A DNA stretch of 64,000 bases from Bryobacteraceae bacterium (GTDB lineage: Bacteria > Acidobacteriota > Terriglobia > Bryobacterales > Bryobacteraceae). The translations under genes and the position numbers were made by a program. The first letter of the stretch is position 1. Each line of letters starts with the position of its first letter. Of the stretch, positions 1 to 64,000 are shown piece after piece. The stretch is taken from the NCBI GenBank assembly GCA_025980665.1, contig JAICXC010000003.1:1-64000 (forward strand), in the 5' to 3' direction. The notes under the pieces are model-generated. The model ran no database searches. It was given only the letters and a program-made list of their open reading frames with translations, and had not been told where the DNA came from.

Positions 1-2
1 AT

Positions 3-602
3 GAGGCTAAGGAGTCACAAACCGATAGCGACGCGCCTGCAAGTGGTTCGCGCCTACTATTCACCAAGGGTTACAGCGTGTTTAACGCGGCGCAAGTGGA
101 CGGCTACACGCCGAAGGCTGACACAGAACAGCCAATTCCCGAGCGCATTGCGCACGCGGACGCATTCTTTAAGAGCGTCGCTGCTGACGTTCGCCACGGA
201 GGGAACCAAGCGTTCTATTCGCCCGCTGGGGACTACGTGCAGATGCCGCCATTTGAGGCGTTCAAAGATGCAGTGTCCTATTATTCAGTCCTTGCCCATG
301 AATGCACGCATTGGACTGCCAATGCAGCCCGCTGCAATCGCGAACTAGGGAAGCGCTTCGGCGATAACGCCTATGCTGCGGAGGAGTTAATAGCGGAACT
401 TGGCGCTGCCTTCACCTGTGCGCAGTTGGGCCTCAGCACCGAGCCGCGTGAGGATCATGCGCAGTACCTCCAATCTTGGCTTCGCGTCCTCAAGGCTGAC
501 AAGTGGGCCATCTTCACCGCCGCTAGCAAAGCGCAACAGGCAGCAGACTGGATGATGCAGCAGGCGGGGGCATCAGCCCCTGAACTGGAGGTGGCAGCAT
601 GA
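3..602 (+). CDS. ArdC-like antirestriction protein, C-terminal part
   Basis: The reading frame is open to the left window edge, so the N-terminus is missing. The remaining 199 codons contain the zincin-like metallopeptidase domain of ArdC-type proteins: a 'GYSVFNAAQVDGY' segment, then a zinc site LAHECTHW (HExxH at 297-311), then a downstream acidic helix EELIAELGAAF that could give the third ligand. In ArdC the missing N-terminal domain binds single-stranded DNA, and the protein shields incoming mobile DNA from restriction. The ATG of the next gene overlaps the TGA stop (ATGA at 599-602), so the two are probably translationally coupled. Family membership is clear; antirestriction activity is inferred. 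Confidence 0.8.
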   Translation, partial: EAKESQTDSDAPASGSRLLFTKGYSVFNAAQVDGYTPKADTEQPIPERIAHADAFFKSVAADVRHGGNQAFYSPAGDYVQMPPFEAFKDAVSYYSVLAHECTHWTANAARCNRELGKRFGDNAYAAEELIAELGAAFTCAQLGLSTEPREDHAQYLQSWLRVLKADKWAIFTAASKAQQAADWMMQQAGASAPELEVAA

Positions 603-766
603 TGGGCCAAACTCAAGCTTCCAGCTTGCCAGCCCTGCCCTCGCATACGCCTGTGCAAATCTGCAACGCCTGTGCCGAAGGTGACCATGAGCAAGTGCTT
701 CGCAGTGAGCATTGCTCCTGCCCTTGCCACGGAATGAGGCCGAAGGCCGATGAGGTGGCGCAATGA
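599..766 (+). CDS. 55-aa cysteine-rich protein, unknown function
   Basis: This short gene starts with ATGATG overlapping the stop of the ArdC-like gene and ends with a TGA overlapping the ATG of the next gene (763-766). Both junctions are the ATGA type, which strongly supports it as real despite its length. The product has CNAC near residue 22 and a CSCPCH cluster near residues 39-44, plausible ligands for one zinc ion. No family is recognised. Its place between an antirestriction gene and the integrase suggests an accessory or regulatory role in the element, which is inference. Confidence 0.6.
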   Translation: MMGQTQASSLPALPSHTPVQICNACAEGDHEQVLRSEHCSCPCHGMRPKADEVAQ

Positions 767-1260
767 CCGGGCGATATAGGATCATTCTCAATTCATGGCG
801 AACCTGGGAACCTGAGAAACGTACCGCCAAGCGCTGGTCCCTGTTTGTGAACACTTGCCGTCTGCTGGCTAACGATGGCCTGAACTATGAAGTGACGTTC
901 AGCCTGGAGGGCGACAATCCGCACATTCTGATAATGGCTTCCGGCCAAGTCAGGCGGAGGCGTAGCCGTAGCCAGTGTGTGCAACGGCTAATACCGCCGG
1001 TGAAGTCTCAAGATTGCGCCTTGCGTGCCCTAGAGGCCGAGTGGTTCCTTCCTGAGAACGCCACCCAGCGCAACAGCGGCACAACCCACTGGCAGCGGCG
1101 CGGCGCACGCCATGCCGAATTGAACGCAATGGCGGAGGAACACTTACGGGCGGAGGTCGAGTTCTGGCGAGAGCTTGAACTGCTCAGTGGCCAGCGCCAA
1201 CATTTCAAGCCGGGCCTGACGGATGAGACAGTGTGGGCAGACGATGAGGTGGCCGCGTGA
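763..1260 (+). CDS. Hypothetical protein of the integrative element (165 aa)
   Basis: The gene is coupled by ATGA to the small gene upstream and by GTGA (1257-1260) to the integrase downstream. The product is hydrophilic, with basic stretches (RRRRSRS near residues 68-74), a predicted helical glutamate-rich segment near residues 122-143 and an acidic C-terminus. There is no signal peptide or membrane segment. I do not recognise a family. The position immediately before the integrase, with translational coupling, suggests a role in excision or its control, but nothing in the sequence proves this. Confidence 0.6.
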   Translation: MTGRYRIILNSWRTWEPEKRTAKRWSLFVNTCRLLANDGLNYEVTFSLEGDNPHILIMASGQVRRRRSRSQCVQRLIPPVKSQDCALRALEAEWFLPENATQRNSGTTHWQRRGARHAELNAMAEEHLRAEVEFWRELELLSGQRQHFKPGLTDETVWADDEVAA

Positions 1261-2252
1261 ATACGGCTAGGCAATTAATTCTAGTCCCACTCACTGAGAA
1301 GGAGGCGGATCTAGTTCCGCCCTCCGACTTAATTCCGCCCTCCCTTCTTCAGGCTCAGGAGTTCGCACGGCACAGCAAAGCTGAGAATACTCTGAGGGGA
1401 TATCGGGCTGACTGGCGCGACTTCTGCCAGTGGTGCGAGGGGCAGGCTGCGTGCCCCCTGCCTGGGTCGCCGGAAACGGTGGCGTCGTACATTGCAGAGT
1501 GCGCTGGACGGCTCAAGGTTGGGAGCATTCAGCGGCGTTTGAACGCCATTGCGGAGGCGCACAAGGCGGTAGACGCTGACTCCCCAACACTGTCTGGCAT
1601 TGTGCGAAATACGCTCAAGGGTATTAAGCACACGCTAGGCACGGCACCCGTTCAGAAGGCTCCCGCGCTGACTGCGGACATTCGAGCGATGGTGGACGTT
1701 AGCGCCGAAGGGTTGATTGGACTGCGGGACCGTGCACTCATCCTGCTAGGCTTTGCCGGTGCCTTCCGCCGTTCTGAACTTGTTGGCTTGGACGTGGCGG
1801 ATTGCTCCTTTGGCAAGGATGGCCTAACGGTGACCTTGCGCCGCAGCAAGACCGACCAGGAAGGTCAAGGCCGCAAGATTGGCATTCCCTACGGCTCAAA
1901 TCCTGACACCTGCCCCGTGCGCTCGCTGCAAGCTTGGCTAGAACAGACCAGCAACACTGATGGTCCGCTGTTCAGGTCACTGACTCGTCATGGGAAGATA
2001 CAACCGTATAGACTTTCGCCTGTAGACGTGGCCAGGGTTGTGAAGAAGCTAGCCAAGCAATCAGGCCTAAATCCAGCGATCTATGCGGGTCATTCATTGC
2101 GCGCTGGTCACGCGACCAGTGCAGCGACCTCAGGCGCGTCTGAACGCTCGATCATGAACCAGACGGGTCACAGGTCTGCACAGATGGTACGACGCTACAT
2201 ACGGGAAGGGAGTTTATTCCGGGAGAACAGCGCGGGGAAGTTGGGTCTGTGA
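1257..2252 (+). CDS. Tyrosine recombinase / site-specific integrase
   Basis: The 331-aa product has an N-terminal SAM-like core-binding domain (about residues 30-125) and a C-terminal catalytic domain with the full set of residues: R171 in GAFRRSEL, K198 in RSKTD, H279-x2-R282 in GHSLRAG, H305 in TGHRS and the nucleophile Y314 in RRYIRE. The start is GTG, with its last two bases and the following A forming the TGA stop of the preceding gene. It probably integrates the element at the tRNA-Val gene 1.1 kb downstream. It is closer in style to XerC/D-like element integrases than to P4-type integrases, lacking the long arm-binding N-terminus of the latter. Confidence 0.93.
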   Translation: MNTARQLILVPLTEKEADLVPPSDLIPPSLLQAQEFARHSKAENTLRGYRADWRDFCQWCEGQAACPLPGSPETVASYIAECAGRLKVGSIQRRLNAIAEAHKAVDADSPTLSGIVRNTLKGIKHTLGTAPVQKAPALTADIRAMVDVSAEGLIGLRDRALILLGFAGAFRRSELVGLDVADCSFGKDGLTVTLRRSKTDQEGQGRKIGIPYGSNPDTCPVRSLQAWLEQTSNTDGPLFRSLTRHGKIQPYRLSPVDVARVVKKLAKQSGLNPAIYAGHSLRAGHATSAATSGASERSIMNQTGHRSAQMVRRYIREGSLFRENSAGKLGL

Positions 2253-2286
2253 ATGTCTTTTGAGCGCGGAGAGTTCCACCGCCCCG

Positions 2287-3042
2287 TTACACACTTATCC
2301 CGATTTGGCTGCCCATTTGGGACCGTTTGGGATGTCCGGTCGGAAACAATTCTGCTAGCCGTTGACGCAAAAACGCCATCTGGTCCTGGATCTTGCTGTC
2401 CTTGGGTTTTCCTTGGTGAGCCAGTTCCCAAAGAATCCAAGTCGCCTCATTAACGAGCAGTTCTGCGTTATGCGCTCGGAAACATGCGAACCTCCACTCA
2501 ACACCTACGTTGAGTTCAGGATGGAAAATGGGCGCTTCAATCTTTCCTGACGGATGAACCGCTAGATCGCGCCAACGGTAGATCTCTTTTAACGTTCCGC
2601 CAAGAGCCGCAGTTTCCTTTGGCTTCAAAGTGAAAGCACGCCGAAGTACTTCTGTGACTTGACGGTACCGTGACGTTCGCTGGGTTCGCCACTGAGCCAC
2701 GAGGCCGGGCGGCAATTGAATGCGGGTCTGTATCAACGAATAAAAGGCGTCGATAGCTATTGCAGTAGCCATGATTGCTTGCATCGATGTCTCGAACTCC
2801 CGCTCCAGCGTTGCTGCCTTTTGCTCCTCGTCTATCCCTGCCCAGGCCTCTTTGCGAGCGATGCGTTTCGCTTTTGCGTCGTCCAGGTGCCGAAGTGCGA
2901 GTTCAACCCAGGTAGGGCAGAGATCAAACCGGACATGGGCAATAAGGCTCGCGGTGGGGGTCCCATCGATACCGATGCCGATAGTCAAACCACCCGGCGG
3001 TATGGCAACTGTCATCCCGCGTGAGACAAAAATGCCAGGCAA
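2287..3042 (-). CDS. Candidate HEPN-like protein of the integrative element (251 aa)
   Basis: The start is TTG at 3042, chosen because a perfect AGGAGG lies five bases upstream. The product has a helix with 'AIAIDAFYSLIQ' near residues 93-104 and, later, 'YRWRDLAVHPSG' with the spacing R-D-x3-H, close to the RNxxxH signature of HEPN ribonucleases. No known family is certain. HEPN proteins often act as toxins or abortive-infection nucleases, which would suit cargo of an integrated element. The gene converges on the integrase with 34 bases between stops. The HEPN assignment is a motif-level inference only. Confidence 0.5.
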   Translation of the reverse strand: MPGIFVSRGMTVAIPPGGLTIGIGIDGTPTASLIAHVRFDLCPTWVELALRHLDDAKAKRIARKEAWAGIDEEQKAATLEREFETSMQAIMATAIAIDAFYSLIQTRIQLPPGLVAQWRTQRTSRYRQVTEVLRRAFTLKPKETAALGGTLKEIYRWRDLAVHPSGKIEAPIFHPELNVGVEWRFACFRAHNAELLVNEATWILWELAHQGKPKDSKIQDQMAFLRQRLAELFPTGHPKRSQMGSQIGISV

Positions 3043-3047
3043 TGAAC

Positions 3048-3053
3048 CCTCCT
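3048..3053 (-). promoter_or_regulatory. Perfect Shine-Dalgarno that fixes a TTG start
   Basis: AGGAGG on the minus strand sits five bases before the TTG at 3042 and decides the start of the HEPN-like gene. It is one of the strongest ribosome-binding sites in the window, unlike many neighbours that have none. Confidence 0.7.
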
Positions 3054-3355
3054 AACCCAGGATACCTATGCTTCAGAATTCAGCGAAATCTGGCTCAGGA
3101 GGTTTTCCCCGTTGTGCCCAGATTTTGCGCTCCTACCAAGTGCGATGGGGAAAAAGCAAGGAACCACTCGATGAAGCGATGGCGGCGCTTCACAGACGGC
3201 CTGTCCATCGTGAAGCCGTTACCCTCGAAACCGTGCGTACCTCAAAGGCGGCCCCCGTGGGCAAGATAAACCGCTGTCTGACCCTCCATGTGGACATGTG
3301 TGTGGACATGGCTCAAAAGGTCGGTGGCTAGGGTCGGCTAACCTGCTGAAAGAAC
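3054..3355. other. Gene-free stretch between island cargo and tRNA
   Basis: About 300 bases between the HEPN-like gene and the tRNA 3' end hold no convincing coding frame; one 87-codon plus-strand frame (3068-3331) has no ribosome-binding site and no recognisable domain. The stretch contains a 12-base-spaced direct repeat near its tRNA end. It may include the integrase binding region of the attachment site. Confidence 0.5.
3289..3310. repeat. Two direct copies of TGTGGACATG
   Basis: TGTGGACATG occurs at 3289-3298 and 3301-3310, two bases apart, about 45 bases inside the element from the tRNA CCA end. The first copy lies in the partly palindromic CATGTGGACATG. Position and repetition resemble integrase or excisionase arm-type sites; this is inference. 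Confidence 0.4.
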
Positions 3356-3432
3356 TGGTGGGCTCGACAGAACTCGAATCTGTGACCTCCTGCGTGTCAA
3401 GCAGGCGCTCTAACCAACTGAGCTACGAGCCC
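3356..3432 (-). tRNA. tRNA-Val (anticodon GAC)
   Basis: Read on the minus strand, the sequence folds as a complete cloverleaf: 7-bp acceptor stem GGGCTCG/CGAGCCC, D stem GCTC/GAGC, anticodon stem CCTGC/GCAGG with loop TTGACAC, T arm ACAGA-TTCGAGT-TCTGT, discriminator A and an encoded CCA (3356-3358). The anticodon GAC (3396-3398) reads GUC valine codons. The 3' end faces the integrative element, so its T-arm and acceptor region are the likely attachment core. Confidence 0.97.
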
Positions 3433-3507
3433 GGGAGAAGCATGCAATGGTGAGTTGCAATGGTCAGGATAACATGGCCGTTCCATCGCGGCGATTTGAA
3501 GGTCGAT

Positions 3508-3516
3508 TGTTATAAT
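3508..3516 (+). promoter_or_regulatory. Extended -10 promoter element before the aminotransferase
   Basis: TGTTATAAT is a perfect extended -10 box (TGn plus TATAAT). It ends eight bases before the ATG at 3525, so transcription would start at or within a few bases of the start codon. No matching -35 box and no Shine-Dalgarno are visible. Confidence 0.6.
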
Positions 3517-3524
3517 CGGACTTC

Positions 3525-4640
3525 ATGCCGGCACTCACTCCTCCCAGCCGCCTTCTTTTTGGTCCTGGCCCGTCGCAGGTAGAAGCCCGCGTCTACGAGG
3601 CCATGTCCAAACCGCTGGTCGGGTATCTCGATCCTTTCCTTTACCAGGTGTTTGACGATGTTCGCGACGGTTTGCGCGCGGTTTTCGGCACCAAAAATCC
3701 GTACACGCTGGCGATCCCCGGAACCGGAAGCGCGGGTATGGAAACCGCGGTTACGAACTTCGTCGATTCGGGCGCGAAACTTGCGATCTTCGTCAACGGT
3801 TTCTTCTGCGAGCGAATCGCCGAGATGGGCCGCCGCCACGGAGCTCAGGTGGTTCGCGCGGAAAAGCCTTGGGGAGAGGTGTTTACCCAAGAGGAAGCGC
3901 GCGCGTTCCTCGAAAAAGAACGTCCGCAGGTGGTCGCGTTCGTTCACGGCGAGACTTCCACAGGGGTGATGCAGGCGCCCGAAGCGATTACTCGCCCGGC
4001 ACATGAAGCAGGCGCGCTGGTGATCGCGGACTGTGTGACGACGCTCGGGTCCGTGCCCATCCGAGTGGATGAAACCGGCATCGATATCGCTTATAGCTGC
4101 ACGCAGAAGGGATTAAGCGCTCCTCCGGGATTATCGCCATTCACGGTCTCCCCGCGCGCGGTGGAGCGCTTGGCCGCCCGCACCACGCCGAACTCCGTCT
4201 GGTATCTGGATTTGAAGCTGCTGATGGATTACTACGACGGGAAGAAGTATCATCACACCCCGCCGGTATCGACGTTCTATGCGCTGCGTGAAGCGCTAGC
4301 GGCGATTATGGAGGAGGGCGTCGAGCAGCGGTTCGCACGCCACCTCAAGGCGCATAGGTCGTTCGTCCAGCGGATCGAAGCCATGGGCTTGAAGATGCAC
4401 GTGGCGGAGGGGAAACGGCTGACCACTTTGAATACGCCGCGGGTGCCCGAGGGTGTGGACGATGCGAGCGTGCGCAAGCAGTTACTCGACGAATACGGAA
4501 TCGAAATCGCCGGGGGATTCGGCCCGTTGGCGGGAAAGATCTTCCGCATCGGGGTGATGGGGCCGCTGGCCACCGATCCGAACCTGGAGTTGTTCTTTGA
4601 AGCGTTCGGAAAGTGCCTCACCGTGCACGCGGCCGCCTAA
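3525..4640 (+). CDS. Class V aminotransferase (alanine-glyoxylate / serine-pyruvate type)
   Basis: The 371-aa product is a fold-type I PLP enzyme of the AGXT/serine-glyoxylate aminotransferase family. Recognisable segments are the N-terminal LLFGPGPSQV, the phosphate-binding GTGSAGMET (about residues 66-74), the PLP-aspartate in IADCVTTLGS (D169) and the Schiff-base lysine in SCTQKGLSAPPG (K195). The length is normal for the family. It would transfer amino groups between serine or alanine and glyoxylate or pyruvate; the exact substrate pair cannot be read from the sequence. It is a single-gene unit whose stop codon overlaps that of the convergent ABC permease. Confidence 0.88.
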   Translation: MPALTPPSRLLFGPGPSQVEARVYEAMSKPLVGYLDPFLYQVFDDVRDGLRAVFGTKNPYTLAIPGTGSAGMETAVTNFVDSGAKLAIFVNGFFCERIAEMGRRHGAQVVRAEKPWGEVFTQEEARAFLEKERPQVVAFVHGETSTGVMQAPEAITRPAHEAGALVIADCVTTLGSVPIRVDETGIDIAYSCTQKGLSAPPGLSPFTVSPRAVERLAARTTPNSVWYLDLKLLMDYYDGKKYHHTPPVSTFYALREALAAIMEEGVEQRFARHLKAHRSFVQRIEAMGLKMHVAEGKRLTTLNTPRVPEGVDDASVRKQLLDEYGIEIAGGFGPLAGKIFRIGVMGPLATDPNLELFFEAFGKCLTVHAAA

Positions 4641-5701
4641 TCCGTGCTGTAGTTGATTTCGAGCTTACGGGCTTTTCGCGCCGCGATTGCCACAACTACA
4701 ACGGTCAAGGTTAGTAACCCGAGCACCGCCCAAACCGGCGCAACAGGTTCCGCGGCGGTGAGCAGCAGCTTCTGCAGCGGCGGCATATTGGCATCCGGAG
4801 GCGCGACCACCGGGCTAAGCGACTGCAGATAAAAAATTACGCTCACCTTCTTAAGGGCTGCCGGCAGGAAGTTGTTCATGCCTTCCCAAACCAGAACCGT
4901 CGCAGCCGGAATAATCGGGTTCTTGAACAAGAGTCCCGCTATCAGGAAGATGCTGCCATATCCCAGGCACGCGGCCGCGGTCACGCCCAGGTAGGACGCG
5001 ACGTGGCCCCAGCCGGGTCCCGTCAGATACTCGGAAATTTCGCTGCCGGTGAAATGAAGCGACAGCGCGGCGAGTTGCAGAAACGTACTGGTGCAGAAGA
5101 TGACGACGGTGGCGATCAGACCGGCGAGGTACTTACCGATGGTCAGGATTTCGCGCCGAATGGGCGTGAGCAGGTAGAAGTGCAGGCTCTTATCCAGCAT
5201 CTCGCCGCGGAAGAGGTTCGTGAAGACACCTACGCAGCCGAAGAAGATCGCCAGGCGGAGAAAGAAAAACTGGAAGACGCCGGCGAAGACCAGGGAGTCC
5301 TTGGCGATGGTATCGCGGTCGCGCTCGTTGATGTTCTCGAGCCGGTTATTGCGAAAGCCAAAGCCAAAGACGTTCTCTCCATCGGTGTACTCATAAATAT
5401 CGACAATGAAATCACGCCGGCGGAATCCATTCTTCGCAAAGGGTTCCCCCACTTTCTCGACGACTTCTTCGATCGTGGAGCCGCGCTCGATAGAGCGCAA
5501 CGCTGCGGTCGAAACCGGGTGTGCGGCATTCAGCGCCTGCCGTTCCTTACGATTATTGATCTCGGAGAGCGAGTGCCCCAGAAAGATCAGCACGGGAGCC
5601 AGAGCCAGCAGATAGACCCATATTCCACGGCGCGAGAAGAACGTCTTGCGCATCTCCAGGCGAATCACCAAGCCGATTTGCGAGAGCCACCGGCCCATCA
5701 T
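4637..5701 (-). CDS. ABC-2 type transporter permease with BamE-like loop
   Basis: The 354-aa product has an N-terminal membrane segment (about residues 28-43), a large extracytoplasmic loop, and a block of five or so membrane segments from residue 140 on, as in ABC-2 permeases. The loop contains '[14 protein letters not shown]', then an aromatic '[16 protein letters not shown]' segment (residues 74-117); this is the pattern of SmpA/OmlA (BamE) domains. It is the last gene of the leftward operon and overlaps the ATPase gene upstream by four bases. Substrate is unknown. Confidence 0.8.
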
Positions 5702-6636
5702 CTGGTGCTTTCCTCTCCCCCGATCAGGTACTCGTACAGCGAATTCACGTTGTCGTCGGCGGGGGCGACGCTCTCGATCCCCACACCGTCGAGCGCGAGG
5801 TGATTCAGAGCGCGATAGAAGCGATCGGCATCGCGGGTTTTCACCAGCAATCCGCCGCCGTCGGCATGCAGCCGCACTTCGACCACGTTATCCTGTTCGA
5901 ATACGCGCGAAGCCAGCACGTTGGCGCGGGTGCAGCGGATGATGACCTGCATGGGGTGCTCGGACATCTCTTCGCGAACGCCGTGGATCTTTCCCTCAGC
6001 CACCACATAGCCGTTGCTGAGCAGGATCACCTGATCGGAGATCGTATCCACCTCGTGCAGGATGTGGCTGGAGACGATGACATGACGTCCCTCGGCGGCG
6101 AACTCACGAAACAGCGCGATGGTTTCCGCGCGCACCAGGGGATCTAGGCCGTTGAGCGGTTCATCCAACACCAGTACGCGAGGATCGTGCGCGATGGCTT
6201 GGGCCAGTTTGATGCGCTGGCGCATGCCCTTGCTGTATCCGGCGATCTTGCGATGCGCGGCCTCGCCCAGGTTCACCCGGCCGATGGCGAACGCGGTGGT
6301 GCGCTGGCAATCGTCGTGCGACATGCCGGAAAGGCGCAGATAAGAGTACACGAACTGAAACCCGGTCATGCCGCGCGGGAATGAATCGAACTGTGTGGCA
6401 TATGCGCACACGCGGAACAGCTTTTCGGGATCGGATGGGGAAATCCCCAGAATCTGGATCGACCCGCGCGTCGGCCGGACCAAGCCAGTGATCAGGTTCA
6501 TCAGCGTGGTCTTGCCGGAACCGTTGGGGCCGACCAGGCTGGTGATACCGGGAGGAACGGATAACGTCACGCGATTCACGCCCAGCACTTCACCGTAGAA
6601 GCGCGACACGTTATCGAGGATGATTCGATCGTTCAC
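5698..6636 (-). CDS. ABC transporter ATP-binding protein
   Basis: The 312-aa protein has Walker A GPNGSGKT (residues 36-43), signature YSKGMRQR (134-141) and Walker B VLVLDEP (154-160), followed by a switch histidine in VSSHILHEV. About 100 C-terminal residues after the nucleotide-binding domain are typical of ATPases paired with ABC-2 permeases. It partners the permease at 4637-5701, with which it shares a four-base overlap. It is the third of four transporter genes in the sigma-factor operon. Confidence 0.92.
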
Positions 6637-6649
6637 TTATTTTTCCACG

Positions 6650-7516
6650 TCACTTCACAACCTCAAACGCTCGCACGCGGCGAATCAGCAGCCAGAGACA
6701 GATCGCGCAGACAACCCCGACGCAGATCCAAGACGCTTCGACGGAGATTCCAGTATCCGAGGGCCAGCGGAAGAGTTTGGACCAGATCGTAAACATGACC
6801 TCGGTGAGGTTCAACAGCGACCCGTATGTGGTACGCATGACGCTATTGAGCGCTGTTCCGAAGCCCGCGCCGGCAAAGAACACGCCCAGCAACAATCCTC
6901 CGGCCGCGATCTTCCATTTGACCCAGGCCGATAACGCGAGCGCCAGCAGCGACAGCATTAAGATCCACACCATCAGACCTATGAATAGCGATCCGGCGAT
7001 CCACAGGTTGGCTTTGGTCCATTCCCAGCCCGCCAAGCTGGCCTGAATCGTGAACAGGATCAGTCCCGGCACCCAGGTGACCATCGAGAGCAGGAACACC
7101 AGCACGCTCATTTTGCCGGCGATGTATTCGGTCCGCGAGAACGGGCGGCAGAAATACAGGGGCATCGCGCCGTTGACCAGATCGGGCGACACTAGGCTCG
7201 GCCCGATGAACGCGGTTAGTAGATATGTAAACGCCGCCTGGACCCAACAGAAGTACAGGAACAGGCTTGGCTGGACTTTCAAAACATTCCCGAGTGGCGC
7301 GGGAATGCCGAATGAGCTCAGGACCGATAGATTATTCGCCAGGTAGATGTAGCCAATGCAGCCAAGGGGATAAAAGAAACACGCCATGAAGAACATCACC
7401 AGGAATCGGGATTGCCACAGGCGCGCGAAGCTGTAACGCGGCAGGATCAGAAATCGCGACCAGGTAGGCGTGAGCGAGCCTTCATACGCCGCATAGGTGC
7501 GCTTATAAACCGCCAC
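6650..7516 (-). CDS. ABC transporter permease
   Basis: The 288-aa product has six predicted hydrophobic segments and the ABC-2 permease layout: a cytoplasmic N-terminus, then segments near residues 38-60, 88-110, 135-160, 173-195, 206-225 and 255-275. The loop 'LVNGAMPLYFCRPFSRTEY' resembles the permease motif that contacts the ATPase. It follows the ATPase at 7518-8432 with one base between them and is its probable partner. Substrate unknown. Confidence 0.82.
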   Translation of the reverse strand: MAVYKRTYAAYEGSLTPTWSRFLILPRYSFARLWQSRFLVMFFMACFFYPLGCIGYIYLANNLSVLSSFGIPAPLGNVLKVQPSLFLYFCWVQAAFTYLLTAFIGPSLVSPDLVNGAMPLYFCRPFSRTEYIAGKMSVLVFLLSMVTWVPGLILFTIQASLAGWEWTKANLWIAGSLFIGLMVWILMLSLLALALSAWVKWKIAAGGLLLGVFFAGAGFGTALNSVMRTTYGSLLNLTEVMFTIWSKLFRWPSDTGISVEASWICVGVVCAICLWLLIRRVRAFEVVK

Positions 7517-7517
7517 G

Positions 7518-8432
7518 TTAGGCCTCCATCGCTTTCAGGAAAATATCTTCGAGCGTGTCGCGGCGATAATTGAGGCGGCGCAGTTGCAGATCGCGGTCCG
7601 CGGCCAGCCGGTAAATTTCGCGCAATTCAAACTCGGCCGGCAGGACCATCTTGAGCCGACCCAGGCCAGTGCCTACGCATTCGCAGCCCAGTGCCGTGAG
7701 AGCCCCGGCGAAATCCTTCTCATCGCCGACCGTCTCCAGCTCCACGAAGCGCTTGTTGGCTCGGCGCTCTTCTTCGAGATTCGAATAATGCACGATGCGG
7801 CCTTGCTTCAGGATCAGCACTTCTTCACACGTTTCTTCGACGTCGCGCAGCAGGTGCGAGCACAACACAATGTGCATGCTGCCAGTCTGCTTCATTTCCT
7901 TTATCAGGCGGATCATTCGTATACGCGCTGGAGGATCGAGGCCGTTGGTGGGCTCATCCAGGATCAAGAGCCGCGGACCGTGGACAATCGCCTGCGCCAG
8001 CTTCGCGAGCTGCTTCATACCTAGCGAATAGGTACCTAGAAGCCGGTAGCGCGCTTCGCCCAAGCCAACGTAAAACAGGACTTCGTGAGCGCGTTCGAGC
8101 GCCGCGTCGTGCGGAAGTCCAGCCAGCTCGCCCATCATGCGAACGAAAGAGACCGCCGTCAGGTTGGCGATGAAAGAGTCGTTCTCCGGCATGTATCCGA
8201 TCAGCGCGCGAAGTTCGCTGGTCTGTTGGCGGATATCGTGGCCGAAGATGTTGGCCGACCCGGCGCTGAGGGGAACGAATCCCAACAGCGTCTGGATTAA
8301 GGTCGATTTCCCTGCCCCGTTCGGACCCAGGAGACCGATGGTCCGGCCGGAAAGCGCGACGCGCAGGTTATGGAGGATATCCCGATTACCGAAACGGACG
8401 CTCAAGCCGGCCAGTTCGATAACGGGGTCCAT
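7518..8432 (-). CDS. ABC transporter ATP-binding protein
   Basis: The 304-aa protein shows Walker A GPNGAGKS (36-43), a signature-like YSLGMKQL (135-142) and Walker B LLILDEP (155-161), with [10 protein letters not shown] as the H-loop region. The C-terminal 90 residues form the accessory domain common in ABC-2 systems. It is the first transporter gene of the operon, six bases after the FecR gene and one base before its permease. Two ATPase/permease pairs in one operon could form two transporters or one mixed complex. Confidence 0.92.
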
Positions 8433-8438
8433 GCTTTA

Positions 8439-10883
8439 CTATTGTGGAGCCAGCGACAGGGTCCGCACCAGCGGGCTGATGGCGGAACCCAACCCCAGGC
8501 TCGAGAGAGCATCCAGGCCCATGCCCGCGATACTGTTGCGGCTACCCACCAGAATTTGGTCGGTCGAGCCGTAGGCGTAGACGAGCGTCGGCGCGCGATT
8601 GGCGGTAAGCGTCGAGATCTGCTTCTGCTGATCGGGCGTCAATAAGCCGCTGGCGTTCAGTTGATCCACGATAGGACCGACGGCGCTCCCCAGGTTGTAA
8701 TACGCGAGGGCGGAGAAATTGGTCTGTGTATCGAGCGGCAATTGCGCCCGGAACGTAGCGGATGCAGGCAGCGTCTGCCCGGATGTGCGGCCGTCGATGG
8801 CGGACGTCAACAGGCCGCGGTTGGGTGCGATTAGCAAGTAGCCGTCCACGAAGACATATAGGATCGGCATTTTGGCGATGGTGAGCGTGTAAAACGTCCG
8901 GCCGTTTACGGTTTCATTACTCAGCGCGATTCCGCTCTGCGGCGAATTGCGCTGCCCTGCGGCGACGGCCTGTTCGATGGCAAATTCGAGGCGCGACGGG
9001 TTATCGACCTCGACGGCGACCTTCCAGCTCGGAATCGGCAGCAGCGGACCGTCAACGGCGATGGTCGCCTCGCCACCCAGTGATCCGGCCACGTCGTCGA
9101 GCGGGCTGAAACCGGCGTTCAGTTGAATCGCAGCCAATGCAGCAACGGCTTGCGGCCCCACGGCGGTGAGTAATTCAGAGAGAAGTTGGTGCGGATCTCG
9201 GGTCACAAAAGCCGTGGCGAAACTCGCCTGCGGCGATACGAAGTCGAGCGATCCCATGGGTCCGGGAGTGGCCAGCCAGCTCGCCAGCCCATGACGTGCG
9301 CTCGAGAAGGTGAAGGAAGCCGTATTCAGAGGAGACGCCGCGCTGGTTTTGCTTTCGGCGACTACGAAACGCAGATTGTCGACCCCGACGATGGTGGCAG
9401 GATTCGGGGCGGTTGGATTTGACACGACAGCAGTAGGTACGTTCTGCGTCACGATTTGTTCCATGTTTGCGGCTAAAAGAAGTCCCGCGCCGTTTTGATA
9501 GCTTGCGAGCAGTTGCGCGCCCAAGGGAGTGGCGGAAAATTGGCCGACCGCAGGAACCGCCGTGGCACCCAGGACCACGAGGTTGCCGTCGAACGCCCGG
9601 GGACCGGTCATTCCGATCTGAGTCAGGTATGCCTCGAGCCCAGCTTGCCGAACCTCGGCTATCACGATCGGAGGGCCGTTCAGCGGCGCCGCCAGAAGGA
9701 TTTCGTCTCCCAGGTAGTTGCTGACGGCACGCACGTGGTCCATCGCCTGACGGATGCCCTGCGCTCGTGTACCGTTCCACCACGCGGCGAAAGACGCGCT
9801 CTGCGTCGCGCGATCGTCAAAAATCTGCGTGGCTTGGGAGAGCGTCTGGCTCAGATTGGGAATGGCAGCTACCACCACGGAGGCGAGCGGCACCCGATTC
9901 AACAAGTTCGACGTGTAGCGCAAGCTGGGAGGCGGGATCTGATCGATCTGTTTCTGGATCGCGGCAAGGTCAGCCAGCATCGCCAGGTACTGCGCGGCAT
10001 TCTGACTCCAGGAGATATCGGTCGCGACGGTGGTCAGCGCCATACTTTGATCGGTAGCCGACTGTTGGCCGCGATATAGGAGTTTCGAGAGTCCGGCGTG
10101 GTCCACTTTGACTTCGCCCTGGACCACGGAAACGCGCGATCCCTTCAAGCCCCAGGTCACGCCGAAAATAGTGCCCTTAACTGACACGAGGGAATCGGGC
10201 GTGGCAACTTCGAGATGGCCGCGGTGCTGTCTGGCGGCTTCGACTAAGATGCTGCCGCGCGCCAGACGAATAGTCTTTCCGGACCAGCGCTCGGTAAGCG
10301 CCAGATCGCTGCGCTCGGCCATCTCGACGAGCGAGCCGTCGCGCAAGCGAATCACCGCCCGCGATCCTTTGCCCGTGCGAACTTCCTGACCCTCGGCGAT
10401 TTCGGCTCCAACGGCCAGCGGCATGGTCGCGGCTTCGGAAACCAGCACCAGCGTTCCAGCCATGTTTGCCACCGTTCCACGCGCTCCCGAAGGCGCCATC
10501 GCGCGGTCGATTCTGGGCGCTAGCGCATATCCGGTTATCGTGGTCACGCCAATCAATACTGCCGCTGCGGCGGCCCATCCTAGCCGCTTGGCAACCGGCC
10601 GGGATCTATTTGGAATCACGAGCACGTTCTGCGCACCCGAGTATTCGCGGCGGCACGCGACGCAGGAATGCAGATGATCTTCGACCAACATCCTTCGCCC
10701 TTCAAGCAGCCGGCCTGCGCGATACACATCGAAATCGGCGCGAAACTGCGCACAGAACTCGTCAGGACCTTCCGCCACACCCAGGCGCTGGCGTACCCGC
10801 TCGGCAGCGGCTCGCGCGACCTCGGCATTCGGAACGTCGTCGCGCACGGAATTCACCAAACGGTCGAAATCCTGGTTGGTCAT
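8439..10883 (-). CDS. Zinc anti-sigma / FecR-domain membrane protein
   Basis: The 814-aa protein begins with a short cytoplasmic domain carrying H70-x3-C74-x2-C77 (HLHSCVAC), the zinc motif of ZAS-type anti-sigma factors. A membrane segment follows (about 102-122), then a FecR-like domain (about 143-260, with 'RDGSLVEMAERSDL' and 'DSLVSVKGTIFGV'), then a long periplasmic region of repeated alanine-rich character that resembles DUF3352-type proteins. It overlaps the sigma gene by four bases. Together these features suggest that it holds the sigma factor and releases it on a periplasmic signal. The ligand is unknown. Confidence 0.75.
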   Translation of the reverse strand: MTNQDFDRLVNSVRDDVPNAEVARAAAERVRQRLGVAEGPDEFCAQFRADFDVYRAGRLLEGRRMLVEDHLHSCVACRREYSGAQNVLVIPNRSRPVAKRLGWAAAAAVLIGVTTITGYALAPRIDRAMAPSGARGTVANMAGTLVLVSEAATMPLAVGAEIAEGQEVRTGKGSRAVIRLRDGSLVEMAERSDLALTERWSGKTIRLARGSILVEAARQHRGHLEVATPDSLVSVKGTIFGVTWGLKGSRVSVVQGEVKVDHAGLSKLLYRGQQSATDQSMALTTVATDISWSQNAAQYLAMLADLAAIQKQIDQIPPPSLRYTSNLLNRVPLASVVVAAIPNLSQTLSQATQIFDDRATQSASFAAWWNGTRAQGIRQAMDHVRAVSNYLGDEILLAAPLNGPPIVIAEVRQAGLEAYLTQIGMTGPRAFDGNLVVLGATAVPAVGQFSATPLGAQLLASYQNGAGLLLAANMEQIVTQNVPTAVVSNPTAPNPATIVGVDNLRFVVAESKTSAASPLNTASFTFSSARHGLASWLATPGPMGSLDFVSPQASFATAFVTRDPHQLLSELLTAVGPQAVAALAAIQLNAGFSPLDDVAGSLGGEATIAVDGPLLPIPSWKVAVEVDNPSRLEFAIEQAVAAGQRNSPQSGIALSNETVNGRTFYTLTIAKMPILYVFVDGYLLIAPNRGLLTSAIDGRTSGQTLPASATFRAQLPLDTQTNFSALAYYNLGSAVGPIVDQLNASGLLTPDQQKQISTLTANRAPTLVYAYGSTDQILVGSRNSIAGMGLDALSSLGLGSAISPLVRTLSLAPQ

Positions 10884-11410
10884 TGTGGCATCCTCAAGTT
10901 CTTCTGAAGTATCCGGCGTGTCCGGTGTAGCGTAACTGCGACGGTTATGGAAGATATTCCTAACGCTCTGGCGATTTCAGGATTGGTCAACCCCTCGAAA
11001 AATCGCAGCGTGAAGATTTCGGCGGAGCGCGCCGGGAGTTCGGACAGGGCACGGCGGAAAAGCTCGCGCAGGTCATCTTGATCCGGGCGGGAACCGCCGG
11101 TGGAAGGAAGCCGATCCAGATCTACTTCCGCGCCTGAACGCCGGGCGCGCACAAGATCGAGAGCCGCGTGAACCGCTGCGCGGCGAAGATAGTTTTCCGG
11201 GCGCTCGACAGCCTCCGCCGAGTCATCCCTTCGCGCCATCCTTAGGAAAACGGTCTGGAGGACATCTTCGGCGTCGGCGACATTACCGGTAATGCGGTAA
11301 GCCGTCCGGAACACCATGGAATGGTGCTCGCGGTACATAGCGTCCAGCGCATTGGGGATAATGGGAACGGGATCCTCGTGTTTTGTTTTTATGAGCGTAT
11401 CCACTAGCAT
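10880..11410 (-). CDS. ECF-type RNA polymerase sigma factor
   Basis: The 176-aa protein has sigma region 2 (about residues 27-90, with 'MVFRTAYRITGNVADAEDVLQ') and region 4 (about 120-170, with 'LPARSAEIFTLRFFEG' and the helix-turn-helix 'NPEIARALGISSITV'). Regions 1 and 3 are missing, as in ECF factors. It is first in the operon and overlaps the anti-sigma/FecR gene by ATGA. It probably transcribes its own operon, including two ABC transporters; its promoter should lie in 11411-11600. A ribosome-binding AGGAAG precedes the ATG. Confidence 0.9.
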   Translation of the reverse strand: MLVDTLIKTKHEDPVPIIPNALDAMYREHHSMVFRTAYRITGNVADAEDVLQTVFLRMARRDDSAEAVERPENYLRRAAVHAALDLVRARRSGAEVDLDRLPSTGGSRPDQDDLRELFRRALSELPARSAEIFTLRFFEGLTNPEIARALGISSITVAVTLHRTRRILQKNLRMPQ

Positions 11411-11480
11411 CGTCTTCCTGCCCGGTAAGAGCTTTCTAACCCCTAAGACAGAAGACAGGGCTGCTTATTACGGGGCTTGC

Positions 11481-11498
11481 ACCCCAATATCTAGGGGT
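11481..11498. promoter_or_regulatory. Inverted repeat ACCCC-N8-GGGGT between sigma gene and smc
   Basis: ACCCC (11481-11485) and GGGGT (11494-11498) are perfect inverted arms around AATATCTA. It sits in the 211-base intergenic region shared by the divergent sigma gene and smc, and could be an operator for either. A related AACCCCTA occurs about 40 bases closer to the sigma gene. No run of T follows, so it is not a terminator. Confidence 0.3.
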
Positions 11499-11605
11499 AG
11501 TACCACGAAGACCCCAAGATTCGGTGGTCCACCCGCTTTACTTTCCATTGCGTTAGGTTTAGGATGGTTTCAACCCTCCCCCCTGGTGAACGTGTGAAGG
11601 TCTTT

Positions 11606-11615
11606 AAGGAAGGGG
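11606..11615 (+). promoter_or_regulatory. Shine-Dalgarno deciding the TTG start of smc
   Basis: AAGGAAGGGG lies six bases before the TTG at 11622. With the conserved SMC N-terminus beginning immediately after it (MLKLKRVDIHGFKSF), this fixes the start. Confidence 0.6.
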
Positions 11616-11621
11616 CCCGCA

Positions 11622-14600
11622 TTGCTCAAGCTTAAGCGCGTCGACATCCACGGTTTCAAGTCTTTCTACGATCGTACGGACATGAAGTTCCACGGATCCG
11701 GTATCACGGCCGTTGTGGGGCCGAACGGCTGTGGAAAATCCAATATCTCCGACGCGATTAGTTGGGTCCTAGGCGAACAAAGCGCCAAGAGCCTTCGCGG
11801 CACGCGCATGGAAGACGTGATCTTCGCGGGCACCCGAGAACGCAAGCCCCTCGGGATGGCGCAAGTCACATTAACCATGGTGGATCCGCTCGGCCAACAT
11901 CTGGTCGCGGGCGGACACGAAGCTCATGCGAACGGGAATGGCAACGGGAATGGAAGCAGCAACGGCCACGTCCACGCGGAAGAGATCACCATAACCCGTC
12001 GGCTGTACCGGTCGGGTGAAAGTGAGTACCTGATCAACGGGAAAACTGCCCGGCTGCGCGATATCCAGGATCTGTTCAGCGGCACCGGCCTAGGTCCGGA
12101 AAGCTACGCCATCATCGAGCAAGGACGAATCGGCCAGATTCTTTCCAACAAGCCGGCCGACCGCCGCGCCATCATCGAAGAAGCTGCCGGTATCGGCAAG
12201 TACAAGACGCGCAAGCGGCTGGCCGAGGCCAAGCTGGAAAGCGCCAAACAGAATCTTTCACGGGTGTTCGACATTCTGGAAGAAGTCGGACGGCAGGTGA
12301 ATTCGCTCAAGCGCCAAGCATCCAAAGCTAAGCGATATGAGGAACTGCGCACCGAGATGGTCACCTTCCTTCGCCAGGCCGTCGCCGGGCGATTCCGTAT
12401 GCTCGAAGGCGACGCCGCACGCATGGCGCTCGATCTGAGCCAAGCTCAAGGGCTATTTGTCGAGATCTCCGGGCAATTACAAGAGAAGGAAGGCGAGCAC
12501 ACTCGCCTCCAGGAAACCTGCTATCGCACCGAAGCTGAACTGACTGCAGCACGGGCTAAGGTCGCCGAGCTGAATCTGGAAAGCGAGCGGACGCGCGGCC
12601 GCCTGGAGCTGCAAGCTAAGCAGATTGGCGCGATTGGCGAGCGCCTAACCGGCAACGAAACGGAAACCCAGGACCTGGAGACTCGTCGGCAACAGCAACA
12701 GGGAGAGCTCGATGTACACGCGCAAAACATCGCTCGTCTAGATGCGGAGAGTGTGTCGCTCCGCGAGCGGCTTCAGGAGAAAACCACCGAACGCGACGCT
12801 CTCCAGAACGATCTGCGGAATCGCGAGCGTGGGCTAGAATCTGCCCGTACGCGCGTCCTGCAACTGCTGGGCGAGGTTTCGACGCTGCGCAATCAGGTGG
12901 TTCAGATCGACGAATACCTGGCGGCCATCGAGCGCGATTCCGCGCGCGCCCGCAAGGAGGAAGAGATCGCGTCAGGCGAGCTGGCTCGTCTGGATCAGGT
13001 GAAGGCGGAGCTATCCACTAAGCTTTCAGCTCAGCAACTGGAGCTCGAATCTCTGGCCGATCGCCGGCATCGCGTCGAAGAAGACTTGAAGACGCGGCAG
13101 GCGGCGGTCGCGGCATCGCGGCAAAGCCTGGAAGAATTGCGAACGGCGTTATCGCGCCAAAAAGCTCGCCGTGATTCGCTGGAAGAGATTCTTTCGCATC
13201 GGGCCTACACCACCGAGTCGGTTAAGCGGCTGTTCACCGCCATCGAGCACGGGCAAGTCTCGGGATTCAAGCCCACGGGCGTGTTGGCGGATTTCGTGGA
13301 AGTGATCGATCCGGCGTGGGAGAAAGCCTGCGAAACGTTCCTGCATGAGGAACTGGAGTACGTAGTCGTCTCGGATTGGGCGGAAGCCGAACGTGGCGTA
13401 GAGCTGATGCGCGCCGAATCCGACGGACGCGTGACGTTCTTGGTCAATGACGGGGCGACGCCGCCGCATCCGCCGGTAACGCTGATCGGTTCAGAAATCG
13501 CCGGGCGTTTGGGCGATGCGCTCCGGCTCAGCCAGGCATACTATCTGCCCCGCCTCGGGAAATGTTTTCTGGTTAAGGATCACGCAGCCGCCCAACGTTT
13601 GGCTGCGGAACATCCGGACTATTACTTCCTGGTTGCGGATGGCGTTAGCTATCACGGACACGCGGTGAGCGGCGGTCGCAAATCGAGCGGCGGCCCGCTG
13701 GCGCTCAAGCGCGAACTTCGCGAACTGGCATCCCAAGTAGAAGCCCGCGAGCGCGAGGCTGATACGCTGACGGGAACCCTTGAGGAACTCGAAAGGAATT
13801 CCGCGCAACTGGCCGAAGAACTGGAGCACGTGCGTGCTCAACAGCAGCAGCAGGAAAAAGGCGCACTTGCCCTGGATCACGAGCAACGCCAATTGGCCGA
13901 GGAATTCGCCCGCTCCGGCCAGCGCCTTTCGGTGGCTCGGTTGGAATTGGAACGTCTGACGAGAGAAGACGAGCGTTCCCGCCAGCAGCGCGAGCAGAGC
14001 CAAGCGGCCGTCGCGCAGCGCGAGCAGGAACGCTTCGATCAAGAGAAATCTCTGGAACGCGCGCGGGGCGAATATGAGGGTTTGCAGGCTCGCGCCCATT
14101 CGGCTGGGGAGGAACACGCGCACGTCAGAGCCGAATTAGCCGGTCTCGACGAGCGCCTGCGAGCAGAAAAGACTGCTGCGGGACGGATTGAGGCGCAGAT
14201 TCAACAGATGATCGCCCGGCGCGCAGAGCTGGAGCGCGAACTGGAGCGCATGGGCGTGGACCGCGCGCGATTGCTGGCCGATAACATCGAGCTGGATCAG
14301 CGAGCCGGGCAGTTGGCCCAGGATACGGCTTCATCCGTGGCGTGGGTCGAGAATCTGGCAGCGGCGGAGACGGCGGGACGCGCATCCCTTGCCGCGCTGG
14401 ACGAATCGCTCAAGGCGTTGCGAGCCGAGGCGCAAGCCTCGCAAGAGCGACGAAGCGCCATCGAAGTGGAGCTGGTCCGTAAGCAAGGGGATCTGCGTTA
14501 TCTCGACGAGACCAGCCGCCGGGATCTCAATACTTCAGCCGCGGAAGTCGCTGCTACGGAAGAAATCTCGCTGGATGAAGCGGGGGTCGCGGAAGTCGAG

Positions 14601-15293
14601 ACGCGCTCGCAGGAAATTCGCGCGCGCATTGAGGCGCTGGGGCCTGTGAATCCGCAAGCACTTGAGGAATTCCAGGAAGCGCAGCAGCGTTACGACTTCT
14701 TGAACACACAGCGCCAGGACCTGCTTGATTCGATCCGCGACACCGAAAAGGCGGTCCAGGAGTTGGATATCGAGTCGCGCCGCCGCTTCAAGGAGGCCTT
14801 CGACCTGATCAACGAAAACTTCCGCGGGATGTTCCGCACTCTGTTCGGCGGGGGCCAGGGCGAGATGCGGTTGACCGACGAGACCAATCTCGCCGATAGC
14901 GGTATCGACATCATGGCTTCGCCTCCCGGCAAGAAGCTGCAAAACATCGCCTTGCTTTCGGGGGGCGAGAAATCGCTGACGGCGATGGCTCTGCTGATGG
15001 CGATCTTCCGCTACACGCCCAGCCCATTCTGTATCCTGGACGAGGTGGACGCGCCGCTAGACGAGCCCAACATCCAGCGCCTGACGCGCCTGATCAAGGA
15101 AATGTCGGCCGAGACGCAGTTTATCGTGATCACTCACGCCAAGCGCACCATGGAAGCCGCGCAGGCTCTCTACGGAGTCACGATGCAAGAGCCGGGATTG
15201 TCGTCGCTGGTCAGCGTCCGCTTCGATCCCGTTACTCACGATGCGCCGCACGGGGCGGAACCCTCGCCGACGGCCGCGCTCGCAGCAGTTTAA
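11622..15293 (+). CDS. smc: Chromosome segregation protein SMC
   Basis: The 1223-aa protein has Walker A GPNGCGKS (33-40) near the N-terminus, long coiled coils (about 170-510 and 680-1010), a hinge around residues 535-650 (start near 'HGQVSGFKPTGVLADF'), and the C-terminal signature LLSGGEKS with Walker B FCILDEVDAPLDE. It is the ATPase of the ring complex that organises and segregates the chromosome. The start is TTG. An oddity is a Gly/Asn/His-rich insertion in the N-terminal head, about residues 93-120, including NGNGNGNGSSNG. The ScpA and ScpB partners are not in this window. It ends one base from the convergent gene. Confidence 0.96.
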   Translation: MLKLKRVDIHGFKSFYDRTDMKFHGSGITAVVGPNGCGKSNISDAISWVLGEQSAKSLRGTRMEDVIFAGTRERKPLGMAQVTLTMVDPLGQHLVAGGHEAHANGNGNGNGSSNGHVHAEEITITRRLYRSGESEYLINGKTARLRDIQDLFSGTGLGPESYAIIEQGRIGQILSNKPADRRAIIEEAAGIGKYKTRKRLAEAKLESAKQNLSRVFDILEEVGRQVNSLKRQASKAKRYEELRTEMVTFLRQAVAGRFRMLEGDAARMALDLSQAQGLFVEISGQLQEKEGEHTRLQETCYRTEAELTAARAKVAELNLESERTRGRLELQAKQIGAIGERLTGNETETQDLETRRQQQQGELDVHAQNIARLDAESVSLRERLQEKTTERDALQNDLRNRERGLESARTRVLQLLGEVSTLRNQVVQIDEYLAAIERDSARARKEEEIASGELARLDQVKAELSTKLSAQQLELESLADRRHRVEEDLKTRQAAVAASRQSLEELRTALSRQKARRDSLEEILSHRAYTTESVKRLFTAIEHGQVSGFKPTGVLADFVEVIDPAWEKACETFLHEELEYVVVSDWAEAERGVELMRAESDGRVTFLVNDGATPPHPPVTLIGSEIAGRLGDALRLSQAYYLPRLGKCFLVKDHAAAQRLAAEHPDYYFLVADGVSYHGHAVSGGRKSSGGPLALKRELRELASQVEAREREADTLTGTLEELERNSAQLAEELEHVRAQQQQQEKGALALDHEQRQLAEEFARSGQRLSVARLELERLTREDERSRQQREQSQAAVAQREQERFDQEKSLERARGEYEGLQARAHSAGEEHAHVRAELAGLDERLRAEKTAAGRIEAQIQQMIARRAELERELERMGVDRARLLADNIELDQRAGQLAQDTASSVAWVENLAAAETAGRASLAALDESLKALRAEAQASQERRSAIEVELVRKQGDLRYLDETSRRDLNTSAAEVAATEEISLDEAGVAEVETRSQEIRARIEALGPVNPQALEEFQEAQQRYDFLNTQRQDLLDSIRDTEKAVQELDIESRRRFKEAFDLINENFRGMFRTLFGGGQGEMRLTDETNLADSGIDIMASPPGKKLQNIALLSGGEKSLTAMALLMAIFRYTPSPFCILDEVDAPLDEPNIQRLTRLIKEMSAETQFIVITHAKRTMEAAQALYGVTMQEPGLSSLVSVRFDPVTHDAPHGAEPSPTAALAAV

Positions 15294-15294
15294 A

Positions 15295-17127
15295 TTACCA
15301 GAGGTAATCTTTGGCTTCTTCGCGCCGCTCATAACTATCGAGCACGTGGACCACGCGTAATTTCTTAAGCTTGGTGGGCGACAACTGGCCGATCGGCACG
15401 TAGAGAATCTTGCGATTCAGGTGCGACGCAATGGATCGAAACACCGAGCGCGGCGGCCGGGGCGCCACGTATACGACAAATCGCTCGGTCGAATAGTCCA
15501 GGGCGGCCAGCAACAACCGCTCGGGCTTCGATTCGGCGAAGTCGTAATCCGTATCCGACCAGACATCGAATAGACGCCGCGGCGGCAGCGTCATCAGCAG
15601 GCCACCATATTCCGCGCGGCCGATTCCGGGTCCCACGATATTATCGAACGGATAGGTGGAATAAAACGCCATATCGGATTCGTTCTGGTGCTCGCCCAGC
15701 CATGTGGTCAAGTACTGATAGCGGTCATCGCGGTCCTCATCGAAGACCACGACGACGGAACCGACTTCCCCCGCCAGACGATCCGCCTGACGAACGTAGA
15801 TCTTGCGCTGGTGCCAATTGCGGATGGTCTCGCGGATGTCGATACCGTCCAGAATCGAAGTAGTGAACGGCTCGACGCGGACGCGCTCCTCGGACAGAAG
15901 CGACTTGGCCTTCTTCTTGAGAAAGCGGCCGTAGTCTTCGATGACCAGATCCTCGGGTGGATATGAGCAAATCGCCTCGCCGGTGGTCTGTTTGGCCCAC
16001 TCGCCGGGAATAGTTTCTTTCTTGCGCGGCTTTAGGCCGATGGGCTTCATCCGCTGTTTAGGTCGCGGCAAACGCCGCCGGATGCGCAGGCGCTTGGTGT
16101 TGAGCCAGATCTCGCCCGCCGTCAGCCGGACCGTCTCGAGGGGAGAAGATTCCTGCTGGGCCAGATAGCGATTGGCCATCTGCCACACTTCCCAGCCGTA
16201 GTTATCGTCGACCACCGAGCGGGCGGCAACCGCCAGATCGTATGCATTGGACACCAGATCGCCGCTGATGTGCGCGAGGTTGCGGGTGTAGCGTGCGATC
16301 GTGCGCCTTTGCCAATGGGTCAGTCTATCTCCAGTAGATTCCATGTACTTAACAGCCGCTTCGCGCAGAAGATCGAGTTGCACGCGCGGCTTGTCAAGTC
16401 GAGCTTCGCCCTCCAGATCCAACCGGAAAAATTCGTAACGCTCCTGCAAATACGGATACTCGATGGTGATCTCGGCCAAGCTGTCCGGATGCGGATTAAG
16501 CAACTGCGTCTCGGGCCGTAACAGCCGGCGCGAGGGCGCTTCCTGCGGGGTCTCCATCGCATCGAGAAGCGGGTCGAGCAAGTTCAATGAGACCACCACC
16601 AGCGTATTTACATCAGGATTAATTCCTTGCAGCTTCCAGGCCATGGCAGCCGCATGCGCACTCACTTCTTCGGTGCGAGGCTGCGGCCATACACGATAGC
16701 TTTCGATGTAACGGTCGAGACCGATGCGCTGGATGGCGTACGTATCGGGACAAGTGTCGTGCAGATGCGGGCGTTCCTGGGTGTCAGGCTCGAGGAAAAC
16801 AACCTCTGCCCCGATCTCTTCGGCCGTGCGCACAGCTTCGGTGAACGGATCGGCAGGCTCGATAGGAACGTAGACGGGACGATCGTCGTCGGATTCGCTG
16901 GACGAAGTGCTGCACAGGATCACCGACATTTCCGGCAGCCTCTGTAGAGCACGCGTGTACGCTGGCTCCAAAAATCCGGGCAGTTCCACCGCGACGATCT
17001 GCGGTTTTTCAGAAAGTAAGAGGCGGCGCAACGCGGCGGCGAATTCGACCCGCCCCGGAACCACGGGGAAATAGCGCAGTCGCCCGCGCTCCAGGCTTCC
17101 GAGCTTGATATCAGTTTCGAGTGACAT
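15295..17127 (-). CDS. Uncharacterised partner of a MoxR ATPase (610 aa)
   Basis: The ATG at 17127 is preferred over a TTG at 17148 because GGAGAAGAGG lies nine bases before it. The start region overlaps the end of the ATPase gene by 17 bases, so the pair is coupled. The product has no signal peptide. Its N-terminal 70 residues ('EKPQIVAVELPGFLEP') resemble the first strand-helix unit of TraB/DUF5682-like proteins that travel with MoxR ATPases. A basic proline-rich linker near residues 350-380 leads to a C-terminal domain with 'GSVVVVFDEDRDDRYQ' and 'PFDNIVGPGIGRAEYGG'. Function is unknown; I see no vWA metal site. Confidence 0.65.
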   Translation of the reverse strand: MSLETDIKLGSLERGRLRYFPVVPGRVEFAAALRRLLLSEKPQIVAVELPGFLEPAYTRALQRLPEMSVILCSTSSSESDDDRPVYVPIEPADPFTEAVRTAEEIGAEVVFLEPDTQERPHLHDTCPDTYAIQRIGLDRYIESYRVWPQPRTEEVSAHAAAMAWKLQGINPDVNTLVVVSLNLLDPLLDAMETPQEAPSRRLLRPETQLLNPHPDSLAEITIEYPYLQERYEFFRLDLEGEARLDKPRVQLDLLREAAVKYMESTGDRLTHWQRRTIARYTRNLAHISGDLVSNAYDLAVAARSVVDDNYGWEVWQMANRYLAQQESSPLETVRLTAGEIWLNTKRLRIRRRLPRPKQRMKPIGLKPRKKETIPGEWAKQTTGEAICSYPPEDLVIEDYGRFLKKKAKSLLSEERVRVEPFTTSILDGIDIRETIRNWHQRKIYVRQADRLAGEVGSVVVVFDEDRDDRYQYLTTWLGEHQNESDMAFYSTYPFDNIVGPGIGRAEYGGLLMTLPPRRLFDVWSDTDYDFAESKPERLLLAALDYSTERFVVYVAPRPPRSVFRSIASHLNRKILYVPIGQLSPTKLKKLRVVHVLDSYERREEAKDYLW

Positions 17128-17941
17128 AGCGCAGGGCCTCTTCTCCAAGAGTCTGCACGATGGCCGTACGCATCAGGTCCAAGTTTGCGTGGGTGGTCCC
17201 ATTTGACTCATGGGCCAGCTTCATGGCGAAACGGGCAATATTGATCCCGTCGCGAGCCGTGTAACGTTCGTCGGCGGCGTGCGCCCGCTGTAGGAAATCG
17301 GTGACGTAGGTCAGGATCTGGGTGTCGCCGAAGGGCAGATTTTCGTGCAGGATGGCCAGCTCCTCATCGCGTTCGGGAAAATCGATCAGGATTTGGGGCT
17401 GCAGCCGCGAGTGGATATACTCTGGAAGATCGAAGGTGCTGGCGTCGTCATTCATGGTCGCCACCAGCCGGAACAGCGGATGCGCTTTGATCTTGATCCC
17501 CGCGACGATCGATTCTACATAGCGGCGAGTGTCGAGCAGCGGAGCCAGGCTCGCCCAGCTCTTTTCGCTCATGCGATTGCCTTCGTCCAGAATGACGATG
17601 CCACCTCGTAGCATCGCAGTCACCAGAGGAGAAGCTACGTAACGGAGCTTGGCTTCGCCTTCGATGACCGGAGTGACCAACAAATCTTCCGGCCGGGTAT
17701 CGACGGTCGCCTGCATGATGTAGACTTCGCGTGCCAAACGCTTTGCGGCAGCGTAAGCGAGCGTGGTTTTCCCGACCCCGGGCTTGCCCAGCAAGCGCGG
17801 ATTCATGGGAAGATCCTGAGAGTCGATCACCAGCCAAGCGGCCAATAGCTGGCGCATTACCTCGTCTTGCCCAACCCAGTTGACGGTAAGCTCGTCCGGA
17901 TGCGCCAGATGCAGCGCAACTCCTTCGATTTCAACGACCAT
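17111..17941 (-). CDS. MoxR-like AAA+ ATPase
   Basis: The start at 17941 is chosen because GGAGG lies three bases upstream; a longer frame to 17977 has no such site. The 276-aa product has Walker A GKPGVGKT (52-59), Walker B GIVILDEGNR (about 114-123), sensor 1 RLVATMN and a probable arginine finger in IHSRLQP. These are features of MoxR/CbbQ-type AAA+ ATPases, which remodel or activate partner proteins, often with a vWA protein. Here the only linked partner is the 610-aa protein downstream. The promoter is shared with the divergent Uma2 gene, 44 bases away. Confidence 0.88.
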   Translation of the reverse strand: MVVEIEGVALHLAHPDELTVNWVGQDEVMRQLLAAWLVIDSQDLPMNPRLLGKPGVGKTTLAYAAAKRLAREVYIMQATVDTRPEDLLVTPVIEGEAKLRYVASPLVTAMLRGGIVILDEGNRMSEKSWASLAPLLDTRRYVESIVAGIKIKAHPLFRLVATMNDDASTFDLPEYIHSRLQPQILIDFPERDEELAILHENLPFGDTQILTYVTDFLQRAHAADERYTARDGINIARFAMKLAHESNGTTHANLDLMRTAIVQTLGEEALRYVTRN

Positions 17942-17972
17942 TGTCCTCCACTTTACCAGAGACCATTCAAGA

Positions 17973-17978
17973 TACAAT
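17973..17978 (+). promoter_or_regulatory. -10-like box TACAAT before the Uma2 gene
   Basis: TACAAT ends seven bases before the ATG at 17986, which would give a transcript starting at the start codon. No Shine-Dalgarno is present and no good -35 box is seen. Confidence 0.4.
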
Positions 17979-17985
17979 CGGCAGT

Positions 17986-18528
17986 ATGCGCGCCAGAACC
18001 CTCCTGTCAGCGGAGGAATTCGACAACTACCCCTTCGAGGAAGACAAGCGCTACGAACTCGACGAGGGGGAGTTGATCGAGATGACCAGGCCGGCGTATA
18101 GACACAATCGCGTCCTTCAGAAGCTTCTGGTTAAGTTAGTGCGGTACCTGGAGGAAAATCCAATCGGCGAGGCGCTGATCTCTGAGAACCTGTATGCGCT
18201 TTCGCCTTCCACGCGCCGTTCTCCGGATGTCGCCGTTATCCTGGGCGACCATCAGGCGGAATTGCGCGACGCCAAGATCATCCACGTCATTCCTGACATT
18301 GCCGCCGAAGTTCTCTCTCCCAGCGAAACACCCGGCGCCATTCATCGCAAGCTAAAGCAATATTTCGCGGCAGGCGTCAAAGAAGTCTGGCTGGTCGATC
18401 CCGAGGACCGCACAGTCGAGATCTGGACGGGCCCGACATTGCCCGAAACTGAGTTTACTGGCGCGGATTCAATCACTTCGACGCTCCTGCCGCGGTTTAC
18501 CCTGGCACTGCAGGAACTGTTTTCTTAG
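17986..18528 (+). CDS. Uma2 family (DUF820) restriction-endonuclease-fold protein
   Basis: The 180-aa protein starts at MRARTLLSAEEF; an earlier in-frame TTG at 17941 would collide with the divergent gene. It shows the Uma2 pattern: 'RYELDEGELIEM' near the N-terminus, then the PD-(D/E)xK core with SPDVAVI and IAAEVLSPSE, followed by 'KLKQYFAAGVKEVWLVDP'. The fold is that of a nuclease, but the biological role of this widespread family is not settled. It is a single gene, followed by the yceD promoter. Confidence 0.9.
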   Translation: MRARTLLSAEEFDNYPFEEDKRYELDEGELIEMTRPAYRHNRVLQKLLVKLVRYLEENPIGEALISENLYALSPSTRRSPDVAVILGDHQAELRDAKIIHVIPDIAAEVLSPSETPGAIHRKLKQYFAAGVKEVWLVDPEDRTVEIWTGPTLPETEFTGADSITSTLLPRFTLALQELFS

Positions 18529-18537
18529 AACAAGTCC

Positions 18538-18546
18538 TGTTATACT
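18538..18546 (+). promoter_or_regulatory. Extended -10 promoter of the yceD-rpmF-plsX operon
   Basis: TGTTATACT is an extended -10 box with one mismatch to TATAAT, 51 bases upstream of the yceD GTG. The -35 region is weak (TGTTTT-like). It lies just after the end of the Uma2 gene. Confidence 0.5.
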
Positions 18547-18597
18547 AAGCTTTTGCCCCGAGCAGGGGTTTGCCTGATCCGGGTAGGGAGTAGCACT

Positions 18598-19131
18598 GTG
18601 TTTTTCCACGTTCGAGACCTGGAGCTGAAACCCGTCCGTTTCGATGTGGAGCTTCCGCCCGGGAGTATCGAGTTTCTCGATCCGAAATTGAAGCAGGCCG
18701 AGCCGCTTCAGGCGTCCGGTAAGGCGGAACTGGTGATGGGTTCGCTCGGCGAAATCCGAGTGACGGGGCATGTGAAGGTCCGACTGCATGCGGAATGTGA
18801 CCGTTGCCTGGAACCGTCGGAGTTTCCGGTAGATTCGAGTTTCGAGTTGTATTATCGACCGGTCGCTGAAGGGTATGGCGAGGAGAAGGCTCTGGATCCC
18901 GGCGAGGCCGAGATGGGCTTCTACGAAGGCGACGGCCTGGAGTTAAACGATGTACTGCGGGAGTTCGTTTTGCTGGCGCTCCCCATGCAGAAATTGTGTA
19001 CCGAGAATTGCAAAGGAATCTGTCCGGTATGCGGGCAGAATCGCAACCAAAATGAGTGCCGCTGCCAGACTGCGGCGGGTGACGACCGCTGGGCAGCGCT
19101 CAAGGAGATAAGAAAAAATGCCGAATCCTAA
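18598..19131 (+). CDS. yceD: YceD/DUF177 family protein
   Basis: The GTG at 18598 is chosen because AGGGAG lies about seven bases upstream and the family usually begins near this FFHVRDLE segment. The 177-aa protein has the DUF177 features: CDRCLEP in the middle and a C-terminal cysteine cluster (CTENCKGICPVCG, then CRC). Homologues sit upstream of rpmF and are linked to 23S rRNA and ribosome assembly. The gene overlaps rpmF by 14 bases, the usual arrangement. Confidence 0.88.
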   Translation: MFFHVRDLELKPVRFDVELPPGSIEFLDPKLKQAEPLQASGKAELVMGSLGEIRVTGHVKVRLHAECDRCLEPSEFPVDSSFELYYRPVAEGYGEEKALDPGEAEMGFYEGDGLELNDVLREFVLLALPMQKLCTENCKGICPVCGQNRNQNECRCQTAAGDDRWAALKEIRKNAES

Positions 19132-19300
19132 ACGACGACATTCCAAGCGGCGGACCTCCGCCCGGCGGACGCACGATTCCCTGCGCCGCACCGTAATGGC
19201 TCAATGCCCCAACTGCCACGAGCCCAAACTCCCGCATCGCGTTTGCCCGCACTGCGGAAAATACAAAGGCCGCGAAGTCATCGAAGTCGCTGAAGAGTAG
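19118..19300 (+). CDS. rpmF: 50S ribosomal protein L32
   Basis: The 60-aa protein begins MPNPKRRHSKRRTSARRTHD, the standard L32 N-terminus, and has four zinc-binding cysteines (CPNC and CPHC), so it is the zinc-containing form. It lies between yceD and plsX, the usual bacterial order, and its start is inside the end of yceD. Confidence 0.97.
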   Translation: MPNPKRRHSKRRTSARRTHDSLRRTVMAQCPNCHEPKLPHRVCPHCGKYKGREVIEVAEE

Positions 19301-19315
19301 ACGGCGAGCTCGTCC

Positions 19316-20338
19316 ATGCAGACGATCGCAGTCGACGCCATGGGGGGCGATTTCGCTCCCAAGCACGAGGTAGAAGGAGCGATTCGGGCCGCCGAAGAGC
19401 TTCAGGTCGGCGTGGTTCTTGTCGGCCTGGAGGACGTGATCCGCGCCGAACTGTCTCATCATCGGCGGGCCGGCGGGTTGCCGATCGAGATCCATCACGC
19501 CAGCGAGTTCATCACCATGGAGGACTCCGCGGCCAAGGCTGTTCGGCTCAAGAAAGACTCTTCCATTCGTGTTGCTTGCCGTCTGGTTCGGGACGGGGTC
19601 GCCGACGGCGTAGTCTCGGCCGGGAACACCGGCGCCGTCATGGCGACCTCCAAGATCGTCCAGGGCGTTATTCGCGGCGTAACACGGCCGGCGCTGGCGG
19701 GAGCCTTTCCCTCACTTACTGGATCGCCCGTAGTACTTCTGGACGTCGGCGCTAACGTCGATTGCAAGCCGGAGATGCTGGCCCAGTTCGCGGTGATGGG
19801 CGAGATTTATTCGCGGACCATCTTTCATAACTCCCGGCCGCGGGTCGGGCTCCTTTCGATCGGCGAAGAGGAACACAAGGGCAACGATCTCACCCGTGCG
19901 GCGCTGCCGCTGCTCAAGGCTCTGCCCATCAACTTCATCGGAAATGTCGAGGGGCGCGATATTTTCAATGGGATCGCGGACGTGGTGGTTTGCGACGGAT
20001 TTATCGGCAACGTCGCCCTCAAAGTCAGTGAGGGGTTGGTGGACATGTTCGTCAGCATGCTGCGCGAATCGCTCAGCGCGACCATGACCCGCAAGATCGG
20101 CTCGCTGCTCTCCCGAGAGGCGTATCGCGAGTTCAAGAAGCGGCTGGACTACGCGGAATACGGCGGGGCGCCTCTGCTGGGAGTGAAAGGTGTTTGCACC
20201 ATTTGCCACGGACGTTCCAACGCCAATGCGGTGAAGAACGCCATCCGGGTGGCAGCCGAATTCGCTCAGGGCCGCGTAAATGAGAAAATAGAGGAAGAAT
20301 TAGATCGTACTGCTTCGTCTAAAGTAGCAGCGCAATGA
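19316..20338 (+). CDS. plsX: Phosphate acyltransferase PlsX
   Basis: The 340-aa protein starts [15 protein letters not shown], the PlsX signature, and contains [11 protein letters not shown] and '[13 protein letters not shown]'. It makes acyl-phosphate from acyl-ACP for phospholipid synthesis. In many genomes fabH follows; here the next gene is a DsbD-like protein whose ATG overlaps the plsX stop by four bases. The length is normal. Confidence 0.97.
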
Positions 20339-22209
20339 ACGCCTTTCGAATCGCCGGTCTAGCCGCGTGCGTGGCGTCGATTGCCTTCGGGCAAAATGCC
20401 GCTCCTCAACGCCTGGATCCGGTTCAGTGGTCCATGACGTCGACTGCCGAAGTCGCAAAAGCCGGCGCCACGATTCCCCTACGCCTGACAGCCAAGATCG
20501 AGCCCGGCTGGCATTTGTATTCCCTGACGATTCCCAAGGATCTCTATCCGACCAAGCTAAGTTTGGTGGACAATCCCGCCGTCGCTTCTTACACCGTCTA
20601 CCAGCCGCCGCCGGTTCGAGCCATGGATCCGAACCTCAAGGAAATGGTCGAGACCTATTCGAACCAGGCTGAGTTTTGGATTCCGGCGACGCTCAAAAGT
20701 GATGCCGCCGGTCCCGTGGAACTGACCGCGCAGGTTCGTTATCGCGCCTGCGATGACAAGCAGTGCCTGAATCCTAAGACCAAGACGGCTACTTTCAAGC
20801 TGACGGCGGCTTCCGCTGCACCGGCTGTCGATCCTTTTGCAGTTCCGCCAGGATACATTGAAGTGAAACCAGGCGCGCCACCGGTCGAACGGGTACCAGA
20901 AAAGGTGCCTGCTGCGTCCCCACAGCAGGGAATCGTAGCATTCGCGCTCACCGCATTCGGATTCGGACTTGCGGCGATCTTCACCCCGTGCGTTTTCCCG
21001 ATGATCCCGATCACGGTCTCATTCTTCCTGAACCAGCGCGGGGGCTTCGTGCAGGCGCTGGTGTTCTCGCTGGGTATCGTAGTGCTGTTCTGCGCGCTGG
21101 GATTAGGAGTCACGGCCCTGGCTGGACCCGTCGGTATCTCACAGCTCGGGGGAAATCCGTGGGTGAACGCGTTTATCGCGGGAGTGTTCGGTATCTTCGC
21201 GCTTAGCTTGCTTGGAGCGTTCGAAATTACCCTGCCCTCCAGCATGCTTACCAAGCTCGATAGCGCGTCGCGCCGCGGTGGCTACTTGGGCACCCTGCTC
21301 ATGGGGTTAACGTTTTCCCTGACATCATTCGCCTGCGTGGGACCTTTCGTGGGACCACTGCTGGCGTCGTCCGTGCAAGCGCAGGGCGCGCAGCCAGTAG
21401 TTGGAATGGCTGCGTTCGCGACGGGACTCGCCTCGCCGTTCTTCTTTCTCGCGGCATTCCCCTCGTATTTGAAGAAGCTGCCCAAGAGTGGCGGGTGGAT
21501 GGCGCGCGTGAAGATCGTTATGGGATTCGTCCTGCTCGCGGTAATGCTCAAGTACCTGAGCACCATCGATCAAGTCTTGCAATCGAACTTTCTGACGCGG
21601 GAACGCTTCCTGGCGGCCTGGTTCGTGCTCTTCTCGATGGCAGGATTGTATTTACTGGGCGTGTTGCGCCTGGAGGGGATCGAAGCCAAAGATAAGCTTG
21701 GGATTGGAAGGCTATCATTCGCGGCCCTGTTTCTGATTTTCGCCGTCAGCCTGCTGCCGGGCATGTTCGGCGCGCCGCTGGGTGAGCTCGAAGCCTACGT
21801 CCCCGCGGCAACCGGCGGAATCAGCGGAAACAATACGACGGCGGGCGGTCTCCAATGGATGAAGAATGACTATCGCGCCGCTCTCGACCGGGGCCGTCAG
21901 GAAAACAAGCTGGTGCTGGTGACCTTTACCGGCTACGCCTGCTCCAATTGCCACTGGATGAAGGCTAATCTGTTTCCGCGGCCAGAAATTGCCGACATCG
22001 CTAAGGACTTGGTGCTGGTGGAACTCTACACCGACGGGGCGGATGCGGCATCGGAAGAGAACGCCAAGCTGGAGGACACCAAGTTCGCCACCACGTCCAC
22101 GCCCTGGTTCATTCTGCTCGATGCCAATGAGAACGTGCTCGCGACCAGCGGATATACGCGTGATACCCAGGAGTTTCTGGCATTCCTAAGAACGCGCTCG
22201 AAAGCATGA
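20335..22209 (+). CDS. DsbD-family thiol:disulfide interchange protein
   Basis: The 624-aa protein has a signal peptide (cleavage probably near residue 20), an N-terminal DsbD-alpha-like domain with a cysteine pair (CDDKQC, about residues 138-143), a cytochrome-c-biogenesis-type membrane domain of about eight segments (residues 205-475) with cysteines in FTPCVFP and FACVGP, and a C-terminal thioredoxin-like domain with CSNC (about residues 536-539). It carries electrons from the cytoplasm to the periplasm to reduce disulfides or support cytochrome c maturation. It is coupled to plsX and to the peptidase gene by ATGA overlaps. Confidence 0.9.
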
Positions 22210-24359
22210 AGCTCCGCTCCCTTCCGTATTTTTTGGCGATAGCGGTGTATGCCCAGCCTCCTGCAGTAGCGCCCCTGCGGGGCTTTTCTCCCGATCAATG
22301 GAAAATCGAGCACGATCGCGAGGAACAAGCCAAAGCCATCCCACAGGCGGAACGGCTCCACATCTACATGGACCGGATGGCGGCCAAGCCCCATCACGCG
22401 GGTTCGCCCGGATCGAAGGCCGTCGCCGATTACCTGGCCGCGCAACTCACAGACTGGGGATTAGAAACGCGCGTCGAAACCTTCCAGGCCCTGATTCCTT
22501 ACCCCACCACGCGCACTTTGGAAATGACCGCACCGGTCCGCTTTCGGGCCAAGCTCGCCGAGCCGCCAATTCCCGATGACCCCAGCACAGCTCAGGAAAA
22601 TCAGCTCCAGCCGTTTAATGCGTATGGCGCATCCGGTGACGTGACAGCGCCGCTGGTTTATGTGAACTACGGGCAGCCGGAAGACTTCGAGTACCTCAAG
22701 AAACTGGGCGTCGACATCAAAGGCAAGATCGCAATCGTGCGTTATGGGCGCAGTTGGCGTGGCTTGAAAGCCAAGCTGGCCCAGGAGAACGGAGCGGTCG
22801 GTTGCCTGATCTATTCCGATCCTCGCGAAGACGGTTTCTTTCAGAGTGACGTGTATCCGCAGGGTCCCATGCGCCCGGCGGATGGCGTCCAACGCGGCAG
22901 CGTGATGGATATGGCGCTCTATCCCGGCGATCCGCTGTCACCCGGGTGGGCGTCCGAGGCCGGCTCCAAGCGCCTGACGCGCGAGGAAGCCAAGACGCTG
23001 CTCAAGATTCCGGTGCTGCCGATCTCCTGGGCGGATGCGCTCCCACTGCTCCAGCAACTGACCGGTCCCTTGGTTCCGGAGTCCTGGCGCGGGGCACTTC
23101 CGGTGACCTATCACTCCGGTCCAGGTCCTGCGACGGTGCATCTGCAGGTCGATTTTGACTGGTCCACGCGGCCACTGTACGACGTGATTGCGACTATCCC
23201 AGGTAGCTTCGCGAAAGATCATGCCGACAAAGACCAGTGGGTTATCTACGGAAATCATCACGACGCATGGGTCAATGGCGCGAGCGATCCGGTCAGCGGC
23301 GCGTCTGTTCTGCTCGAAACGGCTCGAACGTTATCGGTTCTGCGGAAGCAAGGCTGGCAGCCCAGGCGCACGATCATGCTCGCTTTTTGGGACGGCGAAG
23401 AGTACGGTCTTCTTGGCTCCACCGAATGGGTCGAGAAGCACACGGACGAGTTGGATCGTAAGGCGGCGGTTTACATCAACTCCGATTCGAGCGGGCGCGG
23501 CCCGTTTATCGCCGGTGGATCCGCGTCTCTCGAACCGTTTATCGCTGAAGTGCTGCGCGATGTGACCGATCCAGCGACCTCAAAGAGTCTTCTGGACGCC
23601 GTGCGCGACCGCCGGACACCCGTTGTCGCCATCGCAGGGGGCACTCCCGAACCCCGCGAGCGGGAGTTTCATGTGGAGTCGCTAGGCTCCGGATCCGATT
23701 ACGTGGCTTTCCTGGATCACGCCGGCATCGCCAGCCTAAACCTGGGGTTTGCCTCGGGCGACGGCGTTTATCATTCTGTCTACGACACTCTGGCCTGGTA
23801 TCAGCAGTTTTCCGATGGAGACCGCACCTACAGCAAAACGCTCACGCAGGTGATGAGTATCGCGCTTCTGCGGCTAGCCGATGCGCAGGTACTGCCATTC
23901 GATTTCGGCTCGCTCTCGGCCAGTGTGACCCGATGGATCGAGGAAATTCGCAAACAACTGCCACGCGCAAGCGCAAAGGTTGACCTGCGCCCTATCTCGG
24001 TTCAGCTGATGCGGCTCTCGGCGGCGGCCAAGACATACGACGAGGAATTGTCGGCCTGGAGCAAACGCGGTGTGCCTGCTTCGGAAAAACTCGCCAAGGT
24101 GGACGAATCCATTCGCAAGACCGAGCGCACGCTGCTGAGCACCGACGGACTCCCGCGGCGGGATTGGTATCGCAATCAGATTTACGCGCCGGGTATGCTC
24201 ACAGGATATGCGGCCAAAACCCTGCCCGGTGTACGCGAGGCCGTGGAAGCCCAGCAGTGGGATGAAGCCAATCAGCAGGTCCGCAAATTAGCCGAAACGC
24301 TGCGCGTGGCGGCGGCCGAGGTAGAAGGCTCAAGCCGGCTCCTCAAGCAGACTCAGTAA
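22206..24359 (+). CDS. M28 family metallopeptidase, glutamate carboxypeptidase II-like
   Basis: The 717-aa protein has a signal peptide, then the three-part GCPII/transferrin-receptor layout: a protease-associated domain (about residues 130-300), a di-zinc M28 core (NHHDAW near residue 348, 'DPVSGASVLLE', catalytic glutamates in DGEEYGLLGS near 396, NSDSS near 432, and a terminal ligand in GVYHSVYDT), and a C-terminal helical dimerisation domain. It probably cleaves C-terminal acidic residues from small peptides in the periplasm. It is the last gene of the plsX operon. Confidence 0.9.
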   Translation: MKLRSLPYFLAIAVYAQPPAVAPLRGFSPDQWKIEHDREEQAKAIPQAERLHIYMDRMAAKPHHAGSPGSKAVADYLAAQLTDWGLETRVETFQALIPYPTTRTLEMTAPVRFRAKLAEPPIPDDPSTAQENQLQPFNAYGASGDVTAPLVYVNYGQPEDFEYLKKLGVDIKGKIAIVRYGRSWRGLKAKLAQENGAVGCLIYSDPREDGFFQSDVYPQGPMRPADGVQRGSVMDMALYPGDPLSPGWASEAGSKRLTREEAKTLLKIPVLPISWADALPLLQQLTGPLVPESWRGALPVTYHSGPGPATVHLQVDFDWSTRPLYDVIATIPGSFAKDHADKDQWVIYGNHHDAWVNGASDPVSGASVLLETARTLSVLRKQGWQPRRTIMLAFWDGEEYGLLGSTEWVEKHTDELDRKAAVYINSDSSGRGPFIAGGSASLEPFIAEVLRDVTDPATSKSLLDAVRDRRTPVVAIAGGTPEPREREFHVESLGSGSDYVAFLDHAGIASLNLGFASGDGVYHSVYDTLAWYQQFSDGDRTYSKTLTQVMSIALLRLADAQVLPFDFGSLSASVTRWIEEIRKQLPRASAKVDLRPISVQLMRLSAAAKTYDEELSAWSKRGVPASEKLAKVDESIRKTERTLLSTDGLPRRDWYRNQIYAPGMLTGYAAKTLPGVREAVEAQQWDEANQQVRKLAETLRVAAAEVEGSSRLLKQTQ

Positions 24360-24371
24360 GCCGGCACACGA

Positions 24372-24377
24372 TAGAAT
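24372..24377 (+). promoter_or_regulatory. -10-like box TAGAAT before the MFS gene
   Basis: TAGAAT ends six bases before the ATG at 24384, consistent with a leaderless transcript. No Shine-Dalgarno is seen. Confidence 0.4.
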
Positions 24378-24383
24378 CTGGTG

Positions 24384-25673
24384 ATGGCTTCCCGAGTCGA
24401 TGCCGCACCGTGGCATGCGGCAGATCCCGTCAACCGTTGGCTGATCCCAGTCGGGGCCGTCGCGGTGCATATCTGCATCGGTTCGGTCTACGCATGGAGC
24501 ACCTTCAACCGTCCCTTTCAAGCCTTGCTGCCCAACGCCCCAGCGTGGTTTAGCCCGCCCTACACCACCTATTCGACCGCTCTGGTTTTATTAGGACTGA
24601 GCGCCGCGTTCGGAGGTCCTTGGGTAGAGCGCCGTGGACCCCGCGCGGCCGCGACGGCGGCAGCGTTTCTGTTCGGTTGCGGGCTCCTGATCGGTGGGAT
24701 CGGACTCGCGTTACGCCAATCGATCCTGGTGTTCCTGGGTATGGGTGTCATCGGCGGAATGGGATGCGGGCTGGGCTACATCGCGCCGGTGAGTACGCTG
24801 GTCAAATGGTTCCCGGATCGTCGCGGTATGGCGACTGGCATGGCCATCATGGGATTCGGCGGAGGAGCTGCCCTAGCCAGTCCGCTAAATGTCCGCTTGA
24901 TGAATTCCCTCGGTATTCCCACGGCTGTGATGACACTGGCCGCGATCTATTTATTCGTGATGCTGATCGGCGCGCGCATTCTGCGGCGTCCACCCGAGGG
25001 CTGGAAACCCCTCGGATGGGATCCTCCCGAGAAGGTCTCCAAACAAACGAGCGTTACCCGTGATGCCGCGCTCCGAACGCCGCAGTTCTATCTTCTATGG
25101 GCTGTATTGTTTATCAATGTCACAGCAGGCATCGGAATCCTGGCGCAGGCGTCGCCCATTGTACAGGACCTGTTCCAACAAACTCCGGTGGAAGCGGCGA
25201 CATTCGTGCTACTTCTCAGCATCTTCAACCTGATTGGCCGTTTCTTCTGGGCGTCCAGTTCAGATTATATTGGACGCCGGAATACCTATACGATTTTCTT
25301 TGCCGTGCAAGTGGTCCTGTTTCTCCTGATCCCCGGCATTGCAGGCCGCGGCGATTGGCTTTACTTTCAAGTCAGTTTGTTTGTTGTCGTCAGCATGTAC
25401 GGTGGAGGATTCGCGACGATTCCGGCGTTCCTGGCTGACATCTTTGGGCCCGACAACGTCGGCGCGATTCACGGTGCGGTACTGACTGCCTGGAGTGCGG
25501 CCGCCATCGCCGGACCGGTGATCGTCACCGAGCTATCGAATCGCGCCAAAGCCGCACTCGCTCCGGGCGCGAGCCACGTTCACATTTATGACGGGCCTCT
25601 ACAAGCGCTGGCGGGATTACTCGCGGTGGGCTTCGTGCTGACGTTGCTGGTCAGGCCGTTGCGCTCGCCGTAG
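24384..25673 (+). CDS. MFS transporter, oxalate/formate antiporter (OFA) family
   Basis: The 429-aa protein has twelve predicted membrane segments in two halves. The first segment 'HICIGSVYAWSTFNRPF' is typical of the OFA family, as are 'MGCGLGYIAPVSTLVKWFPDRRG' type motifs after segment 4 and 'RFFWASSSDYIGRR' between the halves. It would exchange or take up small carboxylates such as oxalate, formate or lactate; the substrate is not readable. ATG at 24384 is preferred to the GTG three bases earlier. It is a single gene converging on nuoN with 12 bases between stops. Confidence 0.9.
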   Translation: MASRVDAAPWHAADPVNRWLIPVGAVAVHICIGSVYAWSTFNRPFQALLPNAPAWFSPPYTTYSTALVLLGLSAAFGGPWVERRGPRAAATAAAFLFGCGLLIGGIGLALRQSILVFLGMGVIGGMGCGLGYIAPVSTLVKWFPDRRGMATGMAIMGFGGGAALASPLNVRLMNSLGIPTAVMTLAAIYLFVMLIGARILRRPPEGWKPLGWDPPEKVSKQTSVTRDAALRTPQFYLLWAVLFINVTAGIGILAQASPIVQDLFQQTPVEAATFVLLLSIFNLIGRFFWASSSDYIGRRNTYTIFFAVQVVLFLLIPGIAGRGDWLYFQVSLFVVVSMYGGGFATIPAFLADIFGPDNVGAIHGAVLTAWSAAAIAGPVIVTELSNRAKAALAPGASHVHIYDGPLQALAGLLAVGFVLTLLVRPLRSP

Positions 25674-25685
25674 TTTTAACGCAGA

Positions 25686-27140
25686 CTATCGAATCGCGGC
25701 TCGATTGGCGAAGTCCAGGACCAGCGATGGAAAGATTCCGAGGAGCAGAGTTCCCGCGGCCGAGCCATACACCGCAATCTGAAGCAGCGCTCCCGCCGGA
25801 GGAAGTGTTTCGACGCTCTCGCCGGGCTCGCGAAAGTACATGACGACCAGGATGCGCAAGTAGTAATACGCGGCGACGGCGCTATTCAGTAACCCGATCA
25901 CGGTAAGCCAGATCAGTTTGGCGTCCAAGGCCGCCTTGAAGATGTAGAACTTGCCGAAGAAGCCACCCGTGAGCGGCACGCCGATTAGGCTCAGCAGGAA
26001 AATGGTGAGCATCGCGGCCATACCCGGCTGACGCTGTGCGAGGCCGGCGAAATCATCGATACTGACGTATCGCTCACCTTTGCGGGAAAAGTAGGTCACC
26101 ACGGCGAACGCCCCGATGTTGGTGAACGCGTATGCCGCCAGGTAGAACATAGCCGCTGCCGAACCCGTTCCCGAGTTGGCCGCCACGGCAACCAACACAT
26201 AACCAGCATGTGCAATGGAGCTATACGCCAGCAGGCGTTTGATATTCGATTGCATGATGGCGGCAAAGTTTCCGACCAGCATTGTAGCCAAGGCGCAGAC
26301 CCATATCGCCGGCGCCCAACTGGAAGCTATCGGTTCAAGGCTGCCCAAGAAGATGCGGATTAAGACGGCGAAAGCGGCTGCTTTCGGACCCACGGTTAGA
26401 AATGCGGAGACCGGGGCGGGCGCACCCTGGTAGACGTCGGGAGCCCAGCTCTGGAAAGGAGCAGCCGATATCTTGAAGGCCAGGCCCACGAAGATGAGCG
26501 CGGCAGCGACGCCGATTAGCACCTCAGGCGGCGGCGTGCCTGAGATCAACGACGCTCGAATCTGGGTCAAATTGGTGGATCCCGTCGCGCCGTACATCCA
26601 CGCCACGCCGTATAGAAGGAATGCCGTCGCGAAGGATCCCAACAGAAAGTATTTCAATGCCGCTTCATTGTTGCGCGCGTCGTCGCGCAAATATCCGGCC
26701 AGGATATACGACGCGATGGAAGAAATTTCAAGGCCGATGAAGATCATCACCAGCTCATTGGCCGTCACCATCACGCACTGGCCTACGATGCTGAACAACA
26801 CCAGCGCGTAGTATTCGCCGCTGTCATGGTTTTCGCGGCGCAGATAATCCGTGGAGCTGAACACCACCAGCAGACCAACCACGACTACCAACGTCCGGAA
26901 GAAGGTCCCCATGCCGTCGATCACCAGCATCCCCTGGAACGCAGGTCCGGGGGATGCCATCATGGCGGCGGGCAGCGCGATCACCAGCGCAAGGATGGCG
27001 ACCAATCCAGCTCCGGTTCGCTTACCCTCGGGCCGCAGCGCCTCCATGAACATGATCAACACTCCGGCCAGCGTCAGAATGAGCTCTGGCAGGAAGCGTG
27101 CGTAGTCGGCATTGGTCGGCAGAAAGTTAGCGATTGGCAC
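25686..27140 (-). CDS. nuoN: NADH-quinone oxidoreductase subunit N
   Basis: The 484-aa antiporter-like membrane subunit has about 14 hydrophobic segments and the conserved lysine/glutamate pattern of proton channels ('FIGLEISSIASYIL', 'GLAFKISAAPFQSWAPDVYQGAP'). It is one of three proton-pumping modules of complex I. The start is GTG. It is the last gene of the nuo operon and overlaps nuoM by 14 bases. Confidence 0.96.
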   Translation of the reverse strand: MPIANFLPTNADYARFLPELILTLAGVLIMFMEALRPEGKRTGAGLVAILALVIALPAAMMASPGPAFQGMLVIDGMGTFFRTLVVVVGLLVVFSSTDYLRRENHDSGEYYALVLFSIVGQCVMVTANELVMIFIGLEISSIASYILAGYLRDDARNNEAALKYFLLGSFATAFLLYGVAWMYGATGSTNLTQIRASLISGTPPPEVLIGVAAALIFVGLAFKISAAPFQSWAPDVYQGAPAPVSAFLTVGPKAAAFAVLIRIFLGSLEPIASSWAPAIWVCALATMLVGNFAAIMQSNIKRLLAYSSIAHAGYVLVAVAANSGTGSAAAMFYLAAYAFTNIGAFAVVTYFSRKGERYVSIDDFAGLAQRQPGMAAMLTIFLLSLIGVPLTGGFFGKFYIFKAALDAKLIWLTVIGLLNSAVAAYYYLRILVVMYFREPGESVETLPPAGALLQIAVYGSAAGTLLLGIFPSLVLDFANRAAIR

Positions 27141-28659
27141 GGGATACCTCCGCGGTCTGCCGATCCGGTATCGCCACCCGCTCTACTCGCAGTTTCTTAG
27201 TTTGTTCCAGAATGGCAGTGTTTTGGACGCTAATCGATGGCAGAAAGCTTTGCGCGAAGGAGCCCATCCAGACCATCAGGATCACTAAGGGCAGGATCGC
27301 CGCCCACTCGCGCGTCGATAAATCGGGCATATGATGTGAAAGCGATTCGGACGCCTTTCCGAAGAACGTCCGTTGGTACAACCACAGCATGTAGCACGCT
27401 GATAAAATAACGCCCAGCGCCGCGAATACGGCCCATCCGAAGTTCGCGCTGGCGGTACCTTGCAAGACTAGGTACTCGCCGACGAAGTTGTTCAAGGTCG
27501 GCAGCCCAACGGATGCGAGCGTCGTGATCAAGAAAATGATGGACAGGTTCGGCGCGGGAGTTGCCACACCTCCGTAGGCCGAGATTTCCAGGGAATGACG
27601 CCGTTCATATAGATAGCCGACCAGGATGAAAAGCGCTCCAGTCGAGATGCCATGATTCAGCATCTGGTACACGGCGCCGTCGAGGCCCTGCTGCGTGAAC
27701 GTGAAAATTCCCAGCACCACAAATCCCAAGTGGCTGACCGAGGAGTAAGCCACCAGCTTCTTCATGTTCGGCTGCACCAGCGCGACCAGCGCGCCATAGA
27801 TGATACCGATAATCGCCAGACCGGCGATCCAGGGAGCGCAGCGATGCGCCGCATCCGGGAACAGCGTCACGCAGAATCGCAGCAGTCCGTAGGTGCCCAT
27901 CTTCAGCATCACGGAAGCCAGCATCAACGAACCGGCGGTAGGCGCTTCCACGTGTGCGTCGGGCAGCCATGTGTGCAGCGGGAATATGGGAACCTTGATC
28001 GCAAACGCAAGGAAGAACGCTAGGAACAAGATCAGCTCCGTGCGTGGATCGAACACCAGGCTTCCGGTCTGGATCATGCCCTGGATCTGGCCGTAATCGA
28101 AGGTACCGGTGCGATTGTATAGGAAGATAATCGCCCCCAGCATCAGCACCGATCCGGCCATGGTGAACAGGAAGAACTTGACGGCCGCGTAGATGCGCCG
28201 CTCGTGTCCCCAGATACCGATCAGGAAATACATGGGGACCAGCGACACTTCCCAGAACACGTAGAACAGAAACAGATCCATCGACACGAAGACGCCGATC
28301 ACGCCAAATTCGAGCAGCAGCAGGAAGGCGTAGTATTCCTTCACGCGCTTATCGATGTAGTTCCACGAGACCAGCGCGGCGATGGGCGTTAGTAAGGTCG
28401 ACAGTAGCACCAGCCACAGGCTCAATCCATCGAGAGCAACGTGGTAGCGGATCGGCGGATAGCTGATCCACTGAATATCGGTGCTGAAGGTGTGGCCCGA
28501 TGGGTACTGAAACCAGTAGGGAATCAGCAATCCTAACGACACGATGAACACCGCCGAGGAGATCACCATCGCGGCCATGCGGCTGGATTCCTTGGGCAGA
28601 ATCAACAGCAGCAGGAACCCGACGAGCGGTAGGAACAACACGACGTCCAAGAGTGTCAT
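27127..28659 (-). CDS. nuoM: NADH-quinone oxidoreductase subunit M
   Basis: The start at MTLLDVVLFLPLVGF is chosen because its ATG overlaps the nuoL stop (ATGA) and it begins in the first membrane segment. The 510-aa product is the second antiporter-like subunit, with 'FLFYVFWEVSLVPMYFLIG', 'AFAIKVPIFPLHTWLPDAH' and 'AYSSVSHLGFVVLGI', all typical of NuoM/ND4. Confidence 0.96.
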   Translation of the reverse strand: MTLLDVVLFLPLVGFLLLLILPKESSRMAAMVISSAVFIVSLGLLIPYWFQYPSGHTFSTDIQWISYPPIRYHVALDGLSLWLVLLSTLLTPIAALVSWNYIDKRVKEYYAFLLLLEFGVIGVFVSMDLFLFYVFWEVSLVPMYFLIGIWGHERRIYAAVKFFLFTMAGSVLMLGAIIFLYNRTGTFDYGQIQGMIQTGSLVFDPRTELILFLAFFLAFAIKVPIFPLHTWLPDAHVEAPTAGSLMLASVMLKMGTYGLLRFCVTLFPDAAHRCAPWIAGLAIIGIIYGALVALVQPNMKKLVAYSSVSHLGFVVLGIFTFTQQGLDGAVYQMLNHGISTGALFILVGYLYERRHSLEISAYGGVATPAPNLSIIFLITTLASVGLPTLNNFVGEYLVLQGTASANFGWAVFAALGVILSACYMLWLYQRTFFGKASESLSHHMPDLSTREWAAILPLVILMVWMGSFAQSFLPSISVQNTAILEQTKKLRVERVAIPDRQTAEVSRANR

Positions 28660-30572
28660 CGCGAGGCCCCCATGAATCCGATATAAGCGATCGCGAGGAC
28701 AGTACCTGCGATGACCCACGCTGCGTAGCCGCGGATATAGCCTGACTGGGCTCGCCGCAGAATGCTGCCAAGGCCGCGCGCAGTGGATCCGATTCCGTTC
28801 GCGATGCCGTCGATCAACCGAACGTCGCCGACACGCCAGAGAAGCTGCCGCGATCCGCCGACAATCGGTTCGACCACGGTGGAATCGTAGAACTCATCGA
28901 CGAAGTATTTGTTGTAAATCAGGGTATGGACGCCCTTAAAGGTGTTCGCAATCGATTCTGGCAAAGCCGGCGAGACGACATAGAACAAATACGCGAGTGC
29001 GATGCCGCCGAGTCCTGCCGCCATCGCGACATATTCCAGCCAGCGCGCCGGTTCGCCTTCTTGCAGTGGGAACAGAGGCTCCAGGAAGTGCGGGATGTTG
29101 ATGAACCCGCCGCCGAGACTGAAGACTGCCAGGATCGCCAGAGGGATCCACATTACCGCAGGCGACTCATGCGGCTCGCCGTGACCGTGCGTATCCTGAT
29201 GCGCCGTGTCGGGATCGTGATGCGTCGGCTGCGCGTGCTTGCCTTTATACTCGCCGAAAAATGTCAGAAAAAACGCGCGAAAAACGTAGAAGGCCGTCAT
29301 GCCGGCCGTGAACACGCCCACCCAGTACATCCAGGGTGCGTGCTCGTAGGCCGCCTCGAGAATTAAGTCTTTACTCGCGGCGCCCGACAGATACGGGAAA
29401 CCGGCAATCGCCAGGCTGCCGCATAGCAGCGTCACCATCGTGATGGGAGTGTATTTGCGGAGGCCGCCCATGTGGCGCATGTCCTGTTCGCCGGAACAGG
29501 CGTGGATTACGCTGCCCGCGCCGAGGAACAACAGGGCTTTGAAGAACGCATGCGTCATCAGATGGAAGATTCCCGCTGAAAACGCTCCGACCCCTAGTCC
29601 AACGAACATGTAGCCAAGCTGCGAAACAGTGGAGTATGCGAACACTTTCTTGATGTCATTCTGTGCTAGACCGATGGTCGCCGCGACAAATGCTGTCGTC
29701 AGCCCTACGATTGCGACGATATCCAGCGCCCAAGGCGAATGTAGGTAAATCTGCGATGTCCGCGCGATCATGTAGACACCCGCGGTGACCATGGTCGCGG
29801 CATGGATCAGTGCGCTGACCGGCGTCGGGCCGGCCATGGCGTCCGGAAGCCAGACGTAGAGCGGAATCTGCGCGGACTTACCGGTTGCGCCCACCAGCAG
29901 AAGCAGCGAAATCGCCGTGAAGATGCCCGCCGTAGCTTCGACCGGCATGCTTTTCACCTGCGTCATCACCGTTGTGAAATCGAGCGTGTTGAAATGAAAC
30001 CCGATCAGGAATATCGCGAGCACGAATCCGAAATCCCCAATGCGGTTCACAATGAAAGCTTTGTTGCCGGCGTCGGTGGCAAACTTTTCCAGAAAGTAGA
30101 AGCCGATCAGCAGATAGCTGCACAGCCCCACGCCTTCCCATCCGACGAACAGAATAAGGAAATTCGCTCCCAGAACCAGAATCAGCATGAAGAACATGAA
30201 CAGATTCAGGTAGGCGAAGAAGCGGTAGTAGCCGCCTTCGTGGGCCATGTATCCGGCCGAGTAAATATGGATCAGCGCGCCGACCCCGGTGACCACCATC
30301 AGCATTACGGCGGTCAGCCGGTCAATCGCGAAGTCGACGCTGATGTTGAGCGCGCCCGATTGAATCCAGGTGTAGTAATGCTCTTTGTAGGTTTGCTCCA
30401 AGCCGCCGCTGAATGCGCCCAGCGCGTTAAGCGTTTTCACCACCCACAGGAACGACAGCACTACCGAACCGACCGCGATTGCGTTGATTACCGGCTTCGA
30501 GAGCCGTTTGCCGAAAATCCCGTTCAGCAGGAAGCCGAGCAGCGGAAGAATAGGAATGAGCCAGAGTTGCAT
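28656..30572 (-). CDS. nuoL: NADH-quinone oxidoreductase subunit L
   Basis: The 638-aa product is the distal antiporter-like subunit with the long C-terminal lateral helix. It has 'FVGWEGVGLCSYLLIGF', 'KSAQIPLYVWLPDAMAGPT' and the 'HAATMVTAGVYMIAR' segment. A loop before the HESP motif (about residues 450-475) is unusually rich in histidine, with HAQPTHHDP and HQDTHGHGEPHESP. It is two bases from nuoK. Confidence 0.96.
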   Translation of the reverse strand: MQLWLIPILPLLGFLLNGIFGKRLSKPVINAIAVGSVVLSFLWVVKTLNALGAFSGGLEQTYKEHYYTWIQSGALNISVDFAIDRLTAVMLMVVTGVGALIHIYSAGYMAHEGGYYRFFAYLNLFMFFMLILVLGANFLILFVGWEGVGLCSYLLIGFYFLEKFATDAGNKAFIVNRIGDFGFVLAIFLIGFHFNTLDFTTVMTQVKSMPVEATAGIFTAISLLLLVGATGKSAQIPLYVWLPDAMAGPTPVSALIHAATMVTAGVYMIARTSQIYLHSPWALDIVAIVGLTTAFVAATIGLAQNDIKKVFAYSTVSQLGYMFVGLGVGAFSAGIFHLMTHAFFKALLFLGAGSVIHACSGEQDMRHMGGLRKYTPITMVTLLCGSLAIAGFPYLSGAASKDLILEAAYEHAPWMYWVGVFTAGMTAFYVFRAFFLTFFGEYKGKHAQPTHHDPDTAHQDTHGHGEPHESPAVMWIPLAILAVFSLGGGFINIPHFLEPLFPLQEGEPARWLEYVAMAAGLGGIALAYLFYVVSPALPESIANTFKGVHTLIYNKYFVDEFYDSTVVEPIVGGSRQLLWRVGDVRLIDGIANGIGSTARGLGSILRRAQSGYIRGYAAWVIAGTVLAIAYIGFMGASR

Positions 30573-30574
30573 CT

Positions 30575-30901
30575 TTAGTTCTTAAGAGAACTGACCTCGT
30601 CGATCTCCAGCGTTTGCCGGTTCTTGAAGACGGTAAGAATGATCGCCAGGCCAACGGCCGCCTCGGCTGCCGCCACCACCATCACGAAGAAGCTGAAAAT
30701 GTGGCCGTCATTGCGCTTCAGCACGTAGGAAAAGGTCACAAAGCTGAGATTCACCGCGTTCAGCATCAGTTCGATGGACATGAACACGGTGATAATGTTG
30801 CGCCGCAGCAGGAAACCCAGCACGCCCAGCGCGAACAGAATCGCGCTCAGGGTCAGGTACCAGGAAGGGGGAACAGCGGCCGGCAGCGGTCCGAGCGGCA
30901 T
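30575..30901 (-). CDS. nuoK: NADH-quinone oxidoreductase subunit K
   Basis: The 108-aa protein has three membrane segments, with the conserved glutamates in '[13 protein letters not shown]' and '[14 protein letters not shown]'. ATG at 30901 shares a base with the nuoJ stop (TGATG); a TTG one codon earlier is possible. It links the antiporter-like subunits to the NuoH/A/J part of complex I. Confidence 0.95.
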
Positions 30902-31401
30902 CAATCCACCTCCTTGCGCGCCAGCACAATCGCACCGAGAATCGCGATCAAAATCAGGACGCTGGTGACTTCGAACGGCAGCAGGTAAACAGTGAACAGG
31001 CTTCGTCCGATTTCCGCGGCCGTACCGCCCTGGAATGCCCCGAAGACCACCGGAGACGACGCCGGAAGGATTCGCTGGATCATATACGCGATCATCCCGA
31101 AGAAAATCAGCAGGAACGGTGCGCCCAGGTATTTACCTAGCGGTCTGACCACCATCTTCTTTTCCGTGCCCGCATTCAGCAGCATGATGACGAACACAAA
31201 CAGCACCATGATGGCGCCCGCGTATACCACCAGTTGCGCGGCGGCAATAAATTCTCCGCCCAGCAGCAGATATAGGGCGGCCAGCGCGCCCATGACACCT
31301 ACCAGTGACAAGGCGCTGGAGATCGGGTGCGTTTGCACCACGAGGTTGATGCCGCAGATCACGGCGATCGCGGCGAAAATCATGAACAGGAGAGCGTCCA
31401 T
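30901..31401 (-). CDS. nuoJ: NADH-quinone oxidoreductase subunit J
   Basis: The 166-aa protein has five membrane segments and the conserved '[23 protein letters not shown]' helix with its pi-bulge region. It directly follows nuoH with a one-base gap. In most bacteria nuoI lies between nuoH and nuoJ; here it is absent. Confidence 0.95.
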
Positions 31402-31402
31402 A

Positions 31403-32593
31403 TTAGGGGAAGAGGGCCACCAGGAGGGCCGTGATGAAGAGATTGATCAGCGCCACCGGGAACATGAAGGTCCAGGCGAAGCGCATCAGCTGATCGTAGC
31501 GGAACCGTGGCAACGTCGCGCGGACCCAGATGAACACGAACAGGATGATCAGGACTTTCGCCGAAAACCAAAATAGCGGCAAGAGAATGAACTGCACGGG
31601 AGGCAGCAGGAACAGTCCTGCGGCTCCCAGAAATAGCAGGCCAAACACCGGCAGAGTGATCCTGTCGAAAGGGCGCGCCGGATTGGCCGCGTGAAAGAAG
31701 CACAGCAAGGCGCTGCCCGCGAAAATCGCCACAGGAATAAGACCCGATCCGTATTTTTCGGGAAAGATCGGATGCCAGCCGCCCAGAAACAACAGCGTCG
31801 CCACGCAGGAAACCGTGACCATGTTGGCGTATTCAGCCATGAAGAATGAGGCGAACTTCATGCTGGCGTATTCGACGTGAAACCCGGCGACCAGCTCGTT
31901 TTCGGCTTCCGGCAGATCGAACGGAACGCGGTTGGTTTCGGCGAATCCCGCGATTAGGAACAGGATGAAACTGAAGATCTGCGGGAACGGCATCTGAAAG
32001 ATGCTCCATCGCGGAATGAATCCCAGATAGAAGCCCGCCTGACCATTGGCGATCTCGCGCAAGCTGAGCGTGTTGAGAATCAACAAGGGAGCCGAAAGAG
32101 CGAGGGCCATCGGCAGTTCGTAACTGATCATTTGCGCCGAGCTGCGCAGTCCGCCCATTAGCGCGTATTTGTTATTCGACGCCCAACCCGCTAAGGCCAC
32201 ACCGTACACGCCCAGCCCGGAAATTCCAAAAATGAACAAGACGCCAATATTGAGATCGGTGAGCTGCATCGCCGTGCGGACGCCGCCGACCGTGATGATA
32301 GGCCCGAATGGAATAACTGAGATCGAAATGAGTGCAAACGTCACGGCGATGAATGGCGCCAGAAAATAGAAAACCTTATTCACGTGCGATGGCAGGATGT
32401 CTTCTTTGGTGACCAGCTTGATGACGTCCGCCAGAGGTTGAAGCAGTCCGTGCGGTCCAACGCGCCGAGGTCCCACGCGGAGCTGCACGTGGGCGATCAC
32501 CTTGCGCTCGATCCATTGGAGGTAGGCCAGAACGTGCATGAAAATGCCCACCACAATCGCGGTTTTGATCAGGCTAAGAAGGTAGAAATTCAC
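31403..32593 (-). CDS. nuoH: NADH-quinone oxidoreductase subunit H
   Basis: The 396-aa protein is the quinone-channel membrane subunit. It has 'QWIERKVIAHVQLRVGPRRVG' type motif early (about residues 26-46), 'FAETNRVPFDLPEAENELV' in the middle, and 'WVRATLPRFRYDQLM' near the end, all hallmarks of NuoH. It overlaps nuoG by four bases. It normally binds NuoB and NuoI, neither of which is encoded here. Confidence 0.96.
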   Translation of the reverse strand: MNFYLLSLIKTAIVVGIFMHVLAYLQWIERKVIAHVQLRVGPRRVGPHGLLQPLADVIKLVTKEDILPSHVNKVFYFLAPFIAVTFALISISVIPFGPIITVGGVRTAMQLTDLNIGVLFIFGISGLGVYGVALAGWASNNKYALMGGLRSSAQMISYELPMALALSAPLLILNTLSLREIANGQAGFYLGFIPRWSIFQMPFPQIFSFILFLIAGFAETNRVPFDLPEAENELVAGFHVEYASMKFASFFMAEYANMVTVSCVATLLFLGGWHPIFPEKYGSGLIPVAIFAGSALLCFFHAANPARPFDRITLPVFGLLFLGAAGLFLLPPVQFILLPLFWFSAKVLIILFVFIWVRATLPRFRYDQLMRFAWTFMFPVALINLFITALLVALFP

Positions 32594-34710
32594 GACTGGA
32601 CCGTGCCCCCTGGCATCTGGCCGCTGGCCGTGGGCGACTGGGCGCTGACTTCCGGCTCCTTGCCTCCGTACAGCCCACCGGGCGATTCGATCACGGCATT
32701 GAGGATCTTGGAATAGCGTGACATCGAGCCCGACGTAAATAAGGTGTCGCCCGCAGATTGAATCGCGCCCGGAAGCGCCGGAACGCGACCGTTCAGCGGC
32801 ATCGTCGGCGCAGCACCGCCTGTGTCGACCACCGGTAGGGACACATCATATCCGTGCACGGTCTTGCGAATTTCCGCGAAGACTTTATCGGGTAACCAGA
32901 TCCCGAGGTTCAGATTCATCTCTTTGGCAATAGATCCCATGATTTCCAGATCCGTCTTGGTGCCCATTACCTTGACGGCCTGTTTGAGCTTCTGCACTTC
33001 GCCGCAGACATTGGTCACGGTGCCGTTTTTCTCGTAGACCGACGCAGCCGGCAGCACCAGATGGGCGTGGTTGGCAGTCTCTGTCATGAACAGATCTTGC
33101 ACAATAACGAATGCATTCGTTGAACCCAGCGCAGCGTTCTTGAGGGGATTTGCGCCGACAACCCAGAGCACGTCCAGATCCTTAGCGGCCAGCATCTGCT
33201 CGATACTCATGCCGCCGTCGCGTGGAATCAGGCCCATGTCAAACGCGCCACGCGAATTCGAATAGTCCACCAGGCAAACGTACTTTACCGGGATTCCCAG
33301 CGAATCGCCGAACGCGACCAGCTTGCGTAGGCCGTCGCCTTGAATCGAATCGCCAAAGACGATGACCAGATCGCCTTCCGCCTTCAGCTTGTCGCGCAAG
33401 GACTCGACGCCGGCGAGTTCCCCGCCCGCTGCGACGCGAACGCTTGCGATGGCTTGGTTGTCCTCACGAACCGGTCCAGTGGTAACGGCATAAATGTGCG
33501 CATTGTGATGCCGGAAATTCGCCCGCGCCTGGTAGGACAGGAGGGGATGCTGCTGCGCGAGATCAGCGCCGACCACCAGGACTGCTTTCGCGGTGTACAG
33601 ATCGCCTGCCGTGGCCAGCGCGGCATTTTTCCCGGAGAGGGCATCGAAGAACGTCGCCAGATCACCCGTGCGATGGTGGTCGATGTTCTTAGTACCCAGG
33701 CCCTGCCGCGCAAACTTCTGCAGGAAGTAATTCTCTTCGTTGGTCGTATGGTTCGAGCCAACGACGCCGAATTTCCCTCGGCGCGCCTTGACCGCCGTAA
33801 ATGTTTCCGCGATGGTCGCGAATGCTGTGGACCAGGAGATCGGCTCGAATTCGCCTGCCGCGTTCCGCAGCATGGGCGATTGCAGACGCTCCGGATGCTC
33901 CACGAAATCGAACGCGTAACGGCCCTTGATGCATAGAAAGTCGCCGTTGATGCCGCTGGAGTCGCGATTGTTCCCGCGCATGATCTTGTCGTCACGCACC
34001 CCCAGCGTGGTGCGGCAACCGTCGCCGCAATGCGTGCAGATGGTCCCGACGTGAGTCATTTCCCACGGACGCGTCTGATAGCGATAGCTGCCGCTGGTCA
34101 ACGCACCCACAGGGCAGATGTCGATACAAGCGCCGCACTCGTCGCATTCGAGGTAATCGTGACGATTCGGCACGATCTCGGAAATCACGCCGCGGTTGGA
34201 AACACCCAGGGCGCCTACGCCGATCCCCTCATTGCAGACCCGCACGCAGCGGTAACACAGGATGCAGCGCGGGGCGTCGAAGTAGACGACTGGCGACCAT
34301 TGCTGCTCGTCCACGTGCACTTTCCGCTCCGTAAAGCGGCTTTCGCCGGCGCCGTAGCGGAAGGTCATGTCCTGCAGTTCACACTCGCCGCCCTTATCGC
34401 ACACCGGGCAATCCAAGGGATGGTTGGTCAGCAAGAACTCAATCATCCCCTTGCGTGATTGCCGAACCGTATCCGATTCGGTGTGCACTACCATGCCGTC
34501 GGCCACCGGCAGGGTGCAGCCCACTTGTAGTTTCGGGGTCTTTTCGACCTCCACCAGGCACATGCGGCAGGCAGCTTGTAGCGTCAGTCCGGGGTAGTAG
34601 CAGAATGCCGGGATCTCGATGCCGTTCTGGCGCGCCACCTCGATCAGCAGCGTTCCCTTTTCGGCCTGGATGGCCTGACCGTTGATGGTAAGATTTACGA
34701 GTTCCGCCAT
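32590..34710 (-). CDS. nuoG: NADH-quinone oxidoreductase subunit G
   Basis: The start at MAELVNLTINGQ is chosen: it opens the [2Fe-2S] domain directly and lies one base after the nuoF stop, while the longer frame overlaps nuoF for 96 bases. The 706-aa product has [2Fe-2S] cysteines (CYYPG, CRMC, GCTLP), the N5 His/Cys motif (HPLDCPVCDKGGEC), two [4Fe-4S] sites (CILCYRCVRVC and CDECGACIDICP), and then a molybdopterin-oxidoreductase-like domain with CTHCGDGC and a fourth cysteine in FLCIKG, so the extra N7 cluster is probably present. Confidence 0.95.
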   Translation of the reverse strand: MAELVNLTINGQAIQAEKGTLLIEVARQNGIEIPAFCYYPGLTLQAACRMCLVEVEKTPKLQVGCTLPVADGMVVHTESDTVRQSRKGMIEFLLTNHPLDCPVCDKGGECELQDMTFRYGAGESRFTERKVHVDEQQWSPVVYFDAPRCILCYRCVRVCNEGIGVGALGVSNRGVISEIVPNRHDYLECDECGACIDICPVGALTSGSYRYQTRPWEMTHVGTICTHCGDGCRTTLGVRDDKIMRGNNRDSSGINGDFLCIKGRYAFDFVEHPERLQSPMLRNAAGEFEPISWSTAFATIAETFTAVKARRGKFGVVGSNHTTNEENYFLQKFARQGLGTKNIDHHRTGDLATFFDALSGKNAALATAGDLYTAKAVLVVGADLAQQHPLLSYQARANFRHHNAHIYAVTTGPVREDNQAIASVRVAAGGELAGVESLRDKLKAEGDLVIVFGDSIQGDGLRKLVAFGDSLGIPVKYVCLVDYSNSRGAFDMGLIPRDGGMSIEQMLAAKDLDVLWVVGANPLKNAALGSTNAFVIVQDLFMTETANHAHLVLPAASVYEKNGTVTNVCGEVQKLKQAVKVMGTKTDLEIMGSIAKEMNLNLGIWLPDKVFAEIRKTVHGYDVSLPVVDTGGAAPTMPLNGRVPALPGAIQSAGDTLFTSGSMSRYSKILNAVIESPGGLYGGKEPEVSAQSPTASGQMPGGTVQS

Positions 34711-34711
34711 A

Positions 34712-36010
34712 CTAAACCGCCACCATTTGCCGATCCCGAGCGAGCCGCTTTTCGAAATCGTCCGCGAATTTATCGACGATCGAGATGGTCGGCATCGCTG
34801 CCGCATCGCCCAGCGCGCAGAAGGTCCGGCCTAGCATGTTCTTTGAAAGTTCGCCCAGCAGCGCGACGTCTTCATGCCGCCCGCCGCCTTCGTCGAACCG
34901 CTGCAGGATCTTGCGCAGCCAGGTAGTGCCTTCGCGGCACGGAATGCACCAGCCGCAGCTTTCGTGCGCGTAGAATCGCATAATCCGTAGCGCGACTTTC
35001 ACCATGTCGGTGGTTTCATCCATCACCACCATGCCGCCCGAGCCGAGCATGCTGCCGATCTTGGCCAGCGAATCATAGTCCATCGGGATATCGCACTCGT
35101 CGGCCTTGAGGATCGGGCAGGACGATCCGCCCGGGATCACAGCTTTCAGCTTCTTGCCGCCAGGAATGCCGCCGGCAATCTCTTCGATGAACTTCAACAT
35201 CGGATAGCCCAGCGGGACTTCATACACGCCGGGCTTGTTTACGTGCCCCGAAACGCAGAGCAATCGAGTGCCGCCGTTCTTGGGCGTACCCAGCGCCGCG
35301 AATGCCGCGCCGCCATCCCGAATGATGGCCGGGATCGCGCTGAAGGTTTCGACGTTATTAAGCAGCGTAGGGCTGGCCCAGGCGCCGGCGACGGCGGGAA
35401 ACGGAGGCTTCATCCGGGGAATCCCACGCTTGCCTTCGAGCGAATCGAGCAGCGCGGTTTCTTCGCCGCATTCGTAGGCACCGGCGCCCGAATGCGTATA
35501 GAGGTCGAAATCGAAGCCCGTTCCTAAAATGTTCTTTCCGAGGTAACCCTGCGCGTAAGCTTCCGCGATCGCGCGATCCATGTGGTCGATCAGGTAACGA
35601 TATTCGCCGCGAATGTAGAGATAGCCTTTGTGCGCATCGAGAGCCAGGCCGGCGATCAGGATGCCCTCAATCATCTGGTGCGGATCGTACTCCATCAACA
35701 GCCGGTCTTTGCAGGTTCCCGGCTCGCTCTCGTCGGCATTAATTACGATGTACTTGGGTTTGGGCGAGCTGCGCGGAACAAAGCTCCACTTGAGGCCGGT
35801 GGGAAATCCCGCACCGCCGCGGCCGCGCAGAGCCGAGGTTTTCACCTCTTCGATGATCTGCTCTGGCTTCATCTCGCGCGCTTTGCGGAACGCTTTGAAT
35901 CCGTCGTGCGCGAGATAAGTCGTCAGCGATTCCGAATTCTCCAGTCCGAAACGCGCGCTCAGGATTCGCGTTTCCAGCGGGCTGGGATCGTTGTAAAGCT
36001 TCTTCGCCAT
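34712..36010 (-). CDS. nuoF: NADH-quinone oxidoreductase subunit F
   Basis: The 432-aa NADH-oxidising subunit has the FMN/NADH-binding GRGGAGFPTGLKWSF, YECGEETALLDSLEG, and the [4Fe-4S] cysteines ESCGWCIPCREGT plus TFCALGDAA. The length is normal. It is three bases from nuoE. It forms the electron input module with NuoE and NuoG. Confidence 0.97.
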   Translation of the reverse strand: MAKKLYNDPSPLETRILSARFGLENSESLTTYLAHDGFKAFRKAREMKPEQIIEEVKTSALRGRGGAGFPTGLKWSFVPRSSPKPKYIVINADESEPGTCKDRLLMEYDPHQMIEGILIAGLALDAHKGYLYIRGEYRYLIDHMDRAIAEAYAQGYLGKNILGTGFDFDLYTHSGAGAYECGEETALLDSLEGKRGIPRMKPPFPAVAGAWASPTLLNNVETFSAIPAIIRDGGAAFAALGTPKNGGTRLLCVSGHVNKPGVYEVPLGYPMLKFIEEIAGGIPGGKKLKAVIPGGSSCPILKADECDIPMDYDSLAKIGSMLGSGGMVVMDETTDMVKVALRIMRFYAHESCGWCIPCREGTTWLRKILQRFDEGGGRHEDVALLGELSKNMLGRTFCALGDAAAMPTISIVDKFADDFEKRLARDRQMVAV

Positions 36011-36013
36011 CCG

Positions 36014-36499
36014 TTATTGTGCCTTCCTAAGTCCATCGATCAACTGATCGAGCTTTTCAGGCGTCACATGGTGGTGGAAATCGTAATTGATCTCGACCGC
36101 CGGAGCCCAGGAACAGGCGCCCATGCATTCGACTTCCTCGAGCGAAAACTGCCCGTCCGCGGCCACTTGTTTATGGCCGATACCCAGCTTCTTGCAGGCA
36201 TGCTCGTACAGCTCCATGCCGCCCACCAGCAGGCAACTGATGTTGGTGCAGACCTGCACATGATACTTTCCCATGGGGTTGCGGTGCAGCATGGAATAGT
36301 AGCCCACCACTTCATCCACCTGGAGCGGAGTGACTTCGCAGCGCCGGGCTACTTCATCGATCAGCTCCGAAGTGATCGAGCCCACCTCGTCCTGCGCGTA
36401 AATCAGCATCGGCACTACGGCCGAGCGCTTTTTTCCTTCCGGATAAGAAGTGAGCATCTTCGCGAATTTCTGTTCTAGCTGCGGCGAGAAAGTCATCAT
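36014..36499 (-). CDS. nuoE: NADH-quinone oxidoreductase subunit E
   Basis: The 161-aa thioredoxin-like [2Fe-2S] subunit has the four cysteines as CTNISC and ECMGAC. The start ATGATG overlaps the nuoD stop. The protein matches the family in length and in 'VVGYYSMLHRNPMGKYHVQV'-type segment around residues 65-85. Confidence 0.96.
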   Translation of the reverse strand: MMTFSPQLEQKFAKMLTSYPEGKKRSAVVPMLIYAQDEVGSITSELIDEVARRCEVTPLQVDEVVGYYSMLHRNPMGKYHVQVCTNISCLLVGGMELYEHACKKLGIGHKQVAADGQFSLEEVECMGACSWAPAVEINYDFHHHVTPEKLDQLIDGLRKAQ

Positions 36500-37731
36500 C
36501 GATCCGTATCACCCAACACAAAATCCATGCTTCCCAAAGCTGCAATCGAATCGGCGATCAAAGTATTTTCAAGCATCTTAGGCAGACCTTGCAGGTTGCC
36601 GAAACTAGGGGTGCGCATGTGGACGCGATAAGGCTTGGAAGTGCCGTCGCTCACAACATAGTAGCCGATCTCCCCGCGAGGGGCTTCGATACATTGGTAC
36701 ACCTCGCCTGCCGGCACACGGAAGCCTTCGGTCACAATCTTGAAATGGTAGATGAGCGACTCCATCTGAGTCTTCATCTTTTCCCGGTCGGGCAGGACCA
36801 CGTGCGGAGCGTCGGCCTGCCAGGCGCCCTCGGGCATTCCTTCCAGCGCCTGCGTGATGATCTTGGCGCTCTCCCGCATTTCCTGAATGCGAACGCGGTA
36901 CCGGGACCACACGTCATTACTGGTTTCGACCGGCACTTTGAAATCGAACTTTTCGTAACTCGAATACGGCTCGGATTTGCGGATGTCCCAGTTGAGGCCC
37001 GCGCCCCGCAGCATCGGGCCGGTGATGCCCAGATCCAGCATGTCTTCGAGAGAAATAAAACCAACCCCTTGAGTCCGCTGCATCCAAATAGGATTGGCGT
37101 TCAGCAATTCTTCGTACTCGTCTACCTTGCTGGGGAATGCACGGATGAACTTGCCCACTACTTGTTGCCAACCGCGCGGCGGTTCCAGAGCCAGCCCGCC
37201 GATGCGGATGTAGCTGGTCATCATACGCTGCCCGGAGAACATTTCGAAGATGCGCAGAATATCTTCGCGCTCCCGAAAGCAGTAGAAGAACATGGTCATC
37301 GCGCCGATATCCAGCGCGTGGGTTCCCAGCCAGACCAAGTGGCTGTTCAGGCGCGAGAACTCGGTCATCATGACCCGGGTCCACTGCGCGCGCGCTGGAA
37401 TTTCGATCTGCAGAAGTTTTTCTACCGCCAGCGCGTAAACCAGGTTGTTCGAAAGATTGGCAAGATAATCGACGCGGTCGGTGAGTGTCACCGCCTGCTG
37501 CCAGTTTTTCTGTTCGAATTCCTTCTCGATGCCCGTGTGCAGGAAGCCGATGTCGGGCGCGGCGGTAATGATGGTCTCGCCTTCGAGTTCCAGCACGATG
37601 CGCAGCACGCCGTGCGTCGAAGGGTGCTGCGGACCCATGTTCAGCGTCATGCGGCGCGGGGCGGAGGGCGTCGCGGGAATTTCCTGGACTGCCGGGATCG
37701 TCGATGTGTGATCTTCGAACGAATGTTTCAT
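36496..37731 (-). CDS. nuoD: NADH-quinone oxidoreductase subunit D
   Basis: The 411-aa subunit carries 'NMGPQHPSTHGVLR' near the N-terminus, the quinone-site region, and ends FVLGDTDR, the normal NuoD C-terminus. It is homologous to the large subunit of NiFe hydrogenases but lacks the nickel ligands. Its normal partner NuoB, which holds cluster N2, is not encoded in this operon. Confidence 0.97.
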   Translation of the reverse strand: MKHSFEDHTSTIPAVQEIPATPSAPRRMTLNMGPQHPSTHGVLRIVLELEGETIITAAPDIGFLHTGIEKEFEQKNWQQAVTLTDRVDYLANLSNNLVYALAVEKLLQIEIPARAQWTRVMMTEFSRLNSHLVWLGTHALDIGAMTMFFYCFREREDILRIFEMFSGQRMMTSYIRIGGLALEPPRGWQQVVGKFIRAFPSKVDEYEELLNANPIWMQRTQGVGFISLEDMLDLGITGPMLRGAGLNWDIRKSEPYSSYEKFDFKVPVETSNDVWSRYRVRIQEMRESAKIITQALEGMPEGAWQADAPHVVLPDREKMKTQMESLIYHFKIVTEGFRVPAGEVYQCIEAPRGEIGYYVVSDGTSKPYRVHMRTPSFGNLQGLPKMLENTLIADSIAALGSMDFVLGDTDR

Positions 37732-37734
37732 GGA

Positions 37735-38172
37735 TTACTCACTCGGGTAGCTGTACTTGTACCCGTGCACCGGATAATCTTTCCGCAGCGGATAACCTTC
37801 CCAGTCGATCGGCATCAGGATCCGCACCAGGTTCGGATGATTGCGGAATCCGATGCCGAACATGTCGAAGACTTCGCGCTCATACCAGTTCGCACCGCGC
37901 CACACAGCCGTCGCCGAATCGATCTCGGGATCAACACCGCTCAGCAGGCACTTCAGCCGCAGCCGCTGATTCCGTTCGATCGAGTGCAGATGGTAGATCA
38001 CCTCAAAGCGCGGCTCAGCCGGATGAAGATCCACGGCCGTAATGCCGCTTAGGCGGATGTACTTCTCGGAATCCTTGAGGTGGCGGCACAGATCCACGAT
38101 CTGCGCTGGATCCACGATGAGCGTCGTCTCGCCGAAGGCTTCTCTCGTTTCCAGAACACCCGCGTGGTTCAT
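37735..38172 (-). CDS. nuoC: NADH-quinone oxidoreductase subunit C
   Basis: The start at MNHAGVLETREAFG is preferred because its ATG overlaps the nuoA stop (ATGA 38169-38172). The 145-aa product has 'YHLHSIERNQRLRLK', 'WYEREVFDMFGIGFRNHPN' and 'DWEGYPLRKDYPV', the NuoC signature. NuoC and NuoD are separate, not fused as in E. coli. Confidence 0.95.
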   Translation of the reverse strand: MNHAGVLETREAFGETTLIVDPAQIVDLCRHLKDSEKYIRLSGITAVDLHPAEPRFEVIYHLHSIERNQRLRLKCLLSGVDPEIDSATAVWRGANWYEREVFDMFGIGFRNHPNLVRILMPIDWEGYPLRKDYPVHGYKYSYPSE

Positions 38173-38561
38173 TTCGAACCCTCTTTCTTGAGGATCGCCC
38201 AATCCAGCGCGCCCTTCTTCCATACGTAGAAAAAACCCACCAGCACCAGCGCCACGAATATCAGCATTTCAAAGAACCCGAACATCTTCAGGTCGCGGTA
38301 CACCACGGCCCAGGGATATAGGAATACTGCTTCGATGTCGAAAAGGATAAAAATCATCCCCACCAGGTAGAACTTTACGCTGAACCGTTCGCGCGCCGAA
38401 CCCGTCGGCGCCATGCCCGATTCGTAGGGCGTGTCCTTGAGCGGCGAACGCGCGCGCTTGCCCAATAGCGTCGACGCCAGGATCAGAACAGAGGCCAAGC
38501 CCGCCGCAATGAGAATCTGAATCAGGACCGGGAAGTAAATTTCGGGATAATTTGATGGCAT
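38169..38561 (-). CDS. nuoA: NADH-quinone oxidoreductase subunit A
   Basis: The 130-aa protein has three membrane segments and the loop 'YESGMAPTGSARERF', the NuoA/ND3 signature (the family usually has CG instead of SG). ATG at 38561 is used; a TTG two codons upstream is also possible. It is the first gene of the nuo operon and is followed directly by nuoC; nuoB is absent. Confidence 0.94.
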   Translation of the reverse strand: MPSNYPEIYFPVLIQILIAAGLASVLILASTLLGKRARSPLKDTPYESGMAPTGSARERFSVKFYLVGMIFILFDIEAVFLYPWAVVYRDLKMFGFFEMLIFVALVLVGFFYVWKKGALDWAILKKEGSK

Positions 38562-38630
38562 CTTCAAGTGCCGCGCGGTACGCCCTCGGGGTCCCCCCGC
38601 GCAAGCCAGTGATCAGAACCGTAACTATTG

Positions 38631-38660
38631 AATATAATGATCGGCGAAACGGAGTGTCAA
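38631..38660 (-). promoter_or_regulatory. Promoter of the nuo operon
   Basis: On the minus strand TTGACA (38655-38660) is followed after 18 bases by TATATT (38631-38636), a near-consensus housekeeping promoter. It would give a leader of about 60 bases before nuoA. The -10 box overlaps the TATAAT that points towards thiS on the other strand. Confidence 0.6.
38633..38638 (+). promoter_or_regulatory. TATAAT -10 box facing thiS
   Basis: A perfect TATAAT lies 31 bases before the chosen thiS ATG. The -35 region (TGATCA at 38610-38615) is poor. It physically overlaps the nuo promoter. Confidence 0.4.
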
Positions 38661-38669
38661 ACGCGTTGC

Positions 38670-38894
38670 ATGGAAAGTGCTGAAACAAAGACGATTGAAG
38701 TTGTTGTGAACGGCGAGCCGCGCCGCATCCCGCAGGGTCTTTCACTGGATGCTCTGATCGTTTTTCTGGAGATCGATCCTTCACGTGTGGCTGTGGAACG
38801 CAACTTGGCGATCGCCCGCAAGACCGATTGGGCGACTACGCGCGTTGAAGCGGGAGACCGTCTCGAGATTGTATGGTTCGTGGGCGGAGGGTAG
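38670..38894 (+). CDS. thiS: Sulfur carrier protein ThiS
   Basis: The 74-aa protein shows 'VVVNGEPRRIPQGLSL', 'DPSRVAVERNLAI' and ends VWFVGGG, so it has the C-terminal Gly-Gly needed for thiocarboxylate formation by ThiF. It donates sulfur for the thiazole ring of thiamine. ATG at 38670 is preferred because an earlier in-frame start (38628) overlaps the -10 box. No other thiamine gene is nearby. A MerR gene follows after 99 bases with its own promoter. Confidence 0.9.
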   Translation: MESAETKTIEVVVNGEPRRIPQGLSLDALIVFLEIDPSRVAVERNLAIARKTDWATTRVEAGDRLEIVWFVGGG

Positions 38895-38922
38895 TTCCCA
38901 GACTTGGATGCAGATAGCCCTA

Positions 38923-38950
38923 TTGACTTGCCCATCCAGTCGAGTACAAT
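38923..38950 (+). promoter_or_regulatory. Promoter of the MerR-type regulator gene
   Basis: TTGACT (38923-38928) and TACAAT (38945-38950) are separated by 16 bases, a good sigma-70-like promoter 43 bases before the ATG at 38994. Confidence 0.6.
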
Positions 38951-38993
38951 CGGTAAGATCCAAGGAAATCCATAAGAACGGACCGACGCCTTC

Positions 38994-39497
38994 ATGTTTA
39001 AATCGCGCAAAAGCCGTCCCGAAGCACAGGTCCCCGAAAGGACCTATTCGTCGAGCGAGGTAGCTGACGTCGCGGGAGTGAGTTTGCGGCAATTGCAATG
39101 GTGGGACGAGCGTAAGGTAGTTTCTCCGCGGCATGAAGGACACCGGCGCGTGTACGATCCGGCCGAGGTCATCGAGATCACGGTGATCGCCGAGCTGCGC
39201 CGCAAGGGATTTTCGCTGCAGAAGATCCGCCGCGTGCTGCGCTTCCTGCAGCGCGAGATGGGGCGCCGTCTGGCTGAGGTCCTGCAAGGCAATGCCGATC
39301 TGCACCTGGTCACCGACGGGAAGTCGATTTATCTCGAGGATCATCAGGAACGGATCATCGACATCCTCAAGAACGCCCGCCAACCCATGTTCCTGGTGTG
39401 CGTGAGCGATCAAGCTCGCCGACTCGGCGAATCGGACCGCAAACCCGCGCGTATGGAAGCAGGCGCAGCCGCCCGTCGTGCTGCCCGAATGGGCTAG
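38994..39497 (+). CDS. MerR family transcriptional regulator
   Basis: The 167-aa protein has the MerR winged helix with 'YSSSEVADVAGVSLRQLQWW' (about residues 18-37) and 'HRRVYDPAEVIEITVIAEL', followed by a helix that would form the dimer coiled coil ('KIRRVLRFLQREMGRRLAEV'). The C-terminal part lacks the cysteines of metal-sensing MerR proteins, so the signal is unknown. The tail is rich in alanine and arginine. It is a single gene between thiS and a ctpA-type gene. Confidence 0.85.
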   Translation: MFKSRKSRPEAQVPERTYSSSEVADVAGVSLRQLQWWDERKVVSPRHEGHRRVYDPAEVIEITVIAELRRKGFSLQKIRRVLRFLQREMGRRLAEVLQGNADLHLVTDGKSIYLEDHQERIIDILKNARQPMFLVCVSDQARRLGESDRKPARMEAGAAARRAARMG

Positions 39498-39554
39498 TCC
39501 CACACTTTCCACCGCCCGGAACTGCCGCCCGGGACTTTTCGGGGTATGGTCCGG

Positions 39555-39582
39555 TAGACCCACCTTCCTGAACTGGTATACT
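39555..39582 (+). promoter_or_regulatory. Probable promoter of the S41 peptidase gene
   Basis: TATACT (39577-39582) lies 23 bases before the ATG at 39606; TAGACC 16 bases upstream is a weak -35. A GGAGG ribosome-binding site (39592-39596) sits between promoter and start. Confidence 0.4.
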
Positions 39583-39605
39583 GAAACCGCTGGAGGCCCT
39601 TACGC

Positions 39606-41210
39606 ATGCCTAAGTCTCGTCGACGTAGTTACTTCCTGGTTCCGTCTTTTATCGTCCTGTGCTCTATCGTGGCAGGAGTCGTGGGAAGCAGGGGAGTATC
39701 TGCGGCTTCGCCGTCGGATGACGCCGATCAAAGCCTGAAGGCTTTTACTAAGGTGTATAGTACCGTCGAGCAGAACTTTGCCGACGAAGTGAAGCCCGAG
39801 AAGGGCGTCTACAAGGGCGCGATTCCGGGCATGCTGCGGACGCTCGACCCGCACTCCAATTTCTTCGATCCGCGGGATTACCAGGCACTCCGGGAAGATC
39901 AGCGCGGCCGGTACTACGGTGTAGGTATGACGGTACAGGCGCGCAACGGCAAGACCATGGTAATGGCGCCGTTCTCCGGTTCACCCGCCTATAAGGCGGG
40001 CATCCGGCCGGGAGACGTGATCCTCGAAGTTAACGATAAGAAGACCGATAACTTGACCACCACGGAAGTCGCCGACCTGCTCAAGGGACCGCGCGGGACC
40101 AAGGTCCAGGTGAAGATCGGCCGCGAAGGCCTCGATCAGCCTTTGGTGTTCAACATTACCCGCGACGAGATTCCTCGGTTCAGCGTGCCGGATGCGTTCT
40201 ACGTGAAACCCGGCATCGGCTACGTGAAGGTTAGCCAGTTCAACGAGAATACCGGCAAAGAGCTGGACGAAAAACTGAAAAAGCTCGACGAAAAACAGAT
40301 GAAAGGCCTGGTTCTCGATCTGCGTGAGAATCCGGGCGGTCTGCTCAATGAGGGTGTCGATGTCGCCAGCCACTTCCTGAAGAAGGGCGACCTTGTAGTC
40401 AGTCACCACGGCCGCAACTCCCCCAACAAGAACTACGCAGCCCGTACAGACGGGGCCGGCAAGGACTATCCCATTGTGGTGATCGTCAACCGTTATACTG
40501 CGTCGGCCGCCGAGATCGTCAGCGGCGCACTGCAGGATCACGATCGCGGCTGGATTCTGGGCGAAACGACTTTCGGAAAAGGCTTGGTTCAGACGGTATT
40601 CCCGTTGAACGACAATACCGGTCTGGCGCTTACGACCGCGCATTACTATACGCCCAGCGGTCGCCTCATCCAGCGCGACTATTCCCATATTTCGTTCCTG
40701 GACTATTACACGCATTCGAATCTCGATCAGAAGAACATGGCGGACGTGAAGATGACCGATAGCGGCCGTACAGTCTACGGCGGCGGCGGAATCACTCCGG
40801 ACGAGAAGTTCGAGCCGGCCAAGTACAACGCCTTCCAGATCGAAGTTTTGCGCAAGTATGCTCTCTTCAACTTCTCGGCCAAGTACTTCGGCACCCGCGA
40901 TGCGAAGCTGCCCAAGGGCTGGGAGCCGGACGACGCCATCATCAACGAGTTCCGGGCCTTCCTCGAAGCTCAGAAGGCCACGTTCACGCCGGCGGAATTC
41001 GCAGCCAACCGGGACTGGGTCAAGAAAGAACTGAAGCGCGAGATGTACATCACCGCATTCAGCCAGGATGAATCGCAGCGCGTGGCCATTGAGCAGGATC
41101 CCGAGGTCCTGGCAGCCATCGACGCCATGCCCAAGGCCAAGGCTCTGGTCGATACCGCCAAGAAGCTGCTGGTGCAGCGCACTGGCGTACCGCAAATCGC
41201 GGCGAAGTAA
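39606..41210 (+). CDS. S41 family C-terminal processing peptidase
   Basis: The 534-aa protein has an N-terminal membrane anchor or signal (residues 9-34), a PDZ domain (about 100-180, with 'SPAYKAGIRPGDVILEVNDK'), and the S41 protease core with the catalytic serine in RYTASAAE and the lysine in GETTFGKGLVQT, the Ser/Lys dyad of CtpA/Prc. About 130 residues after the core exceed the usual CtpA length and have no recognised domain. It acts outside the membrane on the C-termini of substrates such as cell-wall enzymes. Confidence 0.92.
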   Translation: MPKSRRRSYFLVPSFIVLCSIVAGVVGSRGVSAASPSDDADQSLKAFTKVYSTVEQNFADEVKPEKGVYKGAIPGMLRTLDPHSNFFDPRDYQALREDQRGRYYGVGMTVQARNGKTMVMAPFSGSPAYKAGIRPGDVILEVNDKKTDNLTTTEVADLLKGPRGTKVQVKIGREGLDQPLVFNITRDEIPRFSVPDAFYVKPGIGYVKVSQFNENTGKELDEKLKKLDEKQMKGLVLDLRENPGGLLNEGVDVASHFLKKGDLVVSHHGRNSPNKNYAARTDGAGKDYPIVVIVNRYTASAAEIVSGALQDHDRGWILGETTFGKGLVQTVFPLNDNTGLALTTAHYYTPSGRLIQRDYSHISFLDYYTHSNLDQKNMADVKMTDSGRTVYGGGGITPDEKFEPAKYNAFQIEVLRKYALFNFSAKYFGTRDAKLPKGWEPDDAIINEFRAFLEAQKATFTPAEFAANRDWVKKELKREMYITAFSQDESQRVAIEQDPEVLAAIDAMPKAKALVDTAKKLLVQRTGVPQIAAK

Positions 41211-41227
41211 AATAGTTCTTCAAGAGA

Positions 41228-42979
41228 TTGCGTCCACAAGTAACCGTTCTCGATGCGGGCGGGCAGTACTGTCACCTGATCGCGCGTAAAGTTCGCGATC
41301 TGGGTGTCTACGCGGAAGTCGCTCCAAGTGAAACACCCGCCGCGGAGCTGGCTGGCCGCAAAGGCGTTATCATTTCCGGCGGTCCTTCCAGCGTCTACGA
41401 TCCCGGAAGTCCGACCATAGATCCGCAGCTTCTCCACGCTGGCATTCCCGTGCTTGGCATCTGCTACGGGCAGCAGTTGATGGCCCACATCCTGGGTGGC
41501 CGCGTGGAAAAAGGCGACCGAGGAGAGTACGGCTTCGCCCAACTCGACCTTCTACGAACGGATGGCCTGTTTCGTGGAATCACGGGACGTCAACAGGTGT
41601 GGATGAGTCACCGGGACGCCGTTCAGGATCCTCCCCCTGGTTTCGACGTACTCGGCAGCACGTCGACATGTACCGTCGCCGCCATGGCTTCGGCGGAACG
41701 CGGGCTGTACGCGGTCCAGTTCCATCCAGAAGTGGCGCACACCCCCTGCGGCACGCAAATCCTGACGAACTTCGTCTTCGGCGCGTGCGGATGCGTCAAG
41801 GATTGGGATCCGGCCGGACAGGTGCAAGCCATCGAAAACCAGATCCGCGCGGTCGCCAAGGATCGTAATATTTTCTTCTTCGTGAGCGGCGGCGTGGATT
41901 CGACCGTAGCCTATACTCTGTGCCTGCGTGCCCTGGGACCGGAACGCGTGCACGGAACCTATGTCGATACCGGCCTGATGCGTCAGGGAGAGACCGAATT
42001 CGTTCGCGAAAACTTCGCATCCCTCGGCGCGCGTGCGTTTGCGGTGGAAGATGCCGCGCAACAGTTTTTGAGCGCTCTTAAGAGCGCGGTCCAACCAGAG
42101 GCCAAGCGCCACATCATCGGCGAGGAGTTCGTGCGCGTGCAGCAGCGGATTCTCGAGTCGGAGCATTTTCTGGATGGGCGCTGGATTCTCGGCCAGGGCA
42201 CGATTTACCCCGACACCATTGAATCCGGCGGATCTGCCAAAGCCGATCTGATCAAAACACATCACAATCGAGTGGCCGGCATCCAGAAACTGATCGACGA
42301 CGGCCGCATCATCGAGCCGCTGGCGTCTTTTTATAAAGATGAAGTGCGTGCGATCGGCAGGCAGCTGGGCATCGCGCCCGAACTGCTCGACCGCCACCCA
42401 TTCCCCGGACCTGGGCTCGCCATCCGATGCTTGTGCGCGACCTTGGAAGCGCCTGTTGAAAAACTCCAGGAGGGCTGGCTGCTGCCGGTGCAATCGGTCG
42501 GTGTGCAAGGAGATTCACGAACCTATAGAGCAGTACTGGCGATCGATGGGTTCCCCGATTCGCACGAAGAATCGAGCAGCTTGATCAACAAAATGGACCG
42601 GATCAATCGGGTTGTGGCCGAGGTTTGGACCTCCGCGAAACTAAGGGACATGCGGGCTGTACCCGGATTTCTGACCGCGGAAAGACTCGGCCGGCTGCGG
42701 CATGCCGACGCCATCGTCCGCCGCCTCACGCATGCCAGCGGCTTCGATCATGCAGTCTGGCAGTTCCCTGTGGTTCTGATGCCCCTGGGAACGCCGGAAC
42801 GCCCCGATTCCGTGGTGCTGCGTCCCATTGATTCGGTGGACGGAATGACCGCCAGCGTCGTCAGGATGCCCAAGGATTTACTCGACGAGATCGTGCGTGA
42901 GCTCAGCGCGATTCCCGGCATAGCGGGCGTGTTCTACGACCTCACGAACAAACCGCCCGCCACCATCGAGTGGGAATAG
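41228..42979 (+). CDS. guaA: GMP synthase (glutamine-hydrolysing)
   Basis: The 583-aa enzyme has a class I glutamine amidotransferase domain (nucleophile C79 in GICYGQQ, H166 and E168 in QFHPEV) and an ATP-pyrophosphatase domain with SGGVDST (220-226), followed by the dimerisation domain ending PPATIEWE. It converts XMP to GMP. It is about 60 residues longer than the E. coli enzyme, with the extra length in the C-terminal half. The start is TTG, 17 bases after the peptidase stop, so the two may be cotranscribed. Confidence 0.95.
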   Translation: MRPQVTVLDAGGQYCHLIARKVRDLGVYAEVAPSETPAAELAGRKGVIISGGPSSVYDPGSPTIDPQLLHAGIPVLGICYGQQLMAHILGGRVEKGDRGEYGFAQLDLLRTDGLFRGITGRQQVWMSHRDAVQDPPPGFDVLGSTSTCTVAAMASAERGLYAVQFHPEVAHTPCGTQILTNFVFGACGCVKDWDPAGQVQAIENQIRAVAKDRNIFFFVSGGVDSTVAYTLCLRALGPERVHGTYVDTGLMRQGETEFVRENFASLGARAFAVEDAAQQFLSALKSAVQPEAKRHIIGEEFVRVQQRILESEHFLDGRWILGQGTIYPDTIESGGSAKADLIKTHHNRVAGIQKLIDDGRIIEPLASFYKDEVRAIGRQLGIAPELLDRHPFPGPGLAIRCLCATLEAPVEKLQEGWLLPVQSVGVQGDSRTYRAVLAIDGFPDSHEESSSLINKMDRINRVVAEVWTSAKLRDMRAVPGFLTAERLGRLRHADAIVRRLTHASGFDHAVWQFPVVLMPLGTPERPDSVVLRPIDSVDGMTASVVRMPKDLLDEIVRELSAIPGIAGVFYDLTNKPPATIEWE

Positions 42980-42986
42980 GATCCGA

Positions 42987-43511
42987 CTACTGCTTGCCTT
43001 TGCCCTGGCCGCCGCCTGGAGCGTTAATCGCACCTTCATCCCAGTGCTCGTCCGCCTTGCCATCGACAAAGCGCCACATGTCGAAGTGGGTGGTGGTGTA
43101 GGTTTGTCCGGGATTCCGCGGATCCGGCCGGGTGCTGACGGAAGCCACGCAGACGATATCTTTGCCTTGGGTAGTTACCGCGACGATTTTCGTTTTCCAA
43201 TCTTTGGGATCCGCCGGAATGGGCTGCGGGGCGGTCTTGCTGAACGCCGTCATTACGATCTGGCGGCCTGAACTGAAAGCGGGGTTGTGCTGAATGTACT
43301 TTTCCGTCAGCCACTTGTCCGCTTCATTCCAGTGCCCATATGCCAGTAAGTCGATCACGATGTGCATGGCGGCCTGCTTGTTCTTGTTCAGCGTCTTGTC
43401 CTTATCTTTAAACAAGGGCGTAGGATCGGCGACACCAGTAACGGGCACGGCTTGGCCAAAAATGTTCGTAGCGGCTATCAATATACCAACGAGGGTGAAT
43501 CGCAGTTTCAT
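42987..43511 (-). CDS. Secreted SnoaL-like protein
   Basis: ATG at 43511 gives a clean signal peptide (MKLRFTLVGILIAATNIFGQ). The 174-aa product has the alpha+beta pattern of SnoaL/NTF2-like proteins, with 'WLTEKYIQHNPAF' and 'THFDMWRFVDGKADEHWD'. Such proteins range from small-molecule cyclases and hydrolases to binding proteins; no catalytic identity can be given. The C-terminus is Gly/Lys-rich. It is a single gene with its stop seven bases from that of guaA. Confidence 0.75.
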   Translation of the reverse strand: MKLRFTLVGILIAATNIFGQAVPVTGVADPTPLFKDKDKTLNKNKQAAMHIVIDLLAYGHWNEADKWLTEKYIQHNPAFSSGRQIVMTAFSKTAPQPIPADPKDWKTKIVAVTTQGKDIVCVASVSTRPDPRNPGQTYTTTHFDMWRFVDGKADEHWDEGAINAPGGGQGKGKQ

Positions 43512-43518
43512 GGGAACT

Positions 43519-43524
43519 AGTGTA
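43519..43524 (-). promoter_or_regulatory. -10-like box TACACT before the SnoaL-like gene
   Basis: TACACT on the minus strand lies seven bases before the ATG at 43511. No Shine-Dalgarno is visible, which fits a leaderless transcript. Confidence 0.35.
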
Positions 43525-44523
43525 TTAGATCTGTGCTGCATTCAGGATTTCCGTGATCAGCGCGTCGTAGTCCACACCAGCACTCTGCGCAGCCTGGGCG
43601 AAATCCTCATCCTGCGCCAAGGACGGGTTGGGATTCGCCTCGATCACGAATACGTCGCCTTGAGGAGTCAGACGTACGTCGACGCGTCCGAATCCGTGGA
43701 TCTTGAGTACGCGATAAACCTTGCGCGCCAGTTGCTTCAAGTGGTCTTCGACGCCCGCGGGCAGTTCCTTGGCGGGACCGTTTTTGATACCCCACTTTTC
43801 GCGATATTTCTCGTTCCACTTTGCATGGGAGGTGGCGAACTTCGGTACATCATCGGGAACCTGCTCGAAAAAGATTTCGCGCGGCGGGAAGACCGTCAGT
43901 CGGCGGTTCCCCAGAACGCTTAGATACAGTTCCCTGCCCTCGATATACTCCTCGATCAGCACATCGCATTCAAACTTCTGATGGATGTAGCGCACGCGCT
44001 CCATGGCTTCCTCGGCCGTGCGAACGAAAGAAGCCTTCGCGATCCCATCGGAGGACTCTTCGCCCACCGGCTTAACGAAGGCCGGATACTTGAAGCGCTG
44101 CAACCCTCGCACGGGACGGGCCTGATGCGAGACTACGAACCGCGGCAGCCGCACGCGATGATAGGCCAGCACCTTCTTCGCGAGCGCTTTGTCCTTGCAG
44201 AGCAGCAACCCCTCGGGCCCGGCCCCGGTATAGCGGACCTTCATTAGTTCCAGCAGCGCGGGAATATTGGGCTCATGCGACCGGTCATGATGGAAGGATT
44301 CCGTCAGGTTGAAGACGATATCCGGCGCGCACGCCTTCAGCTTCTCGACGATGGTGGTGACGTTATCGAATACCGCCAGCGTTTCGACTTGATGCCCCAA
44401 ACGCTGGAGACTATCGAGCACGCTCGCTTCGGTGGGCTTTTGATATTCCCGGAGCGACTCGGGAGTAAACTTTTCTTCCGGGTCGGCTCGCTGGGCGATA
44501 TCGAACAGAACCAGAATCTTCAT
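43525..44523 (-). CDS. ATP-grasp ligase, D-alanine-D-alanine ligase-like
   Basis: The 332-aa protein has the Ddl/ATP-grasp layout: an N-terminal Rossmann-like domain ('VFNLTESFHHDRSHE', about residues 70-84), a central ATP-binding 'YPAFVKPVGEESSDGI', 'VLIEEYIEGRELYLSVLG', and the magnesium/ATP site 'FVIEANPNPSLAQDEDF'. It lacks the closest Ddl substrate motifs, so the ligated substrates may be other amino acids or peptides. It follows the zinc peptidase gene by two bases, forming a two-gene operon. Confidence 0.85.
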   Translation of the reverse strand: MKILVLFDIAQRADPEEKFTPESLREYQKPTEASVLDSLQRLGHQVETLAVFDNVTTIVEKLKACAPDIVFNLTESFHHDRSHEPNIPALLELMKVRYTGAGPEGLLLCKDKALAKKVLAYHRVRLPRFVVSHQARPVRGLQRFKYPAFVKPVGEESSDGIAKASFVRTAEEAMERVRYIHQKFECDVLIEEYIEGRELYLSVLGNRRLTVFPPREIFFEQVPDDVPKFATSHAKWNEKYREKWGIKNGPAKELPAGVEDHLKQLARKVYRVLKIHGFGRVDVRLTPQGDVFVIEANPNPSLAQDEDFAQAAQSAGVDYDALITEILNAAQI

Positions 44524-44525
44524 GA

Positions 44526-45551
44526 CTACACAGACCTCTTGAATCTGCCAGTGTACAAATGATTGGTCACCAGTGTCGCCAGATAAGCCGCCAATTCAAA
44601 CTGCAACCGAACCGGATCGCGCGGCGCGACCAGCTTCAATTCCTGGCAGCGCTGGATCAGCCGCCGAACCAGCATGCTCACGGTGTATTTTCGCTGCCCG
44701 GTCCATTGCACGATGGACGCGATCAGGGCAGCGCGATGCTTGCGCATCATTTTTGCCGCGCTCTCTCCGCCGGGTTCTCCGTTGCTGAAGATAGCGCGCA
44801 GGTCAGCATCATAGAAATCCGGAAAATCTTCGGCGTACATCTTGCGCCGGCTAGCGTAGTACTTCGCTAGCGTGCTGCGGAGCTTACTCGCCTCGTAGGA
44901 GCGGCGGCCTTTGGCGACAACCGGTTTCGTGCCGGCGACCTCCTGCATCACCTTATGGATGTATTCCAGCTTCTCAAGCGACTTCCACCCGCGATATTTC
45001 TGCCGCCACTCTTCCGGCGGACTGCCCAGCCAGACCGCGAACGTCTCCGAAAAGTCCTCTTCGGGATGAGCCTGCGCATACCAGTTAGGCAGATGCTGCA
45101 CAAAGCTCTTGCTATAGGGCCGCGGAGTGTATGTTTCCGGAGTATACTCGGTCTCCGGACTGCCGAAGACATCCTGCCAGTCCTTTCGCTCGGAGAGCTT
45201 ATAAGCATGGTCCACGGCGTGGCCGCATTCATGCCGAAGGAGCATTTGGCACCACTCTGGGGTGCCTCCTTCCACTTCCATCATGAGATGCATCTCGAGG
45301 GTCTTGAGACGAGGATGGGCCAGATAAAATGGGATCGCGATGGCCGGCACGCCCGCGGGAGAGAACCACTCGTCGCCGAGGTAACAATCGGGACGAAGGG
45401 TCACGCCGCGCGCAGCCAGATCGTCGAATAGCTGGTTGACGCGCGGTTCGAGCTCGCTACCCTGCAGGCGGACGCCTAAATCGCAGATCCGCAACGCGAG
45501 CATTTCCTCGTCCTTCAGCGAAACCCATGCGGGTTCCGCGCTGGTCTCCAT
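44526..45551 (-). CDS. Putative cytoplasmic zinc metallopeptidase
   Basis: The 341-aa protein has the zincin motif HECGH (107-111) and a later EDFSETFAVWLG helix whose glutamate is a good third zinc ligand. No signal peptide is present, so it is probably cytoplasmic. The C-terminal third is basic and helical. Immediate linkage to an ATP-grasp ligase suggests that one enzyme makes and the other cleaves, or trims, the same peptide. The exact family is uncertain; it matches the loose group of putative zinc-binding metallopeptidases. Confidence 0.75.
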   Translation of the reverse strand: METSAEPAWVSLKDEEMLALRICDLGVRLQGSELEPRVNQLFDDLAARGVTLRPDCYLGDEWFSPAGVPAIAIPFYLAHPRLKTLEMHLMMEVEGGTPEWCQMLLRHECGHAVDHAYKLSERKDWQDVFGSPETEYTPETYTPRPYSKSFVQHLPNWYAQAHPEEDFSETFAVWLGSPPEEWRQKYRGWKSLEKLEYIHKVMQEVAGTKPVVAKGRRSYEASKLRSTLAKYYASRRKMYAEDFPDFYDADLRAIFSNGEPGGESAAKMMRKHRAALIASIVQWTGQRKYTVSMLVRRLIQRCQELKLVAPRDPVRLQFELAAYLATLVTNHLYTGRFKRSV

Positions 45552-45556
45552 GATTT

Positions 45557-45562
45557 ATCCTA
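45557..45562 (-). promoter_or_regulatory. -10-like box TAGGAT before the zinc peptidase gene
   Basis: TAGGAT on the minus strand ends five bases before the ATG at 45551. No Shine-Dalgarno is present. The divergent DUF2071 gene starts at 45574, only 22 bases away. Confidence 0.35.
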
Positions 45563-45573
45563 ACGCGTAGAGT

Positions 45574-46272
45574 ATGGCAGATAACAATCGATTTCTCACC
45601 GCAGAGTGGAATAACTTGGTCATGCTCAATTACGCGGTGGACCCTTCGCTGCTGGAACCATTCGTTCCCGAGGGAACGGAGCTCGATGCATTCGAAGGAA
45701 AAACGTACCTTAGTCTGGTTGGTTTCGAGTTCAACCGCACGCGCGTGCTCGGATTCGCCGTGCCTTTCCATCAGAACTTCGAGGAGGTGAATCTTCGGTT
45801 CTATGTTCGGCGCGGGTCACAGCGCGGTGTAGTATTCATACGGGAACTCGTGCCCCGATATGCAGTGGCTATGATCGCGCGATTTGCCTTTAACGAAAAC
45901 TATACGTGCGTCCCTATGTCGCATCGAATTGAAGCTGGGAACGCTGAATACACGTGGACGCTGGGATCAGAACGGTGCGTGATGAGCATCGAAACTGACG
46001 GAGAATGCTTCGTTCCAGCGGAGGGTTCTCTCAGTCAGTTCATCACCGAACATTATTGGGGCTACACGGCGCGGAGGGGTGGCGGCCGTCTCGAATACGA
46101 AGTGCAGCATCCGCCATGGTCTGTGTGGAATGCGAAGCGGGCTGGTTTCTCGGGGAACGTGGATGGGCTCTATGGGGCCGAGATCGCGCAAATCCTGAGG
46201 CGTGAACCGGATTCCGCTTTTTTAGCCGAGGGATCTCCGGTAACTGTCTTCAGAAGCGCTAGAATCGGCTGA
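45574..46272 (+). CDS. DUF2071 (YqjF-like) family protein
   Basis: The 232-aa protein matches DUF2071: it begins with 'FLTAEWNNLVMLNYAVDPSLL', then 'GKTYLSLVGFEFNRTRVLG', 'NLRFYVRRGSQRGVVFIREL' and 'HPPWSVWNA' near the C-terminus. The family is structurally like acetoacetate decarboxylase, but its role is unknown. It is a single gene divergent from the peptidase/ligase pair. Confidence 0.88.
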   Translation: MADNNRFLTAEWNNLVMLNYAVDPSLLEPFVPEGTELDAFEGKTYLSLVGFEFNRTRVLGFAVPFHQNFEEVNLRFYVRRGSQRGVVFIRELVPRYAVAMIARFAFNENYTCVPMSHRIEAGNAEYTWTLGSERCVMSIETDGECFVPAEGSLSQFITEHYWGYTARRGGGRLEYEVQHPPWSVWNAKRAGFSGNVDGLYGAEIAQILRREPDSAFLAEGSPVTVFRSARIG

Positions 46273-46293
46273 TGAATCGCCCCTCAAGCTTGA

Positions 46294-46710
46294 CTACTTG
46301 TCCGGTTCCGAAAAGTAGTTATCGATATACAATGATGCTCCGAATTCGCCAAGGCGGCTTAATAAGCCTGGGGATAACTGCGGCCCACCGTCAAAGCTCG
46401 TTTGGAAGTTACCACACCACCAGATAAGCTCCGCATTCGCAGCATATTTCGCAATCGCCTCTCTTAGAGGCCATAGGCTGCCCAACACATAGGCAAGACC
46501 TTCCTCAAGGGAGGTCCATTCAGTTTTCACGGCGCTCTCGTCGTCGGTGCCGTTAAATGCCCACATGCCGGTGAAATGCTCCTTACCGCCGAATCTTGGG
46601 GCACCGTGAATTCGCGTTTGGGAGGGTTGAAGGCCCAGTTCTCTGGTGATTATCGTTGGATCGAGCGTTTCGCTGAAAATCCTAAACTCGACCGTGTACT
46701 GGTGGCCCAC
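46294..46710 (-). CDS. DUF4279 domain protein
   Basis: The 138-aa protein has the DUF4279 pattern: 'EFRIFSETLDPTIITRELG' near the N-terminus, 'WTSLEEGLAYVLGSLWPL' in the middle and 'GLLSRLGEFGASLYIDNYF' at the end. Members often occur as small immunity-like or accessory proteins; function is unknown. The start is GTG at 46710, eight bases after the stop of the caspase gene on the same strand, so it is probably the last gene of that operon. Confidence 0.8.
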   Translation of the reverse strand: MGHQYTVEFRIFSETLDPTIITRELGLQPSQTRIHGAPRFGGKEHFTGMWAFNGTDDESAVKTEWTSLEEGLAYVLGSLWPLREAIAKYAANAELIWWCGNFQTSFDGGPQLSPGLLSRLGEFGASLYIDNYFSEPDK

Positions 46711-46718
46711 AACGCGAC

Positions 46719-48800
46719 CTACCTAGCCGCCAACAGAGGCTCAATGCTTTTCAGATTCGCCCGTGCGTACTGCGCCTCTTCGATATCGCCATTCAAGTCG
46801 AGCATCGCGCGAAAGTGTTTGGCTGCGGCGGATAGCGTCTCTAGGCTTCCGCTGGCCTGAGCTAACCGCGCGTAGCATAGGGCCAGGGCGTAGTGCGCGT
46901 AAGGATCGTTCGGGTCATATGCCAGCGACTTCTGACAATACCCGACCGCCAGCTCGAAATGCGCCTGATTGCGCTCCGAATCGCATAATCCGAAATATGC
47001 GAGACTCCGCAGGTCGCGCCAGGTATCGGTCTGCGTGGCGCGCTTCTTCTTACCGAGCCCCACCAGGAACCCGACCACGTAGTAATTCATCTGACCGGCA
47101 AGCTTGCTGTCGAAATCGCTCAACTTCAGATACTGAATGTATTCGCCGGATGCATCCGGATAGTTTCCACTCAGACGAAGACTCTCGGCCAGCCACATGT
47201 GCGGTTCCGCAACCGTGGGCGCGATCTTGATGGCCGCACGGGCGGAATCAGTCGACTGCGGATAAAGCTGCTTCATCCGGTATGCCTGGGCTTGCATATA
47301 TAAAGCAGATGCGTTCGTTTTCTCACGTTGCGTGACGATGTTCAACTGTCGAATCGCCTCATCCACGCCGCCGATATCGAGCAGCATTCCGGCGAGGCTC
47401 GTGCGCGCTTCCATGTAATCCGGATCGATTGCGATTGCCTTGCGAAACGCTGCCTCGGAGTTCTTTTCATCGAATAACGAATTGTAAGCGCGGCCCAGAT
47501 ATAGTGCAGCCTGACTGTAGGTCCCGTCGAGCTGCAGAGCTTTCTCGAAGCGTGCGACGGCCTTCTTATAGTTATCGGCGCCGCCCTTGTTGTAGAGCCT
47601 CAAACCTTCGTCCAGCTCATCAACGGCCGCCTTATTCCGGCGGCGCACGATCAGAATCTTGAGCGATACCGTGGAATCGCGGCCAGGGTAAACCATCTCA
47701 TCGCGAGGGCCGTCCGGTTCATATCCCTGCTTGACGCCTTGTATCGTGTGATTGCCCGGCTTCAAACCCGGCAAGCGCAGCGGAGAGCTTTTATTGATAA
47801 CCCCCTGCGACACCCCATCGACGAACAGCTCGACACCGTCCATATTGGTCTCGAAAACCAGCGTGCCGTTCTTGGGCGGAGGAGCGTTCGACGACCGCAG
47901 GCTGGCAGGGATGTACGACAAGCCCATCTTCGGATCGAAGCTGCCTCGATCGCTGGTGGGATTCTGCATGCCCTTCGTGGCTTCACGAACATTGCGGCGA
48001 GTATAATCGGCCAGCTCATCCGCGGTAACGATGCCGTCGCCGTCTTCGTCGGCCTCGCCTTCCAGGCCCTTGACGACGTAATACGTAAAGATGCCATGCC
48101 CACCGCCCCAATCCTTGCTTTCGAAGGAACGCTCGCGGTCGCGGCTGGCAGTGAGCGAAAACATGGAACGCGAAAGATCCAAGAGACTCCGGTTGTACGC
48201 AACGGCGTCAGCGTCCGGAGTAATGGCCCCGCTGTGGCAGGAATCGGTCACCAGGACTTTCCATTTGGCCTTAATCTTCGATCCGGCTACGTTGCCGAGT
48301 GTGTCCATGGGATAGCCGGTACCGGGGATGTTCTTCGGATCCAAATCGTAAGGAGCCAGATACGCCCGCCCGTCTTGGAGGAAGCCATGACCGGCGAAAT
48401 ACACAAATACCCGGTCGTCTTCTTTGGCAACCGATGGCAGCCAGCTCTCCAACTCCATTTTGAGGTTCGCCAGCGTGGCTTTGGCGCCGGTCAGGCGATG
48501 CACGTTCTCGGCGCGGAAGTTGCCGCCTTCCGGGCTGATCAAGACCGAGTAAATGGCATCGGCATCGCGTTCCGAATAATCCAGTTGCGCGTTCGCGGGA
48601 AGATTTTTGTAGCCTGCGACTCCGACGATCAGGGCATAGCCGCGCGGAATCGTAGCCGAGGTGACCGCCGGGCGATCCTCTTCATACCTCAGATCTCGTG
48701 ACTTAGATTCTTGCGACTTGGACTGCTGCGCAGATTTGGTTTGCGCGGTGGCTGCCAGCGCAACCAAGAGAAAACTAGCGGTGCGCCAGGCGAAGCTCAT
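46719..48800 (-). CDS. Caspase-like peptidase with EF-hand, PEGA and TPR domains
   Basis: The 693-aa protein has a signal peptide (about residues 1-19), a peptidase C14/metacaspase domain (about 50-285) with catalytic H138 in YFAGHG and C188 in TDSCHSG, and within it a 12-residue EF-hand-type loop (251-262, D-x-D-x-D-G...E). A PEGA domain follows (about 310-375, 'ELFVDGVSQG'), then tetratricopeptide repeats to the C-terminus (about 395-690). It is exported and probably a calcium-responsive orthocaspase with a protein-binding tail. It overlaps the DUF4384 gene upstream by 26 bases. Confidence 0.9.
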   Translation of the reverse strand: MSFAWRTASFLLVALAATAQTKSAQQSKSQESKSRDLRYEEDRPAVTSATIPRGYALIVGVAGYKNLPANAQLDYSERDADAIYSVLISPEGGNFRAENVHRLTGAKATLANLKMELESWLPSVAKEDDRVFVYFAGHGFLQDGRAYLAPYDLDPKNIPGTGYPMDTLGNVAGSKIKAKWKVLVTDSCHSGAITPDADAVAYNRSLLDLSRSMFSLTASRDRERSFESKDWGGGHGIFTYYVVKGLEGEADEDGDGIVTADELADYTRRNVREATKGMQNPTSDRGSFDPKMGLSYIPASLRSSNAPPPKNGTLVFETNMDGVELFVDGVSQGVINKSSPLRLPGLKPGNHTIQGVKQGYEPDGPRDEMVYPGRDSTVSLKILIVRRRNKAAVDELDEGLRLYNKGGADNYKKAVARFEKALQLDGTYSQAALYLGRAYNSLFDEKNSEAAFRKAIAIDPDYMEARTSLAGMLLDIGGVDEAIRQLNIVTQREKTNASALYMQAQAYRMKQLYPQSTDSARAAIKIAPTVAEPHMWLAESLRLSGNYPDASGEYIQYLKLSDFDSKLAGQMNYYVVGFLVGLGKKKRATQTDTWRDLRSLAYFGLCDSERNQAHFELAVGYCQKSLAYDPNDPYAHYALALCYARLAQASGSLETLSAAAKHFRAMLDLNGDIEEAQYARANLKSIEPLLAAR

Positions 48801-49440
48801 AAATCACCGGTCCGGTTAACGGCTGTTTCGAGGAGAGCACGCTGCCACCCTTTTCTTCGAGAAAGAGCAGTTCGCGCGGTGTGGGACCCGCCACGCCGCT
48901 TAAATTCGAAGGTAGCTTCTCTCCTGGTTCCACGGGCCGCATTCCTGCGGAATTGTCGATGCACTCACCGCGGGCCTTGAAGACTTGATCATCGCACCTG
49001 GGGTGTATAGACGACGGCAGATTCGCGTCGTGCGGCGGAGGCGGAGGCAAATGCTGATAGCCGGCCGGCATCTCCATCGGGCTCACCAGCCAATATATAA
49101 CGTCCTGACCGGCAGGGCCGGCAATACGGAACCATCCCTGGGTGGCCGGAACCATGTACTCCTTGCCCGCTTCGATCCGATTGTCGCTACCGGTGTCGTT
49201 GCGGGGAAACAGCAGTTCGTAGGTATCCGCGGTTCCATGATTCATCACGTACAGAAAACCCGAGAAATTGGTAGTCAGGCGAAAACGTAGCCGCTCATTG
49301 GGCCCGAATACAGTAGCCGGATTCATCGCGCGCCAGCCGGAGCCTTCTTCGCGCTCTACGATCACGCGAACGCGCTGCGGGTCGGCAGCGGAACCGGTGG
49401 CGGCTAATACGAGCAGAACGAAACTGATTGCCCTGATCAC
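48775..49440 (-). CDS. Secreted DUF4384 protein
   Basis: The 221-aa protein has a signal peptide and a DUF4384 domain: 'FGPNERLRFRLTTNFSGFLYVMNHG', 'YELLFPRND' and 'AGKEYMVPATQGWFRI'. A proline-rich linker with PPPPPPHD follows. DUF4384 domains commonly accompany exported caspase-like proteins, and may be beta-sandwich binding modules; function is inferred. It overlaps both its neighbours (49437-49440 and 48775-48800). Confidence 0.8.
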   Translation of the reverse strand: MIRAISFVLLVLAATGSAADPQRVRVIVEREEGSGWRAMNPATVFGPNERLRFRLTTNFSGFLYVMNHGTADTYELLFPRNDTGSDNRIEAGKEYMVPATQGWFRIAGPAGQDVIYWLVSPMEMPAGYQHLPPPPPHDANLPSSIHPRCDDQVFKARGECIDNSAGMRPVEPGEKLPSNLSGVAGPTPRELLFLEEKGGSVLSSKQPLTGPVIYELRLAHR

Positions 49441-50249
49441 TTGTGTTTTAAGGCAATATCCACAACCAGGCGCGCATCAGGGGCGCTGCTGGGATTGACG
49501 ACGTAGGCTGCGTTCTCGGTAGAGTCCACTTTTTCGAATACCAGATCGCGCGAGGCCACTTGAGCCCTCAGCTTCGACACGATATCGTCGCCCAGCGACG
49601 CCTCCGCAACCAACGACCGGCTTCCGTCTTTCGTAACAGTCCCGCCCATCGAGTAGATCAACTTGTCGAGATCCGGCTCCGGTTGTCGCGTAAGTACGAT
49701 GAATAGCTTCTCATTGCCGGCCTGCTCATCGAACACGAACTGTCCGCGTTCGCCGGAGGGAATCTGGAGGGATTCGCCCTTGTGGACCAGATTGCTTCCC
49801 CCCGCGACTTCTGCCGACGGGAACATAAGTTTCCAAGTGCCGCTCGATCCGCGCATCACCACATAGAGATACCCGGATGTGTTTGCGTCCACTTTCAGGC
49901 GTATGCGATCGCCGGAGCGAAAACTCGTATCGGAATCGACTTCATTGTATTGGCCGCCTTCGCCGCGCTTCAGAACGGCGTAACGCAATCCCAGCGGCAC
50001 CGAGGCCGTCAGCGTGTGCGCGTTCCCCGCTTTAGTTGCGGCTTTAGCCGTGCTGGATTTCGTGGCCACAGCCTTGGTCACAGCCTTAGCTTCCGGCTCC
50101 TTTACAGCAGGCGCAGGAGTACTGGGAGCCGGCTTGGACGTGTCGGGTGGAGGCGTGTAAAACAACTCGCGCGCTTTAAGTGTCGGCTGCTGGGCTTGAA
50201 GTGATCCCATGGGGACCGCCAATATCGCCAGGGCTAATAGGTGTTTCAT
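49437..50249 (-). CDS. Secreted DUF4384 protein (first gene of caspase operon)
   Basis: The start at MKHLLALAILAVPMGSLQAQ is chosen: it gives a signal peptide and has GAGGCGGG seven or so bases upstream. The 270-aa product has an Ala/Lys/Pro-rich linker (residues 35-80) and then a DUF4384 domain ('FRSGDRIRLKVDANTSGYLYVVMRG', 'KLMFPSAEVAGG', 'GQFVFDEQAGNEKLFIVL'). It is a paralogue of the next gene, which it overlaps by ATGA. The pair may act as two components of the caspase system. Confidence 0.8.
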   Translation of the reverse strand: MKHLLALAILAVPMGSLQAQQPTLKARELFYTPPPDTSKPAPSTPAPAVKEPEAKAVTKAVATKSSTAKAATKAGNAHTLTASVPLGLRYAVLKRGEGGQYNEVDSDTSFRSGDRIRLKVDANTSGYLYVVMRGSSGTWKLMFPSAEVAGGSNLVHKGESLQIPSGERGQFVFDEQAGNEKLFIVLTRQPEPDLDKLIYSMGGTVTKDGSRSLVAEASLGDDIVSKLRAQVASRDLVFEKVDSTENAAYVVNPSSAPDARLVVDIALKHK

Positions 50250-50390
50250 AGCTTGCCCGCCTCTTATTATCATCGCCTGCCGCCAAGTGGCGCGGCATAA
50301 GGGATTTGCCCTAGAGACCGAGTCTTGCGGGCCAAACTTCTTCGCCATTAGTTCCCGCGCGGATCGCGGCCGACACGGCTCAGAATACGA

Positions 50391-50396
50391 CACAAT
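50391..50396 (+). promoter_or_regulatory. -10-like box CACAAT before the phosphofructokinase gene
   Basis: CACAAT ends five bases before the ATG at 50402, without a Shine-Dalgarno sequence between. The 152-base region back to the DUF4384 start holds no gene; GATAAT (50266-50271, minus) may be the -10 box of the opposite operon. Confidence 0.3.
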
Positions 50397-50401
50397 AAGA
50401 T

Positions 50402-51559
50402 ATGGGACAGCGTATTGGCATTCTTACCGGCGGTGGCGACGTCCCCGGGCTGAATTCCGTCATCAAAGAAGTTGTTTATCGGGGCACCGAGAACCGTTGG
50501 GAAATCATGGGCATCCGCCGCGGCTGGGAAGGCCTAACACACCTGAATCCAGACGATCCCGCAACAAAAAAGCACTACATTATGCCGCTCAACCGTGCCA
50601 ACACCCGCACCATCGACCGGTTTGGCGGCACCATGCTGCATTCCAGCCGCACCAACCCGGCCAAGATGAAAGCTCTGCCACCGTTCTTGTCGACTGAGAA
50701 CTTCACGCAGAAAAATGACCGCTGGGATCTCACCCCGCACGTGCTGAAGAACCTCGAGTGGCTCAAGCTGGATTACCTGATCGCGATCGGTGGTGACGAT
50801 ACGCTCAGCTACGCGGCCGCACTTGACAAGCGCGGCGTTAAGGTCATCGCGATCCCTAAGACCATGGACAACGACGTCCGGAATACCGAATACTGCATCG
50901 GTTTTTCGACGGCTATCACGCGGGCCATGGACGCGATCCAGCGCCAGCGCACCACGGTGGGTTCGCACGAACGTGTCGGCATTTTCCGGGTGTTCGGCCG
51001 CGATGCGGGCTACACGTCGTTGTATACGGCCTACGTCACGTCGATTCGCTGCTGCATCCCCGAATATGACGTGAACCTGGACAAGCTGATCGATTTACTG
51101 ATGGTCGAAAAGCATAATAACGAGAGCAACTACGTGCTGGTAGTACTTTCGGAAGGCTCGAGATGGGAAGGCTACACGGTGCAAGAGTACGGTGAACCCG
51201 ATGCTTTCGGGCATCGCAAGAAGGCCAGTATCGCGGAAGCTCTGAGTACCGAGATTAGCCGCCGCACTGGTGAAGAGAGCATCGTCAGCGATCTTACATA
51301 CGACCTTCGCAGCGGCGATCCGGATTTCGTCGACAAGCTGATCGCGGCGAACTTTGGAAATCTTGCCATGGACGCCGTCCTCGCAGGGAAGAGCGGCGTC
51401 ATGGCAGCGCTGGTGGATGGCGCTTATGCGCTGGCGCCCATTCCCGATCCCGCGCTCGGCCCCCGCAAGGTGGATATCGCCACGATGTACAACACCGACC
51501 GTTACCGGCCCAACTACGCCAACAAGCTCGGGCTGCCGATTTTCCTGACGCGGGCATGA
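50402..51559 (+). CDS. 6-phosphofructokinase, probably pyrophosphate-dependent
   Basis: The 385-aa enzyme has the PFKA fold with an N-terminal GGGDVPGLN loop, GGDDT (130-134) and PKTMDND (152-158). In ATP-dependent enzymes these positions are GGDGS and PGTIDND. The Asp at 133 and Lys at 153, which replace glycines 104 and 124 of E. coli PfkA, are the known markers of pyrophosphate use. D156 is the catalytic base. It therefore probably phosphorylates fructose 6-phosphate with PPi, reversibly. The start of the methyltransferase gene overlaps its stop by four bases. Confidence 0.88.
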   Translation: MGQRIGILTGGGDVPGLNSVIKEVVYRGTENRWEIMGIRRGWEGLTHLNPDDPATKKHYIMPLNRANTRTIDRFGGTMLHSSRTNPAKMKALPPFLSTENFTQKNDRWDLTPHVLKNLEWLKLDYLIAIGGDDTLSYAAALDKRGVKVIAIPKTMDNDVRNTEYCIGFSTAITRAMDAIQRQRTTVGSHERVGIFRVFGRDAGYTSLYTAYVTSIRCCIPEYDVNLDKLIDLLMVEKHNNESNYVLVVLSEGSRWEGYTVQEYGEPDAFGHRKKASIAEALSTEISRRTGEESIVSDLTYDLRSGDPDFVDKLIAANFGNLAMDAVLAGKSGVMAALVDGAYALAPIPDPALGPRKVDIATMYNTDRYRPNYANKLGLPIFLTRA

Positions 51560-52197
51560 GCATTCTGCAACGCTTATGGCGGCGGCAACCGCCCGTGCGA
51601 GCGGCCGACCCGGCCACCATTCGCGCCTTCTTTAACGAAGCTGCGGCGGACGAAGAGCATTATCCTTCGACCATCGACCCGCGTATCCTGCATGTAAAGA
51701 TCGTCCTGGAACATCTGGGCGATCTGAACGGCAAAAGCGTGGCCGACGTGGGCTGCGGCAAGGGCCGCTTCGCCCGGATCGTGAAGGAGCGCAACCCTGG
51801 CGCGACCGTGGTCGCGCTGGATCTGGCGGAGGCCATGCTGCGGGGCATTCCTCCTGATATAAAACGAGTCGCAGCAAGTATGACCGCGCTGCCGCTGGTG
51901 ACCGAAGCGTTCGACGGCGCCTATGCCACAGAATCGCTGGAACACGCCGTCGACGTTCCCGCAGCCGTGGCCGAGCTGGCAAGAATCGTCAAGCCGGGCG
52001 GGCGGATTGTGATCATCGACAAGAACGCCGAGGCCTGGGGTCGTCTGAAGACGCCTGAGTGGGAGCAATGGTTCGGGCGCAAGGAACTGGAGAAGCTGTT
52101 ATCGCGGCACTGCCGTGAAGTCACCAGCCAGCCGCTGTCCTATTGGGAAGATGTGGAACCCGACGGCTTGTTCCTAGCTTGGCTGGCGATAAAGTAG
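51556..52197 (+). CDS. Class I SAM-dependent methyltransferase
   Basis: The 213-aa protein has the Rossmann methyltransferase motifs: VADVGCGKGRFA (motif I, about residues 63-74), VVALDLAEAML (motif II) and 'ARIVKPGGRIVIIDKN' (about 142-157). It is similar to the UbiE/COQ5-like small-molecule group. Substrate is unknown. It is coupled to the phosphofructokinase gene by ATGA and stops 21 bases from the convergent sdhB. Confidence 0.88.
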   Translation: MSILQRLWRRQPPVRAADPATIRAFFNEAAADEEHYPSTIDPRILHVKIVLEHLGDLNGKSVADVGCGKGRFARIVKERNPGATVVALDLAEAMLRGIPPDIKRVAASMTALPLVTEAFDGAYATESLEHAVDVPAAVAELARIVKPGGRIVIIDKNAEAWGRLKTPEWEQWFGRKELEKLLSRHCREVTSQPLSYWEDVEPDGLFLAWLAIK

Positions 52198-52218
52198 GAC
52201 CAGCCTCCGGGACGGTCG

Positions 52219-52956
52219 TTACCTGAACATCTTGAACAGCCCGCCCAACGGATCGTAGAACTCGTCCACGACGCGCTCCTTGAGCGGGATGATCCCGTTG
52301 TCAGTGATCTTGATCTCTTCAGGACACACCTTTGTGCAGCATTTAGTGATATTGCAGTACCCAATGTTGTAGTCGTCCTTCAGCGCCTTCAACCTGTTCC
52401 CCGTATCCAGAGGATTCATCTCCAGTTGCGCCGTGTGAATCAGGAACCGCGGGCCGATGAACTCGTCATGCAGCCTGTGGTCCCGCAACACATGGCATAC
52501 GTCCTGGCATAGGAAGCATTCGATACACTTCCGGAATTCCTGGGGACGATCGACGTCCGCCTGCTGCACACGCCAGGTTCCATCCGGGGCGTCAGGCTTG
52601 CGCGGCGTGAACTTCTGAATTTTTTTCTTGACTTCGTAGTTCCAGGAAACGTCCGTGACCAGGTCCTTGACATGCGGGAACGTCTTCATCGGTTCGATAG
52701 TCACTGGCTGTGTTAGATCGAGCTGATTCAAGCGCGTCATGCACATCAGACGAGGCTTACCGTTGATCTCGGCCGAGCACGATCCACACTTGCCCGCCTT
52801 GCAATTCCAGCGAACGGCCATATCGTTCGCAACGGAGCCCTGGATTTTGTGCACCACGTCCAGCACCACCATGCCCGTCTCGTACTCGGTGGTGTAGTCG
52901 ACGAACTTTCCGTTGCCCCGTTCGCCGCGCCAGATTTGGAAAGTGGCCGTGCTCAT
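52219..52956 (-). CDS. sdhB: Succinate dehydrogenase iron-sulfur subunit
   Basis: The 245-aa protein has [2Fe-2S] cysteines (CKAGKCGSC, then C in LMC), and two ferredoxin-like groups (CIECFLCQDVC and CCTKVC) for the [4Fe-4S] and [3Fe-4S] clusters. It passes electrons from SdhA to the membrane. It overlaps sdhA by four bases and is last in the sdhCAB operon. Confidence 0.95.
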   Translation of the reverse strand: MSTATFQIWRGERGNGKFVDYTTEYETGMVVLDVVHKIQGSVANDMAVRWNCKAGKCGSCSAEINGKPRLMCMTRLNQLDLTQPVTIEPMKTFPHVKDLVTDVSWNYEVKKKIQKFTPRKPDAPDGTWRVQQADVDRPQEFRKCIECFLCQDVCHVLRDHRLHDEFIGPRFLIHTAQLEMNPLDTGNRLKALKDDYNIGYCNITKCCTKVCPEEIKITDNGIIPLKERVVDEFYDPLGGLFKMFR

Positions 52957-54770
52957 TTACTCTGCTCCTCGATGATCTGCTTCATCTCATCCGTGAGAGG
53001 CACCACTGGCACACGACGCACCATGGGACGCCCGTCAGTCCCGCGGGCGATTTGCAAGTTGTACTTGCCCCATTCGGCGTCTTTTTCAGGATAATCGTCG
53101 CGGAAGTGGCCGCCACGGCTCTCCTTACGTTCCAGAGCGGCGGTCGCGATCATCTCGGAAATCGATAGCATATTGTCGAGATCGAGCGCGGTATGCCACC
53201 CCGTGTTGTATTCGATATTGCCCGTGATACCGGCCTTCGCCGCACGTGCGCGCAACGCTTCGATTTTGCCCAGCGCCTCCTCCATTTCGCTTTCCGTGCG
53301 CACGATCCCCACCAGGTTTTGCATGATGTCCTGAAGCTCGCTCTGCACCGTGAAAGGGTTCTCGCCCGCAGCTCCGCGCTCGAACGGCGCCAGAGCCGCT
53401 TGGGCGGCGGCATCGATATCCGCGGGATTCACCCGGTCTGCTCCGTTTGATTTCGCAAATTTCGCGGCGTGCTCGCCCGCGCGCTTGCCAAAAACCAGCA
53501 GGTCGGAAAGCGAGTTGCCGCCCAATCGATTCGCACCGTGTAATCCGGCCGCGCATTCACCTGCCGCGAATAATCCCGGCACTGACGACATCTGCGATTC
53601 GGCATCCACCTGAATGCCGCCCATCATGTAATGCGTGGTCGGGCCGACCTCCATTGGCTCCTGCGTGATGTCGAGGTCGGCAAGTTGCTTGAACTGGTGA
53701 TACATGCTGGGCAGCTTCTTCTTGATGTGCTCCACCGAATTCGGCAGCTTCTCTTTGATCCAGGCAATATCGAGAAACACGCCGCCGTGCGGGCTGCCCC
53801 GCCCCGCCTTCACTTCGCGATTGATGCAGCGCGCCACGTGGTCGCGCGTGAGCAGCTCCGGCGGCCGCCGCGCACTTTTGTCGCCTTGAGTATAGCGCCA
53901 GCCTTCGTCGGGACTGTCGGCAGTCTGCGGCCGGTAGTTCTCGGGAATGTCGTCAAACATGAACCGCTTGCCGTCCTTGTTCTTCAGGACGCCGCCCTCG
54001 CCGCGCACACCTTCGGTCACCAGAATGCCCTTTACGGATGGAGGCCACACCATGCCCGTCGGATGGAACTGCACGAACTCCATATCGAGCAGCTCTGCGC
54101 CGGCTTGATAAGCCAGCGCCTGCCCGTCCGCCGTATACTCCCAGCTATTGCTGGTCACGCGGAAGGATCGCCCGATGCCGCCAGAAGCGAGCACCACGGC
54201 CTTGGCATGAAACGCCATGAAGCGGCCTTTTTCGCGATCATATGCAAACGCGCCCACGCATCGTCCGCCGTCTTGTAGAAGTTTGATCACGGTGGTTTCC
54301 GCGAACACGTCGATCCCTTGATGAATCCCGTGGTCCTGAAGAGTGCGGATCATCTCCAACCCGGTACGGTCGCCGACGTGCGCCAGCCGCGGATACCGGT
54401 GACCGCCGAAGTTGCGCTGGTTGATCCGGCCGTCCTTGGTGCGGTCGAAGATCGCGCCCCACGCCTCGAGTTCCCTCACGCGCGCCGGCGCTTCCTTGGC
54501 GTGAATTTCCGCCATGCGGCAATTGCTCAAGTACTGGCTCCCGCGCATGGTGTCGGCGAAGTGGACCTTCCAGTTGTCGCGCTCGTCCACATTGCCCATG
54601 GCCGCCGCCATGCCGCCTTCCGCCATCACCGTGTGGGCCTTGCCCAGCAGTGATTTAGTCACGACAGCCGTCTTTGCCCCTGCGGCCGAAGATTCAATCG
54701 CCGCACGCAATCCTGCCCCGCCCGCGCCGATTACCAGAACGTCGTACTCATGAACCGGATAGTCCGCCAC
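52953..54770 (-). CDS. sdhA: Succinate dehydrogenase flavoprotein subunit
   Basis: The 605-aa protein has an N-terminal FAD-binding VIGAGGAGLRAA (about 12-23), a histidine in GKAHTVMAEGG that fits the covalent FAD site, the 'HPTGMVWPPSVKGILVTEGVR' active-site region and 'GLHGANRLGGNSLSDL' near residues 410-430. It oxidises succinate to fumarate, with its product feeding the quinone pool via SdhB and SdhC. It ends at 54770 directly next to the membrane-subunit gene. Confidence 0.96.
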   Translation of the reverse strand: MADYPVHEYDVLVIGAGGAGLRAAIESSAAGAKTAVVTKSLLGKAHTVMAEGGMAAAMGNVDERDNWKVHFADTMRGSQYLSNCRMAEIHAKEAPARVRELEAWGAIFDRTKDGRINQRNFGGHRYPRLAHVGDRTGLEMIRTLQDHGIHQGIDVFAETTVIKLLQDGGRCVGAFAYDREKGRFMAFHAKAVVLASGGIGRSFRVTSNSWEYTADGQALAYQAGAELLDMEFVQFHPTGMVWPPSVKGILVTEGVRGEGGVLKNKDGKRFMFDDIPENYRPQTADSPDEGWRYTQGDKSARRPPELLTRDHVARCINREVKAGRGSPHGGVFLDIAWIKEKLPNSVEHIKKKLPSMYHQFKQLADLDITQEPMEVGPTTHYMMGGIQVDAESQMSSVPGLFAAGECAAGLHGANRLGGNSLSDLLVFGKRAGEHAAKFAKSNGADRVNPADIDAAAQAALAPFERGAAGENPFTVQSELQDIMQNLVGIVRTESEMEEALGKIEALRARAAKAGITGNIEYNTGWHTALDLDNMLSISEMIATAALERKESRGGHFRDDYPEKDAEWGKYNLQIARGTDGRPMVRRVPVVPLTDEMKQIIEEQSK

Positions 54771-55586
54771 TTAGAGGATCCTCCAATCCGTCCAGACGCC
54801 CATCGCGCACAGGCGGATGTACAGATCCACAAAGCCCACGTAGAACATACTGATCCAGGCCCATAGCATGTGTTTGCGATTGAGGCCGGAGACGCAGTCG
54901 TAACACGATTTCCGCACCGGGCTTGTCGACAGTATGTCCTTACGGCCGCCAATCAGGTGTCGAAACGAATGGCATCCGAACGTATACAGCCCAAGCAGGA
55001 TCGGATTCAGGATAAGGACCAGCGAACCGACCCCGAGTCCGAACTGCGTGCGCGGGCCGGCGGGACCATCGAACCACAGTCCATTCCAGGCGTCATAGGT
55101 CAGGATGAAGATGAAGATAATCGCGAAGTACAGGAAATAGCGGTGCGCGTTCTGGATCAGAAGCGGCCATTTGCGCTCGCCCCAATAGCTCTTGCGAGGC
55201 TCGCCCACGGCGCAGGAGATGGGATCGGCCCACCAGGCTTTGTAATACGCGCCGCGATAGTAGTAGCAGGTGAAGCGAAATCCCAGCGGCGCCCACAGGA
55301 TCAGCATGGTCCCGAAGAACGGCGCATAAGAAGGCCACCATGTGGGAGCGCCCCTGGTCAGCAGCGGCGAAAACATCGGCGAGAGATACCCCGTGCCCGG
55401 GACTTCGTAGCACGGCCGGCCGCCGCAGTTGTAGTTGATAATCGCGTAATTCGCGTATACGATAAATAGCGCATAGCCAAGGAAAACCAGGAGCGGCTCA
55501 ATCCACCATTTGTCTTTGCGTTGTGTTTGACCAAACTTGGCGGTGCCGAAGCTGCCGCCTTTTAGCGGAACGTCAATCGAGGACAT
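54771..55586 (-). CDS. sdhC: Succinate dehydrogenase membrane subunit, single large form
   Basis: The 271-aa protein has five or six hydrophobic segments ('LLVFLGYALFIVYANYAII', 'FFLYFAIIFIFIL'-like, 'GVGSLVLILNPILLGLYTF', 'WISMFYVGFVDLYIRL'). It is the membrane anchor type seen in acidobacteria and in actinobacterial Sdh1-like enzymes, replacing separate SdhC and SdhD. It has several histidines in helices (QNAHRY, CHSFRH) that could bind haem, but this is not proved. It is first in the sdhCAB operon, with a GGAG ribosome-binding site. Confidence 0.82.
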   Translation of the reverse strand: MSSIDVPLKGGSFGTAKFGQTQRKDKWWIEPLLVFLGYALFIVYANYAIINYNCGGRPCYEVPGTGYLSPMFSPLLTRGAPTWWPSYAPFFGTMLILWAPLGFRFTCYYYRGAYYKAWWADPISCAVGEPRKSYWGERKWPLLIQNAHRYFLYFAIIFIFILTYDAWNGLWFDGPAGPRTQFGLGVGSLVLILNPILLGLYTFGCHSFRHLIGGRKDILSTSPVRKSCYDCVSGLNRKHMLWAWISMFYVGFVDLYIRLCAMGVWTDWRIL

Positions 55587-55616
55587 TCTGTCTCCAGGAA
55601 TACTTCAGGAAATTTC

Positions 55617-55646
55617 AGGATAGCGCCCCGACCCGGTGTTTCTCAA
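55617..55646 (-). promoter_or_regulatory. Promoter of the sdhCAB operon
   Basis: On the minus strand TTGAGA (55641-55646) and TATCCT (55617-55622) are 18 bases apart, ending about 30 bases before the sdhC ATG. The -35 box overlaps the end of the upstream kinase gene. Confidence 0.5.
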
Positions 55647-56239
55647 GCGCCCTTTAGAATCTGAGGATTAGCGACTTCACGATTGTTGATCACGACATCC
55701 GCCACAGCCTCGGGATCCTCCTGATCGACGTAAATCTGCCAGGCGGGCTCATAGCGCTGGTCAAACTTTCGCCGGACCACGTCGGCCGGACCGATCAAGC
55801 CCGTATCGCGGACCAGAGAACGGGCGAGCGACGTTGCGGCGTCCACGTCGACAAGAATCCTGTATTCCCAAAACGTATTGATTTGACTCCTGAAGACGAA
55901 GATGCCTTCGAACACCAGGATCGTATTTGCTGATAACGGTTCCTGCAGAGCGCTCGCGACGGATCCGTAATCGTAGGCATCCTCATAGTAGCCTTGATAG
56001 TAGCCTTGAGCCGAGTACTCGCCTTGCCGGTAGCGGCGTTCACGCGGATGATGAAAGCCGTCTACGGAGGAGCGCAGCACCTCGAAACCTCTGCCACCAA
56101 GAATCTGCCCAAGCTCGTCCGCCAGCATCGTCTTGCCCGCGGCGCAGCGGCCATCAATGCCGACTTTGAGCGGACGTTCTTCCACTTTTCGCGCGATAAT
56201 CTCCTCCGCGAGAAACGTTAGCAGCTCCGTCCGTCTCAT
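55643..56239 (-). CDS. Uridine kinase-like P-loop protein
   Basis: The 198-aa protein has a Walker A loop GIDGRCAAGKTM (about 24-35), 'RSSVDGFHHPRERRY' and 'VFEGIFVFRSQINTFW', which resemble the uridine kinase/phosphoribulokinase family. It is shorter and more divergent than Udk, so the nucleoside substrate is uncertain. It starts at 56239, divergent from the glycosylase gene. Confidence 0.78.
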   Translation of the reverse strand: MRRTELLTFLAEEIIARKVEERPLKVGIDGRCAAGKTMLADELGQILGGRGFEVLRSSVDGFHHPRERRYRQGEYSAQGYYQGYYEDAYDYGSVASALQEPLSANTILVFEGIFVFRSQINTFWEYRILVDVDAATSLARSLVRDTGLIGPADVVRRKFDQRYEPAWQIYVDQEDPEAVADVVINNREVANPQILKGA

Positions 56240-56297
56240 GACTGCACTTCAGGATAGCCCTCAGGGGAACTATCGCCAACCTGCTAATCTGCGGAAC

Positions 56298-56873
56298 GTG
56301 CCTACGAAAAAGACTCGGTGCTGGTGGGCAGAAGGCGGCGATCCGCTCTATGCCACCTATCACGATGAAGAATGGGGAGTTCCACTCCATGATGACCGCA
56401 AATTATTCGAGATGCTGCTGCTCGAAGGATTTCAGGCCGGCCTGAGCTGGATCACCATCCTGCGCAAGCGGGAGAACTTCCGCAAGGCGTTTCGGGACTT
56501 CGATCCCGACGTCATGGTCAGTTTCAAGAAGCGCGATGTGGAACGACTGATGCAGGACGCGGGAATTGTCCGCAACCGGCTCAAGATCGAAGGGTCGGTG
56601 CTAAACGCCCGGTCGTTCCTTGCGGCGCAAGAGGAATTCGGATCGTTCAACCGCTTCATCTGGCAGTTCACTGGCGGCAAGACTCTGCGTAAACCCGCCG
56701 GTTTGACCCGCGAACAAATCGTCGCCAAGACGCGGGAGTCGGACCGGATGTCCAAGGAACTCGCCCGGCGCGGCTTCAAATTCGTCGGCTCAACGATCTG
56801 TTACGCCTTCATGCAGGCCGTCGGCATGGTGGACGACCACGTCGAAGGCTGTTGGAAATACAAGAAGCGCTAG
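56298..56873 (+). CDS. tag: DNA-3-methyladenine glycosylase I
   Basis: The 191-aa enzyme, from GTG at 56298, has the Tag features: RCWWAEGGDPLY at the N-terminus (with the first zinc cysteine), 'YHDEEWGVPLHDDRKLFE', 'EGFQAGLSWITILRKRE' and, at the end, DDHVEGCW with the other zinc ligands. It removes 3-methyladenine from alkylated DNA. The GTG gives the normal family length; ATG at 56238 would add 20 residues and touch the divergent kinase gene. Its TAG stop overlaps the stop of the convergent gene in the palindrome CTAG. Confidence 0.92.
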   Translation: MPTKKTRCWWAEGGDPLYATYHDEEWGVPLHDDRKLFEMLLLEGFQAGLSWITILRKRENFRKAFRDFDPDVMVSFKKRDVERLMQDAGIVRNRLKIEGSVLNARSFLAAQEEFGSFNRFIWQFTGGKTLRKPAGLTREQIVAKTRESDRMSKELARRGFKFVGSTICYAFMQAVGMVDDHVEGCWKYKKR

Positions 56874-58036
56874 CGGCGACGGAGTCGTGCGATCGTTTCC
56901 AAGTGATACGTTTGCGGGAACAGATCCACCATCGTCAAAGACTCGATCTCGTAAGAAGAGAGCCCCGCCAGATCGCGAGCTAGCGTCGCAGGATCGCAGG
57001 AGACAATCGTCAATCGGGGCGGCGCGAGCCGTTGCAGGTGCCCGACGACGTCCTTTCCTAATCCCGCGCGGGGCGGATCGGCGAGTACGAATTCCGGAGT
57101 AACTTGCAGCCGTTCGAGATAATCCTCGACCCTAGCTTGCTCCACTTTCACGGCCAGTTCCGCACGCGACGAGTTGAATTCCAGATCGTGCGCGGCGCTC
57201 GATCCCGTCTCTACCGCCGTCACCGAACGGAATCGCCCACCCATTTGTAAGGCGAACAATCCAACGCCTGCGTAGAGATCCAAGGCTGATTCCCCGCCCT
57301 GCTCGGGGAGCGCAGCCTCCACGAGTCTCTCCACCAGAAATCGATTCACCTGGAAAAACGATTTCGAGCTTACCCGGAAGCTGCCAAATGAAGTTTGATA
57401 GTCGATCGCCTGCTTCGATTCGCACCATTCGTAAAACCGCCGGGCGACGGCATGCTCCGATTCGATCACGTTGATCTGGACATCAGTCTCATTGGTGAAA
57501 ATCTCGACGGCCTGCACGAAGCGCGGGAAACGCGGATCGCCGAGTCGTGCACGCATCTCCGCCAGAGCCTGATTCAAGCGCGGCGATGAAACCGGACACT
57601 CGCCTTCGACGGGGACCAGCTCATGCGACCGGGCCGCCAGGTACCCGATCTTGCCTTCTGCGATGTGAAACTGCGCCCGGTTGCGATATCCCAGCGGCGG
57701 ACCGCTGATCACATCGATCTCGCCTTCGAACTTGATCTTGCCGACGCGCTGCAACTGCTCGCGCAGAATCTCGACTTTTCGGGCAAGCTGATATTCGTAC
57801 GGCGCGTGCTGGTAATGGCAGCCGCCGCAAATCGTAAACAGCGGACACGGAGGTGTTACTCGTTCAGCCGCGGGCGTGAGCACCTCCACTAACGAGGCAT
57901 GTACGTCTTTACCAAAATCGATCCGAACGGTTTCGCTGGGTAGAACGGACGGCACGAGCACCACCCTGCCGTTGATGCGGGCCAAGCCCTCGCCACCGTA
58001 CACCCACTTGTCGATACTAACGTCGTGTTGAGACAT
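56870..58036 (-). CDS. RNA m5U methyltransferase, RlmD/TrmA-like
   Basis: The 388-aa protein starts with a TRAM-like beta barrel (about 4-55), then a [4Fe-4S]-type cysteine set (CPLFTICGGC, about 63-72), and the methyltransferase core with DLYAGVGLFAL, DPPRAGL, and the catalytic cysteine in IVSCDPATLARD. It methylates uridine in 23S rRNA or tRNA; the exact site cannot be assigned. The C-terminus 'FPQTYHLETIARLRRR' is standard for the family. Confidence 0.92.
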   Translation of the reverse strand: MSQHDVSIDKWVYGGEGLARINGRVVLVPSVLPSETVRIDFGKDVHASLVEVLTPAAERVTPPCPLFTICGGCHYQHAPYEYQLARKVEILREQLQRVGKIKFEGEIDVISGPPLGYRNRAQFHIAEGKIGYLAARSHELVPVEGECPVSSPRLNQALAEMRARLGDPRFPRFVQAVEIFTNETDVQINVIESEHAVARRFYEWCESKQAIDYQTSFGSFRVSSKSFFQVNRFLVERLVEAALPEQGGESALDLYAGVGLFALQMGGRFRSVTAVETGSSAAHDLEFNSSRAELAVKVEQARVEDYLERLQVTPEFVLADPPRAGLGKDVVGHLQRLAPPRLTIVSCDPATLARDLAGLSSYEIESLTMVDLFPQTYHLETIARLRRR

Positions 58037-58067
58037 CGTTTAGGATAGGAATTTCCCCCGAACAACC

Positions 58068-59051
58068 ATGAAGAGAGTTCTATCTGGCATCCAGCCCACA
58101 GGCAGTCCGCACATCGGGAATTATCTGGGCGCGCTGAAGAACTGGGCCAAGATTCAGTATGACTACGATAGCATCTACTGCATCGTCGACCTGCATGCGA
58201 TCACGGTGTATCAGGATCCGAAAGAGCTGAACACCAAGGTTCAGCAGTTGGCAGGCATCCTTTTGGCGATCGGAATCGACAAGAAATCCCTGGTGCTCCA
58301 ATCCAGAGTCCCCGAGCACGCCGAACTGGCCTGGCTGCTCACCTGCGTAACTCCTGTCGGCTGGCTGGAGCGGATGACGCAATACAAGGCAAAGTCCCAG
58401 GCACAAGAAACTATTAGCGACGGTTTGTTGCAGTATCCCGTCCTTATGGCCGCCGATATCTTGCTGTACCAGGCCGATGTGGTCCCCGTCGGCGACGACC
58501 AGAAGCAACACGTGGAATTAACCAGAGACATTGCGCAACGCTTCAACTCGCTTTATCCCGAACACGGAGAGACATTCACCATGCCGGCGACTCATCTCCC
58601 CACAGTCGGCGCGCGTGTCATGGGCTTGGACGATCCGGAAAAGAAGATGAGTAAGTCGGAGCCTGGCGCCGGTCACGCCATCGGTTTGCTGGATGAGCCG
58701 TCGGTGATCCGCAAGAAGATCATGCGGGCGACGACCGATTCCAAACCCGGCGTCGATTTCGACAATCCGGGCGCTGGTGTCCGCAACCTGCTCGCGATTT
58801 ACCAGGCGTTCACGGAAGCCACGAATGATGACATGCGCGAACGTTTCTCTGGCATGCGCTACGGCGATTTGAAGAAAACCGTGGCCGAGGCAGTGGTCGC
58901 TGGACTGGACCCCATCCAGCGTCGTTATCGCGAGATCACATCAGACGAAATTACCCAGGCGCTGGCTCTGGGGTCGGCCAATGCAGGCGTTATCGCCGAC
59001 AGCACGCTCAAGAAAGTGAAACGCGCCATGGGACTGTTCGCGTTCGACTAA
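58068..59051 (+). CDS. trpS: Tryptophanyl-tRNA synthetase
   Basis: The 327-aa class I synthetase has PTGSPHIGNYLGA (the HIGH-type motif) at residues 10-22, 'LITCVTPVGWLERMTQYK'-like segment in the middle, and KKMSKSEP near residue 193. Length matches bacterial TrpRS. It stops two bases from the convergent SH3-lipoprotein gene. Confidence 0.97.
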   Translation: MKRVLSGIQPTGSPHIGNYLGALKNWAKIQYDYDSIYCIVDLHAITVYQDPKELNTKVQQLAGILLAIGIDKKSLVLQSRVPEHAELAWLLTCVTPVGWLERMTQYKAKSQAQETISDGLLQYPVLMAADILLYQADVVPVGDDQKQHVELTRDIAQRFNSLYPEHGETFTMPATHLPTVGARVMGLDDPEKKMSKSEPGAGHAIGLLDEPSVIRKKIMRATTDSKPGVDFDNPGAGVRNLLAIYQAFTEATNDDMRERFSGMRYGDLKKTVAEAVVAGLDPIQRRYREITSDEITQALALGSANAGVIADSTLKKVKRAMGLFAFD

Positions 59052-59053
59052 GG

Positions 59054-60343
59054 CTATCGCCCGAACCAACGTTTACGCACGTCGCGCAGCTTGTCGGACC
59101 AGCTTACTTTCTGCACCATCTGAACTTCTTCAAAGTTGCCGGTTGTCCGGACCTCAGGCACCGCCGCCGGCTCCGGACGAGGCTCTTTCGAAACCAGCTT
59201 CACTCGATATCCGCTAAACTCGTAGGTCTTCTTGTAAACCTGTCCATCCTTGTCTTCGACCACTACCGAGAATGCTGCATCCTCTCCAGACCCTGGCCGC
59301 GCTTCAATCGGATAATGACCTTTCACGTTGCGCTCGATATAGGCCGTCTCGTAACGGCTCCGCTTGATGCTCCAGACGAACACGCGAAAACTATCGAAGT
59401 CGAGGCCTTGCGAACCGACGGAAGTCGTCGTCCACAACCAGTTGTCTTTGTCGGTTGAACCCACCTTCCCCAGCGATAAATATCCAGTGATGACATGCCC
59501 TTCGGCGTACTGCGCCACTTCATCCGGAATCGACATTGAGATCTGCCGGGCCAGCACCCACCCAGCTTTGCCGTCGCGTGTTCGCACCAAGTACCAGTCA
59601 TCCATAGGAATGGGTTTACGAGGCTCAGGAGCAGCCGCCACGGCATCTCCCCCCAGGTCCGCGGCGCGAGGACGCGACAGATCCACCCAATTGGCAGGCG
59701 GCGAGGGAGCTGGAGGCGGAGGAGGTGGAGGCTCTTTGCCCTGCTTGGCCGACTTAGGGGGAGCGTTCTTGTTAGCAGCTTTGCCCTTAGTCCTTATCGG
59801 AGCTGCCGGCGCGGGCATCACCGCAACGCGCGGCGACACTCGATGCAGCAGCACATCGGATGCGCCGCCCTCGGGGATTTGGGTGAAGCTGGGGGCTTGG
59901 CGGCTCGGCGCGGTATGGACATTCAGGGAGTCGAAGGTCGTCCCCTTGCCCTGCGAAGGAAGCTTGGCCGCGAACGCCGCGAGTTTGTCCAAATCGCCGA
60001 CCTGTTGCTGGCTCAGCAGGTAATTTACGTCCGTCCAGCCCTCCAGGCCTTTGGATGTGCGCACGCGAACGAATCTGCGCCGCATCTCCAGCACTTCCAG
60101 CCGTTCCCCATGCTGGAGAGTAGACACGACGTTGGCCCTGGGCCCCAGATCCTCGCGAAGATTGACCGTTGTGGGTCCGGTAAAGGCGATTCCGATTGCG
60201 GGGGTCGGCGACTTCGACGGCCCTTTGGATGGCGTCTTGGACGAAGTCGAAGATGTCCGGCAGGAAATCAGCAGTAGCGACGCTACCACCAAGGCGGTCA
60301 GCCGATGCCCAGTTCGTCCACCTGCTCTAACGCCGTACCGCAT
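59054..60343 (-). CDS. SH3-domain lipoprotein
   Basis: From ATG at 60343 the product (429 aa) begins with a basic N-region (MRYGVRAGGRTGHR), a hydrophobic stretch and a lipobox ending LLISC, so it is a probable lipoprotein. Two bacterial SH3 units follow ('TTVNLREDLGPRANVV', 'KGLEGWTDVNYLL'; and 'WYLVRTRDGKAGWVLARQ'), separated by a proline-rich linker with PPPPPPP. The start is uncertain, since no ribosome-binding site is visible and the frame extends further up; it overlaps the zinc-ribbon gene by 46 bases. It is last in the MBOAT/SGNH operon. Confidence 0.7.
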   Translation of the reverse strand: MRYGVRAGGRTGHRLTALVVASLLLISCRTSSTSSKTPSKGPSKSPTPAIGIAFTGPTTVNLREDLGPRANVVSTLQHGERLEVLEMRRRFVRVRTSKGLEGWTDVNYLLSQQQVGDLDKLAAFAAKLPSQGKGTTFDSLNVHTAPSRQAPSFTQIPEGGASDVLLHRVSPRVAVMPAPAAPIRTKGKAANKNAPPKSAKQGKEPPPPPPPAPSPPANWVDLSRPRAADLGGDAVAAAPEPRKPIPMDDWYLVRTRDGKAGWVLARQISMSIPDEVAQYAEGHVITGYLSLGKVGSTDKDNWLWTTTSVGSQGLDFDSFRVFVWSIKRSRYETAYIERNVKGHYPIEARPGSGEDAAFSVVVEDKDGQVYKKTYEFSGYRVKLVSKEPRPEPAAVPEVRTTGNFEEVQMVQKVSWSDKLRDVRKRWFGR

Positions 60344-60468
60344 TGGCGGCAGATGGTCGAGAGACAATCGCCGCACGTCAGCGGATCCTTCACTTCCTTC
60401 TGGCAGCGGGGGCAATACAAGTCTCCAGTGAGAATCTGGCTGGACGCCTCGCGCGCATCGCGGCTCAT
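60298..60468 (-). CDS. 56-aa zinc-ribbon protein
   Basis: The ATG overlaps the stop of the SGNH gene upstream (ATGA, 60465-60468). The 56-aa product has CPRC (19-22), CGDC (32-35) and a further CRQC (40-43), which form a compact rubredoxin-like or treble-clef zinc site. No family is recognised. It is coupled to both neighbours in a polysaccharide-modification operon, so its job may be regulatory or as a small binding partner. Confidence 0.65.
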   Translation of the reverse strand: MSRDAREASSQILTGDLYCPRCQKEVKDPLTCGDCLSTICRQCGTALEQVDELGIG

Positions 60469-61901
60469 TGGTTTCCAGCAGCCGTGGCATCGGAAGGAGT
60501 AGTAGATTCTGCGTTTGCAACGATCGCGGTGCGCGCCTGAAGGAAGATGTCGTACTGGCTCATCACATCGCGGAACACAGCGTCGCCGATCATCCGGTAG
60601 CCCGGACCCGTGAAGTGTACGTGGTCGGCCTGAGCCATGCCCGCGGCCACCCATTTCAGCATCGACCCTTTGCCGCCCATCTTGGCCCGCAGATCCCAGA
60701 ACGCGCAGCCATTGGCGAGCGCCGCTTGTCTCTGCGCCTCGGCGATCACTTCGATCTTTTCCATGGTTTGCCAGCCGATCTTACGCACTTTTTGCGTGCG
60801 ATCCGCCGGGCCAACAACGAGAATCGCGGCTGTGGGGGCGTCGGCCCTCAACCGGGCAATCAGGTTCGAGTACATCTCGCGATAGCTCTCCAGCGTCCAA
60901 TCCTTGCGGCCGGCTTCATTGGTCCCGTACGCCAGTACGATCAGCGCGGGATTGCGCCGCTCGATATTGGACCGAAGCGTTTCCTCATTCCACCCCAGAA
61001 TGATAGACGCCTCCGCGCCGTTGATCCCCAACTCCTCGTAGGTGACGCCTGTGGTGTTCTCCGCCACCCAGCCGAACAAGCGGACCGGTCCGCGATCGAG
61101 CGTTTCTGCTTCCACCCGGTGCATGCCCGGAATCGCTTCCAGTCGATAATAGGCCGGCCCTGCTTCGCCGTCGGTTGAAATCTGCTCCGTGGGCATCCCG
61201 TTGTCGTAGATTTGCAATGTGCCGCCGCCGGGCTGCTGGTAGTAGAACAGTTCGAACTCGGCCGCGTTCGCGTCCAGATAGATCGCTTCATGGGCGCTCG
61301 CGGTGCTCAAGCTGACGCCGCCTAAACCGTAAACGCCATCGCCCGCCCGGCCCACCAGACCATCGGTGTGCCAGCCGCGGGTCGATCCCGAACGCACATC
61401 CATCCGGCGATAGCTATTCCAAGGGCGCCCGGCCAGTGAAAATCCACTGCCGCCGTCGCCGAATTTTTCCTGGAAGTGCGTGCGGAGGTCGCCGGTCCAT
61501 TCATCGGCGGCGGTATGCGAGTCGCCGTAATGCAGAATATGTACCGCACCAGCCACTTCGCCTCGCTGATGACGATACAGCTGTTCGAAGAACGGAATCA
61601 GCGCCGCTGAATTTTCGACCGGGATATCCGCGCCGTTAGCTACATTCTCGAAAACGTAATCATGCGCTTCTGCCCGGACTTTCGCCGGCACGGGAGGCGC
61701 TTTTACGGTTTTGACCGGCGCCTTTTTCGCTGAGGCTTTGGCCTTCTTCACCGGAGGCTTGCGGGTGTTCGAAACGTACTTCTTTTTCGCCGAACTCTTC
61801 TTGGAAGGAGCTTTCGCGGCCGACGACTTCGCAGGCTGCACGCCGAACGCCACCGCCGTGGCGATCGCTAAAGCGACGCAGAACTGGATAACTCGCTTCA
61901 C
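60465..61901 (-). CDS. SGNH/GDSL-family hydrolase with Lys/Pro/Ala linker
   Basis: The 478-aa protein has a signal peptide, then a linker of repeated Ala-Lys-Pro residues (about 25-72), then an SGNH domain with LHYGDSHTA (block I, nucleophile Ser), a beta-sandwich insertion, YGTNEA (block III) and DHVHFTGPGY (block V Asp/His). Such periplasmic esterases accompany MBOAT acyltransferases and transfer or remove acyl groups on polysaccharides. It overlaps its paralogue upstream by four bases. Confidence 0.88.
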   Translation of the reverse strand: MKRVIQFCVALAIATAVAFGVQPAKSSAAKAPSKKSSAKKKYVSNTRKPPVKKAKASAKKAPVKTVKAPPVPAKVRAEAHDYVFENVANGADIPVENSAALIPFFEQLYRHQRGEVAGAVHILHYGDSHTAADEWTGDLRTHFQEKFGDGGSGFSLAGRPWNSYRRMDVRSGSTRGWHTDGLVGRAGDGVYGLGGVSLSTASAHEAIYLDANAAEFELFYYQQPGGGTLQIYDNGMPTEQISTDGEAGPAYYRLEAIPGMHRVEAETLDRGPVRLFGWVAENTTGVTYEELGINGAEASIILGWNEETLRSNIERRNPALIVLAYGTNEAGRKDWTLESYREMYSNLIARLRADAPTAAILVVGPADRTQKVRKIGWQTMEKIEVIAEAQRQAALANGCAFWDLRAKMGGKGSMLKWVAAGMAQADHVHFTGPGYRMIGDAVFRDVMSQYDIFLQARTAIVANAESTTPSDATAAGNQ

Positions 61902-63217
61902 TTCGTGGTGCTGCTCTCCCTGCCCTTTAATTGTCGCAGCTTATATTCGTTATAGCCATCTCGAAGAGCCCCGTACAACAGCTCCCCCACAATCTTTGCC
62001 CCCGCCGGCATCGGGTGAATATAATCCGAACCAACCAGCCGCGGTTCGGCCGCATACCAGCGCGCCATCGTCCCCTCCCCGCCCATGGCTTGGAACGTAT
62101 TGAAGAATGCCACATTGGTTTCTTCGGCCACCTTCCCCTCGATCTTTACCAGCCTGGGCATCGCCGGGATGGTATCGATCTCGCCGCGCTCATTGCGCTC
62201 CCCCCGGTCCATGGGGCTCATCAGCAGGATCGACGTCTCGGGCAGCGCCGTCTGGAGCCGCTTTACGGCCGATTTCATCTCCGCAGCCCAGGTGGAATCA
62301 ACGAATTTGGGGAAGCCACTTTCGTTGGTGCCATATGCCAAAACCACCAGGTCGGGCCGGTAGTGATGCAGTTGAGCGGTCCAATGCCCGCCATTAAAAG
62401 CACGACTCAGCAGTGTGATGTTGGCGCCGTTGACGCCCAAACTGCTATACAGCACTCCTGGCTTCGCCTTGCTGAACTCCACGCCATACAACCTGACCTT
62501 GCCGCTCTCCACACGAACGGTAAACTTCTTGGTGCCCGCGGGAAGTTCGAATGACTTCCAGGCTGGGATTGCTTTGTCCGCCGCGGTTTCTACTTGTCCC
62601 AGCTCGTTTCCGTCGGCCTCAAAGGAAAATGTGCCGCCTTCAGGCTGTTCCAGATAGGCGATTTCCGCGGTGCGCTGCTCGTTTTTCACGGTGAAGGTCG
62701 CTACCGCTCCCGGCGAGCCCTGGAAACTGGCGCCACCCAAGCCGTGCAACCCGTCTTTAATCTGCGTGTCACCGGCCACATCGATGGTCCACTTAGACGC
62801 ATCCATGTCGACGCCTCGGTGAAAATACCAGGCCCACGGCTTCGCGATCAGAACAAAGCCCGCGCCTCCGTCGCCAAACTGCTTTTGGAACTGCGCGCGC
62901 GCATCGGCGGTGATCAGATCGCCGGTGGTGGGCGAATCGCCGTAATGCAGGACTCGTACAGGCCCGCCTTGAAGCAGCGCCTGATAAAAGTGATCCAGAG
63001 TCCTGTGCGGATCGAGCAGATTCTGCGGCTTCTGGATTTGCAGACGCTGCGCGCGCACCGCGTCGGTTTCCAGTTCTTTCGGTTTGGGAACCGGGAGGTC
63101 CCATACCAGCGGAATATCGCGTGGATCGAGCGATACGTAGTTCTTGAGCGCGGGAACTGCGCGGGGCAATAAGATCAGCGCCGCAAAGGTGATCACCCCC
63201 AGTATCGTCTTACGCAT
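61898..63217 (-). CDS. SGNH/GDSL-family hydrolase
   Basis: The 439-aa protein has a signal or anchor helix (about 4-24), then the SGNH domain: LHYGDSPTTGD (block I), YGTNESG (block III) and SDYIHPMPAG (block V). A beta-sandwich insert lies between blocks I and III as in the neighbouring paralogue. It is directly next to the MBOAT gene (gap of zero bases), fitting a role in O-acylation or de-acylation of an exopolysaccharide. Confidence 0.88.
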   Translation of the reverse strand: MRKTILGVITFAALILLPRAVPALKNYVSLDPRDIPLVWDLPVPKPKELETDAVRAQRLQIQKPQNLLDPHRTLDHFYQALLQGGPVRVLHYGDSPTTGDLITADARAQFQKQFGDGGAGFVLIAKPWAWYFHRGVDMDASKWTIDVAGDTQIKDGLHGLGGASFQGSPGAVATFTVKNEQRTAEIAYLEQPEGGTFSFEADGNELGQVETAADKAIPAWKSFELPAGTKKFTVRVESGKVRLYGVEFSKAKPGVLYSSLGVNGANITLLSRAFNGGHWTAQLHHYRPDLVVLAYGTNESGFPKFVDSTWAAEMKSAVKRLQTALPETSILLMSPMDRGERNERGEIDTIPAMPRLVKIEGKVAEETNVAFFNTFQAMGGEGTMARWYAAEPRLVGSDYIHPMPAGAKIVGELLYGALRDGYNEYKLRQLKGRESSTTK

Positions 63218-64000
63218 TCAGAACCTGGTGTAGATAAACGGCGCCGCCCCGGTCTGGGCAACGTATTGCAGGCCAATCACCAGAGCAGCCATCGCCCCGG
63301 CCTGCGCGAAAAACGGCGCTCTGATGTACAGATTGACGCTAAACTCGTACCACTTCGCCGGCAAGTAATGCGCAACAATGGCGATCGCCAAAATCACCCA
63401 CAATCCGGTGGAAACGTTGGCAAAGGAAACCGTGCCCGAAGCGATGCGAGCCAGGATAGATCTCACAGTCTCGAGGTTCGGCGCGCGGAAAAAGATCCAC
63501 GCGAACGCCACATAATGGACCGTAAGCACAATGCTGGCGATTCGCCACCAGCCAGCCGCGGGCTTCCTCCCGGTGCGTATCTGCCACAGCCGGACGATTA
63601 TCAGCCCCGTCCCGTGCAATGCGCCCCAAATCGCGAAATTCCAGCTCTGCCCGTGCCAGAGGCCGCCCAGAACCATTGTGATCAACAGATTCGTGTATGT
63701 GAAAATCTTCCACTTGGACCGCAGTCCGGGCAGCGAAAAGTACAAGTAATCGCGCAGCCAGTTCGAAAGCGTGATGTGCCAGCGACGCCAGAAATCGGCG
63801 ATATTGTGCGCCGCGTATGGCCGGTTGAAATTCGGCGGGAGCTTGATGCCCAAGAGCAGTGCCGACCCGATGGCGATATCGGTGTAGCCGGAAAAATCGT
63901 AAAAAATTTGCAGCGTGTATGAATACACCGCGATCAGGTTCTCCGCACCGGTGTAGAGATTGGGAAAATCGAATACCCGGTTAACCAGATTCCCGGCCAG
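63218..64000 (-). CDS. MBOAT family O-acyltransferase, AlgI-like, N-terminus cut off
   Basis: The frame is open to the right window edge, so the 5' end is missing; an apparent GTG start at 63928 is internal. About 260 residues are visible. They include 'LVNRVFDFPNLYTGAENL' upstream of 63928, 'ADFWRRWHITLSNWLRDYLY' and the active-site 'GGLWHGQSWNF' with the conserved MBOAT histidine, with about six membrane segments. AlgI-type enzymes move acetyl groups across the membrane for polysaccharide O-acetylation. It is the first visible gene of the operon. Confidence 0.9.
   Translation of the reverse strand: MAGNLVNRVFDFPNLYTGAENLIAVYSYTLQIFYDFSGYTDIAIGSALLLGIKLPPNFNRPYAAHNIADFWRRWHITLSNWLRDYLYFSLPGLRSKWKIFTYTNLLITMVLGGLWHGQSWNFAIWGALHGTGLIIVRLWQIRTGRKPAAGWWRIASIVLTVHYVAFAWIFFRAPNLETVRSILARIASGTVSFANVSTGLWVILAIAIVAHYLPAKWYEFSVNLYIRAPFFAQAGAMAALVIGLQYVAQTGAAPFIYTRF

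Follow-up and report, generated by a model that had tools for sequence, protein, structure and literature searches.

Most ideas about the role of bacterial caspases assume a cytoplasmic death protease. The locus described here raises the question of what a caspase-type protease does when it is encoded behind two DUF4384 proteins and all three proteins begin with signal-peptide-like N-termini. The locus lies in a window of 64,000 nucleotides, the whole stretch of DNA that was analysed, from a Bryobacteraceae bacterium. In the draft genome of this organism (5.04 Mb, 89% complete), the locus holds the sole Peptidase_C14 gene and the sole two DUF4384 genes. The nearest named relatives are Bryobacterales and Bryobacteraceae (Acidobacteriota) from soil and groundwater metagenomes.

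Genes of the locus

Four open reading frames, all on the minus strand, were confirmed by an ORF check of the window. They are listed here together with the neighbouring DUF2071 gene:

49437..50249, minus strand: DUF4384a; ATG start, 270 aa, Pfam PF14326 (1.4e-14), exported as judged by eye from the N-terminus
48775..49440, minus strand: DUF4384b, a paralogue of DUF4384a; GTG start, 221 aa, PF14326 (2.5e-12), exported by the same judgement
46719..48800, minus strand: caspase (Peptidase_C14)-PEGA-TPR protein; ATG start, 693 aa, likewise exported by eye
46294..46710, minus strand: DUF4279 gene; GTG start; outside the system, in a variable slot that follows the caspase stop
45574..46272, plus strand: DUF2071 gene, which shares this variable slot with DUF4279

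The first-pass annotation had described four leftward genes that overlap or nearly touch, and the coordinates, strand and spacing all hold: the DUF4384b start overlaps the DUF4384a stop by 4 nt, the caspase start overlaps the end of DUF4384b by 26 nt, and a gap of 8 nt separates the caspase from DUF4279. The two DUF4384 matches exceed the curated Pfam cut-offs, as do those to Peptidase_C14 (2.8e-15), TPR (2e-17) and DUF4279 (4.8e-13). Both DUF4384 proteins belong to that family (47.1 and 54.4 bits against a gathering score of 27), and the DUF4279 protein belongs to PF14106 (49.8 bits against 25). Export of the first three proteins is read by eye from their N-termini; the start codons of many orthologues were picked by a hydrophobicity rule, which biases statements about export in relatives. 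The DUF4279 protein shows no such N-terminus. Two putatively secreted DUF4384 proteins and a DUF4279 protein without an obvious signal peptide, as first described, are therefore retained. A scan for promoters and terminators gave matches at chance level.

Conservation of the three-gene unit

A search with the C-terminal 426 residues of the caspase finds a close orthologue (E < 1e-100) in 70 of 150 genomes of Bryobacterales and a clear but more distant one in five more. DUF4384a and DUF4384b lie directly upstream of the caspase, in the same order, at 43 of the 48 orthologous loci that were fetched; the other five have a single DUF4384 gene (two loci), a recognisable DUF4384b only (one) or a kinase-DUF4384-like gene (two). 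The DUF4384-DUF4384-caspase order is seen again in the named genome collection. Across the 150 genomes, caspase and DUF4384 genes are both present in 74 and both missing from 73, with three discordant drafts; the corresponding Fisher p-value (5e-39) is inflated by shared ancestry, the genomes being related and not independent. DUF4384a, DUF4384b and the exported caspase are one conserved, co-inherited unit. Among 16 genomes of the window's genus in the order sample, seven have the unit and nine are without it.

No conserved gene follows the caspase: of 54 loci, 35 continue with a codirectional gene and 19 with an oppositely oriented one, and the products are unrelated. In the nearest relatives the conserved flank of the unit consists of housekeeping-like genes. 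At 43525-45551 of the window, adjacent genes encode an ATP-grasp protein resembling D-Ala-D-Ala ligases and a putative zinc metallopeptidase; both are 95-97% identical in the two nearest relatives. At 21 of 55 loci (L016, L018, L028 and 18 others), a large protein, itself related to a protein with Ig-like (He_PIG) repeats, is encoded beside the unit, 1.5-3.6 kb from the caspase and usually divergent; it is absent in the window's genus. It is often accompanied by genes for two smaller proteins, an Ig-like membrane protein (195 aa) and an exported one (330 aa).

The variable slot after the caspase

DNA identity to the two nearest relatives is continuous (81-86%) as far as the caspase stop codon, and homology restarts some 16-18 nt ahead of the metallopeptidase-like gene. 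Between these exactly conserved flanks, the window carries the DUF4279 and DUF2071 genes; in one relative the place is taken by a 191-aa exported protein with a DFDGDG repeat-like sequence, in the other by a 198-aa membrane protein. The slot spans 45557-46718 in the window, L008:8282-8868, and in L009 the interval between the caspase stop and the metallopeptidase-like gene. DUF4279 is present in 4 of 23 congeneric genomes and lies near the caspase in the window genome only; it is absent from both nearest relatives and from every other caspase locus examined. The four-gene order that the first-pass annotation had proposed to look for is thus not found elsewhere, and the three-gene order is conserved instead. 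The third-position G+C of DUF4279 (0.597) equals that of DUF2071 (0.597), against 0.66-0.69 in the triad and 0.72-0.75 in the flanking housekeeping genes. Judged by these patterns, DUF4279 is a recent arrival, unrelated to the three-gene unit.

DUF4279 proteins are predicted immunity proteins in a survey of type VI secretion (PMC13304343), and an orphan immunity-like gene is therefore the simplest label and probably the right one. The protein shares the Pfam family and the lack of a signal peptide with these putative immunity proteins of polymorphic toxins; unlike them, it has no adjoining cognate toxin, and Ntox33 was not found in the genome, which is a weak negative. Cotranscription of DUF4279 with the caspase in the window strain is likely, because the gene starts 8 nt past the caspase stop on the same strand.

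The caspase protein

The features of the caspase protein are the following:

48741..48800, minus strand: signal-peptide-like N-terminus, MSFAWRTASFLLVALAATAQ, judged by eye; aligned relatives have similar N-termini
47946..48644, minus strand: caspase domain, residues 53-285 (PF00656)
48564..48566, minus strand: Asp79, invariant, aligned with a metacaspase S1-pocket Asp
48387..48389, minus strand: catalytic His138 (FAGHG), from sequence and alignment
48243..48245, minus strand: Asp186, invariant, two residues ahead of the catalytic Cys, at the S1-pocket Asp of metacaspases and MALT1
48237..48239, minus strand: catalytic Cys188 (DSCHSG), from sequence and alignment
48015..48050, minus strand: EF-hand-like loop, residues 251-262, with no variation at positions 1, 5 and 12 in the Bryobacteraceae set
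47661..47867, minus strand: PEGA-like beta-sandwich, residues 312-380, slightly under the Pfam cut-off
46725..47633, minus strand: TPR array, residues 390-692, from Pfam, model and Foldseek

The match to the Peptidase C14 profile scores 57.1 bits against a cut-off of 21.4. The catalytic pair is intact, as had been claimed: His138 and Cys188 are invariant in 47 relatives with identities as low as 34%. Asp79 and Asp186, also invariant in the 47 relatives, align with the metacaspase S1-pocket aspartates named in PMC4357240, which points to an acidic S1 pocket. In characterised enzymes these aspartates go with cleavage after Arg or Lys (PMC4357240, PMC5756287). Since both are invariant together with the dyad, the caspase is predicted to cut after Arg or Lys. 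Conservation is of the purifying kind, with a mean column identity of 66% in the alignment of 51 orthologues.

The protein had been called a secreted caspase-EF-hand-PEGA-TPR protein. Its caspase and TPR parts stand above the Pfam cut-offs; PEGA (19.8 bits against 20.8) and EF-hand (12.6 against 25.4) fall below theirs, although the EF loop (D-E-D-G-D-G-I-V-T-A-D-E) is canonical, lies in a helix-loop-helix predicted by AlphaFold2 and keeps positions 1, 5 and 12 unchanged across the 51 orthologues. A dependence on Ca2+ through this loop is plausible. The AlphaFold2 model (pLDDT 78) has a beta-sandwich after the caspase domain and then the TPR array; the N-terminal tail is unplaced (pLDDT < 50), and self-inhibition by this tail, as in TbMCA2, is not supported. 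Foldseek matches the model to TPR proteins and to the caspase-Ig module of MALT1 (2.9e-9), which is the best caspase-type match.

The DUF4384 proteins and a shared motif

DUF4384a is built of a signal peptide, an R-E-L motif, a disordered Pro/Ala/Lys linker, a DUF4384 beta-sandwich and a C-terminal element with R-D-L; its AlphaFold2 model has a pLDDT of 78, with domain blocks at 86-96. Comparison with DUF4384b by hhalign gives a probability of 99.6%. No PDB entry matches the DUF4384 fold below 1e-3; just weak matches to Ig-like beta-sandwiches are found, e.g., the Wzt carbohydrate-binding domain. In DUF4384b, Cys149 and Cys160 (PRCDD...ARGECID; 48961-48996) are invariant in 52 relatives; they possibly form a disulfide, which would lend indirect support to export. 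At L049:3021-5498, an open frame of 825 aa has DUF4384 close to its C-terminal end; the long stretch before the domain is either a genuine N-terminal extension or a chance frame upstream of DUF4384a.

A short motif, R-D/E-L, is common to all three proteins of the unit:

50157..50177, minus strand: DUF4384a N-motif KARELFY, residues 25-31; R27 and F30 invariant in 40 relatives
49530..49556, minus strand: DUF4384a C-motif ASRDLVFEK, residues 232-240; R234, D235 and L236 invariant in 40 relatives
48862..48882, minus strand: DUF4384b C-motif TPRELLF, residues 187-193, from alignment
48675..48704, minus strand: caspase N-motif KSRDLRYEED, residues 33-42; R35 and D36 unchanged in both alignments (47 and 51 relatives)

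The caspase copy sits in a hypervariable linker between signal peptide and caspase domain, in which R35-D36 stay constant, and is near-identical to a strand of DUF4384a; the AlphaFold2 model of DUF4384a places a strand (237-240) within the C-motif. An N-terminal copy is present in DUF4384a, at the start of the mature protein, and absent in DUF4384b, and the motif Arg is replaced in some DUF4384b proteins. Per 1000 aa, R-[DE]-L-x-[FY] is found 0.039 times in 372 neighbouring ORFs, compared with 0.88, 5.1 and 2.8 times in the three families. A profile built from the caspase N-motif scores best at the DUF4384a C-motif, in the protein encoded here and in almost every relative. These matches lie at about -40 to -60 from the C-terminus, with a median E of 0.004; among background proteins, 4% attain 0.05. 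A scan in the opposite direction recovers the caspase tail in most cases. Because such counts span related sequences, the independent evidence is the convergence of unrelated positions in adjacent genes on one motif. Residues 21-40 of DUF4384a, which include the N-motif, are ordered in the models (pLDDT 81/75; flanks 48-64). An ordered N-motif in DUF4384a and a caspase tail that is unordered alone are what would be expected, indirectly, if the tail needs a partner.

Kinase-linked relatives outside the order

Outside Bryobacterales, two acidobacteriotal genomes (G263 and G368) encode a protein of 608-611 aa in which a Ser/Thr kinase is joined through a transmembrane segment to a full DUF4384a. 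The gene for this protein overlaps the beginning of the gene for a related exported caspase, which has the tail PRDLILV. The kinase-fused DUF4384 keeps the C-motif (RSRDLIFTK); the N-motif position reads LTAQQLF. Triads of caspase, kinase-DUF4384 and DUF4384 with differently built caspases occur in L176, L181, L182 and L183, and a Ser/Thr kinase is fused to or beside DUF4384 in L171, L172, L176 and L181-L183. A kinase-fused DUF4384-like protein in L042 is without the R-[DE]-L motif, and some caspases of more distant Acidobacteriota adjoin DUF4384 with no RDL motif at all. A DUF4384 gene lies within about 6 kb of the caspase at seven of 15 loci outside the order; the list also contains one congeneric genome, which has no DUF4384. 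The co-occurrence of DUF4384 with kinase domains has been remarked on before (PMC6426788).

In the window no kinase lies within 6 kb of the unit, nor is there one beside it in the nearest relatives. Within the order a kinase is a neighbour at just 15 of 55 loci, in few lineages, and the kinase link therefore rests mainly on the fusions outside the order. Ser/Thr kinases with a C-terminal FGE-sulfatase (formylglycine-generating-like) domain are encoded near the unit in several lineages (L018:10763-12472, L045:2671-4485), upstream of DUF4384a in L043, L045, L046, L051 and L053.

The first-pass annotation had proposed an envelope signalling or programmed-response system. A link with envelope signalling does exist, since in other Acidobacteriota a transmembrane Ser/Thr kinase encoded beside the caspase has DUF4384a as its extracytoplasmic domain. 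A programmed response in the sense of cell death lacks specific support: the unit contains no toxin or pore-former, the conserved flank in the nearest relatives is housekeeping-like, and 9 of 16 congeners lack the unit.

Proposed mechanism and alternatives

The reading favoured here, with confidence just short of even, is a periplasmic Arg/Lys-specific protease docked on DUF4384 sensor or adaptor proteins derived from kinase-linked receptors. The caspase would be a periplasmic cysteine protease that cuts after Arg or Lys, and its flexible tail, RDL(K/R)(Y/F)E, would imitate the RDLVFEK strand of DUF4384a and dock on a DUF4384 protein. The partner would most likely be DUF4384b, because it is without an N-terminal motif copy of its own. 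The DUF4384 proteins would be released ectodomains of what is elsewhere in Acidobacteriota a transmembrane Ser/Thr kinase receptor; they may sense the state of the envelope and keep the caspase in position or under restraint. Substrates may be recruited by the PEGA/TPR part, and Ca2+ at the EF-type loop may tune activity. More tentative, and on the unlikely side, is the specific proposal of strand mimicry, in which the R-D-L tail of an exported, Arg-specific caspase is bound by DUF4384 ectodomains and envelope sensing is thereby coupled to regulated proteolysis. If true, the receptor-protease reading would describe the first caspase signalling pathway outside the bacterial cytoplasm. DUF4384 gains its first functional hypothesis, and the system is small and tractable: a partner, candidate docking or cleavage sites, a predicted specificity and a natural receptor-kinase fusion can all be named.

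The main rival, rather unlikely in our estimate, takes the motifs as cleavage sites. The caspase would cut after its own R35 in activation, after R27 and R234 of DUF4384a and after R189 of DUF4384b; the DUF4384 proteins would be substrates or precursors, and their processing the signal. The predicted Arg/Lys specificity at P1 coincides with the invariant Arg of the caspase and DUF4384a motifs, and both the caspase copy and the N-terminal copy in DUF4384a adjoin flexible linkers. However, the C-motif of DUF4384a leads into a predicted beta-strand, a poor protease site; the residues past the Arg are conserved equally with it, and DUF4384b does not always keep the Arg. That the triad serves general periplasmic quality control seems improbable; in this reading the protease would do housekeeping turnover, and the DUF4384 proteins would act as adaptors resembling chaperones and have no part in signalling. 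TPR and PEGA are common adaptor modules and the unit is under purifying conservation, but it is lost in half of the order and is therefore not housekeeping, and the repeated linkage of DUF4384 and Ser/Thr kinases beside caspases points to regulation.

It is more improbable still that the unit works in the envelope as an altruistic death or anti-phage system. Caspase homologues do occur in bacterial conflict and death systems (PMC8195603, PMC3501461), and the caspase domain has a weak, generic PADLOC 'caspase' match (1.5e-10) and sub-threshold NCBIfam matches of the EACC1 type. Yet Pfam, NCBIfam and PADLOC find no toxin, pore-former, NTPase or effector-associated domain in the unit; the examined neighbourhood holds no defence genes, and the flanks in the nearest relatives are conserved and housekeeping-like. 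An exported enzyme would be oddly placed for meeting phage nucleic acid, and the unit is a co-retained family trait, inherited in half of the order. Hardly credible at all is the earlier idea of a four-gene operon that ends in DUF4279 as the caspase's cytoplasmic regulator or immunity factor. Position, 8 nt downstream on the same strand, and the predicted immunity function of the family (PMC13304343) speak for it, but presence in just 4 of 23 congeners and three different occupants in three close genomes contradict such an operon; absence from the other caspase loci examined and the G+C unlike that of the triad tell the same way, and a cytoplasmic inhibitor could not restrain the enzyme after export.

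Relation to known systems

The docked-protease reading concerns an enzyme that shares with bacterial caspase homologues (orthocaspases or prokaryotic metacaspases, Peptidase C14) the caspase fold, the His/Cys dyad, the acidic S1 pocket and the fusion to protein-interaction repeats (PMC5756287, PMC3501461). It differs from them in being exported, in its PEGA and TPR parts, in an EF-type loop after the catalytic region, and in an obligate exported DUF4384 pair and a conserved RDL tail. MALT1 paracaspase likewise has a caspase domain followed by an Ig-like beta-sandwich and owes its Arg specificity to the corresponding Asp (PMC4357240); in contrast, MALT1 is cytosolic, activated by dimerisation and without TPR, and the relation is structural only. 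Prokaryotic metacaspases of the Xanthomonas type, reported from Solibacter and Koribacter as well, also have a caspase followed by TPR in Acidobacteria, but carry an N-terminal polysaccharide deacetylase domain (PMC3501461), which Pfam does not find here, and the protein is not assigned to this type. Assignment to the EACC1-type conflict systems was rejected too: NCBIfam caspase_w_EACC1 scores 87.4 bits against a cut-off of 140, and Pfam, NCBIfam and PADLOC show no effector-associated or NTPase partner.

The DUF4384 proteins belong to the same Pfam family as the kinase-TM-DUF4384 fusions beside caspases in other Acidobacteriota; in the window, by contrast, there are two of them, both soluble and exported, and no kinase in the vicinity. 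A description of the three-gene unit was not found in the literature searched, which leaves out most subscription journals. DUF4384 has been noted as a fusion to some orthocaspases and pseudo-orthocaspases (PMC6426788, PMC7475262), and the unit is a variant of the known bacterial caspase cassettes in a new arrangement.
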